From NCBI GenBank assembly GCA_013298565.1, contig JAAFIC010000022.1, positions 1 to 41,210 of the forward strand: a stretch of DNA of 41,210 bases. Reading direction: 5' to 3'. Within the stretch, counting starts at the first letter, position 1. The number at the start of each line of letters is the position of its first letter. Below are positions 1 through 41,210 of this stretch, in pieces. The DNA is from Alphaproteobacteria bacterium. Its GTDB lineage: Bacteria > Pseudomonadota > Alphaproteobacteria > Elsterales > Elsteraceae. The translations under genes and the position numbers were made by a program. The notes under the pieces are model-generated. The model did no database searches, was not told the DNA's origin, and was given only the letters and a program-made list of their open reading frames with translations.

Positions 1-769
1 TGTAGCGCTTCACATCAAGCGGCGTCATGCCTTCCACCGGCCCCATCTCGAAGGCAAGATCAATGAAGGCGTCTTCGAGGCGCACGACCTGCTGGCAGCA
101 ATCGGAAATATCGTCTTTCACCGATTGCGTTAGGCAGCCTGTTTCCTGCGCGAAGGTGTGGTAGAGCTTGATGATCCCTTCGCAGTGCAGCGACTCATCC
201 CGTACCGACCAGGAAACAATCTGGCCCATGCCCTTCATTTTATTGAAGCGCGGGAAGTTCATGAGCATGGCGAAGGAGGCGAAAAGCTGAAGCCCTTCGG
301 TAAAGCCGCCGAACACCGCCAGCGTGCGAACAATGTCCGCATCGGTGCTCACCCCGAACCGCTGCATGTAATCATGCTTATCGGCCATCTCTTTATAGCG
401 CAGGAACGCCGTATATTCCTGTTCGGGCATCCCAATCGTATCCAGGAGATGCGAATAGGCGGCGATATGCACGGTTTCCATATTGGAAAAGGCCGTTAAC
501 ATCATTTTAATTTCGGTCGGCTTGAACACCCGGCCATATTTTTCATGGTAGCAATCTTGCACTTCCACGTCGGCTTGCGTGAAAAAGCGGAAGATTTGCG
601 TGAGCAGATTGCGCTCGTGATCGGTCAGCTTGCGCGCCCAATCGCGGCAATCTTCACCCAACGGCACTTCTTCCGGCATCCAATGGATTTGTTGCTGACG
701 CTTCCAGAACTCGAAAGCCCACGGATATTCAAACGGCTTGTAAGCCTTACTGGCGGATAGAAGCGGCAT
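1..769 (-). CDS. nrdB: Ribonucleoside-diphosphate reductase subunit beta (class I), 3'-truncated by window edge
   Basis: The reading frame starts at ATG 769 (MPLLSASKAYKPFEYPW) and stays open to the left edge, giving about 256 residues of the radical-generating small subunit that reduces NDPs with NrdA in the cytoplasm. Visible family marks are the metal-ligand and tyrosyl-radical helix NMETVHIAAYSHLL (Glu, His and Tyr in the order of E. coli E115/H118/Y122) and VRDESLHCEG, which carries the Glu...His pair of the later metal-binding helix. The start lies 48 bp downstream of the nrdA stop in the same direction, so the two genes are probably one operon. No ATP-cone precedes the ferritin-like domain. 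The C-terminal tail that docks on NrdA lies outside the window. Confidence 0.94.
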   Translation of the reverse strand, partial: MPLLSASKAYKPFEYPWAFEFWKRQQQIHWMPEEVPLGEDCRDWARKLTDHERNLLTQIFRFFTQADVEVQDCYHEKYGRVFKPTEIKMMLTAFSNMETVHIAAYSHLLDTIGMPEQEYTAFLRYKEMADKHDYMQRFGVSTDADIVRTLAVFGGFTEGLQLFASFAMLMNFPRFNKMKGMGQIVSWSVRDESLHCEGIIKLYHTFAQETGCLTQSVKDDISDCCQQVVRLEDAFIDLAFEMGPVEGMTPLDVKRY

Positions 770-817
770 CGGAGCCTCGTGCAAAAAATGTCAGTGGAGA
801 AAACGGAAACCTTGCGC

Positions 818-2650
818 CTATTGGCAAGCAAGGCACTCGTCGTAATCTTTAACTTCAGCGATAACCTTACGGCGCTCGTAGGTATTGTCAGTCTCGACGC
901 CGCCCGCAAAGCCTGCGCGCTGAATGCTCTTGGAGCGGCAGTAATAGAGCGATTTCACACCCATTTCCCACGCGCGGTAGTGCAGCATCAGCAAGTCCCA
1001 CTTATCAATATCCCCCGGCAGGAAGATATTGAGCGAGGTGCCTTGGCAAATATAAGGCGTGCGGTCCGCCGCGAACTCCACCAACCAGCGTTGATCGATT
1101 TCAAACGCCGTGCGGAACACGGCCTTTTCGTCGGCGCTCAAGAAATCGAGATGCTGGACCGAGCCTTCGTGCTCCAGCATCGACGACCATACGCTCTCGC
1201 TATTCCGGCCCTTCTGGATCAGCAAGGCTTCCAGATACGGGTTACGGACGGCAAAAGAGCCGGAAAGGGTTTTGTGGTTGTAGATATTCGCCGGGACCGG
1301 CTCGATCCCCGCCGAAGTGCCGCCGCAGATGATGGAAATGGACGCCGTGGGCGCAATTGCCATCTTATGACTAAAGCGCTCCATCACCCCCACTTCCGCC
1401 GCATCCGGGCACGCCCCACGCTCTTGCGCGAGGTACATGGAGGCGGCATCCGCCCGCTCTTTCAAGTGGCGGAAGACGCGCATGTTCCAAGATTTTGCCA
1501 GCGCGCTTTCCAGCGGAATGCTCTTCATCTGCAAGAAGCTGTGGAAGCCCATCACGCCGAGGCCCACCGAGCGTTCGCGGCTGGCGCTATATTTGGCGCG
1601 GGCCATTTCGTCCGGGGCGCGGTCGATGAAGTCTTGCAGCACGTTATCGAGGAAGCGCATCAGGTCTTCCACAAAACGCGGCTCTTGACTCCACTGCTCC
1701 CACATCTCGACGTTCACCGAACTCAGGCAACACACCGCAGTACGCGCCTGACCAAGATGATCCGGCCCGGTATGCAGCATGATTTCCGAGCACAGGTTCG
1801 AGGTAGAGCATTTCAGGCCCAACGTGCGCTGATGCTCCGCCATCGTCCGGTTCACGGTGTCTATGAAGATTACATACGGCTCGCCCGTCGCAATGCGGGT
1901 TTCCACGAGGCGTTGGAACAGCGCCCGCGCGTCGGCAGTGCGAACCACTTCCTTCGTCTTCGGGCTGCGGAGCGGAAATTCCGTACCATCGCGCACCGCT
2001 TCCATGAACTCATCGGTCAGCAGAACGCCATGATGCAGGTTCAGGGCTTTCCGGTTGAAATCACCGGACGGTTTGCGGATTTCCAGAAACTCTTCGATTT
2101 CCGGGTGATTGATGTCGAGATATACCGCCGCCGAGCCGCGCCGGAGCGAGCCTTGGCTAATGGCCAGCGTGAGGCTATCCATCACGCGGATGAAGGGGAT
2201 AATACCGCTGGTCTTGCCATTCAAGCCAACCGGCTCGCCAATCGAGCGGACCTTGCCCCAGTAAGTGCCGATACCGCCGCCACGCGCCGATAACCACACA
2301 TTCTCGTTCCAGGTATCGACAATGCCATCAAGACTATCATCAACCGAGTTGAGATAGCAGGAAATCGGCAACCCGCGCCCCGTGCCGCCGTTCGATAGAA
2401 TAGGCGTTGCCGGCATGAACCATAGGCGGCTCATATAATCATACAAGCGCTGCGCGTGCTCGGTATCATCGGCATAAGCAGTAGAGACGCGCGCGAAGAG
2501 GTCTTGGAAGCTCTCGCCTGGCAGCAAATAGCGGTCGCGGAGCGTCTCTTTACCGAAGTCGGTTAAGAGCGCGTCGCGCGATCGGTCGATCTGGACAGGC
2601 TTCGATTGGCTCGGCGCCGTTACATGCGCGCGTACATCACCATCCATCAT
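818..2650 (-). CDS. nrdA: Ribonucleoside-diphosphate reductase subunit alpha (class I, no ATP-cone)
   Basis: This 610-residue protein is the catalytic subunit of class I ribonucleotide reductase. It shows the active-site cysteine in GLPISCYLNS (C98), the radical triad N285/C287/E289 in SNLCSEI, the second redox cysteine in AVCCLSS (about 307-308), the radical-transfer Tyr pair 569-570 in SLYYCRS, and the C-terminal shuttle CxxC in ECLACQ (606/609). I chose ATG 2650 because AGAGG lies 6 bases upstream and the protein fold starts soon after; the open frame runs to 2872 without similarity to the family. At 610 residues it lacks the roughly 90-residue N-terminal ATP-cone of E. coli NrdA, as in the Rickettsia type. 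It lies directly upstream of nrdB. Confidence 0.95.
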   Translation of the reverse strand: MMDGDVRAHVTAPSQSKPVQIDRSRDALLTDFGKETLRDRYLLPGESFQDLFARVSTAYADDTEHAQRLYDYMSRLWFMPATPILSNGGTGRGLPISCYLNSVDDSLDGIVDTWNENVWLSARGGGIGTYWGKVRSIGEPVGLNGKTSGIIPFIRVMDSLTLAISQGSLRRGSAAVYLDINHPEIEEFLEIRKPSGDFNRKALNLHHGVLLTDEFMEAVRDGTEFPLRSPKTKEVVRTADARALFQRLVETRIATGEPYVIFIDTVNRTMAEHQRTLGLKCSTSNLCSEIMLHTGPDHLGQARTAVCCLSSVNVEMWEQWSQEPRFVEDLMRFLDNVLQDFIDRAPDEMARAKYSASRERSVGLGVMGFHSFLQMKSIPLESALAKSWNMRVFRHLKERADAASMYLAQERGACPDAAEVGVMERFSHKMAIAPTASISIICGGTSAGIEPVPANIYNHKTLSGSFAVRNPYLEALLIQKGRNSESVWSSMLEHEGSVQHLDFLSADEKAVFRTAFEIDQRWLVEFAADRTPYICQGTSLNIFLPGDIDKWDLLMLHYRAWEMGVKSLYYCRSKSIQRAGFAGGVETDNTYERRKVIAEVKDYDECLACQ

Positions 2651-2767
2651 TCTGGCCTCTTCAACTCTGTCGTTTTGTGTCGCTGGCTGTAAGCTATTTC
2701 CATGTGGATCAGCGACATTCTGCGCAAAATCCAAGGGGCGAGCGCGATTGGTTAATCGCGTCTTCAC

Positions 2768-2815
2768 ACACAACATATTGGGGAACAGCGCTCTCAAGTC
2801 AACTACAATGTGTGC
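2768..2815 (-). promoter_or_regulatory. Probable nrdAB promoter with paired NrdR boxes
   Basis: Two imperfect copies of the NrdR-box pattern lie about 120-165 bp upstream of nrdA: ACACAACATATTGGGG (2768-2783) and CAACTACAATGTGTGC (2800-2815). Their starts are 32 bp apart, close to three helical turns, the usual spacing of NrdR box pairs. On the minus strand a -35-like TTGACT (2802-2797) and a weak -10-like TATGTT or ATATGT (around 2778-2772) lie between or over the boxes, so a bound repressor would cover the promoter. The first box matches the consensus well and the second only moderately. Function is inferred. Confidence 0.5.
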
Positions 2816-2887
2816 TTTGCGCTCTCTCGTGTCCTTAGCGCCCAAGTTAGAAAGCAGTGTTTTCGTGTTCATATTAGCGACAAAAAT

Positions 2888-3775
2888 CTATGCTTTTTTG
2901 GGAGACTCCCCGAAAAATTCAGCCAGAGTCTGAGCCAAAACCGCGAGATCACGAGAATGTGACAAACGATGGTCAGCACCCTTCAGCAAGGTCACTCTTA
3001 GGTCGGGACTCTTAAGGTTCTGCGCGAGCGCAAGGCTATACTCATAGGGAACATCGGCATCCTCCGTTCCGTGCAACAGGCGGACGGGAACCGGCATAGT
3101 GTGCGTGCGATTCAGGATTAAATTATTACGCCCGTCCGCGAGCAACCGGGCCGTAATCGGGTCAGGGTCGCCATAGGCGGACGCGCGATAGAAAACGCCA
3201 TCTCGGTCCAAAGCGTCGCGCAAAGCCGAGGTTAGGCGTGGCTCGATGAGGCGGGCGGTGAAATCGGGCGCGGCGGCAATGCCTATCAGCCCCGCTAGCC
3301 GCTCCAACCGGGCCAACGCCGTAAGAACCATCAACCAGCCGCCCATGCTGGAGCCGATTAGGATTTGCGGCCCTTGCGTTACCGTGTCCAGCACGGTCAG
3401 CGTATCCGACAGCCAAGTGCTAATGTCCCCCTGCAAGAACGCCCCGCCCGTCTCCCCATGCCCCAGCGGATCAAAGCGCGTGTAGCCAAGCCCCCAGGCC
3501 GCCGCCAGATGATCGAGCCAGCGCGCCTTGACCCCCCTCATCGCCGACCGGAAGCCGCCGATGAAGAGGATTCCCGGCAAATTACCTGCCAAAGCTGGAC
3601 GATGGCGATAAGCGATCCTATGTCCGTAAGTGAAATTCACTTCGTAGGCTGGCCTTAAATCGGGTAAGGACTGATCTCGAGCCAGAAACTCGGCTAAGAG
3701 GCGGTCCAAGATCGCGGGATTAAACTCAACCCCGCCCCCCGCGCTGCCCGTGTAAGGATTGCTGTCGTTGATCAC
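2888..3775 (-). CDS. Alpha/beta hydrolase (ABHD10-like serine hydrolase)
   Basis: A 295-residue protein with the alpha/beta-hydrolase plan: an oxyanion region in GILFIGGFRSAMRG, RFDPLGHGET, the nucleophile elbow GSSMGG with the catalytic Ser, an acid loop HGTEDADVPYEYS, and a final ADHRLS carrying the catalytic His. The GGF(R/M)S...RFD pattern resembles bacterial relatives of mitochondrial ABHD10 thioesterases; the substrate is unknown. The frame is open to 3871. GTG 3775 is preferred because AGAGG lies seven bases upstream and the extra N-terminal residues look non-coding. This start overlaps the 5' end of the divergent glycosyltransferase gene. A later TTG start inside the first helix cannot be excluded. 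Confidence 0.8.
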   Translation of the reverse strand: MINDSNPYTGSAGGGVEFNPAILDRLLAEFLARDQSLPDLRPAYEVNFTYGHRIAYRHRPALAGNLPGILFIGGFRSAMRGVKARWLDHLAAAWGLGYTRFDPLGHGETGGAFLQGDISTWLSDTLTVLDTVTQGPQILIGSSMGGWLMVLTALARLERLAGLIGIAAAPDFTARLIEPRLTSALRDALDRDGVFYRASAYGDPDPITARLLADGRNNLILNRTHTMPVPVRLLHGTEDADVPYEYSLALAQNLKSPDLRVTLLKGADHRLSHSRDLAVLAQTLAEFFGESPKKA

Positions 3776-4961
3776 GCCGCCGCCTCTTTTTACCACTGAT
3801 CTACCGTCCACCCGGCCTGCGGTTATTCTACAGGTTCTGCCTGCCTTGAAAACCGGGGGCGTTGAACGCACGGCGGTCGATATTGCCGTTGCAACCCAGC
3901 AGGCGGGCTGCCGCTCGATCGTCGTTTCCTCAGGCGGGCCGATGGTTCATGAGATGGAGCGCAGCGGCGCGCGCCATATCACCCTGGCGCTTGAGGCTAA
4001 GAACCCCTACACGATTTGGCGCAATGCCGCCCGCCTTGCCGAGATTATCCGCCGGGAAGGCGTCGATATCGTCCACGCGCGCAGCCGCGCCCCCGCCTGG
4101 AGCGCGCTCTGGGCCGCCCGCCGCACGGGCAGGCCGTTCCTTACCACCTTCGCGGGCATCTATAATTTCAAAACCCGGTTGAAGCGCGCCTATAATGCCG
4201 TAATGCAAAAGGGCGACCTCGTTATCGCCAACTCGCAGTTCACCGCCGATCATGTGCATCACACTTATCAAACCCCCCTCAATAAAATCCGAGTGATCCC
4301 GCGCGGCGTCGATCTGACGTTGTTTGATCCCGCTCGTATGCGCCCAGATCGGCTGGTCGCCCAAGCGCAAGCCCTGCGCTTAGAAGACGGAATGCCAGTG
4401 CTGATGCTGCCAGGGCGGGTGACACGCTGGAAAGGGCACCGCGTCGTCGTCGAGGCCATCGCGCGGATGGATCGGCGCGATGTTCAATGCCTGTTCATCG
4501 GCAGCGACGAGGGCCGCGAAGAGTATCGGGCCGAAATCGAAGCACTCATCGAAGCGCGGGGCCTTGGCGGTATCATTCGCTTTGCTGGCCAAGTGAAAGA
4601 TATGGCCGCCGCCTATATGCTGGCCGACGTGGTGATTTCGGCGTCCACCGACCCCGAAGCCTTTGGCCGTGTTGTTGCCGAAGCGCAAGCGATGGGCCGC
4701 CCTGTCATCGCTTCCGACCACGGTGGTGCGCGCGAAACAGTGCTGCCGGGGGAAAGCGGTTGGCTGGTAACGCCAAATGATCCCAGCGCGCTGGCCGTAG
4801 CCATTACGGAAGCCTTAACGGTTTCCACTGCCGTTCGCACTGCAATGGGCGCGCACGGCCAAGCCCATATTCGCGAGAATTTCTCCAAGGTCCGCATGTG
4901 CGCCGACACAATGCAGGTTTATGCCGAGCTGCTGGAGCAGTTCCCAATCGCGCAGGGCTGA
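3768..4961 (+). CDS. Glycosyltransferase family 4
   Basis: A roughly 397-residue GT-B glycosyltransferase, probably transferring a sugar from a nucleotide donor to lipopolysaccharide core or another surface glycan on the cytoplasmic face. The N-terminal domain begins with AVILQVLPALKTGGVER, whose GG loop is typical of GT4. The C-terminal domain has MPVLMLPGRVTRWKGH and the donor-binding EX7E element EAFGRVVAE, followed by AMGRPVIASDHGG. The gene has no ATG near its 5' end. TTG 3768 is chosen because AAGGA (3754-3758) lies nine bases upstream, with TTG 3759 as the alternative. The family 9 gene follows five bases after the stop, so the pair is an operon. Confidence 0.9.
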   Translation: MITPPPLFTTDLPSTRPAVILQVLPALKTGGVERTAVDIAVATQQAGCRSIVVSSGGPMVHEMERSGARHITLALEAKNPYTIWRNAARLAEIIRREGVDIVHARSRAPAWSALWAARRTGRPFLTTFAGIYNFKTRLKRAYNAVMQKGDLVIANSQFTADHVHHTYQTPLNKIRVIPRGVDLTLFDPARMRPDRLVAQAQALRLEDGMPVLMLPGRVTRWKGHRVVVEAIARMDRRDVQCLFIGSDEGREEYRAEIEALIEARGLGGIIRFAGQVKDMAAAYMLADVVISASTDPEAFGRVVAEAQAMGRPVIASDHGGARETVLPGESGWLVTPNDPSALAVAITEALTVSTAVRTAMGAHGQAHIRENFSKVRMCADTMQVYAELLEQFPIAQG

Positions 4962-4966
4962 CACCC

Positions 4967-5884
4967 GTGCCTGCCGCGCCCATTCTCATCATCAAGCTGG
5001 GGGCTTTGGGCGATGTTGTGCTCGCCACCGGCCCTTTCGCCGCCATCCGCGCCCATCACCCCGAGGCGCGCATCACCCTGCTAACGACGAAACCCTATGC
5101 CGATTGGCTTAGGGCCTCCCCCTATTTCGATGATGTTTGGATCGACCCGCGCCCAACAGCCTTGGATATTCGCGGCTGGCTGGCTTTACGCCAACGGTTG
5201 CGCGGCGGCGGTTTCGGGCGGGTCTATGATTTGCAAACCTCAAGCCGCTCATCGCGCTACTTCTGGCTGATGCACCCAGTGCCGCCCGAGTGGTCCGGCA
5301 TCGCCCCCGGCAGCTCGCACCCGGATGCGGACCCGAACCGCAATCATCTGCACACGGTCGAACGCCAAGCCGGGCAGTTGCGCGCGGCTGGGATTACTAC
5401 CGTGCCGCCACCGAGCCTCGATTGGTGTAACGCCGATCTTAGCCGCTTCACTCTCCCCGCCCGCTTTGCGCTGCTGGTGCCCGGCGGCTCCGCCCATCGC
5501 CCAGAAAAACGCTGGCCTGCCAGCGCCTATGCCGCTCTCGCCCGCCGCTTGCTAGAGCAAGGGATCACGCCGGTCCTCATCGGCACTGGGGCAGAAGCGC
5601 GCGTACTCGCGGAAATCGAAACACAAGCCCCCGGCGTGCAATCCTTGCTCGGGCAGACCGATTTTTCCAGCCTCTGCGCCCTCGCCCGCCGCGCCGCGCT
5701 GGCCGTGGGTAACGACACTGGCCCGATGCACGTTATCGCCACGGCAGGCTGCCGCAGTGCGGTGCTGTTTTCCAACGCCTCTGACCCCGCGCTGACCGCC
5801 CCGCGCGGGCGGGCGGTAACGATTATAAGGGAGGCGCGTTTGGGGGATTTATCGGTGGATCGAGTGATGGGGGCTTTGGGGTGA
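4967..5884 (+). CDS. Glycosyltransferase family 9 (heptosyltransferase-like)
   Basis: A 305-residue GT9 enzyme starting at GTG 4967, five bases after the preceding glycosyltransferase stop. The family signature is clear: N-terminal PILIIKLGALGDVVLATG (nucleotide-sugar fold with the GD motif) and C-terminal ALLVPGGSAHRPEKRWP followed by AVGNDTGPMHVIA, the donor site found in WaaC/WaaF-type ADP-heptosyltransferases. It probably adds heptose or a related sugar to LPS core together with the GT4 gene. The sequence does not reveal acceptor or donor. The gene ends seven bases from the stop of the convergent parD-like gene. Confidence 0.88.
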   Translation: MPAAPILIIKLGALGDVVLATGPFAAIRAHHPEARITLLTTKPYADWLRASPYFDDVWIDPRPTALDIRGWLALRQRLRGGGFGRVYDLQTSSRSSRYFWLMHPVPPEWSGIAPGSSHPDADPNRNHLHTVERQAGQLRAAGITTVPPPSLDWCNADLSRFTLPARFALLVPGGSAHRPEKRWPASAYAALARRLLEQGITPVLIGTGAEARVLAEIETQAPGVQSLLGQTDFSSLCALARRAALAVGNDTGPMHVIATAGCRSAVLFSNASDPALTAPRGRAVTIIREARLGDLSVDRVMGALG

Positions 5885-5891
5885 TGTGCGG

Positions 5892-6131
5892 TTACTCATC
5901 TGCCTGCTGGCGCGCTTTTTCCCGAATATCGGCCATCGAGTTTTCGGAAATCCCGCTCTCGATTCCCTCGCTGACGCGCGCCTGCATGGCAGCAATCTTT
6001 CCGGCCCGCTCTTGATCCTGCCGGATCAGGTCGCGCACATAATCGCTGGCGTTGCTATAGCGACCGTCTTTGCTTTGCTGCTCCACCCATTCCTTCATCG
6101 GCGCGGGGAGCGAGATATTCATGATTGCCAT
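5892..6131 (-). CDS. ParD-family antitoxin, without adjacent toxin
   Basis: A 79-residue protein with the ribbon-helix-helix start MAIMNISLPAPMKEWVEQQ, then DGRYSNASDYVRDLIRQDQE, which is characteristic of ParD, and a charged C-terminal tail that in the family wraps around ParE. AGAGGT six bases before ATG 6131 supports this start. ParD antitoxins neutralise the gyrase-targeting toxin ParE and repress their own promoter. Normally parE follows immediately, but only seven bases separate this stop from the stop of the convergent glycosyltransferase gene, and no RelE/ParE-like frame is present on either side. It may be a relic, a trans-acting anti-toxin, or a plain DNA-binding protein. Confidence 0.85.
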   Translation of the reverse strand: MAIMNISLPAPMKEWVEQQSKDGRYSNASDYVRDLIRQDQERAGKIAAMQARVSEGIESGISENSMADIREKARQQADE

Positions 6132-6157
6132 GCGTCACCTCTTGAAGAAACAAAAGC

Positions 6158-6194
6158 ACTTTGGCAAAGTTTGTTAATTACGGTTTTCCGTAAT
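6158..6194. promoter_or_regulatory. Two inverted repeats upstream of parD (candidate operators)
   Basis: ACTTTGGCAAAGT (6158-6170) is a perfect palindrome around a single central base. ATTACGG-TTTT-CCGTAAT (6177-6194) is a perfect 7-bp inverted repeat. Both lie 27-63 bp upstream of the parD start in AT-rich DNA. ParD proteins bind palindromic operators at their own promoters, so these are reasonable autoregulatory sites. That role is inferred from position only. Confidence 0.4.
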
Positions 6195-6303
6195 GAGCGC
6201 TCGAAGTTTGTGCGACGGACGGGATTACCCTCGCAATTGCGTGGGCGAACAAAATCAGAGATACTTTTATAGCTAAATTGCGTACGGGAATTCCGAGTAT
6301 CCT

Positions 6304-6735
6304 ATGTCCCTTTATGATTCCGATTTTCACGCTTGGGCACTCCAGCAGGCCGCTCTCCTGAGAGCAGGCAAGCTGGCGCAGGCGGATGTTGAAAAAATAG
6401 CCGAGGAAATTCACAGCATGGGCCGGGGCGAACAGCGCGAACTTGAAAGCCGCTTAACGGTCTTGCTGCTGCATCTGCTGAAATGGCGCCATCAACCAGC
6501 GTTTCGGGGGAATTCCTGGCGTTACTCTATTCTGGAGCAGCGCCGCCGCATCGAGCGCCATTTGCGCCAGAACCCGAGCCTGCACGCAAAATTAACCGAG
6601 TGTTTGACCGATGCTTACGGCGACGCCCGCATTGAAGCCGCGCAGGAAACGGGCTTGGCTCCCGAAAGTTTCCCGGAAACGTGCTCCTGGTCTTTCACGA
6701 ACATGATGTCCCCCAACTTTTGGCCAGAAGCCTAA
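6304..6735 (+). CDS. DUF29 domain-containing protein
   Basis: A 143-residue protein of the DUF29 family, common in cyanobacteria and alphaproteobacteria and of unknown function. The pattern seen is LYDSDFHAWALQQAALLRAG, then IAEEIHSMGRGEQRELESRL, then HLLKWRHQP...NSWRYSILEQRRRI, the helical layout of the family, with a short tail PESFPETCSWSF near the end. Length is normal for DUF29. It starts at ATG 6304 and has no evident operon partners; it lies between the divergent orphan parD and the convergent hss. DUF29 genes are often patchily distributed, which fits an accessory patch here. No enzymatic motif is evident. Confidence 0.8.
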   Translation: MSLYDSDFHAWALQQAALLRAGKLAQADVEKIAEEIHSMGRGEQRELESRLTVLLLHLLKWRHQPAFRGNSWRYSILEQRRRIERHLRQNPSLHAKLTECLTDAYGDARIEAAQETGLAPESFPETCSWSFTNMMSPNFWPEA

Positions 6736-6748
6736 AGAAACCGAGATT

Positions 6749-6772
6749 CTCAAGGGGCCGAAGCCCCTTGAG
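6749..6772. terminator. Perfect 10-bp hairpin between DUF29 and hss
   Basis: CTCAAGGGGC-CGAA-GCCCCTTGAG forms a perfect 10-bp stem with a CGAA tetraloop, 13 bases after the DUF29 stop. No strong T-run follows on either strand, so it may be a weak bidirectional terminator or a transcript-end stabiliser rather than a classic intrinsic terminator. Confidence 0.5.
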
Positions 6773-6785
6773 TCGGGCGCACCGC

Positions 6786-6824
6786 GCGTTTGACGCGCAA
6801 GGCGCATCAGGGGTAAAACCCCTG
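6786..6824. repeat. Tandem small hairpins before the hss stop
   Basis: GCGCGT-TTG-ACGCGC (starting about 6785) and CAGGGG-TAAAA-CCCCTG (6808-6824) are perfect 6-bp stems ending ten bases from the hss stop. The core GCGTTTGACGCGC also occurs, in reverse complement, inside the extra segment of the 40.3-kb repeat copy. They may be terminator elements for the convergent genes; the sequence gives no T-tract proof. Confidence 0.4.
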
Positions 6825-6834
6825 CACATACTAC

Positions 6835-8259
6835 CTACCGAACCAAGAAGTTATTGAACTGCCACGGGTCGGTGTGATCCAGCCACGGCTCGTAGTTGAG
6901 CGTGGCGCGGTCGCGCAGCGGCGTCCAGTCGCTTTGCACGCTGGCGACCGGCCCCAGGTAGGGTTTGGCGATTGCCAGGATTTCATCATGCGGCAAGTGT
7001 TCAGGTTCGCAGTAACCCCGATCCGGGTTTTTCACTGCCCAAACGCAGGCCGAAATCACGCCCGCGCACACTTGCAGCGCGGTAGCGTTTTGGCCGGGGA
7101 TAATCTTGCGGGCTTCGTGGATCGAGAGTTGCGAGCCGTACCACCACGCCGTTTTGCCGTGGCCGAGCAGCAGCACGCCAAGCTCGTCGATGCCATCGAC
7201 AATATCATCTTGCATAATGCGGATTTTAGTGGGCGGGTCCCAATCCTTCATCATCACTTCGCGCAACGACACGATCGCGTCGGCACTAGGGTGATAAGCG
7301 TAATGCACCGTTGGGCGATGGACGGGACGACCGTTCTCGGCATAGGCGGTGAAATAATGCGACAGGGTAATGCTTTCCGAGTGGGAAATGACGAAGCCGA
7401 AAATCGGCCCGCCCTTCGGCACCCACGACCGCACGAGCGTATGCCCGCCCGGCTTGTGCATATAAATCGCGTTGCCAGGGCCGTGAGTGAAATGCTGACC
7501 CATCGGCGGCAGCATGTTTTCGTGCAGGCCCCAGCCCATTTCGGCGGGGTACGTCGCTTCGCCCCAATAGCCCAGAACCGACCAAGTATTCACGAACTCG
7601 TCCGGCTCTTTCGGAATCGAGGAGCGTTGCGTGTCGCGCTCGGAGACATGGATCACCTTAGTGCCGGTCTGCATGAACAGATCGGCCCACTCTTCCCGGT
7701 TTGTCGGCGCGGGGGCGTTCAGGTCCATTGCCTTGGCAATATCCAGCGTTGCCGCCTTAACGAAGTGATTGACGATACCCGGATTGGCACCGTGCGTAAT
7801 CACCGCCGTCGGCCCCTTACCGCCCCAAGGGGCCGCCATCGCGCGGGCTTGGGAATGGGCTTCGTAATGCGTGCGTTTTGCCGCAGGAATACTCTCTTCG
7901 CCGTATTGATCGGCCCAAGGCTCCAACGAGGTATCGACGTAGAGCACGCCGTGATGATGGCACCAGTTGATAATCGACAGCGCATCGACCCCAGCGGTCA
8001 GATTGATGCACAAGTCCCCAGGCTGTAACAGCGAGCCGAGCATGGCTTCCAGATTGTCAGGGGTCAGCGAAATCCGCTTATAGCGCATACCTTGCGCTAG
8101 GAAAGGCGCGAATTTGCCTTCGTGGTCATCAGCTTCAATCACCGTGATATTCGACAGCGGAAGATCGAAATGCCGTTCCAAGACCGGCACAACCGATTGA
8201 CCAACACTACCATATCCTAACATGACGATCCGGCCGCCAAACGGGACCCGTGCTACCAT
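6835..8259 (-). CDS. hss: sym-Homospermidine synthase
   Basis: A 474-residue NAD-dependent enzyme that makes homospermidine from putrescine (or putrescine plus spermidine) in the cytoplasm; homospermidine is a typical alphaproteobacterial polyamine. The Rossmann nucleotide-binding start GGRIVMLGYGSVGQSVVPVL is near the N-terminus. It is followed by GDLCINLTAGVDALSIINWC, VDTSLEPWADQYG and ITHGANPGIVNHFVK, all characteristic of bacterial homospermidine synthases rather than carboxyspermidine dehydrogenases. Length is normal for the family. GAGGT precedes ATG 8259. The gene appears monocistronic, with its own AT-rich upstream region and a hairpin-rich downstream region. Confidence 0.93.
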   Translation of the reverse strand: MVARVPFGGRIVMLGYGSVGQSVVPVLERHFDLPLSNITVIEADDHEGKFAPFLAQGMRYKRISLTPDNLEAMLGSLLQPGDLCINLTAGVDALSIINWCHHHGVLYVDTSLEPWADQYGEESIPAAKRTHYEAHSQARAMAAPWGGKGPTAVITHGANPGIVNHFVKAATLDIAKAMDLNAPAPTNREEWADLFMQTGTKVIHVSERDTQRSSIPKEPDEFVNTWSVLGYWGEATYPAEMGWGLHENMLPPMGQHFTHGPGNAIYMHKPGGHTLVRSWVPKGGPIFGFVISHSESITLSHYFTAYAENGRPVHRPTVHYAYHPSADAIVSLREVMMKDWDPPTKIRIMQDDIVDGIDELGVLLLGHGKTAWWYGSQLSIHEARKIIPGQNATALQVCAGVISACVWAVKNPDRGYCEPEHLPHDEILAIAKPYLGPVASVQSDWTPLRDRATLNYEPWLDHTDPWQFNNFLVR

Positions 8260-8298
8260 TCTTACCTCGTGGACAAAGAGTTGCTAAAGAAGTGCCAT

Positions 8299-8327
8299 AG
8301 TTTAGCTATCGCACCGCACAAGCGCAA
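8299..8327 (-). promoter_or_regulatory. Candidate sigma-70 promoter of hss
   Basis: On the minus strand TTGCGC (8327-8322), a 17-bp spacer and TAAACT (8304-8299) give a moderate housekeeping promoter 40 bp upstream of the hss start. The 220-bp gap 8260-8479 is much more AT-rich than its surroundings and holds no other gene that I can support. Confidence 0.4.
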
Positions 8328-8479
8328 GATAAATCGCGTAAATACTTGTTTTACTTATGATTTTATGCAAGAATAAATAAATACAAAGTCATTCGTGTCG
8401 TATTATCTGAGCACACTAATCTTGAAAATACTGTTTTTCTGAAGAAAACTGACAGATCGAAGTCTTAGCAACACAAACC

Positions 8480-9037
8480 CTAAGATTGAGCCGCGCTCAA
8501 CTGAGCGCGATAGGTGCTGCCGAACCCAACGTAACGGTCGGCAGAGCCTGCAATATTCTCTATTTCTGCGGGTTTGAGGGGGCGTAATAGACGTGCGGGA
8601 TTGCCTGCCCACAACTCGCCCGCCGGCACGGTTTTATGGGGCGAGATCAAGGCCCCCGCCGCCACCATGGCATCGGTTTCAACGGTCGCCTGATCCAGAA
8701 TCACTGCACCCATACCAACGAAGCAGCGGCTTTTCAGCGTGCAAGCGTGCAAAATCGCCCCATGACCAATGGTTACATTGTCCCCGATATAAGTGCCTGC
8801 CTTGAACTGAGTGGCATGAACCACGGTGCCATCTTGGATATTCGTACGCGCGCCGATGCGAATTTCATGTACATCACCGCGAATGACCACACCGAACCAG
8901 ATGTTCGAGTCCGGCCCGATCACCACGTCACCGATAATCACCGCGCCGGGCGCTATAAAGGCGCTTGCGTGAATGGTTGGCCATACACCATTCCAGGGCA
9001 GCAGAATCGGCCCCGGAACGGCCCCCAGCCCCCTCAT
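8480..9037 (-). CDS. Gamma-carbonic-anhydrase-family protein (left-handed beta-helix)
   Basis: A 185-residue hexapeptide-repeat protein of the gamma-CA/YrdA/PaaY type. The repeated [VI]-G-x4 turns run through GAVIIGDVVIGPDSNIWFGVVIRGD. Three putative zinc-binding histidines are present: H74 in GTVVHATQ, and H92 and H97 in TIGHGAILHACTL. The conserved GNPARLLRPL lies near the end. Members bind metal and trimerise, and some hydrate CO2, but many have no proven activity. Its ATG overlaps the argC stop as ATGA, so translation is coupled to argC. The functional link to arginine synthesis is unclear. Confidence 0.88.
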   Translation of the reverse strand: MRGLGAVPGPILLPWNGVWPTIHASAFIAPGAVIIGDVVIGPDSNIWFGVVIRGDVHEIRIGARTNIQDGTVVHATQFKAGTYIGDNVTIGHGAILHACTLKSRCFVGMGAVILDQATVETDAMVAAGALISPHKTVPAGELWAGNPARLLRPLKPAEIENIAGSADRYVGFGSTYRAQLSAAQS

Positions 9038-10074
9038 GGGAAGACGGCCACGAGGTCCAGCCCCGTGGTTTCCGGCAGGCCAAGCATAGCGTTCATATTC
9101 TGAATCGCTTGGCCCGATGCGCCCTTCACCAAATTATCAATGACCGATAGAATGATAGCCCGGCCCGGCAGGCGGTCGGCGATCACATTCATATGGCAGC
9201 GATTGGTAGCGCGCACGTGTCGGGTTTGCGGCACGTCTTTACCCGGCAGTACGGAGATAAACGGCTCATCCCGATAACGCCCCAGCAACGTGGCCTTCAA
9301 ATCCTCAGCACTCACACCGGGGCGTAGCTTCACATAAATACTCGACGCCATGCCCCGGCTCATCGGCATCAGGTGCGGGGTGAAGTTCACCAACACTGCC
9401 CGGCCCGCCGCGCGCGACACATCTTGTTCGATTTCCGGCGCGTGGCGGTGCGAGGCAACGCCGTAAGCATGCACGCCTTCAGTCACTTCGCAGTAAAGCG
9501 AGCCTTCCTTCAGCGACCGCCCGGCCCCGGACGTGCCGGTCTTGGCGTCGATGATAATATCGTCGGCGTCGATCTGTGCGGCCTCGATCAGCGGCAGCAG
9601 CGGCAGCAAGGCCGACGTGGGGAAACAGCCAGGGTTCGCCACCAGCCGGGCGTTAGATACCGCCGCCCGGTGGATTTCCGTAAGGCCATAGACCGCCTCG
9701 GTCTGAAGCCCCGGCGCTTGGTGGGCGTGGCCGTACCATTCGGCGTAGGTGTCGAGATTATCCAACCGGAAGTCTGCTGACAGATCGACGATCCGCAGGT
9801 GCGACGGCAGCCCGGCGATCACGGCTTGCGTGGTGCCGTGGGGGAGCGCGCAGAAGACGAAATCAACGCCGGACCAATCCACATCGGCAATCGCCCCTAA
9901 ATCGGGCAGACCAAACGGCGCAAGCTGCGGAAAAACACTGCCCACGGGCTTACCCGCGCTGCGATCCGCCGTCAGCGCCACAAGGCGTGCGTGGGGATGA
10001 CCGCGCAGCAGGCGAATAAGCTCCGCCCCGGTGTAGCCGCTGGCCCCGAGAATGGCGATCCGAATTTCCGACAT
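9034..10074 (-). CDS. argC: N-acetyl-gamma-glutamyl-phosphate reductase
   Basis: A 346-residue NADPH-dependent reductase of arginine biosynthesis, converting N-acetylglutamyl phosphate to N-acetylglutamate semialdehyde. It has the Rossmann start IRIAILGASGYTGAELIRLL, the catalytic cysteine C150 in VANPGCFPTSALL, and the substrate-binding stretch KTGTSGAGRSLKEGSLYCE. Length matches the long (type 1) ArgC class. It lies downstream of rplM-rpsI in the same direction, which is a conserved neighbourhood in alphaproteobacteria, but a terminator and a structured repeat now separate it from rpsI. It may therefore need its own promoter within or beside the repeat. Confidence 0.95.
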   Translation of the reverse strand: MSEIRIAILGASGYTGAELIRLLRGHPHARLVALTADRSAGKPVGSVFPQLAPFGLPDLGAIADVDWSGVDFVFCALPHGTTQAVIAGLPSHLRIVDLSADFRLDNLDTYAEWYGHAHQAPGLQTEAVYGLTEIHRAAVSNARLVANPGCFPTSALLPLLPLIEAAQIDADDIIIDAKTGTSGAGRSLKEGSLYCEVTEGVHAYGVASHRHAPEIEQDVSRAAGRAVLVNFTPHLMPMSRGMASSIYVKLRPGVSAEDLKATLLGRYRDEPFISVLPGKDVPQTRHVRATNRCHMNVIADRLPGRAIILSVIDNLVKGASGQAIQNMNAMLGLPETTGLDLVAVFP

Positions 10075-10093
10075 CCCTCAAACTCCCAAACCC

Positions 10094-10231
10094 TAGAGCG
10101 TCTTGCGTAAAGGTTGACGCAAGACGCTCTAGTTTTATTTTAGCCCTCGCCGGGCGGGCGCATCCGCGCCCTTGGCCGCAGTCTCAATGGCTGCTTTTAG
10201 AGCCGCGCCAGAGTTAAGGCGCGCGGCTCTA
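10094..10231 (-). repeat. Structured intergenic repeat, copy A (138 bp)
   Basis: Read on the minus strand this copy runs from TAGAGCCGCGC (10231) to CTCTA (10094). In order it contains an 11-bp perfect hairpin with a 12-base loop (10231-10198), a small imperfect hairpin (GCAGCC/GACTGC), a GGGCGC-GGAT-GCGCCC hairpin, and a 15-bp perfect hairpin TAGAGCGTCTTGCGT/ACGCAAGACGCTCTA with an 8-base loop (10131-10094). It is nearly identical to the copy at 40323-40489 apart from a 29-bp deletion and a few substitutions. It lies between the rpsI terminator and the argC start. It could be a REP/MITE-like mobile palindromic unit; no transposase is present. Confidence 0.9.
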
Positions 10232-10233
10232 AA

Positions 10234-10264
10234 CAAAAAAAGAAGGCACCCGTTGCCGGATGCC
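10234..10264 (-). terminator. Intrinsic terminator of rplM-rpsI
   Basis: On the minus strand GGCATCCG-GCAA-CGGGTGCC forms an 8-bp stem with one mismatch, followed by TTCTTTTTTTG. It starts 33 bp after the rpsI stop, so most ribosomal-protein transcripts probably end before argC. Confidence 0.85.
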
Positions 10265-10297
10265 CCCTGATTTCTAACACAAACCTCCGAAGAAGGT

Positions 10298-10783
10298 TTA
10301 GCGCTTCGAGAACTGGAAGCTGCGGCGGGCCTTGGCCTTACCGTACTTCTTACGCTCGACCACACGGCTATCGCGCGTAAGGAACCCACCGGCCTTCAAC
10401 ACGCCGCGCAGGCCCGGCTCGAAATAGGTCAACGCGCGGCTAATGCCATGACGCACGGCACCAGCTTGACCCGACAAACCACCACCGCGCACTGTGCACC
10501 AAATGTCAAACTGACCGGCGCGATCAGCAACCTGGAACGGTTGATTGATCAACATCCGCAGCACAGGACGCGCGAAATACACGACACCCTCACGGCCATT
10601 CACCGTAAGCTTGCCAGTACCCGGCTTCACCCACACGCGAGCGACAGCGTTTTTGCGCTTGCCCGTGGCATAGGAGCGACCCTGTGCATCAATCTTCGGC
10701 TCGGCAGGCGCGGCAACAGCGCCTGAAACAGCAGCAGGCGCCTGACCGGCAACCTTCTGAAGAACTTCAAAACCTTGGGACAT
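10298..10783 (-). CDS. rpsI: 30S ribosomal protein S9
   Basis: A 161-residue S9. The S9 fold starts at about residue 36 with [20 protein letters not shown] and includes [16 protein letters not shown] and [17 protein letters not shown]. The universally conserved C-terminal [11 protein letters not shown] ends in Lys-Arg, the tail that contacts P-site tRNA. The N-terminal 35 residues are an Ala/Pro-rich extension typical of alphaproteobacterial S9. It begins two bases after the rplM stop, giving the usual rplM-rpsI operon. Confidence 0.97.
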
Positions 10784-10785
10784 CC

Positions 10786-11256
10786 TTATGCGCTCCGCTT
10801 GTTCTTCGCATTGAAGCCAGCGACATCCAGCACAGCCGGCACTTGGGCCTCATGCGGATGGCCAGGCCCCTTATAGACCCGCAGATTGCTCATCTGCTGA
10901 CGGCCCAGCGGACCCCGAGGAACCATACGTTCCACGGCTTTTTCGATCAGGCGTTCCGGGAAACGACCGTCGAGGATTTGACCCCAACCGCGTTCCTTGA
11001 TCCCGCCCGGATGACCCGTGTGCCAGTAGAACTTGTTCTGCTCGCGCTTACGGCCCGTTACCTGCACCTTTTCGGCGTTGATAACGATGATATGATCACC
11101 GCAATCCATGTGCGGGGTAAAAATAGTCTTATGCTTACCGCGCAAACGGTTTGCAATAATCGTGGCGAGGCGACCGAGAACGACGCCATCGGCATCGATG
11201 ACAAACCATTTCTTCTCGATCTCGCTCGGCTTCGCGGAATAGGTCTTCATAGACAA
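10786..11256 (-). CDS. rplM: 50S ribosomal protein L13
   Basis: A 156-residue L13 beginning [20 protein letters not shown] (after an initial MS-). It has the conserved [29 protein letters not shown]-type core ([13 protein letters not shown]), [11 protein letters not shown] and [19 protein letters not shown]13 binds 23S rRNA early in 50S assembly. It is the first gene of the rplM-rpsI operon. The 248-bp region before the divergent crotonase gene must hold its promoter, so the leader may be long. Confidence 0.97.
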
Positions 11257-11409
11257 TCCTGACAGCTACGGCGACGAAATGCCCAAAGCCAACATAATCG
11301 ACAGCGGCATCCCGGTTAAGGTGAGGCGCTGAAGTACGATAAGCCGCCCCCATCGTCAAGCCCTGAAATGTGTGTGTTTCTGCGGGTTTGAAAGAATCTT
11401 CATGCATGG

Positions 11410-11423
11410 GGTATCATTATACC
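11410..11423. promoter_or_regulatory. GGTAT-CATT-ATACC palindrome with minus-strand TATAAT
   Basis: In the rplM/crotonase intergenic region a perfect 5-bp inverted repeat carries a perfect -10 hexamer TATAAT on the minus strand (11421-11416). This could start rplM transcription about 150-160 bp upstream of its ATG. No good -35 is seen 16-18 bp upstream. The rest of 11257-11504 shows no gene. Confidence 0.25.
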
Positions 11424-11504
11424 GCTTCTGAAAGCCGCGCTACGCCTTACACTGGGGCCTAAGACTAAACGGGGGCCTAACACCAAATGAGAAGGAAACG
11501 ACGG

Positions 11505-12284
11505 ATGACCGACGATCTTGTGCTGCGGCAGGATTCTGCTAGCGTCGCAACCCTCACGCTGAACCGCCCCCAGCAGCGCAACGCCCTCTCCCGCGCGATG
11601 ATCGCGGCACTGCGCGCCGAGTTGGCGCGCGTGGCAAGCGATGCCAGCGTGAAGGCCGTTATACTGGCTGGCGCGGGGCCGGGGTTTTGCTCGGGCCATG
11701 ACCTGAAGGAAATCCAGGCAAACCCCGATCCCGCTTTCTATGCAGCCCTGTTTGAGGAGTGCGCGGCGTTGATGCTGGCGCTCCAGGCACTGCCTCAGCC
11801 GGTGATTGCCCGCGTTCACGGCATCGCCACGGCGGCAGGCTGCCAGTTGGTTGCCACCTGCGATCTGGCGATTGCCTCATCGGCAGCGACCTTTGCAACG
11901 CCCGGCGTTCATATCGGCCTGTTCTGCTCCACCCCGATGGTTGCCCTCTCCCGCATCGTCCCGCGCAAGCGCGCGCTGGAAATGCTGATGCTGGGTGAGG
12001 CTATCAATGCCGAAACTGCTGCCGCCTTCGGTCTGGTAAATGCCGTGGTTGCGCCGGACGATCTCGATAGCGCCGTGGCAGGGCTTACCGCGCGCCTCAC
12101 CGCTAAATCGCCGCTCACCTTACGCATCGGCAAGGAGGCCTTTTATCGGCAAGATGAGATGACCACCACCGACGCTTACGCCTATACCGCCGCCGTTATG
12201 GCGCGTAACCTTGCAACTTACGATGCGAGCGAGGGCATCAATGCTTTTCTCGCCAAGCGTATTCCGATTTGGTCTGGAGCTTAA
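11505..12284 (+). CDS. Enoyl-CoA hydratase/isomerase family protein (ECHDC3-like)
   Basis: A 259-residue crotonase-fold protein starting at ATG 11505, with GAAGGAA eight bases upstream; an ATG 18 bases earlier lacks a ribosome site. It has the CoA-binding and oxyanion elements NRPQQRNALSRAM, GPGFCSGHDLKE and ATAAGCQLVATCDLAIAS. The two positions that hold catalytic Glu in true enoyl-CoA hydratases read Gln (GCQL) and Gly (FATPGVHIG). This is the pattern of mitochondrial ECHDC3 relatives, so canonical hydratase activity is doubtful. The next gene begins one base after the stop and is a CoA-binding protein, which suggests a shared acyl-CoA role. Confidence 0.88.
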   Translation: MTDDLVLRQDSASVATLTLNRPQQRNALSRAMIAALRAELARVASDASVKAVILAGAGPGFCSGHDLKEIQANPDPAFYAALFEECAALMLALQALPQPVIARVHGIATAAGCQLVATCDLAIASSAATFATPGVHIGLFCSTPMVALSRIVPRKRALEMLMLGEAINAETAAAFGLVNAVVAPDDLDSAVAGLTARLTAKSPLTLRIGKEAFYRQDEMTTTDAYAYTAAVMARNLATYDASEGINAFLAKRIPIWSGA

Positions 12285-12285
12285 C

Positions 12286-12717
12286 ATGCCGATAACGACT
12301 GACTCTGGCCTGCGCGCCCTTCTCACCCAAGTGAAGACCATTGCGATGGTTGGCGCGTCCACGACTGAAACCCGCCCAAGCTATGGCGTGATGAAATATC
12401 TTCAAGGCAAAGGCTTTCGCGTGATCCCGGTTAATCCCAGCGTGGCAGGGCAAGCGGTGCTCGGCGAGACGATCTATGCGGCCCTGGCTGACATCCCCCT
12501 GCCCGTTGATATGGTCGATATGTTCCGTAAGGCCGATGCCGCGCCGGAGGTGGCCGAAGACGCTATCGCCATCAACGCAAAAGTGCTCTGGATGCAACTG
12601 GGCGTCGAGCACACCGAAGCCGCCGCGACTGCTGAAGCCGCCGGACTTCAGGTAGTGATGAATCGTTGCCCGAAGATCGAATACGCCCGGCTGTTCGGCG
12701 AGCTTGATCGACGGTGA
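12286..12717 (+). CDS. CoA-binding protein (YccU family)
   Basis: A 143-residue single Rossmann-type CoA_binding domain. KTIAMVGASTTETRPSYGVM is the nucleotide-binding start, followed by GFRVIPVNPSVAGQAVLGE, VDMVDMFRKADAAPEV, AKVLWMQLGVEH and the family's terminal MNRCPKIEYARL. Such proteins resemble the N-terminal domain of acyl-CoA synthetase (NDP-forming) but their role is unknown. ATG 12286 is one base after the crotonase stop, indicating translational coupling; the longer frame beginning at 12211 overlaps that gene and is not used. The 3' end lies 67 bp before the peroxidase gene. Confidence 0.88.
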   Translation: MPITTDSGLRALLTQVKTIAMVGASTTETRPSYGVMKYLQGKGFRVIPVNPSVAGQAVLGETIYAALADIPLPVDMVDMFRKADAAPEVAEDAIAINAKVLWMQLGVEHTEAAATAEAAGLQVVMNRCPKIEYARLFGELDRR

Positions 12718-12784
12718 CGGGCGTCCACTTCTCGCTCTGCGGCGTATTAAGCCTGGATATGTTTTATCTTCAGGAGAATATGCA

Positions 12785-13351
12785 ATGCGTCGGCTTATCG
12801 CCCCTTGGATAGGAACTATTGCCATGCTGGGATTTCTAGGGTGCGCGCGCGCCGAAACGCCGGGAAGCGCCTATGATTTCACGTTTCAATCCCTTGATGG
12901 ACAGCCCCTGCCGCTGACCACGTTTAAGGGAAAAGCCGTGCTAATCGTTAATACTGCCTCCCAATGCGGGTTTACGCCTCAATATACGGGGTTAGAGGCG
13001 CTTTATGATCGCTATGGGCCGAGCGGTTTGGTTGTCCTGGGGGTGCCGAGCAATGATTTCGGTGGGCAAGAGCCAGGGACGAGCGCCGAGATTAAGAATT
13101 TCTGCGAAACCAGCTTCGACATCAGCTTTCCACTGACAGAAAAAACCCATGTGGTCGGCGCGAACGCTCACCCGTTTTATAAGTGGGCAGGGGAAAAGTT
13201 AGGGATCGTCGCTAAACCCCGCTGGAATTTTCATAAGTATCTCATCGGGCCGGATGGCGCGTTGGTCGATTGGTTCTCGACCCTCACCGAGCCTACCTCC
13301 AGCCGCGTTACCAAGGCGATTGAGACGATTTTGCCTGCGAAGGCTGGCTAA
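12785..13351 (+). CDS. Glutathione peroxidase, exported (Cys type)
   Basis: A 188-residue peroxidase with an N-terminal export signal (MRRLIAPWIGTIAMLGFLGC then ARA before E24). It could be cleaved after ARA or, less typically, lipidated at C20. The catalytic set is complete: peroxidatic C61 in NTASQCGFTPQY (a normal TGC codon, not selenocysteine), Q95 in PSNDFGGQEPG, and W147/N148 in KPRWNFHKYL. A further Cys at 107 (NFCETSF) matches the resolving cysteine of thioredoxin-dependent members. It probably reduces peroxides in the periplasm. AGGAG eight bases upstream supports ATG 12785. Confidence 0.92.
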   Translation: MRRLIAPWIGTIAMLGFLGCARAETPGSAYDFTFQSLDGQPLPLTTFKGKAVLIVNTASQCGFTPQYTGLEALYDRYGPSGLVVLGVPSNDFGGQEPGTSAEIKNFCETSFDISFPLTEKTHVVGANAHPFYKWAGEKLGIVAKPRWNFHKYLIGPDGALVDWFSTLTEPTSSRVTKAIETILPAKAG

Positions 13352-13361
13352 ATTCTTACAG

Positions 13362-13396
13362 AAAAAGCCGGTCCCTATTATGAGACCGGCTTTTTT
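13362..13396. terminator. Bidirectional intrinsic terminator
   Basis: AAAAAGCCGGTC (13362-13373) pairs perfectly with GACCGGCTTTTT (13384-13395) around a ten-base loop, with T-runs on both strands. It terminates the peroxidase gene on the plus strand and the cheY-cheZ-13416 unit on the minus strand. Confidence 0.92.
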
Positions 13397-13415
13397 ATAA
13401 CACTCAGAGCGCAGC

Positions 13416-16400
13416 TTAATTAATCGCGCTTAGCTGACCCTTTTGCACCTTCTGGCGATAGTCCGCCATAGCGCGCTGGAAGATATCCAACTCAGTAAAG
13501 CGCTGCGCCAGCGCGGTTTGATCAATGGAGCCGGAGGGCCGCGTCGAGCCAGTCAGCAGCTCGAAGGCCGACACACTGCCGGTTTTTGCCATCAGCGGTT
13601 CAAAGTCTGCGCGCAAACGCGATACCATTCCCGGCTCACCCGACAGCGCTGTCGCGATAGCAAGGTTGATAATCAATCCCTCCCGCTCCGGCGTCATTGT
13701 GCGATCCGACGGCGAGCCTGCGAGGCGCGTGAGGGCGGCTGCCGATTCGGCCCAATTTTGGGCGCGGCTGAACAACTGCGCCCGCAAAACCTCGCCATCG
13801 CGGCTAATATCGCCTTCGATAACCGACAGGCCGCGATCAGGCTCCCCCGCTTCCATGAAGGCGCGGGCTTTGAGGCGGCGGCGCTCTTGTTGCAACTCTG
13901 GCGGCAAGTTTGGCACATCGCTGCGGTCAATTGCCGTTACCGCCTCTTTTGGGCGGCGATCCAACAATTGCACGACGGCCAACCGGGCACCAACTTTCGC
14001 CTTCTCAACGCCACTGAGGCGTTGATCTATCTGATACGTCAAGAGATCCGCCGCGCGGTCCAGCAGGTCGATCTGAACCAGCCGATCCGCTAAGCTCTGG
14101 ATCATTGCATCGCCGCGTGGCCCGGCGGGGGTAAGGTCGCGGTAATCATCATAGAGCGCGAGGGCCGCAAGCGGTGGCACTTTGCCGGATGAATCGGCGT
14201 CGTAGAGATTGATGAACGCATCGGTCATGCGCTCCTTAATCTTATCCGTTTCGGACCAAGCCGGGAAATGCACCGAGGCTTCGCGCAACGTCCGCAAGGC
14301 TTCGCCGATTTGGTTGCCTTGCATATAGAGATCAGCCAACCGCTTCAACTGCACATATTCCAGCGAGCCGCCTGACCAAGCGTAGCGTGTCTTCTCCAGT
14401 CGCTCGATGGCCTCCAGCCGGTCGATCCGCCCATCTTTCAGCGCTTCTTCAACCCAAACCGGCTCCACATGGGCGCGGATGCGACGATCGTTGGAAGCCA
14501 GTAAACGGTCCAAAATCGGCAGAGCCATGCTGCGCCGATCCGTTTTGAGCATCACTTTAGCGCGGATAAACTCCGCCTCGGCCCGCGCTTCTGGCGGCGC
14601 ATCGGGGCGCGCCAGCACGTCAGTGTAGGCCAGCGCCCGGCGTGAATCGCCCACTTTCTCTGCCGCTTCCGCTGCAAGAAGAGTGAGTTTGGCTCGCATC
14701 GGCATCGGGTAGGCTTCGGGAATACCGCCCGCACGGCGAAAGAGATCATCCGCCGCAGTCCAGGATTCTATTTGCGCCGACGCAGCCGCGCGCCACAGCA
14801 GGGCTTCAGGGTCGGTATCCAGGCGGCGGTCCGTCAGGTCCGGCAGGGCCGCCGTACCCTCTTCACGCATAACCCGAACCGCGCCGCGCAAGGCCAGCAG
14901 GGCCGGATCACTCGCCAGTGCCGGAGTCATCCGGCCAATTAACTCTAGCACTCCAATCGCATCGGCGTACTGAGCCTGCGCGACAAAGAACTGCGCTAGG
15001 TCAAAACGGGCCGAGGGGCGGCGCATCTCGTCCGATTCCGTTACCGCCGTTAGCAGGCGTTGGCGGGTTTCGAGGAAAGCATCGTCAGGGATTTTCCACT
15101 TGGCGAAATCATAGGCTTTCACTGATCCGGGTCGCCCCGGAATCTGCGACAAACTCAATGACGCTCCAATAGTAACGGCACTCGGCGTGACCCGAATTTC
15201 AATCGTGTCTGCCTTGGGAACAATGAGCACCCCCGAGAGCGTGCGCGGCAAAGCAAGTTGAGCGAAATCGCGTGGCGCATCTATCCCGCGCGTCGTTTGC
15301 GGCAGGGCAATAAAGCGCCACAGCGCCCCCGTATCGGGATCAATCGCCGAAATCGGGAAGGAGGCTTGGCTCGTCGCAATCGTTACCAACCCGCCTTCGG
15401 CATCGGACGTTACCGGCAGCGCCGAATCCGGGCGTGCCGAGGCGCGCGGGCGCAGAACAACGACCAGGGCCGCTTCTTCACGACTGAGCGTTGGCACCAA
15501 GCCCGCCGGCACCGCTAGGCGTAGGATCGAGCCATGCGTTGCCTTCAACTGTTCCGGCTCAACGCGCGTGCGGAGGCGCGATACCGCCGACAAATCGGCG
15601 GCGAGCGGAGCCGCGAAAGCGAGATACAGTTGATCGTCGCGCAGATAGGCCGCCGCTGGGGCCGCCGTCGGCACGCGAATGGTAATGATTTTATCAACGC
15701 CCTGAACTGCCGTTAACGCAACTGGCTGAACCGGGGTCATCGCCGGAGGCGCAATAAGCGGCTCTGCGGGCGGTTTCGGCGGCGCGGTAATCGGAGCCGG
15801 AGGAGCTTGGGCCACGGCAACAGGCGCGGGTTTGGCCTGATTCTGGACCTGACTTTGGGCGACCTGAACAGGCGCGGCAGCAGCAGGCAGAGACACTGCT
15901 ACCTTGGCAGCACCAGCCGGGCCATTCGGAGGGGCCTGTACGTCCAAAAGAATGCGGGTGCCGATCTTACGATCCACTAGCTTAGCGTTCGGCGGCAGGG
16001 CCAAGGCAAACTCGGTGGCGCTACCGTTAGTCGCGGCTTCGACCGAGGCGATGGACTTGGTCAAACGACGGCGAATATCGGCAAGATCAAACTGACCAGC
16101 TTTATCGAAGGTAATCCGCGCCACGCCATCGGCAGAGCTAAGGCGATAGCTGGTCCCGGCAGGCCAATCGAAAACGAAGCGAGTAAAGGTACCATTATCG
16201 CCAACATTCACTTTCACGCGCGGCACATCTGCCGCAAGCGGTGCCGAGGCGGCAACGAGTGGCGTTGGGGCCTGCACCGTGGCGGCTTGTGCCGCAGGTT
16301 TTTCAGGTGGCGGCGTTAGCGTGGTTGGAGCCGCTGCGGGGACCGTTTGGGCAGCGGGGATAGCCTGCGGCGGCGTTTGTGGTAGCGTTGAGGCCGTTGG

Positions 16401-16805
16401 CGCGGGCTGGCCCTTTTGTTCGACTAAATCAATCACGGCAGCACGTTCGGTGGCCGAAGTCTTGAGCGTAACGGCCTTCAGCAGGGTAAAGCTTACACTG
16501 CGCTGATCCGCAGAGACCTTCGGGTTACTCAGATAACCATCGACCCCGCGCATGACAGCGGCGGAGAGATTGCCATCGAACGGGGCTTCGAAGCGCACGA
16601 CAAGCTGATTGCCTTCGGCATTCGCGGTAAACTTCGGCGTGGTACCAAAATCGAAGACTAGGCGGGAGTAACCATCGTGCAGGGCCGAGCGCGCGGTTGC
16701 AGCCCAAGCGGAAGACTGCGTTACCGGGCCGAGCAGCACGACAGCGACTGCAACGGAGGAGAGCAGAAGAGCGCAATGGGTGCGACGGGTCAGCAAAGAA
16801 ACCAT
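13416..16805 (-). CDS. Large exported protein with AMIN-like beta domains and C-terminal TPR-like helices, function unknown
   Basis: A 1129-residue protein beginning at ATG 16805 with a signal peptide (RRTHCALLLSSVAVAVVLL... cut near SSAWA-AT). Three beta-rich segments follow: about 37-130 (ALHDGYSRLVFDFG), 200-300 (NGTFTRFVFDWPAG) and 370-455 (DKIITIRVPTAAPAAAYLRD). They resemble AMIN-type peptidoglycan-binding domains and are separated by long Pro/Ala linkers. From about residue 590 the protein is helical with TPR-like repeats (ALLWRAAASAQIESWTAADD; QYADAIGVLELIGRM). It starts 10 bp after the cheZ stop, so it is the last gene of the cheY-cheZ unit. I infer a periplasmic scaffold linked to motility or cell pole; no described homologue is recognised. 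Confidence 0.75.
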   Translation of the reverse strand: MVSLLTRRTHCALLLSSVAVAVVLLGPVTQSSAWAATARSALHDGYSRLVFDFGTTPKFTANAEGNQLVVRFEAPFDGNLSAAVMRGVDGYLSNPKVSADQRSVSFTLLKAVTLKTSATERAAVIDLVEQKGQPAPTASTLPQTPPQAIPAAQTVPAAAPTTLTPPPEKPAAQAATVQAPTPLVAASAPLAADVPRVKVNVGDNGTFTRFVFDWPAGTSYRLSSADGVARITFDKAGQFDLADIRRRLTKSIASVEAATNGSATEFALALPPNAKLVDRKIGTRILLDVQAPPNGPAGAAKVAVSLPAAAAPVQVAQSQVQNQAKPAPVAVAQAPPAPITAPPKPPAEPLIAPPAMTPVQPVALTAVQGVDKIITIRVPTAAPAAAYLRDDQLYLAFAAPLAADLSAVSRLRTRVEPEQLKATHGSILRLAVPAGLVPTLSREEAALVVVLRPRASARPDSALPVTSDAEGGLVTIATSQASFPISAIDPDTGALWRFIALPQTTRGIDAPRDFAQLALPRTLSGVLIVPKADTIEIRVTPSAVTIGASLSLSQIPGRPGSVKAYDFAKWKIPDDAFLETRQRLLTAVTESDEMRRPSARFDLAQFFVAQAQYADAIGVLELIGRMTPALASDPALLALRGAVRVMREEGTAALPDLTDRRLDTDPEALLWRAAASAQIESWTAADDLFRRAGGIPEAYPMPMRAKLTLLAAEAAEKVGDSRRALAYTDVLARPDAPPEARAEAEFIRAKVMLKTDRRSMALPILDRLLASNDRRIRAHVEPVWVEEALKDGRIDRLEAIERLEKTRYAWSGGSLEYVQLKRLADLYMQGNQIGEALRTLREASVHFPAWSETDKIKERMTDAFINLYDADSSGKVPPLAALALYDDYRDLTPAGPRGDAMIQSLADRLVQIDLLDRAADLLTYQIDQRLSGVEKAKVGARLAVVQLLDRRPKEAVTAIDRSDVPNLPPELQQERRRLKARAFMEAGEPDRGLSVIEGDISRDGEVLRAQLFSRAQNWAESAAALTRLAGSPSDRTMTPEREGLIINLAIATALSGEPGMVSRLRADFEPLMAKTGSVSAFELLTGSTRPSGSIDQTALAQRFTELDIFQRAMADYRQKVQKGQLSAIN

Positions 16806-16815
16806 GGCCAAGGGG

Positions 16816-17490
16816 TTATCCAAAGCTCGCCAAAATCGCATCGATTTCCGCCTGTCGCTTGGCTTCATCAGGCAAGGCTGGGCCATGAAGCAAATCCACT
16901 TGGTCGGGAGCAATGGACGGCCCCGCCGCAGGATTATACTTTGGAGTCGCCGTATCTGTTTGCATCCGCGTCAACTCGTCACCAAAAGCGGCCAGCATTG
17001 CCGAAACCCGTTCCTCGATTTGCTTCAAGGTTCGCACCACTTTTGTGATGCGCTGCCCCGTAACATCTTGAAAATTACAGGCTTCATAGATCCGCGTAAC
17101 GACATCAGAAATAACAGTTGCCTGCTCGGGCGGCAGACTACTAGTCAAGTTTTCAAGCTGCTCTGCGGCATCCAGAATCGCACCCGTCGCCTCTTCCGTT
17201 GCACCGACAACCGCGTCTAATTCGTCGGTCGCAGAAGGAATATCGTGGGAGCTAATCGCATCCGGGCGAACTTGAGCGATTTCAGAGCGGGCGTTCTGGA
17301 TAAACCGAGCCAGCCCCTCCAGCTCGCGATATAGTTTCACATCTGTCGAGGTAATTTCTCCGCCCATCGTCGAGAGCACTTGCTCGACAATGCGCGTAAC
17401 CTCTTCCGGCGAAACGGACTGGTGGTGCGACTGCTGCCGCAGGCCATCCAAATGCTGACGCAACTCTGGCGTCGCCGTTAGACCCTTCAT
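16816..17490 (-). CDS. cheZ: CheY-P phosphatase CheZ
   Basis: A 224-residue CheZ. The catalytic element FQDVTGQRI has D142 and Q146, equivalent to E. coli D143 and Q147, on a long helix preceded by ATGAILDAAEQLENL. The C-terminal peptide EIDAILASFG (215-224) matches the CheY-binding tail of CheZ. It dephosphorylates CheY-P and so sets flagellar switching. Two ATGs are possible. 17490 is chosen because AGGAG lies eight bases before it, whereas it lies only two bases before ATG 17496. The gene follows cheY by 60 bp and nearly abuts the large 13416 gene. Confidence 0.9.
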   Translation of the reverse strand: MKGLTATPELRQHLDGLRQQSHHQSVSPEEVTRIVEQVLSTMGGEITSTDVKLYRELEGLARFIQNARSEIAQVRPDAISSHDIPSATDELDAVVGATEEATGAILDAAEQLENLTSSLPPEQATVISDVVTRIYEACNFQDVTGQRITKVVRTLKQIEERVSAMLAAFGDELTRMQTDTATPKYNPAAGPSIAPDQVDLLHGPALPDEAKRQAEIDAILASFG

Positions 17491-17550
17491 CGGCATCTCT
17501 CCTCACTCATCAGCCCAAACCGTCCCGCGTGGGGCAGACGCCCCAAGGGA

Positions 17551-17931
17551 TTAGAAATTGCCGAAAACAGCAACCAACTTCTGCTTCAGCGTTTCAGCGT
17601 TAAACGGCTTCACGATGTAATTGGTGACGCCCGCTTCTTTCGCCGCAATGACGTTCTCGGTCTTGCTCTCCGCCGTCACCATCACAAAAGGGATGTGCTT
17701 CAGCTTGGCATCGTTGCGAACTTCACGCAGCAATTGCAGGCCGGTCATAGGCTCCATGTTCCAATCGGAAATCACGAGGCCATAGTTTTTTTCCCGCAGC
17801 CGGTGCAATGCGGTGGAGCCATCCGTGGCCTCATCAACATTGTCGAAACCAAGTTGTTTCAGCAGGTTACGGATGATCCGAAGCATCGTCTTATAATCAT
17901 CGACGATGAGAATCGGCATATTCTTATCCAT
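17551..17931 (-). CDS. cheY: Chemotaxis response regulator CheY
   Basis: A 126-residue single-domain receiver with the acidic pair D11/D12, phospho-acceptor D56 in VISDWNMEPMTG, switch T86 in MVTAES and K108 in VKPF. Phosphorylated CheY binds the FliM N-terminal peptide and changes rotor direction. Its location directly upstream of cheZ and downstream of the flagellar switch genes identifies it as the motor-binding CheY rather than an unrelated receiver. ATG 17931 is chosen because the receiver begins there; the upstream extension of the frame is unlike the family. Confidence 0.95.
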   Translation of the reverse strand: MDKNMPILIVDDYKTMLRIIRNLLKQLGFDNVDEATDGSTALHRLREKNYGLVISDWNMEPMTGLQLLREVRNDAKLKHIPFVMVTAESKTENVIAAKEAGVTNYIVKPFNAETLKQKLVAVFGNF

Positions 17932-18022
17932 GGAAGCTCTACGTCCCCTGTTTGAGTCTCTGGATTGTTCACGGCGCAAAGTCTACGAGTAGCGCGCTTC
18001 AGTCAACCCTGCGTGTGAAAAA

Positions 18023-18050
18023 GACTTAAGAATAACTGTCTTGACTTAAG
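18023..18050. repeat. GACTTAAG direct repeat, 20 bp apart, upstream of cheY
   Basis: GACTTAAG occurs at 18023-18030 and 18043-18050. Each contains the palindrome CTTAAG, and they are two helical turns apart, 92-119 bp upstream of the cheY start and overlapping the end of the motE-like gene. The spacing suggests an activator or repressor binding pair. No other evidence is available. Confidence 0.35.
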
Positions 18051-18738
18051 GCCGTCGCGGCGGAACACCACCTGCGGGCGGGGCAGAAGACTGATCGCGG
18101 CTACGATCAACCAGTAACGCCGTGAGCGTCTTTGCCCGTTCCGGCAGCATACTGGCAAGAATTGGCGCGAGCTTGTTTTCTTTCATTCGTCCAATAACGC
18201 CAATGACGACATCAAGATCGAGCTTTTCAAGAATTTGAGCAGCTTCTTTTGGCTTCATTGTTTCGTAGATACGAACAAGACTCCGCAACCGCTCTTCTTC
18301 ATCTTTGCTGCGCTGATCGACAAGACTGCGAAGTTGCGTCTTAAGCCCTTCGAGTTCCAAGACCTTTTCATCAAAACGCTTTTCCGCCGCACGTAGCATT
18401 GCTTCGCGCTGTTCAATCTCGCGTTCGCGCTTATCAAGGGCCTCGCGACGCTCCGACAGCTTTTGCAGCAGATCAATTTCACCCTGGGTAAAGCGCGTCG
18501 GGTCGCGCGGCAGTTCCGCTGTCGCTGGACTGGTTGCCGCTGCAACTTCAGGCAGTTTGTTCGCATCGGCTTTGCCTTTCGGCGGGGCCGTTTGCGCGTT
18601 GGCTTCTGGGGTGCCAAAGGGAACTAGGGATTGCAGATGCTGGAAACCATCATAGGCTTCCTGCACTTTAAAGAAAAGCAGCCCGATGATGGCCAGAAGC
18701 GTCACCGGCAAGAGACGGAATGGAAGGAACCGGCGCAT
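18046..18738 (-). CDS. MotE-like flagellar protein with MgtE intracellular N domain
   Basis: A 230-residue protein starting at ATG 18738 (AGGAG nine bases upstream). One membrane segment lies near the N-terminus (FRLLPVTLLAIIGLLFFKV), followed by a low-complexity linker and a long charged coiled coil (LSERREALDKREREIEQREA onward). The C-terminal MgtE_N-type domain reads YETMKPKEAAQILEKLDLDV...MLPERAKTLTALL. This layout matches MotE and FlbB-type proteins that act as periplasmic chaperones or stator-associated proteins for MotC/MotB. Its place between DUF6468 and cheY is conserved in Rhodospirillales-type flagellar clusters. The exact role here is inferred. Confidence 0.8.
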   Translation of the reverse strand: MRRFLPFRLLPVTLLAIIGLLFFKVQEAYDGFQHLQSLVPFGTPEANAQTAPPKGKADANKLPEVAAATSPATAELPRDPTRFTQGEIDLLQKLSERREALDKREREIEQREAMLRAAEKRFDEKVLELEGLKTQLRSLVDQRSKDEEERLRSLVRIYETMKPKEAAQILEKLDLDVVIGVIGRMKENKLAPILASMLPERAKTLTALLVDRSRDQSSAPPAGGVPPRRP

Positions 18739-18817
18739 CGGCAAACTCTCCTGCATCAACTCAACAAGGCCACTATACCGCCACAAGGTGACAGATGGGT
18801 AAATCTAAAACGAAGGC

Positions 18818-19519
18818 TTATCGCCGCGCCCGCAGGGCCTGAAGCAGTTCCCGTTCGGCGCGCGAGCGCGGGGCACCATCCGCAACGGCATCGGCGGTAT
18901 CTGCCTGCCCTGCCGTCCCGCCAAGCGCTTGGCGCAACCCAGCCCGATCCCGCGTCGGGCGTGCGCGTTCCGGGCGAGCGGCGAGCGGCGCTTCTGGATC
19001 AATCGCAGGGGCTGCTGCACCTTGCGGCTCCGATGCTGCCGGGCGCGGCGCGCGGCGCTCAGCGCGCGGCTCTGGCGCTGCCCCCAACCCCATTGCTGGA
19101 GCGACCGGAGTTTCACCCGAACGCTCTGACGCGCGCTCCGGCAGACGGCTGACATTATCCCGTGTTTCCGGCTTTGCGCCGGGACGCCCCACCTCCGTCC
19201 GGGCGGTGCGAACACCACCTTCGAGACGATCCGCAAGACTGCCGCCGCGATCCACCAGATAGGAGAGATCATCACGCAGATTTTGGCTACGTTCCAGATA
19301 CTGCTGAAGCCGCGTCGCTTCATCCGTTGCCGAACGCAGCGCTTTTACGCCCGATTCGGCGCGCAAGCAGCTATCGTTGAAAGCAGCAATCAACGCCTCC
19401 AACTCAGCCCGGTGATTGCGGATAACTTCGAGCTTCTTGTTCAGCACCCAGCAGAAAAAAACGGTCGCCACCAAGAGCACAACGACAAGAATGTTTAGGT
19501 AAAATCCAATCGCCATCAT
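18818..19519 (-). CDS. DUF6468 membrane-anchored protein of flagellar cluster
   Basis: A 233-residue protein with a single N-terminal membrane helix (NILVVVLLVATVFFCWVL) followed by a helical segment LEVIRNHRAELEALIAAFND and ATRLQQYLERSQNLRDDL that is the recognisable DUF6468 core. The last 130 residues are a Pro/Ala/Arg-rich, probably disordered tail. DUF6468 proteins are known to me only as flagellar-cluster neighbours in alphaproteobacteria, with no assigned biochemistry. It starts 8 bp after the fliM stop, so the Shine-Dalgarno lies at the fliM end, supporting operon membership. Confidence 0.75.
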   Translation of the reverse strand: MMAIGFYLNILVVVLLVATVFFCWVLNKKLEVIRNHRAELEALIAAFNDSCLRAESGVKALRSATDEATRLQQYLERSQNLRDDLSYLVDRGGSLADRLEGGVRTARTEVGRPGAKPETRDNVSRLPERASERSGETPVAPAMGLGAAPEPRAERRAPRPAASEPQGAAAPAIDPEAPLAARPERARPTRDRAGLRQALGGTAGQADTADAVADGAPRSRAERELLQALRARR

Positions 19520-19526
19520 CGCGGGA

Positions 19527-20615
19527 CTACTCCTTTTGAGTGCGGGATTCGATCTTCACCGCGATGTGATTGTTTCGCTGCCCCACTTTGCCCTTGAACA
19601 TCGTGACACCCCCCGACCGCAACATAACCTGGCTTTCCGGCGTGCAGTTGAAGATCATCTGATCCCCAGGCTCCCAAGCGAGAACTTCGCGCAAATAAGA
19701 CGGAGTTTCCTCCAGCGTCGCTTCGATACTAACATCCGTGTACCAAAGCTCGCCCGCGAGATGGTTTTCCCAAATCGAGTCGCGCCCGAATTTTTCCCCC
19801 ATGAACATCTGGAGAAGAATTTCACGCACGGGCTCGAGGGTCGCGTAGGGCAGTAGCAGTTCGAGACGCCCGCCGCGATCATCCATGTCGATCCGCAACC
19901 GGGCGAGAACCGCCGCGTTGGCCGGGCGCGCAATCGCGGCAAAGCGCGGATTAGTTTCAAGCCGATCAAAACGGAAAGTGACGGGTGACAGCGGATCAAA
20001 CGCTGCGGACAAATCGCCCAGAACCACATGAACCATGCGCTCAACCAGCGTGCGCTCAATCGTGGTGTAGGGCCGCCCTTCAATCCGCATCGCCGCCGTG
20101 CCGCGACGACCGCCGAGCAAAACATCGACGATGGAATAGATCAAAGCGCTATCAATGGTCAGCAGGCCAAAGTTATCCCACTCTTCCGCCTTGAAGACTG
20201 ACAGCATGGCTGGCAAAGGAATAGAATTAAGATAATCGCCAAACCGGATCGAGGTAATATTATCGAGACTAACTTCGACGTTGTCTGACGTAAAGTTACG
20301 CAAAGATGTAGACATCATGCGAACCAACCGGTCAAACACCACTTCGAGCATCGGCAAACGCTCGTATGAAACGAGTGCCGAGTTCACAATAGCGGCGATG
20401 CCCGACCCGTCCGAAGCGCCCGCCGACCCGTCATCAAAGCCGAGCAAGCTGTCAATTTCGTCTTGGTTCAGCACACGGGCGGGCGCCCCACCGGATCCGC
20501 CGCCGCCGCCAGCCGAAGCGAAATCATCGCCGCCGTCCGCGTCACCTTCTGCTAAAGCGGCCCATTCGGCAGCTAGCAGATCGTCGTCCTGATCGTCCAA
20601 TGGACCGCCCATCAT
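19527..20615 (-). CDS. fliM: Flagellar motor switch protein FliM
   Basis: A 362-residue FliM, the C-ring protein that receives CheY-P. The CheY-binding peptide VLNQDEIDSLLGF is present but begins at about residue 48 rather than at the N-terminus. It is preceded by an acidic, Gly-rich extension containing DDLLAAEWAALAEGD. The CheC-like middle domain (LEVVFDRLVRMMSTSLRNFT onward, with LLTIDSALIYSIVDVLLGG) and the SpoA C-terminal domain (VSIEATLEETPSYLREVLAW) are complete. It lies between fliL and the DUF6468 gene in one leftward operon. Confidence 0.95.
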   Translation of the reverse strand: MMGGPLDDQDDDLLAAEWAALAEGDADGGDDFASAGGGGGSGGAPARVLNQDEIDSLLGFDDGSAGASDGSGIAAIVNSALVSYERLPMLEVVFDRLVRMMSTSLRNFTSDNVEVSLDNITSIRFGDYLNSIPLPAMLSVFKAEEWDNFGLLTIDSALIYSIVDVLLGGRRGTAAMRIEGRPYTTIERTLVERMVHVVLGDLSAAFDPLSPVTFRFDRLETNPRFAAIARPANAAVLARLRIDMDDRGGRLELLLPYATLEPVREILLQMFMGEKFGRDSIWENHLAGELWYTDVSIEATLEETPSYLREVLAWEPGDQMIFNCTPESQVMLRSGGVTMFKGKVGQRNNHIAVKIESRTQKE

Positions 20616-20669
20616 CCCGCCCCTCTTGCGAAGTCTTCGTACTCAATCGCGCCTTCTCGAAAAAGGGCG

Positions 20670-21212
20670 TTATTGTACCACGATTTCGGTAAACAGAACT
20701 TCTCTTACAGTGATGGGCCGGATCACGGCATTAACGCGCGCCTGAAGCTCTTCCCGAAGGCGGAACATGGCCTGCGCCCCTTGCAACTGATCTGGCCGCA
20801 ACTCCCGCAGATACGTTTGGAAAGTATCCAGAACGCGCGGCAGCTTCTTTTCCACTTCTTGCCGTTCCGCCGCACTCGACAATTCCAAGCTAATTTTAAG
20901 CTTTAGGAAGGCCGGGCGCGGCGTATCACTCCGCAAGTTCACCAACAAGTCAGGCAGCGGATAATACACAACGTCCGTGGAGCGTGCGTCTTTCCCGGTT
21001 GCCGCAGCCGCTGCGACTGGAGCACTACCTATCCCAACGCCGCTCAGGACTTTGCCCAAAATGCCGGAGAAATAAAGCCCCCCAACAGCAAGTGCAATTA
21101 TCAACAACGGTAACAGGATATAGAGGATCAGCTTTTTGCCGCTCAAGCGACGCCGACCCGCCGTATGGCGATCGCCACCCGCACTATCATCTTCATACAT
21201 CTCAGCCGACAT
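20670..21212 (-). CDS. fliL: Flagellar basal body-associated protein FliL
   Basis: A 180-residue FliL. Start ATG 21212 (MSAEMYEDDS) is chosen because GGAG lies nine bases upstream and the longer frame has no family match. A cytoplasmic basic stretch precedes one membrane helix (LILYILLPLLIIALAVGGLYF). The periplasmic domain contains VVYYPLPDLLVNLRSDTPRPAFLKLKI-type strands and the closing VREVLFTEIVVQ that is diagnostic of FliL. FliL rings surround the stator and help torque. It is the first gene of the leftward fliL-fliM-DUF6468-motE unit and diverges from flgF. Confidence 0.93.
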   Translation of the reverse strand: MSAEMYEDDSAGGDRHTAGRRRLSGKKLILYILLPLLIIALAVGGLYFSGILGKVLSGVGIGSAPVAAAAATGKDARSTDVVYYPLPDLLVNLRSDTPRPAFLKLKISLELSSAAERQEVEKKLPRVLDTFQTYLRELRPDQLQGAQAMFRLREELQARVNAVIRPITVREVLFTEIVVQ

Positions 21213-21340
21213 GACCGCTACTCCGCCCCAATTGGTCCTGCTGATACAGGTGAAAGCTCTAATACACTTGTGGCTGACAAACCTTTGTCGTGCAAGCGAT
21301 AAGAGCCGCCGGACCCGTATCACAGCCCCTTGGGCGAGGC

Positions 21341-21353
21341 GGCAAACTTTGCC
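21341..21353. promoter_or_regulatory. GGCAAA-C-TTTGCC palindrome (candidate activator site)
   Basis: This perfect odd palindrome lies in the 291-bp fliL-flgF divergent region, about 90 bp upstream of the sigma-54 -24 element of flgF and about 130 bp upstream of fliL. Its position suits an enhancer for a FlbD-type activator acting on either side; the identity of the binding protein is inferred. Apart from this palindrome and the sigma-54 site I see no further feature in 21213-21503. Confidence 0.4.
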
Positions 21354-21443
21354 CGGCAGACATTGCATAGCATAGTCGCAATCTCTTATCTAGTCACTTT
21401 CACACATTCTGGTAATACATTGATGAGAAACACAGTTTGACGG

Positions 21444-21458
21444 TGGCATGGGAAATGC
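21444..21458 (+). promoter_or_regulatory. Sigma-54 promoter upstream of flgF
   Basis: TGGCATGGGAAATGC contains the invariant GG (21445-21446) and GC (21457-21458) exactly ten bases apart and a near-consensus -24 element (TGGCAT versus TGGCAC). It ends 45 bp before the flgF start. Sigma-54 control of middle flagellar genes is established in Caulobacter and relatives. Confidence 0.75.
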
Positions 21459-21503
21459 GTTATCGTCTGCACTATCGTGTGGGGAACCGTAAGGACTGGA
21501 CTC

Positions 21504-22247
21504 ATGGAATCGCCGATCCACATTGCTCTCTCTAGGCAGACCGCCCTGCGCCGGTCGCTCGACTCGACTGCGAATAATCTCGCAAATGCGTCAACATCTG
21601 GTTATCGCCGGGAACAGACGCTTTTCCAAGAGTATTTGGCGCGCACTGGCACCCCAGGGAACCGTCAGGCTGTGTCCTACACGCAAGATATCGGATCGTT
21701 CCGCGACTTCTCGGAAGGCACATTGTCTAGCACAGGCAACCCTTTGGATGTAGCTTTGCGCGGCGATGCCTTTTTTACCATCGGTCATCCCGCGCAGAAT
21801 ATGTATTCACGGAATGGCGTGTTCCACCTCGATTCCAACGGCCAGATTACCACCGCAGACGGCTATCCAGTTATGGCCGAAAACGGCCAACCGATTGCTG
21901 TGCCTCGCAATGAGCGCGGTCAGGTAATGATCGACAGTCGGGGCACCGTATCGTTTACCACCGCCAACGGCATTCAAGACCTTGGGCGCTTTGCGCTGGT
22001 CCGGTTTAACGATGAGCAGGCGCTGCGCCCGGCGGGCAATTCCATGTATATGACGGATCAGGAGGCCCTCCCCGCCCCCGAAGCCGTTACCGTTCAGGGC
22101 TTCGTTGAGAGTTCAAACGTGAAGCCAGTTTTGGAAGTAACTCAAATGCTTGAGATTATGCGCGACTATCAGTCGATGCAGAAGCTGATTGACGCAGAGG
22201 GTGAGCGCCAAACCAACGCGATTACTAAAATCGCGCGACAGGGTTAA
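21504..22247 (+). CDS. flgF: Flagellar proximal rod protein FlgF
   Basis: A 247-residue rod protein. The N-terminal rod motif IALSRQTALRRSLDSTANNLANASTSGYRRE and the C-terminal heptad-rich segment FVESSNVKPVLEVTQMLEIMRDYQSM are the conserved bg_rod and C-terminal domains; the middle contains LDVALRGDAFFTI typical of FlgF/FlgG. The internal ATG 21504, with AGGA nine bases upstream, is preferred over an upstream GTG (21477). It is the first gene of flgF-flgG-flgA-flgH. The stop codon lies in a 17-bp tandem duplication. Confidence 0.94.
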   Translation: MESPIHIALSRQTALRRSLDSTANNLANASTSGYRREQTLFQEYLARTGTPGNRQAVSYTQDIGSFRDFSEGTLSSTGNPLDVALRGDAFFTIGHPAQNMYSRNGVFHLDSNGQITTADGYPVMAENGQPIAVPRNERGQVMIDSRGTVSFTTANGIQDLGRFALVRFNDEQALRPAGNSMYMTDQEALPAPEAVTVQGFVESSNVKPVLEVTQMLEIMRDYQSMQKLIDAEGERQTNAITKIARQG

Positions 22248-22262
22248 TCGCGCGACAGGGTT
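22229..22262 (+). repeat. 17-bp perfect tandem duplication across the flgF stop codon
   Basis: AATCGCGCGACAGGGTT is repeated head to tail (22229-22245, 22246-22262). The flgF TAA is formed at the junction. The copies are identical, so the duplication is probably recent or prone to slippage. Confidence 0.95.
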
Positions 22263-22332
22263 AAGGGCATAGTTTTAACACCCGGCAAGTTTTGACTGGT
22301 GGCGGTTACGCCAGGAAAGAAGGATACCGAAA

Positions 22333-23118
22333 ATGCGGTCACTGAATATCGGCGCGACGGGGATGCTGGCACAGCAGCTCAATGTCGAAGTCATTTCCAA
22401 CAATATCGCCAACCTGAACACGACTGGGTTCAAGCGCTCCCGCGCTGAATTCCAAGATCTTCTGTATCAGAACGAGCGCCGGGTTGGTTCTACCTCCTCG
22501 GATGCTGGGACGACAATCCCCTCGGGGATTCAGGTCGGTCTCGGGGTCCGCACGGCAGCGGTTTACCGGATGCACGAGCAGGGTAATATCCAACCAACCA
22601 GCAATCCGCTTGATGTGGCCGTGCAGGGCATGGGTTATTTCGCCGTCGATCTGCCGACCAACGAAATCGCCTATACCCGCGCCGGCTCTTTCCAGTTGAA
22701 TGAGAATGGCCAAATCGTGACCGCCGACGGGTACAGGCTACGCGGCCCCGGTCAGGTGCCGCAGAATGCTCAGTCCATTACCATAAATTCTTCAGGGGAA
22801 GTTTTGGTGAAGGTGCCGGGGCAAACCCAAGCTCAAAATGTTGGTCAGATCAACCTTTCAACCTTCGTGAACGAAGCTGGGCTTCAGGCCTCGGGCCAAA
22901 ACCTGTTCTTGGCAACCCAAGCCTCTGGCGAGCCGGATGATGGGGTTCCGGGTGTAGAGCAGCGCGGCACGATCCTTCAAGGCTTCCTCGAAACCTCGAA
23001 CGTGAACATCGTCTCGGAAATCACCAATCTGATCACGGCACAGCGCGCGTATGAAATGAACAGCCGCGTGATCGAAACCTCCGATCAGATGATGAGCACG
23101 CTGACGCAAATGCGCTAA
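22333..23118 (+). CDS. flgG: Flagellar distal rod protein FlgG
   Basis: A 261-residue FlgG, the usual length for the family. It starts MRSLNIGATGMLAQQLNVEV, continues ISNNIANLNTTGFKRSRAEFQDLLYQ, has NPLDVAVQGMGYFAVDLP, and ends with the conserved FLETSNVNIVSEITNLITAQRAYEMNSRVI segment. FlgG builds the distal rod across the periplasm. It follows flgF by 85 bp; that gap contains the stem-loop TGGCG-GTTA-CGCCA but no good promoter. An AAGGAT ribosome site precedes ATG 22333. Confidence 0.97.
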   Translation: MRSLNIGATGMLAQQLNVEVISNNIANLNTTGFKRSRAEFQDLLYQNERRVGSTSSDAGTTIPSGIQVGLGVRTAAVYRMHEQGNIQPTSNPLDVAVQGMGYFAVDLPTNEIAYTRAGSFQLNENGQIVTADGYRLRGPGQVPQNAQSITINSSGEVLVKVPGQTQAQNVGQINLSTFVNEAGLQASGQNLFLATQASGEPDDGVPGVEQRGTILQGFLETSNVNIVSEITNLITAQRAYEMNSRVIETSDQMMSTLTQMR

Positions 23119-23151
23119 CCCGCGTTTAGCTGTATAAGGTAGATCTCTCGA

Positions 23152-24153
23152 ATGCTTCGCGCGCCGCGCTTTCTTCTCTCTCTCGTCGGGCTGGCCCTGG
23201 CGTTGCTGATCGCCCCGATCGCAGCGCAGGCCGCCGCGACACTGAAGAGCGGTATTCAGGCGAGCGGTATTCTGGTATTGGATAAGGCTGAAGTTCGCTT
23301 GGGCGATCTGTTCGATGGGCTGCCTCCCGATATTGCCGCCCGCCCCGTGCGGGCTTTGGGGCCGCTTGAAACGGGCATGGTGCTGGATGCAGAGCGGCTG
23401 GAGGCGATTGCGCGGGAAAACGGTCTTTCCTGGCGTCCCGCCTCGCGGAGCTTTGCCCTGCGGATTGATCGCCCCGCCGAGCAGATTGGCGAAGAGATGA
23501 TTTTGCAGACCGTTACACAAGCGCTCGCGGCGCAAGGTCATCCTACCGGGGAAATCAGACTGGATGTGCCGCCCGCCCCGTTTACGGTAGGCCGGGGGCA
23601 GGCACGCCAGGGATTGCGGGTGAGCGAATTAACCTTCGACCCAAAACTCTCGCGTTTCACCGCCCAGGTCGGCCCTGTCGCTGGCGGCGAAGTGCGCCGG
23701 GTTGTAGGCCGGGTGATTGCGATGGCCGATGTGCCTGTGATGACGCGCGCGGTGGGAACCGGCGAGGTCATTCAAGCCGGCGATGTGGTCATCCAACGCC
23801 TGCGCGCCGATCAGGCCGGGCGGAGTTATGTGGTCGATCCTGACCGGATCATCGGCAAAACCGCGCGGCGCACGCTGCTGGCGGGGCAACCGGTGCGGCC
23901 TGGCGATCTGAATGCGACGATGATGGTGCAGAAGAACGCACCGATCACAGTGAATGTCATTTCTGGCCCTATGGCCTTGGCCATGCAAGGCAAAGCATTG
24001 GACGATGGTGCCTTGGGCGATATGGTGCGGGTTCTGAACATCCGCAGCAATAAGGTGTTAAGCGGTATCGTATCGGCCCCTGGTACCGTCACGGTGCAAG
24101 GGGGTAGCGCGACTGTGGCACCTTCCACGCCCCCCGGCGCGCGAACGAATTAA
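23152..24153 (+). CDS. flgA: Flagellar P-ring assembly chaperone FlgA
   Basis: A 333-residue periplasmic protein with a clear signal peptide (RFLLSLVGLALALLIAPIAAQA, cut near AQA-AA). The first half is an N-terminal beta-domain with VRLGDLFDGLP. The second half holds the SAF/FlgA core VPVMTRAVGTGEVIQAGDVV, then RIIGKTARRTLLAGQPVRPGDL and MVQKNAPITVNVISGPMALAMQGKAL, the FlgA C-terminal signature. It assists polymerisation of FlgI into the P ring. The N-terminal domain is long, as is usual for alphaproteobacterial FlgA. Confidence 0.94.
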   Translation: MLRAPRFLLSLVGLALALLIAPIAAQAAATLKSGIQASGILVLDKAEVRLGDLFDGLPPDIAARPVRALGPLETGMVLDAERLEAIARENGLSWRPASRSFALRIDRPAEQIGEEMILQTVTQALAAQGHPTGEIRLDVPPAPFTVGRGQARQGLRVSELTFDPKLSRFTAQVGPVAGGEVRRVVGRVIAMADVPVMTRAVGTGEVIQAGDVVIQRLRADQAGRSYVVDPDRIIGKTARRTLLAGQPVRPGDLNATMMVQKNAPITVNVISGPMALAMQGKALDDGALGDMVRVLNIRSNKVLSGIVSAPGTVTVQGGSATVAPSTPPGARTN

Positions 24154-24176
24154 AGAAGGCGAGCAGAAAGAGGCCG

Positions 24177-24980
24177 ATGATGACCCTGAGCACCCAGATT
24201 TCGACCCAAGCTCGCCCCGCTGTTACTCGCGCTCGCTTTGCACTGCCGAGCGCGCTTATGCTTGGGGCCTTGCTGCTCTCCGGCTGCAATACGCTGGATC
24301 GCCTGGAAGCCATCGGTAAAACGCAAGAGTTTACGCCAGTCGTCAATCCATCGGAACAACCGAACTATCGCCCGATCAGCCTACCGATGCCGCAGCCCGT
24401 GGCAACCGCGCGTCAGCCAAGCTCGCTATGGCGTGTCGGCAGCCGCACCTTCTTCCGCGATATTCGCGCGCGGACTGTGGGGGATATCGTCACCGTCGTC
24501 GTCGATTTCCGTAACCGCTCGGCCTCCTTGGGCGGCGGGTTGAACCGCTCGCAAACCGATACGCAAGGCGCGGGCCTGAATAGCGCCGGCAGCCTGTTCG
24601 GTCTCGATATTCAGCAGGCGCTCGGCGGGGCCGACCCCACCAGCCTGTTCGGCACTAACAGCAACCTTACCTCCCGCCGCAACGCCACCACCAACGGCAC
24701 CGATGCCGCCAATCAGCTTCGCCTCGCCGCCGTGGTCATGCAGACACTGCCGAACGGCAATATGGTGATCCAGGGCCGCCAAGAGTTCCTAGTGAACTAC
24801 GACATGCGCGAGTTGCTGGTGAGCGGCGTTATTCGGCCCGAAGACATTAGCTCCGGCAATACGATCGAGTACGATAAGATCGCCGAAGCTCGTATCGCCT
24901 ACGGCGGTCGCGGCCAGGTCAAAGATATTGCCCAACCGCGCTACGGCACGCAGTTCATGGATATTATTCTGCCGTTCTAA
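24177..24980 (+). CDS. flgH: Flagellar L-ring lipoprotein FlgH
   Basis: A 267-residue outer-membrane lipoprotein that forms the L ring. The lipobox LLLSGC places the lipidated cysteine at residue 37. Conserved FlgH elements are SLWRVGSRTFFRDIRARTVGDIVTV, LRLAAVVMQTLPNGNMVIQGRQE, the receptor-like INYDMREL-type strand (VNYDMRELLVSG) and VIRPEDISSGNTIEYDKIAEARIAYGG. The leader before the lipobox is longer than in E. coli, so a later start within it is possible, although AGAGG precedes ATG 24177. A terminator follows 25 bp after the stop and ends the flgF operon. Confidence 0.95.
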   Translation: MMTLSTQISTQARPAVTRARFALPSALMLGALLLSGCNTLDRLEAIGKTQEFTPVVNPSEQPNYRPISLPMPQPVATARQPSSLWRVGSRTFFRDIRARTVGDIVTVVVDFRNRSASLGGGLNRSQTDTQGAGLNSAGSLFGLDIQQALGGADPTSLFGTNSNLTSRRNATTNGTDAANQLRLAAVVMQTLPNGNMVIQGRQEFLVNYDMRELLVSGVIRPEDISSGNTIEYDKIAEARIAYGGRGQVKDIAQPRYGTQFMDIILPF

Positions 24981-25004
24981 GCCGCGTGGATTTTCAAATG
25001 TCAG

Positions 25005-25037
25005 AAACCCGCCCCCTCAGATGAAGGGGCGGGTTTT
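25005..25037 (+). terminator. Intrinsic terminator of flgF-flgG-flgA-flgH
   Basis: AAACCCGCCCC (25005-25015) pairs with GGGGCGGGTTT (25026-25036) around a ten-base loop and is followed by TTTAG. It is a strong, nearly symmetrical hairpin 25 bp after flgH. Confidence 0.9.
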
Positions 25038-25117
25038 AGATTTGGATTTTGCATCTATTGAAAAACCATGCGCCCATGATTAAATCAGAACACAGATAAT
25101 TCTGAGAGGAAATCCCG

Positions 25118-25318
25118 GTGCCCTACGTTTCATCAAGTGCGATTTCACGAGTTGAGTATTACCCGGATAATCGTCAGCTACATATTTGGTTTCATCACAG
25201 TGGCGGTCCATATCATTATTACAGTTTCCCACAGAATTTATATGAAAAATTTTTACGCTCGTCATCAAAAGGCACATTTTTTAATGATTACATAAGAGAT
25301 CAACACTCCATATCTTAA
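25118..25318 (+). CDS. KTSC domain protein
   Basis: A 66-residue protein that is essentially one KTSC domain: SSSAISRVEYYPDNRQLHIWF, then YHYYSFPQNLYEKFLRSSSKG and TFFNDYIRD. The domain is named for its usual Lys-Thr-Ser-Cys tail region and is found in phage and bacterial proteins, sometimes next to lysyl-tRNA synthetase-like modules; its function is unknown. Start GTG 25118 has AGAGGA nine bases upstream. The gene and its surroundings (about 25040-25330) are conspicuously AT-rich compared with the flagellar genes, and it interrupts the flgH-dksA-fliX order, suggesting acquisition. It has its own terminator. Confidence 0.82.
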   Translation: MPYVSSSAISRVEYYPDNRQLHIWFHHSGGPYHYYSFPQNLYEKFLRSSSKGTFFNDYIRDQHSIS

Positions 25319-25334
25319 TAAACACAATAAAAAC

Positions 25335-25366
25335 GGCGGCACCGTAGCGCCGCCCTTTTTATTTTC
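25335..25366 (+). terminator. Intrinsic terminator after the KTSC gene
   Basis: GGCGGC (25335-25340) pairs with GCCGCC (25349-25354), followed by CTTTTTATTTT. It lies between the convergent KTSC and dksA genes. The T-run supports use on the plus strand, and an A-rich 5' side gives a weaker T-run for dksA. Confidence 0.85.
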
Positions 25367-25381
25367 TAAGACCGCATACGC

Positions 25382-25813
25382 CTAATCCTCGCGATGAGTG
25401 CGTTCCATGCGCTCGTGGCGTTCCTGCGCATCGACGCTGAGGGTGGCAATCGGGCGGGCTTCCAGGCGCTTTACGCCGATAGGCTCGCCGGTTTCCTCGC
25501 AATAGCCGTAACTATCATCCTCGATTCGCCGTAACGCCGCGTCGATCTTGCTAATCAGCTTGCGTTCCCGGTCGCGCGTGCGAAGTTCAAGCGCGCGATC
25601 CGTTTCCATCGAAGCACGATCAGTTAAATCCGGCTGTTGCAGGCTCTCTTCCTGCATGTGATGGACGGTCTCGGAAGACTCGTTCAATAATTCCTCCCGC
25701 CAGCGCAGTAGCTTTTGGCGGAAATACTCACGTTGCAGTTCGTTCATAAAGGGCTCGGTGTCGCTCGGTTGATAATCCGGCGGCAACGCTATTCTGGACA
25801 CTTGTGACGTCAT
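25382..25813 (-). CDS. dksA: DksA-family transcription factor, zinc-finger cysteines reduced to one
   Basis: A 143-residue DksA that binds the RNA polymerase secondary channel and works with ppGpp. The N-terminal coiled coil is ELQREYFRQKLLRWREELLNE, with the tip region DLTDRASMETDRALELRTRDRERKL (tip D/A residues present), and the C-terminal domain is YGYCEETGEPIGVKRLEARP then IATLSVDAQERHE. Only the first of four zinc cysteines remains; the others read Thr, Ser and Ala. That makes it a C-minus DksA, as in P. aeruginosa DksA2, and is the common alphaproteobacterial form. Its location between flgH and fliX is conserved in the group. Confidence 0.93.
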   Translation of the reverse strand: MTSQVSRIALPPDYQPSDTEPFMNELQREYFRQKLLRWREELLNESSETVHHMQEESLQQPDLTDRASMETDRALELRTRDRERKLISKIDAALRRIEDDSYGYCEETGEPIGVKRLEARPIATLSVDAQERHERMERTHRED

Positions 25814-25850
25814 TCGAGTTCCCTCGATCCCCCTTCAGCAAGGCGCGCGG

Positions 25851-25879
25851 AGTATAGGGGGAGTCGGTTCAGGGGGCAA
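25851..25879 (-). promoter_or_regulatory. Candidate sigma-70 promoter of dksA
   Basis: On the minus strand TTGCCC (25879-25874), a 17-bp spacer and TATACT (25856-25851) lie 38 bp upstream of the dksA start. The -10 matches five of six consensus positions. Confidence 0.5.
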
Positions 25880-25950
25880 TGGGCACAATTGCAGTGGTTG
25901 AAGGAAGATACATTACCATAAAACGGCGCAATCCTGCCCGCTCAAATGCC

Positions 25951-26421
25951 TTAAACCTTGTTTAGATCGTCAGACGCGCGGTTCTCTTGGCTTTCGCGTT
26001 CCATATCGAGCTTGGCCAGCTCCACCTGGGCGCGCAAATCGACCTCATCGAGAACCTCTAATAGATTGGGGTCCGAAACAGTTTCGCGCACCTCAGCCAA
26101 TGATCCGATCAACTGGGTCAGCGCGTCGCCGGGAATGACCCCCAGCAGCAAGCCGTGGCGAATATCGTCGAGCCGATCCAGAATGCCTTCGGCGCGCTGA
26201 CGGTTGCGCCGCCGCCGCTGCGGCCCGTCGCCAATCGCCTCCACCGTGAACAGCGGGTTGACGCCCGGCACGGGCCGGGTTCCGCTGGCTGCTGCCGGGG
26301 GGGAAGTTTCTCCTGGTGTCAGCAGGCGCGCAAACGCCTCCCCCCGGCCAGCTTCGGCGGGTTTATCGGCACGACGCCCTTGGGCAACGGAGGCTGGGTC
26401 TTTTGGTCCTTGAATACGCAT
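25951..26421 (-). CDS. fliX: Flagellar assembly regulator FliX
   Basis: A 156-residue FliX-family protein. The N-terminal 75 residues are Gly/Pro/Ala-rich and poorly structured. The conserved half reads QRRRRNRQRAEGILDRLDDI, then RHGLLLGVIPGDALTQLIGSL and LLEVLDEVDLRAQVELAKLD, which matches Caulobacter FliX closely. In Caulobacter FliX couples basal-body assembly to the sigma-54 activator FlbD. It is divergent from flgI, and the intergenic region carries a sigma-54 promoter for flgI, which agrees with that role. The flbD gene is not in this window. Confidence 0.9.
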   Translation of the reverse strand: MRIQGPKDPASVAQGRRADKPAEAGRGEAFARLLTPGETSPPAAASGTRPVPGVNPLFTVEAIGDGPQRRRRNRQRAEGILDRLDDIRHGLLLGVIPGDALTQLIGSLAEVRETVSDPNLLEVLDEVDLRAQVELAKLDMERESQENRASDDLNKV

Positions 26422-26466
26422 CTGATGATCTTAGCACAATCTGTCTTACGGAGACTATCGGCGCAT

Positions 26467-26482
26467 CCTGCCGCAGGGCAGG
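26467..26482. promoter_or_regulatory. CCTGCC-GCAG-GGCAGG inverted repeat (candidate activator site)
   Basis: A perfect 6-bp inverted repeat with a four-base spacer lies 45 bp upstream of fliX and about 90 bp upstream of the flgI sigma-54 promoter. TTTTTGCCG follows directly (26486-26494). Position fits an enhancer; the binding protein is not known. Confidence 0.35.
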
Positions 26483-26570
26483 AAATTTTTGCCGCCCCCC
26501 GCAAACAAATTCCTATACTCAAATTGAAAATTCTGTTTCCGAACAATCTATTATAATGTAGTGTTCAGGT

Positions 26571-26585
26571 TGGCACAGAGATCGC
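26571..26585 (+). promoter_or_regulatory. Sigma-54 promoter upstream of flgI
   Basis: TGGCACAGAGATCGC has a perfect -24 element (TGGCAC) and GC at -12, with GG and GC ten bases apart. It ends 66 bp before the flgI start. A separate TATAAT at 26552-26557 has no suitable -35. Confidence 0.78.
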
Positions 26586-26651
26586 TTGTCACGATTGCGC
26601 GACAGGCCAAAACTGGCTTCGGTTCGTAAGAGATGTATAGGGACGCCAAAC

Positions 26652-27938
26652 ATGGGCATGAAGCGGCACTTTGATCAGGCCTTCGCATGGCAGCGCGGAT
26701 TTCGCGTCGCTCTCGCAACGGCGTTTCTGGTCGGCACGGCCTGGACGGCAACCTCCCTCACGCCGGCGATGGCGCAGACAGTGCGAATCAAGGATGTCGC
26801 CAACTTTGAAGGCGTCCGCGAAAACCAGTTAATCGGCTACGGTCTCGTCGTTGGTCTTAACGGCACCGGCGACAGCTTGAACCGCGCCATTTTTACCCGT
26901 GAATCGCTGCTGGGGATGCTGGAGCGCCTTGGCGTGAACGCCCGCACCGCCAATAATGAAATGCGAACCCGTAACCTTGCGGCAGTGATGGTAACGGCCA
27001 ACTTGCCCTCTTTCGCGCGCCAGGGTGGGCGGATTGACGTTAGCGTTTCGGCCCTCGGCGATGCCACCTCTTTGCAGGGCGGCACGCTTCTCGTTACCCC
27101 GCTAATGGGTGCAGATGGCGAAGTTTACACGGTCGCGCAAGGGGCGGTTGCCATTTCCGGTTTTGCCGCGCGGGGGGCCTCGGCCTCGGTAACGCGCGGA
27201 GTGCCAACCTCGGGCCGGATTGCTAACGGCGGCTTGGTTGAACGCGAAGTAGGCTTCGAGCTTGGTTCGCTCAATTCTGTACGCCTCTCGGTGCGGAACC
27301 CCGATTTCACGACCGCCCGCCGTATTGCAACGGCTGTGAACGCCTTCCTCGGGGCGCAGGCGGCAAAACCGCTGGACCCCGGCACAATCGAAATCACTGT
27401 GCCGCCGCGCTACCAGGGCGATACGGTTGCCATGCTCACTGATATTGAAAACCTGCCGATTCAACCCGATATGGTCGCAAAAATCGTTATCGACGAGCGT
27501 AACGGCGTGATCGTGATTGGCGAGAACGTGCGGATTAGCACCGTCGCCATCGCTCAGGGCAACCTCACCATTCGGATCACCGAAACCCCGCAAGTGTCGC
27601 AGCCAAACCCGTTTGCCCCAGGCGCAACCGCGCTAAACGGTATTCCGGGCCAGAATAGCCAAACCTTCGGGGCCGATGGCCAAGTAACACAGCAGAGCAA
27701 TCAGCAGGGCCAGTTCGGTCAGTTGGGCGGCGGCGCGCAGACCGTAGTCGTGCCGCGCACTCAGATTGAAGTGGACGATCAAGCCGGGCGGCGCTTGGCA
27801 GTGCTACCCGCAGGCATCACTTTAGGTGATTTAGTGTCGGGCCTCAATGCGTTGGGCGTTGGCCCGCGCGACCTGATTACCATTTTGCAAACCATTAAAG
27901 CCGCAGGGGCCTTGCAGGCCGATATCGAAATCCTCTAA
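26652..27938 (+). CDS. flgI: Flagellar P-ring protein FlgI
   Basis: A 428-residue periplasmic protein starting at ATG 26652 (AGGGA nine bases upstream), with a signal peptide ending near PAMAQ-TVR. The FlgI core is clear: VRIKDVANFEGVRENQLIGY, GLVVGLNGTGDSL, MRTRNLAAVMVTANLPSFAR, SVSALGDATSLQGGTLLVTPL and VARIVIDERNG-type VAKIVIDERNGVIVIGENV. Normal FlgI is about 360-370 residues. The excess is an insertion of roughly 40 residues rich in Gln, Asn and Gly (around residues 318-360) between VSQPNPF and VVVPRTQIEV, plus a longer leader. It forms the P ring around the rod. Confidence 0.95.
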   Translation: MGMKRHFDQAFAWQRGFRVALATAFLVGTAWTATSLTPAMAQTVRIKDVANFEGVRENQLIGYGLVVGLNGTGDSLNRAIFTRESLLGMLERLGVNARTANNEMRTRNLAAVMVTANLPSFARQGGRIDVSVSALGDATSLQGGTLLVTPLMGADGEVYTVAQGAVAISGFAARGASASVTRGVPTSGRIANGGLVEREVGFELGSLNSVRLSVRNPDFTTARRIATAVNAFLGAQAAKPLDPGTIEITVPPRYQGDTVAMLTDIENLPIQPDMVAKIVIDERNGVIVIGENVRISTVAIAQGNLTIRITETPQVSQPNPFAPGATALNGIPGQNSQTFGADGQVTQQSNQQGQFGQLGGGAQTVVVPRTQIEVDDQAGRRLAVLPAGITLGDLVSGLNALGVGPRDLITILQTIKAAGALQADIEIL

Positions 27939-27958
27939 AGTCGGTTGGAGCGCTTCCC

Positions 27959-28501
27959 ATGACATCAACGCCCTCACCCCTGCCCGGCGCAACCCTCGCC
28001 GCCAGCCGCGACAAAGCCCTGTCCACCGCGCTTGCCGCCCGCCAGCCCGCGACGGCAAACGAAGCCATTGCCGAGAAAACAGGCCGCGAGTTCGAGGCAA
28101 TGTTCCTGTCGCAAATGCTGCAACCGATGTTTGAGACGGTCAAAACCAACGATATGTTCGGCGGCGGCGCGGGCGAAGACGCCTTTAAGGGCATTTTAGT
28201 CGATGAATACGGCAAGATGATCGCTAAAGCAGGGGGTGTCGGCATTGCCGATCAGGTGAAGCGCCAGATTATGGAGTTTCAGGCACGCCAAGACGCCGAA
28301 AAACAGGTTGCGTCCGCCGGCCAAAATAGCGGCGGCACTACGCTGTCGGTCGATGCGATGCGCGCCGCCTACCGCAATGCCGGGGCCACTGAAGGCAAAG
28401 CGCCGAACGCGATTACCCCGCAAGCCACCGTTACGGCCATCGAGCCTTCGGTTGAAGCCGTGCCGCGAGCGCCAGTAACAGCTCAAAAGCTGAAAGGCTG
28501 A
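27959..28501 (+). CDS. flgJ: Rod-binding protein, FlgJ N-terminal type
   Basis: A 180-residue protein with the rod-binding domain only: EKTGREFEAMFLSQMLQPMF, then GGGAGEDAFKGILVDEYGKMIAKAGG and GIADQVKRQIMEFQ. The C-terminal 70 residues are Ala/Thr/Pro-rich and carry no muramidase domain, unlike enterobacterial FlgJ. Alphaproteobacteria commonly have this short form and use a separate peptidoglycan hydrolase. It follows flgI by 20 bp and is co-transcribed with it. The equivalent Caulobacter gene at this position is often named cheL. Confidence 0.9.
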   Translation: MTSTPSPLPGATLAASRDKALSTALAARQPATANEAIAEKTGREFEAMFLSQMLQPMFETVKTNDMFGGGAGEDAFKGILVDEYGKMIAKAGGVGIADQVKRQIMEFQARQDAEKQVASAGQNSGGTTLSVDAMRAAYRNAGATEGKAPNAITPQATVTAIEPSVEAVPRAPVTAQKLKG

Positions 28502-28511
28502 ACCTTGGCTA

Positions 28512-28525
28512 GGAAAAATTTTTCC
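28512..28525. terminator. GGAAAAATTTTTCC palindrome between convergent flgJ and pseudouridine synthase
   Basis: A perfect 14-bp palindrome starts ten bases after the flgJ stop. It has a T-run on both strands but a weak AT stem and no loop, so it would be a poor terminator. Whether it ends either transcript is uncertain. Confidence 0.3.
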
Positions 28526-28534
28526 GAGGTCACT

Positions 28535-29206
28535 TTATAAAATCTCCGAGAACCCGCAGCGCGCCAACCCTTCAGCCATATGCAGCGGTACGGGGGCGGT
28601 AACGGCGATAGGTTTTTCGCCCAAGGGAAGCGCAATCGCGCGGGCGAGAAGCTGCAACCGTTCCCCGACAGCGGGGGGTGGTCCATAAACAGGATCACCA
28701 ACGAGCGGCAACCCCAGGTGGGCGGCATGAACGCGGATTTGATGAGTTCTGCCCGTGAGCGGCTCGAACTCTAGCCACGCCCGCCCCTCACCTACTCCCA
28801 AACAGCGCCAGCGCGTTTGCGCGGTTTGACCGCTTGGGTCAACGATCATGCGCCAGCCCGCCGCCGCGCTGGAGATTTTCAGCAAAGGCGCGTCGATCAC
28901 CCCGTCCGCCGCTGATGGAACCCCGCGCACCACGGCCCAATAGGTTTTCTGCACCTGATGGGCCGAAAACAGCCGTGCCACCTGCCGCGCGGTTCTAAGG
29001 CTACGGGGTAGCACGAGGCAGCCCGCCGTGTCCCGATCAAGCCGATGGGCGAGGCGCGGCAACTCTTTGAAGCCGAAGGTTAAGCCGGGCAGATAGGCTT
29101 CCACGCTTTCGGGCGTCTGCGGGCCGGGATGGCACGCGAGTCCCGCCGGTTTATCGAACACGATCACACGGCCATCGCGAAAGAGAATGCGGGAGGCTAA
29201 ATCCAT
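28535..29206 (-). CDS. RNA pseudouridine synthase, RluA family
   Basis: A 223-residue enzyme that isomerises uridine to pseudouridine in rRNA or tRNA. The family motif LAHRLDRDTAGCLVLPRS carries the catalytic Asp. VIVFDKPAGLACHPG near the start, KTYWAVVRGVP, and LEFEPLTGRTHQIRVHAAHLGLPLVGDPVYG complete the catalytic domain. There is no N-terminal S4 domain, so it belongs with the shorter RluA/TruC-like members, and the target site cannot be read from sequence. ATG 29206 lies one base past the preceding stop; the frame is also open to 29221. Confidence 0.88.
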   Translation of the reverse strand: MDLASRILFRDGRVIVFDKPAGLACHPGPQTPESVEAYLPGLTFGFKELPRLAHRLDRDTAGCLVLPRSLRTARQVARLFSAHQVQKTYWAVVRGVPSAADGVIDAPLLKISSAAAGWRMIVDPSGQTAQTRWRCLGVGEGRAWLEFEPLTGRTHQIRVHAAHLGLPLVGDPVYGPPPAVGERLQLLARAIALPLGEKPIAVTAPVPLHMAEGLARCGFSEIL

Positions 29207-29207
29207 G

Positions 29208-30149
29208 TTAAGCGGGGCCACCGCGCCGCACCGATTTCACCACCCCTTGTGGGCGTTTATTGACCGTGAGGAACAGCCGGCCCACATATTCGCCTAGAAT
29301 CCCCAACATCAGCAGTTGCAAACCGCCCAAGGTGAGCACAATCGCCGACAGCGAGGCCCAACCTGCGGGCGGATCGCCAAGCAGACCTTCAAACAGCACG
29401 AGCAGTAATCCCAAAATCCCCAACCCCGCCGTTATCGCCCCGGCCAGGGTCGCAAAACGCAAGGGCAGAACCGAGAAATTCAACGCCATCGCCAGCCACA
29501 GGTTCACGAGGCGGCGCAGAGTATAATTGCTCTGGCCTTCGGCGCGGGCCAGATGCGTTACCTGAAGCGTGCCAATCTTCTGCGTTACCTGAAGGATCAA
29601 GCCATCAACATAAACAAACGGCCCCTCGTAGGCCGTGATCGTTTGCGCGACAAAGGCCGAGAGACAGCGAAAGGACGAGAGATAGAGGCCCTTCGGCTTA
29701 TCCAACAGTCGGTCGGCAACCCAGCCATTGAAACGGCTGCCAAGATTGCGCCAACTTTCGTGCTGCTTCTCGGCATAGAAGGTATAGACCACCTCATGCC
29801 CACCCAGGCGGCAGGCATCGTAGAGCCGCGCCACCTCCTCTGGGGGGTTTTGCAGATCATCGTCCATCGTAATGATATAAGCGCCGCGCGCGTGGCGAAA
29901 ACCGCTCATCACGGCGTTATGCTCGCCATAATTCCGGCTGTGCTCCACTACTGTTAGCGGCACCGTCGCGGTTTCGGCGAGGGCGTAGCAAACGGCGAGG
30001 CTAGTGTCAGGGCTGCCGTCATAAACCAGCACTATTTCCAGCCCGCCTTCGACGGTAAGGGCCGATAAAGCCTCCACCAGCCGCCCAACAGTGGCCGCGC
30101 CGTTGTAAACGGGGACGACGATGCTTAAACCCGGTCTTGTTTCACGCAT
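29208..30149 (-). CDS. Glycosyltransferase family 2, polyprenyl-phosphate type with two membrane helices
   Basis: A 313-residue inner-membrane enzyme of the DPM1/GtrB/ArnC type, which loads a sugar onto undecaprenyl phosphate. The GT-A domain begins LSIVVPVYNGAATVGRLVEAL and has YDGSPDTS and the metal-binding MDDDLQNPPEE. Two hydrophobic segments follow (FATLAGAITAGLGILGLLLVLF and LSAIVLTLGGLQLLMLGILGEYVG). The acceptor-loop QSNYTLRRLVNLWL is typical. It overlaps the methyltransferase gene by eight bases and precedes the pseudouridine synthase, in a leftward operon with a FdtA-like cupin. Confidence 0.9.
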   Translation of the reverse strand: MRETRPGLSIVVPVYNGAATVGRLVEALSALTVEGGLEIVLVYDGSPDTSLAVCYALAETATVPLTVVEHSRNYGEHNAVMSGFRHARGAYIITMDDDLQNPPEEVARLYDACRLGGHEVVYTFYAEKQHESWRNLGSRFNGWVADRLLDKPKGLYLSSFRCLSAFVAQTITAYEGPFVYVDGLILQVTQKIGTLQVTHLARAEGQSNYTLRRLVNLWLAMALNFSVLPLRFATLAGAITAGLGILGLLLVLFEGLLGDPPAGWASLSAIVLTLGGLQLLMLGILGEYVGRLFLTVNKRPQGVVKSVRRGGPA

Positions 30150-30870
30150 CCTTGATCGCCTCGATCAGTATCGACCCGCCGAACGGTAGCCGCACGCCCG
30201 CCCGCAGCCAAGCGCTCTCCCACCCTGCGAGGCGGGAAAAGCTGGCATCAAGCAGCGGCGGCAGGGCGGAAACATCGCTGCCCTCGCTCGGCCACAGCTT
30301 GCGGCGCAGCACCATCAGCGGAAATAGCAAAGTATTCCAATAGCTGCTGCGAAGCGTGCGAAACCCCGCCGCCGCCAGTAACGCCCGCAGACGCGGCTCC
30401 GTATAGCGGCGAGAGTTGTGAACGGCCCGGTCATGCTCGGACAGCAGCCAATCATAGGCGGGAAGCGAGAGGAATAGGCGCCCGCCCGGCACAAGCGCGG
30501 TGTTAAACTCGGCCAACGCCTGCGCCTCGCTCACTCCGGCGTGGCAGAGCACGTCCGACGAGGTGATGATATCGAAGCTTGCAGGGGCAAACGGCAGGCT
30601 GTTGATCGTGCCGCGCACGAAGGGCCGCGCGCAGCGCTCCTGCCCCCATACCGCTGCCTGCCCATCGAACTCCACCCCCAAAGCCTGAATATCGGGCCGA
30701 TGGGCGGCAACATATTTCAACCAGCCGCCGGTTCCCGCCCCGGCATCGAGCAGACGCAAGGGGGTGAGCGTCGGCGCTGGCAGCCAATTAAGCATATTGC
30801 GGCGCAGTGCCTGGAACCACCAAAACTGGTCCTCGATCGCGGCCATGCGCGCATATTCCACCGCCTCCAT
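30142..30870 (-). CDS. Class I SAM-dependent methyltransferase
   Basis: A 242-residue methyltransferase. LRLLDAGAGTGGWLKYVA is SAM motif I, VEFD the acidic motif II, SFDIITSSDVLCH motif IV, and LVPGGRLFLSLPAYDWLLSEHD the post-motif segment common in small-molecule and glycan methyltransferases. An N-terminal YARMAAIEDQFWWFQALRRNM resembles family members that act on lipid-linked sugars or on polar groups of glycans. Its ATG overlaps the cupin gene stop as TAATG and its end overlaps the GT2 gene, so the three are translationally coupled. Substrate unknown. Confidence 0.85.
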   Translation of the reverse strand: MEAVEYARMAAIEDQFWWFQALRRNMLNWLPAPTLTPLRLLDAGAGTGGWLKYVAAHRPDIQALGVEFDGQAAVWGQERCARPFVRGTINSLPFAPASFDIITSSDVLCHAGVSEAQALAEFNTALVPGGRLFLSLPAYDWLLSEHDRAVHNSRRYTEPRLRALLAAAGFRTLRSSYWNTLLFPLMVLRRKLWPSEGSDVSALPPLLDASFSRLAGWESAWLRAGVRLPFGGSILIEAIKDA

Positions 30871-31352
30871 TAGACACCCACCGCCAAGGCTTGCCGGTGA
30901 GCGCGGAAACTATCGAAATCGCGAATATAATCTTCCGCTGAAAACGGATAATCGCAGAAGACCATCAGCAACGCGGGCGTCGTGCGGTAATATTGTTCGC
31001 CCCAAATGGTCGGCGGCATCAACACGGCCTGCTGCGGATGTGTGAGACGATGGCGTACCTCGCCGCCCTCGTGATCGCGCCCAACGAACTCAACTTCCCC
31101 CTGAAGACACACGAGCACCTGGCTGCACCAACGGTGCGCGTGACCGCCGCCCGCAGTGTCGGCCTGATCGGAGGCAACCGTGAACACTCGCGCAATCGAA
31201 ATCGGCAGATTGGCCCCGGTCTCGAAAATCGTCAGCACGCGCCCTGGCGCTGGAAACTGCGGGAATTTCAGCAGCCGGATTTGGTCCAACCCCGCCAGCG
31301 GGGCCGGTTTGGGCACAAGAGCGGGCGCAAGAGATGGCGGCGAGACACCCAT
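30870..31352 (-). CDS. FdtA/QdtA-like sugar 3,4-ketoisomerase (cupin, WxcM-like)
   Basis: A 160-residue cupin of the WxcM-like C-terminal group. The metal/substrate stretch GGGHAHRWCSQVLVCLQGEVEFVG has the His residues of the family, followed by LMPPTIWGEQYYRTTPALLMVFCDYPFSAEDYIRDFDSF, whose EDYIRDFDSF ending is diagnostic. FdtA/QdtA isomerise dTDP-4-keto-6-deoxyglucose to 3-keto sugars for Fuc3NAc or Qui3NAc in O-antigen. Here no matching aminotransferase or dTDP-sugar genes are adjacent, so it may be an isomerase or a binding homologue. It is the first gene of the leftward glycan operon. Confidence 0.78.
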   Translation of the reverse strand: MGVSPPSLAPALVPKPAPLAGLDQIRLLKFPQFPAPGRVLTIFETGANLPISIARVFTVASDQADTAGGGHAHRWCSQVLVCLQGEVEFVGRDHEGGEVRHRLTHPQQAVLMPPTIWGEQYYRTTPALLMVFCDYPFSAEDYIRDFDSFRAHRQALAVGV

Positions 31353-31459
31353 TCAGCACGAACCTTTCTGCTTCTTCACACGACAGCCGCAGCATCATGC
31401 CGTAAATTCGGGCACGTGGGGATGAAAACTCTGTAATCCCGCGTAAAGGAGGTGTGTTT

Positions 31460-32929
31460 ATGGCAGAGCGCAAGCTGCCGATTCTGTGTTTGCTGCTGGG
31501 GCTTCCCTGGCTCATCGCAGCATTCTTCCCGCCCCTGAACCACGATAGCGCGGCGGTGCTAACCTGGGCGCAGCGGATGGTGGCGGGCGAGCGTCTGTAT
31601 ATCGACCTGATCGACGTGAACCCGCCGATGATCTTCTGGCTAAACCTGCCACCCGCCGCCGTTGCCGCCTGGACGGGCGTTTCTGCGGCATCCTTGTTGG
31701 TAGCATGGTATGCGCTCTTAACCGTGCTAGGGCTTACCCTTGCGGGGCCAGCCTTCGGGCGGCTTTTTTCTGCACGCGAGCGCGGGGGGTTGATCGCGGC
31801 AACCATAGGCGCGGTTGTGATTTTGCCCGCCCATAGCTTTACCCAGCGCGAACATGTGCTGCTGGCTTTAGCCTTGCCCTATCTGATCCACGCCGCCGCG
31901 CGCGCGCAAAACCAAGCTAACCGGCTGAGTTGGCTAACGGCGGGGCTGTTTGCCGTGGCGATCTGCCTCAAGCCGCATTTTTTGCTTATCCCCGCTGCCA
32001 TTGAGGGGTTCTTGCTGCTGCATCGGGGGGGTAGAGCCAGCCTGCGTGATCCGGTCGTGCCGATTATGGCAGGTGTGGGCAGCGCTTATCTTGCGAGCGT
32101 GGCCCTGCTTACCCCGGCTTATTTCACCACCATTCTGCCGATGATGGCGGAGCTTTATACAAACGCTCGCGCCGATTGGCGGGGATTACTGCTGGGAGAT
32201 CAAGTTCTGCCGTTGGTGTTGGGAAGCCTTGTGCTGGGTTGCCTAACGTGGCGGCACGGCCCCTCCCCGCGCCTGCTGTTGGTCTTCACTGTCAGCGCGA
32301 GCCTTGCGGGCTTCAGCCAGATGAAGGGTTGGGACTATCATTTCATGGCGGCACGCGGCGGGTTGCTGCTGCTGCTGGGGTGGAGCCTCGGGCGCTGGCT
32401 TCGCACGCCAACCCGCGCCGCAGTGGCAACCGTCGCGGCCAGCCTTGCCTACGCAAGCCTCCTCGGGTTGCCGTTTGCCGCCCAGCGGGGTTTTGCCGAA
32501 ACGCCGGACGCGCGCCTGCGGGATCTGATGGAGCAAACCGCCCCCGGCGGCTCGGTGCTGTGGTTCACAACATCGCTAAAGCCGCAGTTCTCGCTGCTGC
32601 AAACCACGGGCAGCACGTATGTGGGCCATTACATGAGCCTGTGGCCCCTGCCGGAGCTTTATCCTGCGAGCGCGCCCGCCGGGTTTCGCCCGTTAGTACA
32701 GATCAGCGAAATCGAGCGCACGCTGATCGCCACTACGGCTGCGGACTTAGCGCGCAAGCCCGATCTTTTAGTTGTCACCGACGGGGCGTCTGAGCCGGGT
32801 TTTGGAGCACGGCCTTGGGATCACCTTGCCTATTTCCGCCGTGATCCCGGCATTGCCGCCGCACTGACAGCCTATGATCCTGTTGGGAAAATCGCGGGCT
32901 GGACGCTCTACCGCCGCGCCCAGCCCTAA
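31460..32929 (+). CDS. Polytopic membrane protein, probable GT-C glycosyltransferase
   Basis: A 489-residue inner-membrane protein with about ten hydrophobic segments (for example LPILCLLLGLPWLIAAFFPP, LLVAWYALLTVLGLTLAGP, GLIAATIGAVVILP). NHDSAAVLTWAQRMVAGERLYIDLIDVNPP near the start matches the first periplasmic loop of PMT/ArnT-like GT-C enzymes, including an acidic residue where the catalytic Asp lies. The C-terminal third is soluble. The donor is probably a polyprenyl-phosphate sugar, perhaps that made by the divergent GT2 enzyme. ATG 31460 is chosen because AAAGGAGGTG, a near-perfect Shine-Dalgarno, ends six bases upstream; the GTG at 31454 is inside it. Confidence 0.72.
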   Translation: MAERKLPILCLLLGLPWLIAAFFPPLNHDSAAVLTWAQRMVAGERLYIDLIDVNPPMIFWLNLPPAAVAAWTGVSAASLLVAWYALLTVLGLTLAGPAFGRLFSARERGGLIAATIGAVVILPAHSFTQREHVLLALALPYLIHAAARAQNQANRLSWLTAGLFAVAICLKPHFLLIPAAIEGFLLLHRGGRASLRDPVVPIMAGVGSAYLASVALLTPAYFTTILPMMAELYTNARADWRGLLLGDQVLPLVLGSLVLGCLTWRHGPSPRLLLVFTVSASLAGFSQMKGWDYHFMAARGGLLLLLGWSLGRWLRTPTRAAVATVAASLAYASLLGLPFAAQRGFAETPDARLRDLMEQTAPGGSVLWFTTSLKPQFSLLQTTGSTYVGHYMSLWPLPELYPASAPAGFRPLVQISEIERTLIATTAADLARKPDLLVVTDGASEPGFGARPWDHLAYFRRDPGIAAALTAYDPVGKIAGWTLYRRAQP

Positions 32930-32933
32930 TCCT

Positions 32934-34553
32934 TTAGGGTTGGCGCACGCGGCCTTCCAACTTCGCCTGAACCGGGGAGTTCTTGGCGATATAGGCCGAA
33001 ACGCTATCTTCAAGGTTCGGGCCGAAATCATAGGCATCGACCGCGTTGGTCTTGAACATCGTATAGCCATCGCCGCCCCGGCGCATAAAATCATTGGTGG
33101 CGACGTTGTAGGTGGCATTCGGATCGAGCGGCTGGAAGGCGCCATTGCGCTTCACCTCTACCGAAACAATGCGGCTGCCCGCAGGCTTTTTCGGATCCCA
33201 GCTATAACGCAGATTGCTGGAAACCTGCGGGAAGCGGCCCTGATTTTCTTCCACCTTCGATACGCCGTTTTCAAGCGCGGCCACCACATCTGAACCCTTC
33301 AGCTTCATTGTGGCGATGGTGTTTTGGAACGGCAGTACGGTGAGTACCTGACCCAGCGTTACGGGGCCTTCCCCGATGGAGGCGCGCACGCCGCCGCCGT
33401 TTTGAATAGCAAACTCGGTGCCTTTAGACGCGGTGGACCAAACCAGCGCATCCGCGACCAGATTACCCATCAGGCACTCGCCCTTGCGGCAGGTGGTCGC
33501 ATCGAGGGCGACGCCGGAGGTTCCGACCGGCTTACTCTTCATCTCGCTGATGGGCGCGTCGAACTTATTGATTTCAGCGCGGATCGCTTTGTCTTCCGCA
33601 ACCGACGCATCGAGCAAAATCGGCTCGCCCTCGTAGGCCGAAACCACGCCGTTGGCATCGAATGTTACGTCGAGGCGGCCAAGATACTGACTATAGGCGG
33701 CAGCCGTCACGATCAACGTGCGCCCAGATTTATTGTTCACGACAATTGGGTACGGGCCTTCAGCTTCTTTAATCTTATTCGATAGCAGGGTGTGGGAATG
33801 CCCGCCGACGATCACGTCGATCCCATCGACCATCTTCGCTATTTCCTGGTCGCGCACCCAGCCGCTGTGCGTGAGGGCGATGATCTTATCAATACCGAGG
33901 CTTTTTAGTTCCGCCACGGCCTTTTTCAGCGGGCCGTCTTCATGGGCAAAGCTCACCGTTGGCCCTGGGGAGGAGGTGATGGGCGTATCGTCGGTGGTGG
34001 CACCGATGATGCCGATTTTCTGGCCACCGCGCTCCACAATCGTATAAGGCTGGAACAGCCCTTGAAGGCGCGGCTCCTTACTCACGTCCACATTCACCGA
34101 GAGGACCGGAAACTTGGTGCCTTTCAGAAAATCGGCCAACACGCCGGGGCCGTCGTCGAACTCGTGATTGCCAAGGGACATGGCATCGACATCCAGCAGA
34201 TTCACTGCCACAAGATCGGCCTTGCCCTTATAAACAGTGTAGAACAGCGAGCCTTGAAACTGGTCGCCCGCATGTAAAAACACCGAATGCCCGCCTGCCG
34301 CTTTTACTTGCTTGGCAATTTCCTGGGCCTGATAGCCGACGCGCGCCACGCCGCCGAAGCACTTCTTCTCCTCTTCTTCCTTGGCCGAGCACGTCGTGCC
34401 GAAACGATTGATCGGCAGCAGCCGCGAATGAATATCGTTGACGTGCAGAATCGTCAGTTTCAGCGGGGCCGGGGGTTGAGATTGAGCGAAGGCCCCTGCC
34501 GACAAAAGTGCGGCTGCCGAGGCGGTCAGCAGAAAAGTGCGAGAAAACAGCAT
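32934..34553 (-). CDS. Periplasmic 5'-nucleotidase / metallophosphoesterase (UshA family)
   Basis: A 539-residue exported enzyme with a signal peptide (RTFLLTASAAALLSAGAFAQ). The calcineurin-like domain has the metal motifs NDIHSRL, HAGDQFQGS, LGNHEFDDG, THSGW and GGHSH in order. The C-terminal 5'-nucleotidase domain has ATTCRKGECLMGNLVADAL, QNGGGVRASI and NDFMRRGGDGYTMF, for substrate binding. It hydrolyses nucleotides or nucleotide sugars in the periplasm. The two Cys-containing segments TTCSAKEEEEKKCFGG and TTCRKGEC probably form disulfides. It converges on the membrane-protein gene with four bases between stops, and lies divergent from the buf operon. Confidence 0.9.
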   Translation of the reverse strand: MLFSRTFLLTASAAALLSAGAFAQSQPPAPLKLTILHVNDIHSRLLPINRFGTTCSAKEEEEKKCFGGVARVGYQAQEIAKQVKAAGGHSVFLHAGDQFQGSLFYTVYKGKADLVAVNLLDVDAMSLGNHEFDDGPGVLADFLKGTKFPVLSVNVDVSKEPRLQGLFQPYTIVERGGQKIGIIGATTDDTPITSSPGPTVSFAHEDGPLKKAVAELKSLGIDKIIALTHSGWVRDQEIAKMVDGIDVIVGGHSHTLLSNKIKEAEGPYPIVVNNKSGRTLIVTAAAYSQYLGRLDVTFDANGVVSAYEGEPILLDASVAEDKAIRAEINKFDAPISEMKSKPVGTSGVALDATTCRKGECLMGNLVADALVWSTASKGTEFAIQNGGGVRASIGEGPVTLGQVLTVLPFQNTIATMKLKGSDVVAALENGVSKVEENQGRFPQVSSNLRYSWDPKKPAGSRIVSVEVKRNGAFQPLDPNATYNVATNDFMRRGGDGYTMFKTNAVDAYDFGPNLEDSVSAYIAKNSPVQAKLEGRVRQP

Positions 34554-34681
34554 GGCGACGGTGCATCCTTCGTCAGGTTTCGTCCAAGATCATCATTCTA
34601 TAGCCAGAGTCGATGACGCCTCAATGATGTGCTATCAAATTTGTCGTGACGGATTTTTTTGCGAGGCGAGGGCATCCCGCC

Positions 34682-34707
34682 GTAACCTGTGCGCCGTAAA
34701 GACCGAA
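34682..34707 (+). promoter_or_regulatory. ECF SigF-type promoter of the buf operon
   Basis: GTAACC (34682-34687), exactly 16 bases, then CGAA (34704-34707) lies 37 bp before the bufA start. As I recall it, GTAACC-N16-CGAA is the promoter motif reported for the Caulobacter crescentus ECF sigma factor SigF, which responds to heavy metals and controls DUF2282/DUF692 genes. I see no other instance in intergenic DNA here. The sigma factor gene is not in the window. Confidence 0.75.
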
Positions 34708-34744
34708 GCTGAGATAGAATAGTTCAATTCTACGGGAGATGATG

Positions 34745-35017
34745 ATGAGCACGACAGTATCGAAGAAGACCCTCGGTTTTGCCTCTGTCGCCGGGGCGGT
34801 CGCAATGGCGGCGGTCGCTTTTGCCGCAACCCCCGCCACCGCGCAAGCGAAGGAAAAATGCTACGGCATTGCCAAAGCTGGGCAGAATGATTGCCAAACC
34901 GCCAGCAGCTCCTGCGCGGGCACCTCGAAGGTGGATAAGCAGCCGGATGCTTGGAAATATGTGCCTGCTGGAAGCTGTGCAGGGGCGGGCGGCGCGTTAC
35001 AACCCAAGAAAGCCTAG
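34745..35017 (+). CDS. bufA: DUF2282 bufferin-type metallophore precursor (BufA1)
   Basis: A 90-residue precursor. ATG 34745 is taken as start because GGGAG lies six bases upstream; two further ATGs immediately precede it. A signal peptide covers about residues 1-35 ([20 protein letters not shown], cut after AQA). The mature part has four cysteines, C39, C50, C57 and C78, in the DUF2282 pattern [14 protein letters not shown]...SCAGTS...WKYVPAGSC. In Caulobacter such peptides (bufferins) are exported RiPPs in which cysteines become thiooxazoles that chelate copper. Immediate downstream DUF692 and DUF2063 genes support the same fate here. Which cysteines are modified is inferred only. Confidence 0.9.
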
Positions 35018-35043
35018 GGGTTCGTTTAAGGGGGGGGCGGGCT

Positions 35044-35937
35044 ATGACCGATACAACGCTCGCCCCGCCGCGCCCCGAAAGCCAAGTTGCGGGCCTAGCT
35101 GCCCACGCGGTTGGGATTGGGCTGCGGGCGGATCATCATGGGGATATTGCGGCGCTGTTGGCTGAACCCGGTGCGGCCATGCCAGTAGGTTTTCTTGAAA
35201 TTGTGGACTTCCTTGAAATCCATGCCGAAAACTACCTCCACGCCGGAAGCCCCGCCCATAGCCTGTTGATTGATGTAGCCGAACGGCTGCCGGTAAGCCT
35301 GCACTGCGTCGGCCTGTCTTTAGGCTCTGCCGAGGGTGTGGATGAACACCACCTCTCGCGTGTTGCTGCCTTAGCGAAGGATTGCGCCCCGGTGCTGATC
35401 TCCGATCATCTGGCTTGGTGCCGGGTTGGGGGGTGCTATTTGAACGACCTCCTGCCCCTTCCCTACACATCGGAGGCACTCGAAACCGTCGCCGCCAATA
35501 TCGACCGCGTGCAATCGCGGCTTGGGCGGCGGATTCTGCTAGAGAACCCCTCCACCTATGGGGCTTTCGCTGAAAGCGCTTGGGACGAAGGGGCGTTTAT
35601 AGCTGAACTGCTCAAGCGCACAGGCTGCGGGCTGCTGCTCGACATTAACAACATCTACGTTTCCGCCCATAATCAGAACGTGAACCCAGAGGCTTGGCTC
35701 GCGGGTTATCCGCTCGCGGCTGCCGACGAAATTCATCTGGCCGGGCACACACAGCAAAACGGGCTGCTGATCGACACTCACGCCGCCCCCGTCTGTGCGG
35801 CAGTTTGGCGGCTGTATGAGGCCGTTCTTGCCAAGATCGGCCCCCGCCCGACGCTGATCGAATGGGATGCTGAACTCCCCCCCCTCGTAACCCTTCTGGC
35901 CGAAGCCCAAGCGGCGCGGACGCGGATGCTGCCATGA
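35044..35937 (+). CDS. bufB: DUF692 multinuclear iron oxygenase (MbnB/BufB family)
   Basis: A 297-residue TIM-barrel of the MbnB/TglH/DUF692 family, non-heme iron enzymes that oxidise peptide cysteines. Conserved elements in order: AVGIGLRADHH (22-32), LEIHAENYL (57-65), SLHCVGLS with H87, SDHLAW (120-125), LLENPSTY with E167, LLLDINNIYVSAHN with D200 and the N202/N203 pair, EIHLAGH (229-235) and LIEWDAELP (271-279). These supply the His, Asp, Glu and Asn ligands. The first 12 or so residues are an extension; ATG 35044 follows a G-rich stretch. It lies 26 bp after bufA and its stop overlaps the next ATG. Confidence 0.92.
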   Translation: MTDTTLAPPRPESQVAGLAAHAVGIGLRADHHGDIAALLAEPGAAMPVGFLEIVDFLEIHAENYLHAGSPAHSLLIDVAERLPVSLHCVGLSLGSAEGVDEHHLSRVAALAKDCAPVLISDHLAWCRVGGCYLNDLLPLPYTSEALETVAANIDRVQSRLGRRILLENPSTYGAFAESAWDEGAFIAELLKRTGCGLLLDINNIYVSAHNQNVNPEAWLAGYPLAAADEIHLAGHTQQNGLLIDTHAAPVCAAVWRLYEAVLAKIGPRPTLIEWDAELPPLVTLLAEAQAARTRMLP

Positions 35938-36671
35938 GCCTCTCGGCCCACCAAGCGCGCTTCGCCGCCTATGTTTCCGGTCAAAGCGAAACCCCGCCCT
36001 TGGGACTGCTCGAAGGCGCGCGGGCGCAAATATACCGCAATAATGTGCGGCTATCGCTCACCGCCGCGCTGGCGGCGAATTTTCCGGTAACGCGGGTGCT
36101 GGTTGGGGAGATGTATTTCGGCCAAGCCGCCCGGCAGTTCCTCCGCATTCATCTACCAACGCGGCCCGATATGGCCTGTTATGGCGAGGCTTTCCCAGCG
36201 TTTCTGGCAAGCGCGCCGGGTATTGCCGACTACCTATATGTGCCCGAAGTCGCCCGGCTGGAACGCGCGATGATCGAGGCGCTGTTGGCCGATCCTGCTG
36301 AAACGCTCGACCCTGCCGCCTTTGCCGCCGTTCCGCCCGATGCGTTTGCCCATCTGCGCTTCTCGGCCCATCCCAGCACGCGCCTCGTACAGTCGGTCTA
36401 TGCCATTGGCGATCTGTGGCAGGCCCATCAACACCCCGTGCCGGACCTGACGGCTATAGAGATCAACGCGCCCCAAAGCCTCGCCCTCGTGCGGCCACAG
36501 GCAACGGTTGAGTGGCGGTTGTTGGCGGCGGCGGATGCGCGGTTTCTGTGCGCGCTGCTGTCCGGTGCCAGCATTGCAGAAGCGGTGGAACGGTTGCCCG
36601 ACGACTTCGATCTAACCCAAGCCCTGCTCGGCCACCTTCGGGCAGGGGTCTTCACCCGGCTTTACTCCTAA
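35934..36671 (+). CDS. bufC: DUF2063 partner protein (BufC/MbnC-like)
   Basis: A 245-residue protein whose N-terminal DUF2063 domain begins HQARFAAYVSGQSE and contains ARAQIYRNNVRLSLTAALAANFPVTRVLVGEMYFGQAARQFL, the family hallmark. IADYLYVPEVARLERAMIEAL follows, then a C-terminal half with VRPQATVEWRLLAAADARFL. DUF2063 proteins form the RiPP-recognition partner of DUF692 enzymes and bring the precursor leader to the active site. ATGA overlap with bufB (35934-35937) shows translational coupling and equal expression. Confidence 0.9.
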   Translation: MSLSAHQARFAAYVSGQSETPPLGLLEGARAQIYRNNVRLSLTAALAANFPVTRVLVGEMYFGQAARQFLRIHLPTRPDMACYGEAFPAFLASAPGIADYLYVPEVARLERAMIEALLADPAETLDPAAFAAVPPDAFAHLRFSAHPSTRLVQSVYAIGDLWQAHQHPVPDLTAIEINAPQSLALVRPQATVEWRLLAAADARFLCALLSGASIAEAVERLPDDFDLTQALLGHLRAGVFTRLYS

Positions 36672-36689
36672 ACAACCGGAGATATTTTA

Positions 36690-37109
36690 ATGGTTCGCAT
36701 CGCTGCCAGAATGGCCCGCACGCTCATTGAACGCCACTTAGCCGCCCCGTTGGACTTGCTTGGGCGCGGGATGATCGGCGAAATTTTTTTTCGCTCCGGT
36801 CTCGTGAAACTCGCCTCGTTCGAGACCACGGTGGATCTGTTCCGGGAGGAGTACCGCACGCCGTTGCTTTCGCCAGAGGTCGCCGCCGTGCTGGCAACAG
36901 GGATTGAGCTGACGATGCCGATACTGCTCATTCTCGGGCTGTTCGCGCGGCTGGCAGCCCTCCCGATGCTGGTGATGACACTCGTTATCCAACTGACTTA
37001 CTTTTATCACAGCGAGCATTATTTTTGGGCCTTTGTGTTGCTCGCCATCATCATTCGCGGGCCGGGGGCTTGGTCTATCGACCATTGGCTGCGCCGCCGC
37101 TTCGGCTAA
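36690..37109 (+). CDS. DoxX-family membrane protein (last gene of buf operon)
   Basis: A 139-residue inner-membrane protein with four hydrophobic segments: the first around LLGRGMIGEIFFRSGLVKLAS, then EVAAVLATGIELTMPILLILGLF, LAALPMLVMTLVIQLTYFYH and FWAFVLLAIIIRGPGAWSIDHWL. This is the DoxX layout, with conserved R/K and the SIDHWL ending. DoxX proteins associate with bufferin-type and other redox operons, possibly linking oxidation to quinones, but the function here is not known. It follows bufC by 18 bp. The H and Y residues in TYFYHSEHYFW could bind metal, but this is not established. Confidence 0.85.
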   Translation: MVRIAARMARTLIERHLAAPLDLLGRGMIGEIFFRSGLVKLASFETTVDLFREEYRTPLLSPEVAAVLATGIELTMPILLILGLFARLAALPMLVMTLVIQLTYFYHSEHYFWAFVLLAIIIRGPGAWSIDHWLRRRFG

Positions 37110-37189
37110 AGAGGCTGGACGATGCGGCCCTAGGCGCGCAATGCTGCCCCATTATGTTTATCTTGGCAGGCTTATCTCGGAGATTCGAT

Positions 37190-38206
37190 ATGTCGATTTT
37201 GTTGACGTTGGTGGGGCGCGCCGTGGGGGCCGACAAGGCCAACGCCTTGGCAGAAACCCTCTCTATCCACTCAACTCTACTGGCCGAAGCAGGACCGCGC
37301 GTGAACCGGGCCGTGATGGCCCAAGCGCTCAATATGGTCTTGTTTGCAGATTTGATTGATCGCGTGCCTGCGGCAGCCGCCTATCTCGCCGATAAGCGCG
37401 CCCGTGGCGAGAAAACCATTCACGATCATGGCGCGGTTCGCACGGTCGATGGTCCAGTCACGGGCGGCTTGCCGCGTGGGGAGGCGGCGCTGGTGCGCCT
37501 GCTGACGCCGCTGGGGTATCGGCAGAACGGGCTGTATCCGCTGGATCGCCTGAAAATGACGGGCCGATCCTACGGTCAGGTCGATTTCCCCGAGGATATT
37601 GCTCAGTTCTTCGTGAGCGAGTTGCACGTTGACCGTTTCTCTCCGGCCTTTGGGGCGGCGGTTGCCAATGTTCTAGCCGAGGCGGTCGATCCACTTGATG
37701 CCGCGACCGTTACCACGCTTGCCGCGTTCGCGCGTGATGGCGTGGTCGATCTCGATGCCGCCGCTGCCGCGCTCCCGGTCATCGCGGGGGCCTTCGATCG
37801 GCACTACCCCGCCCCCAGCCTTACCGACTATGAGGCGCTGAAGACCGAGTCGGCGGAAATGGCCTGGATTGCCACAGAAGGCAATGCCTTCAACCACGCA
37901 ACCGACCGCGTGCCGGACGTGGATGCTCTCGCCGCCGAACAAAAGGCCCTAGGCCGCCCGATGAAGGATGCGGTGGAAGTATCGGCCTCGGGCCGGGTTC
38001 GCCAAACCGCCTTCCGCGCCGCTCAAGTTCAGCGCCCGTTCCGGGATGCCAGCGGGGCCACCGTGATGCGCGAGGTGCCAGGCTCCTTCTACGAATTCAT
38101 CACCCGCGATACCCTCACGGATACCGATACCGGCGCGAAAAAGCTGGACCTGGGTTTCGATAGCTCAAACGCCCAAGGTATTTTTAAGATGACGGCGACG
38201 GCTTGA
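37190..38206 (+). CDS. DUF1338 iron-dependent oxygenase (HglS/YdcJ-like 2-oxoadipate dioxygenase)
   Basis: A 338-residue protein of the DUF1338/VOC metalloenzyme group. HDHGAVRTVDG (78-88) places H80 and R84 in the H-x3-R arrangement of Pseudomonas HglS, and FVSELHVDRFSP (141-152) and GSFYEFITRD near the C-terminus supply the other conserved metal and substrate residues. HglS converts 2-oxoadipate to D-2-hydroxyglutarate in lysine breakdown. This protein is about 120 residues shorter than HglS/YdcJ, so the substrate may differ. ATG 37190 has CGGAG eight bases upstream; the longer frame overlaps doxX and is not supported. The 80-bp gap before it argues for a separate unit. Confidence 0.82.
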   Translation: MSILLTLVGRAVGADKANALAETLSIHSTLLAEAGPRVNRAVMAQALNMVLFADLIDRVPAAAAYLADKRARGEKTIHDHGAVRTVDGPVTGGLPRGEAALVRLLTPLGYRQNGLYPLDRLKMTGRSYGQVDFPEDIAQFFVSELHVDRFSPAFGAAVANVLAEAVDPLDAATVTTLAAFARDGVVDLDAAAAALPVIAGAFDRHYPAPSLTDYEALKTESAEMAWIATEGNAFNHATDRVPDVDALAAEQKALGRPMKDAVEVSASGRVRQTAFRAAQVQRPFRDASGATVMREVPGSFYEFITRDTLTDTDTGAKKLDLGFDSSNAQGIFKMTATA

Positions 38207-38236
38207 TTGACCTCGGGTTGCAACGGTCGGTATTAT
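38207..38236 (+). promoter_or_regulatory. Sigma-70 promoter of murQ-nagA
   Basis: TTGACC (38207-38212), an 18-bp spacer and TATTAT (38231-38236) match five of six positions in each hexamer. The -10 lies 56 bp before the murQ GTG start. It is the clearest housekeeping promoter in the window. Confidence 0.6.
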
Positions 38237-38292
38237 CCAAATCATGCCCAGTCGTTTAACTCGCGCCTTCATTTGATTCGGTTTTTTCTGCC

Positions 38293-39192
38293 GTGAGCAC
38301 TGAAACTTTCAGCCCGCGCTATCGCGATCTCGACGCCTGGAATCCTGATGAGATTCTGGGCGCGCTGCTCGATAGCCAATTCTGCGCCGTCGCCGCCGTT
38401 AGTGCCGCGCTCAACCCGCTCGAACGGGCTGCGGTGGCGATTGCCCAGCGCTTACGGAAGGGGGGGCGCATTGTCTATGTTGGTGCAGGCACCTCGGGCC
38501 GAATTGCCGTGCAAGATGGCGCGGAACTGCCCCCCACTTTCGATTGGCCGCGCGACCGCGTGGTGTTCATTGTGGCTGGCGGCATGAACGCCCTCACTCA
38601 ATCGGTCGAGGGCGCGGAAGACGACAGGGAAGCCGCGATTTGCGCGATTGAAGATGAAGGCATCGGCCCGGAAGACTCGGTGATCGGGCTGGCGGCTTCG
38701 GGCGCAACGCCCTTCACGGTCGCAGCCCTTCAAGCCGCCCGGCAACGCGGCGCGCTGACCGTGGGGATCGCCAATAACGAGGACTCGCCCCTGCTGAACG
38801 CTGCCGACTATCCGATCTTGCTGGATACCGGGCCGGAAGTGGTGGCAGGCTCGACGCGGCTGAAAGCAGGCACGGCCCAAAAAATCGCGCTCAACCTGAT
38901 CTCGACTGTCGTGATGATCCAGCTTGGCCGCGTCTATGACGGCATGATGGTCGATATGGTTGCGGCCAACGATAAGCTGCGCCGCCGCTCCGAACGGATG
39001 CTGCATCGGCTGACGGAGGCCCCGTTGGAGACTATCCAAGCCGCCCTCGATGCCGCCAACGGCAAAGTAAAACTGGCGCGCGTGCTGCTGGAAGGGCTTG
39101 GCGTATCGGAAGCCCGCGCGCTGCTCGATGTCCACAACGGCCACCTACGCCCGGCCCTGGCCGCTATCGCCAACCGCCGCACGGCACTATGA
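38293..39192 (+). CDS. murQ: N-acetylmuramic acid 6-phosphate etherase
   Basis: A 299-residue SIS-domain lyase that cleaves the lactyl ether of MurNAc-6-phosphate to GlcNAc-6-phosphate and D-lactate in cell-wall recycling. GGRIVYVGAGTSGRIAVQDG is the SIS sugar-phosphate site and E78 in QDGAELPPTF is the catalytic acid position. GLAASGATPFTVAAL, TGPEVVAGSTRLKAGTAQKI and TVVMIQLGRVYDGMMVDMVAAN are diagnostic of MurQ. Start is GTG 38293. Its stop overlaps the nagA ATG (ATGA), so the two successive recycling steps are translationally coupled. Confidence 0.95.
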   Translation: MSTETFSPRYRDLDAWNPDEILGALLDSQFCAVAAVSAALNPLERAAVAIAQRLRKGGRIVYVGAGTSGRIAVQDGAELPPTFDWPRDRVVFIVAGGMNALTQSVEGAEDDREAAICAIEDEGIGPEDSVIGLAASGATPFTVAALQAARQRGALTVGIANNEDSPLLNAADYPILLDTGPEVVAGSTRLKAGTAQKIALNLISTVVMIQLGRVYDGMMVDMVAANDKLRRRSERMLHRLTEAPLETIQAALDAANGKVKLARVLLEGLGVSEARALLDVHNGHLRPALAAIANRRTAL

Positions 39193-40325
39193 GCACGCTC
39201 ACTCTTGCCGTCCCGCGCCTGTTCAACGGCGAGGAATGGCGGGAGAATGCCTATATAAGCGTTCAGGACGGCGTGATTATCAGCGTTTCCGAAGCGCCCC
39301 CTAGCACACACACTCTCCTACACCTCCCCGCCGATCACCTGCTGGTGCCGGGCTTTATCGACGCGCAAGTGAATGGCGGCGGCGGCGTGTTGTTCAACGA
39401 TGCCCCCGATATTCCGACGTTGGAACGCATCGCCGCCGCCCACCGCCGCTTCGGCACGACGGCCTTTCTGCCAACGCTGATTTCCGATACGCGGGAGAAG
39501 ATGCACGCGGCGCTACAGACCGTGCGAAAGGCGATTGATATACGAATACCGGGGATCGTTGGCGTGCATCTGGAAGGCCCGTTCCTGGCGCCAACGAAGC
39601 ATGGCGCCCATGCCGCCAATGTTATCACGGCGCTGACTGACGCCGATGTCGCTTGGCTCGCGCAGCCCTTCCCCGGCACGCTGTTGCTTACCCTCGCCCC
39701 AGAAGAGGTGCGCGATCCCGGCTTTCTCACCGCGCTTCGGACCGCAGGCGTGGTGCTCGCCGCAGGTCATAGCGCCGCCAGTTACGAGCAAGCCATGACG
39801 GGGTTCGACAGCGGCATGAGCGGTGTCACGCATCTTTTTAACGCCATGACGCCCCTAAGCGCCCGCGCGCCGGGGCTGATTGGGGCGCTGCTGGATCATC
39901 CCGATACTTGGGCGGGCATTATCGCCGATGGGGTTCACGTTCACCCTGCCAACCTGCGCCTCGCTTTGCGGCTGCTGGGGCCGAAACGGTTACTGCTGGT
40001 AACGGACGCTATGCCGCCCGTGGGCAGCACTGTTAGCCGCTTCACGCTCGGCGGCCAGTCGGTAGAGGTTCGGGATGGGGTTTGCGTGAACGAAAGCGGC
40101 GGGCTGGCAGGCTCGGTGCTCGATATGGCGTCCGCCGTCCGCACAATGGTGTCCCAGGTCGGCGCGAGCCTGTCGGATGCGCTTCGCATGGCGTCCACCA
40201 CGCCCGCCGAGCGCCTACACCTACACAACCGGGGCCGCATCGCTCCCGGTTTCCGGGCCGATATGGTCGCCCTCACGCTTGATCTGCGCGCCGCCCGCGT
40301 CTGGATCGGCGGGCGGGAGGATTAG
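39189..40325 (+). CDS. nagA: N-acetylglucosamine-6-phosphate deacetylase
   Basis: A 378-residue amidohydrolase converting GlcNAc-6-phosphate to glucosamine-6-phosphate and acetate. It has metal ligands E129 in GVHLEGPFLAP, H194 in AAGHSAASYEQA and H215 in GVTHLFNAM, and catalytic D273 in LVTDAMPPVG. GFIDAQVNGGGG near residue 56 and the IIADGVHVHP segment are standard for NagA. The coding sequence ends at TAG 40323-40325, which is also the first base triplet of the 40.3-kb repeat copy, so the repeat provides the stop codon. It overlaps murQ by four bases. Confidence 0.95.
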   Translation: MSTLTLAVPRLFNGEEWRENAYISVQDGVIISVSEAPPSTHTLLHLPADHLLVPGFIDAQVNGGGGVLFNDAPDIPTLERIAAAHRRFGTTAFLPTLISDTREKMHAALQTVRKAIDIRIPGIVGVHLEGPFLAPTKHGAHAANVITALTDADVAWLAQPFPGTLLLTLAPEEVRDPGFLTALRTAGVVLAAGHSAASYEQAMTGFDSGMSGVTHLFNAMTPLSARAPGLIGALLDHPDTWAGIIADGVHVHPANLRLALRLLGPKRLLLVTDAMPPVGSTVSRFTLGGQSVEVRDGVCVNESGGLAGSVLDMASAVRTMVSQVGASLSDALRMASTTPAERLHLHNRGRIAPGFRADMVALTLDLRAARVWIGGRED

Positions 40326-40489
40326 AGCCGCGCGCCTTAACTCTGGCGCGGCTCTAAAAGCCGCCATTGAGGCGGCGGCCAAGGGCGCGGATGCGCCCGG
40401 CCAAGCGCTTGGCGCGTCAAACGCACCTGGCGGCGAGGGCTAAGATAAAACTAGAGCGTCTTGCGTCAACCTTTACGCAAGACGCTCTA
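40323..40489 (+). repeat. Structured intergenic repeat, copy B (167 bp)
   Basis: This is the longer copy of the element at 10094-10231, in opposite orientation. It contains an 11-bp perfect hairpin (40323-40356), then GCCGCC-ATTGA-GGCGGC, GGGCGC-GGAT-GCGCCC, a perfect 14-bp palindrome GCCAAGCGCTTGGC, GCGT-CAA-ACGC, and the 15-bp perfect hairpin TAGAGCGTCTTGCGT/ACGCAAGACGCTCTA (40452-40489). The two palindromes in the middle lie in a 29-bp segment absent from copy A. Its ends read TAG on entering from either side and are the stop codons of nagA and osmC. On the minus strand the 15-bp hairpin is followed by GTTTTATC, so it may also terminate osmC. Confidence 0.92.
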
Positions 40490-40903
40490 AGCCTCGATCA
40501 CTTCAATCGTGTGGCTGATCTCAGCGGTTTTACCCAGCATGATCGAGGCGGAGCAGTATTTCTCTGCCGACAGGGCCACGGCGCGCTCCACCGCCTCGCG
40601 TGGCAGGTTCTTGCCGGTGATGCGGTAGTGCAGGCGAATGGCGGTAAACACTTTCGGGTCGGTCTCGGCACGGTCGGCTTCGGCGCTGATTTGGCAGTCG
40701 GTGATCGCGTGGCGGCCCTTTTCCAGAATCATCACCACATCGAACGCCGTGCAGCCGGCAAGCCCCGCCAACAGCATTTCCATCGGGCGAATGCCAAGGT
40801 TGCGCCCCCCCGCTTCGGGCGCACCATCCAGCACCACCGCATGACCGCTGCCCGATTCGGCGACAAAGGTGCGGGCTTCCAGCCAAGTGACTTTCGCCTT
40901 CAT
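40487..40903 (-). CDS. OsmC-family peroxiredoxin-like protein
   Basis: A 138-residue OsmC/YhfA-type protein. The two redox cysteines are C51 in GLAGCTAFDVVMIL and C117 in AEKYCSASIML, with the beta-rich N-terminal half WLEARTFVAESGSGHAVVLDG. OsmC proteins reduce organic hydroperoxides through these cysteines; the YhfA branch, which this resembles, has no proven substrate. Its ATG overlaps the upstream amidotransferase stop (ATGA), so it is translationally coupled to trpG/pabA. Its stop TAG (40489-40487) is the terminal triplet of the adjacent repeat. Confidence 0.9.
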   Translation of the reverse strand: MKAKVTWLEARTFVAESGSGHAVVLDGAPEAGGRNLGIRPMEMLLAGLAGCTAFDVVMILEKGRHAITDCQISAEADRAETDPKVFTAIRLHYRITGKNLPREAVERAVALSAEKYCSASIMLGKTAEISHTIEVIEA

Positions 40904-41210
40904 GCGGCTTCTCCTGGGGCAGGCACTTGCGCGCGCAAGCGGGTAACGACATTGCGGATTATCGCCGGACCCGCGCCCGCCCCGAGCGACATGATCGATT
41001 CAGGGTGGAACTGCACCCCCGCCACCGGCAGGCTTTTATGTTCGACCGCCATAATCACCCCGTCTGCCGTGCGCGCGGTTACGGTGAACTCAGCGGGTAA
41101 GGTTGCGGCATCGGCGAACAGCGAATGGTAGCGGCCAATCGTCACGTCCTCCGTAAGGCCCGCAAACAGCAGACTGTTGGTTTCAACCGTCACCAAACTC
41201 GGTTTGCCGT
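40900..41210 (-). CDS. trpG: Anthranilate / aminodeoxychorismate synthase glutamine amidotransferase, 5'-truncated
   Basis: The last 103 codons or so of a class I glutamine amidotransferase; the frame is open past the right edge (GKPSLVTVETN). It shows GRYHSLFADAATLP and GVQFHPESIMS, the C-terminal part with the catalytic His-x-Glu of the Cys-His-Glu triad and the FHPES(I/V) ending characteristic of TrpG/PabA. It supplies ammonia to anthranilate or aminodeoxychorismate synthase. The catalytic cysteine half is outside the window. TrpG and PabA cannot be separated from this fragment. Confidence 0.88.
   Translation of the reverse strand, partial: GKPSLVTVETNSLLFAGLTEDVTIGRYHSLFADAATLPAEFTVTARTADGVIMAVEHKSLPVAGVQFHPESIMSLGAGAGPAIIRNVVTRLRAQVPAPGEAA

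Follow-up and report, generated by a model that had tools for sequence, protein, structure and literature searches.

The stretch of DNA analyzed here, a window of 41,210 nt at the start of contig JAAFIC010000022.1 of an Alphaproteobacteria bacterium (assembly GCA_013298565.1), contains two nearly identical non-coding segments that are built from several hairpins and lie between genes. This raises the question what kind of element the segments represent, how they came to occupy these sites and which enzyme may have moved them.

Two copies of a multi-hairpin repeat

Copy 1 is a short form of 138 bp (10094..10231, minus strand) located between rpsI (10298-10783, minus) and argC (9034-10074, minus), with its left end pointing to the 3' end of rpsI. 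Copy 2 comprises 167 bp (40323..40489, plus strand) and is flanked by nagA (39189-40325, plus) and osmC (40487-40903, minus), two convergent genes. According to Pfam the neighboring genes encode ribosomal protein S9 (rpsI), a semialdehyde dehydrogenase (argC), an amidohydrolase (nagA) and OsmC. The preliminary description had reported two segments that are near-identical except for one 29-bp indel as well as perfect hairpins of 11 and 15 bp beginning with TAGAGC and ending with GCTCTA, and both observations were confirmed. Inverted pairs between the copies showed 95% identity for 10152-10232/40322-40402 and 98% for 10094-10152/40431-40489, with the single 29-bp indel in between. The window contains exactly four palindromes of the type TAGAGC-N10-32-GCTCTA, which are the four outer hairpins, at a shuffle expectation of 0.02.

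Both copies show the same layout of an outer hairpin, two inner hairpins and a second outer hairpin. In copy 1 (all minus strand) the left outer hairpin has 34 nt with 11-bp arms and the outer end TAGAGCCGCGCGCCTTAA (10198..10231). It is followed by the conserved core (10138..10195), consisting of stem 1 (GCAGCC-ATTGA-GACTGC), GGCCAA, stem 2 (GGGCGC-GGAT-GCGCCC) and GCCCGGCGAGGGCTAAAA, and by the right outer hairpin of 38 nt with 15-bp arms (10094..10131). In copy 2 (all plus strand) the first three bases of the left outer hairpin (40323..40356) are the stop codon TAG of nagA (40323-40325). The core stems GCCGCC-ATTGA-GGCGGC, GGCCAA and GGGCGC-GGAT-GCGCCC (40359..40398) are followed by the 29-bp module that is lacking in copy 1 (40399..40427, edges approximate) and by the right outer hairpin (40452..40489), whose last three bases CTA (40487-40489) represent the stop codon TAG of osmC on the minus strand. 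Compared to shuffled sequences, folding of copy 2 gave a z-score of about -7.3, as DNA or as RNA.

Copy 1 adjoins a terminator-like hairpin with a T run (10241..10268, minus strand), which belongs to rpsI and is not part of the unit; the sequence of this hairpin is kept in the same-genus relative G001, which does not have the unit. The TA of copy 1 is located just beyond the T run of this strong hairpin.

Copy number and architecture in the genome

The genome from which the window derives consists of 3.02 Mb in 126 contigs. With copy 2 as query, scoring of 40 out of 140 candidates, copy 1 not included, already yielded at least 43 unit-like places, and a covariance-model search showed more copies of the core. 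Exact TAGAGC-N8-38-GCTCTA palindromes were found 130 times genome-wide compared to 9 times for the reversed control. The repeat is thus not limited to the two copies in the window, and the earlier proposal of a mobile multi-copy palindromic unit holds, with dozens of copies in this genome and relatives in many Alphaproteobacteria.

Parsing yielded 36 complete units with lengths of about 138, 167 and 197 bp. The length steps of 29–30 bp correspond to two mutually inverted modules (21/26) flanking the core on either side, the 197-bp form carrying, across the core from the 29-bp module, a diverged inverted copy of it. While the outer termini are conserved (TAGAGC in 31/34, GCTCTA in 33/34), the right hairpin has CGAGAGC on its inner side in several copies. 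A test for long terminal inverted repeats showed that the two outer ends have only TAGAGC and scattered bases in common, each end being palindromic in itself. The flanks of different units are unrelated. Regarding gene context, 20 of the 36 units are found between convergent genes, 6 in tandem arrangement running left to right and 2 running right to left; the identical orientation relative to transcription described for the two window copies is therefore correct for these, but not a rule for the genome.

Some of the 130 exact palindromes belong to a second class of TAGAGC...GCTCTA hairpins, about 42 bp long (TAGAGCGTTTTTCGTTCAC-like) and with Y and R flanks, that occurs apart from the unit (G000, the genome studied here: C13:28051, C22:3145, C24:36305, C43:993 and others). 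At one locus two units, L025 and L028 (G000:C72:58443-58774), are positioned end to end in opposite orientation with one TA in common, as if the terminal TA of one unit had served as target for the other.

Target site and empty sites

The base preceding the left TA is a pyrimidine in 27/27 parsed units and the base following the right TA is a purine in 26/27, so the target is YTAR with duplication of the TA. We searched the joined flanks of the units in same-genus genomes. For L072, a unit on contig C1, relative G002 shows GCGC-TA-AACC where the genome studied here has GCGC-TA[unit]TA-TACC, and for L098 and L019 a single TA is present in G001. The comparison for L093 is not clean since the relatives have no TA at this site (GATTGAGC). 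At the argC-rpsI site the unit is absent from G001, the spacer being diverged and the comparison not base-exact, and several empty sites in the relatives are diverged. The unit behaves as a MITE.

Coincidence of unit ends with stop codons

The arrangement of copy 2, with a stop codon at either end, is not an isolated case. In the set of 27 parsed units, 15 gene ends coincide with the terminal TAG (offset 0), and any other offset accounts for at most 2. Considering all 36 units, the terminal TAG serves as stop codon of a neighboring gene in 16 (12 left, 8 right, 4 both), a count that misses one right end, that of osmC, which was overlooked by the mechanical gene caller. As background, 22 of 224 non-coding YTAR sites in the same flanks are stop codons, corresponding to an enrichment of about 8-fold in odds (Fisher p about 8e-7), a size that is approximate because gene calls were mechanical. 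The empty single-TA sites for L072 and L016 in G001/G002 are stop codons of the orthologous genes: the L016 orthologues end in TAA, and at L072 in G002 both convergent stop codons use one TA. More generally, the orthologues have TAA or TAG as stop codon at the corresponding position.

These observations suggest how an insertion could be tolerated. The unit would insert at the TA of YTAR and duplicate it. The element proper begins with G. When it enters a TAA or TAG stop codon at the TA, the outcome is TA-G; TA and the first G of the element form TAG, so that the stop is rebuilt and the gene survives. Copies would build up at the 3' ends of genes, often between convergent genes, because genes with a rebuilt stop survive. 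The coincidence with stop codons probably reflects tolerance plus target choice. Either a preference of the enzyme for stop sites or better survival of such insertions could be responsible.

A contribution to transcription termination may be considered as well. The right hairpin of copy 1 is followed by TTTTATTTTA on the plus strand and that of copy 2 by TTTTATCTTA on the minus strand, both giving a terminator-like layout, and A-rich DNA is found at the equivalent position in Asticcacaulis. The right hairpin together with the T run would be predicted to terminate transcription. The T-run layout and the frequent placement between convergent genes fit either termination or mere tolerance.

Similarity of the unit ends to IS630 elements

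The preliminary description had noted the absence of a transposase. This is true for the surroundings of the two copies, but elsewhere the genome carries a truncated IS630-type (DDE_3) transposase gene (L047, G000:C120, 1414-2000), the only such gene found, which encodes 188 codons and is followed by the right end CTCGATGCTCTAG. Its closest relatives are found on plasmids of Azospirillum and Neorhizobium, where the IS630 elements are bounded by C-TAGAGCATCG... (also given as C-TAGAGCATCGCGCC...) and ...CGATGCTCTA-G; the left end of the Phaeospirillum IS630 element reads TAGAGCGTTCTGCGAATAGGTTGA.

The outward-facing ends of the unit match the IS630-family ends of Azospirillum and Phaeospirillum. 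Counting only the 18 nt past TAGAGC, the outward arm of the left hairpin agrees with the Azospirillum left end in 13/18 positions. For the right hairpin, of which two types occur, the outward arm agrees with the Phaeospirillum left end in 14/18 positions (first type) or with the Azospirillum ends in 13–14/18 (second type). The left hairpin's inward arm reaches 5–6/18. The summed end score was reached by none of 3000 shuffles. The left ends of the Azospirillum and Phaeospirillum elements differ, and each end of the unit fits a different one best. Judging from these alignments, the orientation of the ends is what a MITE needs. A match to a known IS end had initially been regarded as an argument against a mobile palindromic unit; such a match exists, and it supports the MITE version of this idea instead.

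In our view the repeat is very probably a MITE, a DNA transposon without genes of its own that is mobilized by an IS630-type (Tc1/mariner-like, DDE_3) transposase acting in trans and targeting the TA in YTAR. The transposase would bind two outward ends, each composed of TAGAGC and about 20 nt and each provided by one outer hairpin. It is the sequence similarity of the ends that points to an IS630 transposase as the putative mover. An intact IS630 transposase was not found in the genome or in two same-genus relatives, where a search for PF13358 gave no hit; the assembly, being split into 126 contigs, may lack IS copies.

The core in other Alphaproteobacteria

The core pattern GCGGCCAAGG-stem-CCGCCCGGCGAGGG together with the left stem was detected in Asticcacaulis, Tistrella mobilis, Magnetospirillum, Paramagnetospirillum, Telmatospirillum, Caenispirillum and many MAGs, in a search that fixed the invariant letters, so that their invariance is no evidence. 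A covariance model located the core in 20 of 385 genomes of the class with patchy distribution, most of the 20 having weak scores. The outer hairpins differ between lineages. The core is a separate, older module that occurs elsewhere with other ends. No occurrence of the core string was found in the literature searched. A phage search gave no match, and a plasmid search gave matches only in Tistrella, plus Asticcacaulis when an Asticcacaulis query was used. In one strain of Tistrella mobilis the core is present on four plasmids (pTM1-3 and NC_017959.1), in part as short tandem arrays. Coding by the core was considered and rejected: relatives differ in its length by one or two bases, and it is therefore not a conserved peptide.

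Stems 1 and 2 of the core show 54 compensatory cells compared to a shuffled mean of 14, and one one-sided change. Such covariation, the terminator-like right hairpin with TTTTATTTTA and the convergent placement of 20/36 units would agree with a functional structured RNA or terminator family that is selected at gene 3' ends and for which mobility is secondary. We consider this unlikely. The near absence of G-U steps suggests that the feature being retained is a palindrome in the DNA, not a helix in RNA, and a single one-sided cell against 54 compensatory ones fits DNA palindromes better than RNA helices; replication repair of imperfect palindromes could produce the same picture without selection. 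In addition, Rfam gave no match at gathering cut-offs and its weak matches were at chance level, and sites are empty in relatives.

In two MAGs, LL4.bin51 and bin-0134, the ends of the units read TACCGG.. or TACGAAG.., and 24 of 31 units are flanked by identical 3-bp TNA sequences (p about 1e-9 against a one-in-four chance). The whole hairpin-core-hairpin is therefore the transposed unit there, moved by another enzyme, and because of these 3-bp duplications IS630 is not the mover of the whole core superfamily. In the 3.2 Mb of LL4.bin51 (G060) the core is matched exactly 233 times, a density of about one match per 14 kb, and several of these matches form tandem pairs 129 bp apart. Among 17 units of LL4.bin51, 4 gene ends coincide with the flanking TNA, with at most 2 at other offsets, which represents a weaker form of the stop-codon pattern described above. 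In 212 kb of LL4.bin51 no transposon-spaced pair of TACCGG ends with matching TNA flanks was found that would indicate an IS, nor was PF13358 detected in the LL4.bin51 sequence examined.

The outer hairpins might also be independent palindromic mini-elements that flank the core by chance, with only the hairpins moving. TAGAGC hairpins do occur apart from the unit, including the 42-bp class, and all of their ends lie in TA. Against this, conservation concerns the outer termini, several copies having CGAGAGC at the inward side of the right hairpin; moreover, the order of left and right hairpin around the core is fixed, and the TNA duplications of relatives enclose the complete unit, making this explanation quite improbable.

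The IS5 family has subgroups with TA/YTAR targets and subgroups with TNA targets. An IS5-family (IS427/IS1031-like) mover instead of IS630 would consequently account for both the YTAR family and the TNA relatives in LL4.bin51 and bin-0134, and PF13586 transposases are present in the genome studied here. However, the sole IS5-type element with placeable ends has the TIR GGCTCCAGACTCATAA, which is unlike the unit, no TAGAGC end pair was seen around the other IS5-type elements, and the match to IS630 ends extends far past TAGAGC, so that we regard an IS5 mover as very improbable. The element with placeable ends (L227, G000:C33, 1476-2315) has TA flanks and is unrelated to the repeat. As a partner in the same genome, an IS5-type element was rejected since its ends do not match the unit.

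Spread as a REP/BIME by a Y1 (RAYT) transposase, with the inner core as REP, is hardly credible, since despite a hairpin-rich core that, like BIMEs, forms short tandem arrays (about 60 bp) in G041, Tistrella and MAG bin-0078, the genome has only the truncated IS630 transposase and no Y1_Tnp (PF01797), for which control genomes were positive, and the TA and TNA duplications around the whole hairpin-core-hairpin point to DDE transposition. The RAYT-like transposase that the preliminary description had envisaged was thus not found, and of its labels MITE stands while REP and BIME have to be dropped in view of the TA target duplications and the IS630-like outer ends.

Keeping to a MITE moved by an IS630-type transposase for the genome studied here, we tentatively put forward a broader view, for which the odds appear slightly unfavorable: the conserved palindromic core may be a mini-transposon chassis across Alphaproteobacteria whose ends are swapped between transposases (IS630-like with TA; another enzyme with TNA), both hitting stop codons harmlessly. 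In usual MITEs the IS ends are kept and the inside varies; if the chassis reading is true, the reverse applies here. Why the core is kept across the class while ends and target rule change is a testable question. A unit that targets stop codons or survives in them and rebuilds them would, if true, explain the high density of repeats in a compact genome.

Comparison with known elements

RUP and other IS630-derived MITEs are non-coding elements of ~100-200 bp with many copies, IS630-like ends and a TA target, and RUP is over-represented between convergent genes (PMC2229807, PMC3049150). The unit resembles RUP in size, lack of coding capacity, copy number, IS630-like ends, TA target and excess between convergent genes. 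However, RUP is one simple unit of one species group, whereas the unit described here has a hairpin at each end, two core hairpins and optional modules. It further differs from RUP by a core that is common to a class with other ends, and by the stop codons that are struck and rebuilt. The IS630 elements of Azospirillum, Neorhizobium and Phaeospirillum have TAGAGC... ends and a TA/CTAG target like the unit, but differ from it by their length of about 1 kb, a transposase gene and the lack of the core.

SPRITE and Correia-NEMIS resemble the unit as small palindromic repeats located close to the 3' ends of genes; some of them are terminator-like, and for some a longer form with an insertion inside exists. 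Their hosts differ, and the describers of SPRITE found no IS with SPRITE-like ends.

Among described elements, RUP is the nearest parallel for the mechanism and the Caulobacter CIR for the layout. The account of CIR given in a review (PMC2229807) describes two long inverted-repeat arms and a linker, TA ends, an intergenic location and conservation in Alphaproteobacteria. Going by this description, the unit shares with CIR the two inverted-repeat arms joined by a linker, the TA ends and the intergenic location. CIR is ~110 bp long and bears GANTC, which in contrast is present in neither window copy and in only 4 of 34 units; in Asticcacaulis GANTC is found in the 5' arm of 16 of 24 core-bearing loci. 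If the reading proposed here holds, the unit may connect IS630-type MITEs with the intergenic repeats of Caulobacter and other Alphaproteobacteria, which have long gone unexplained.
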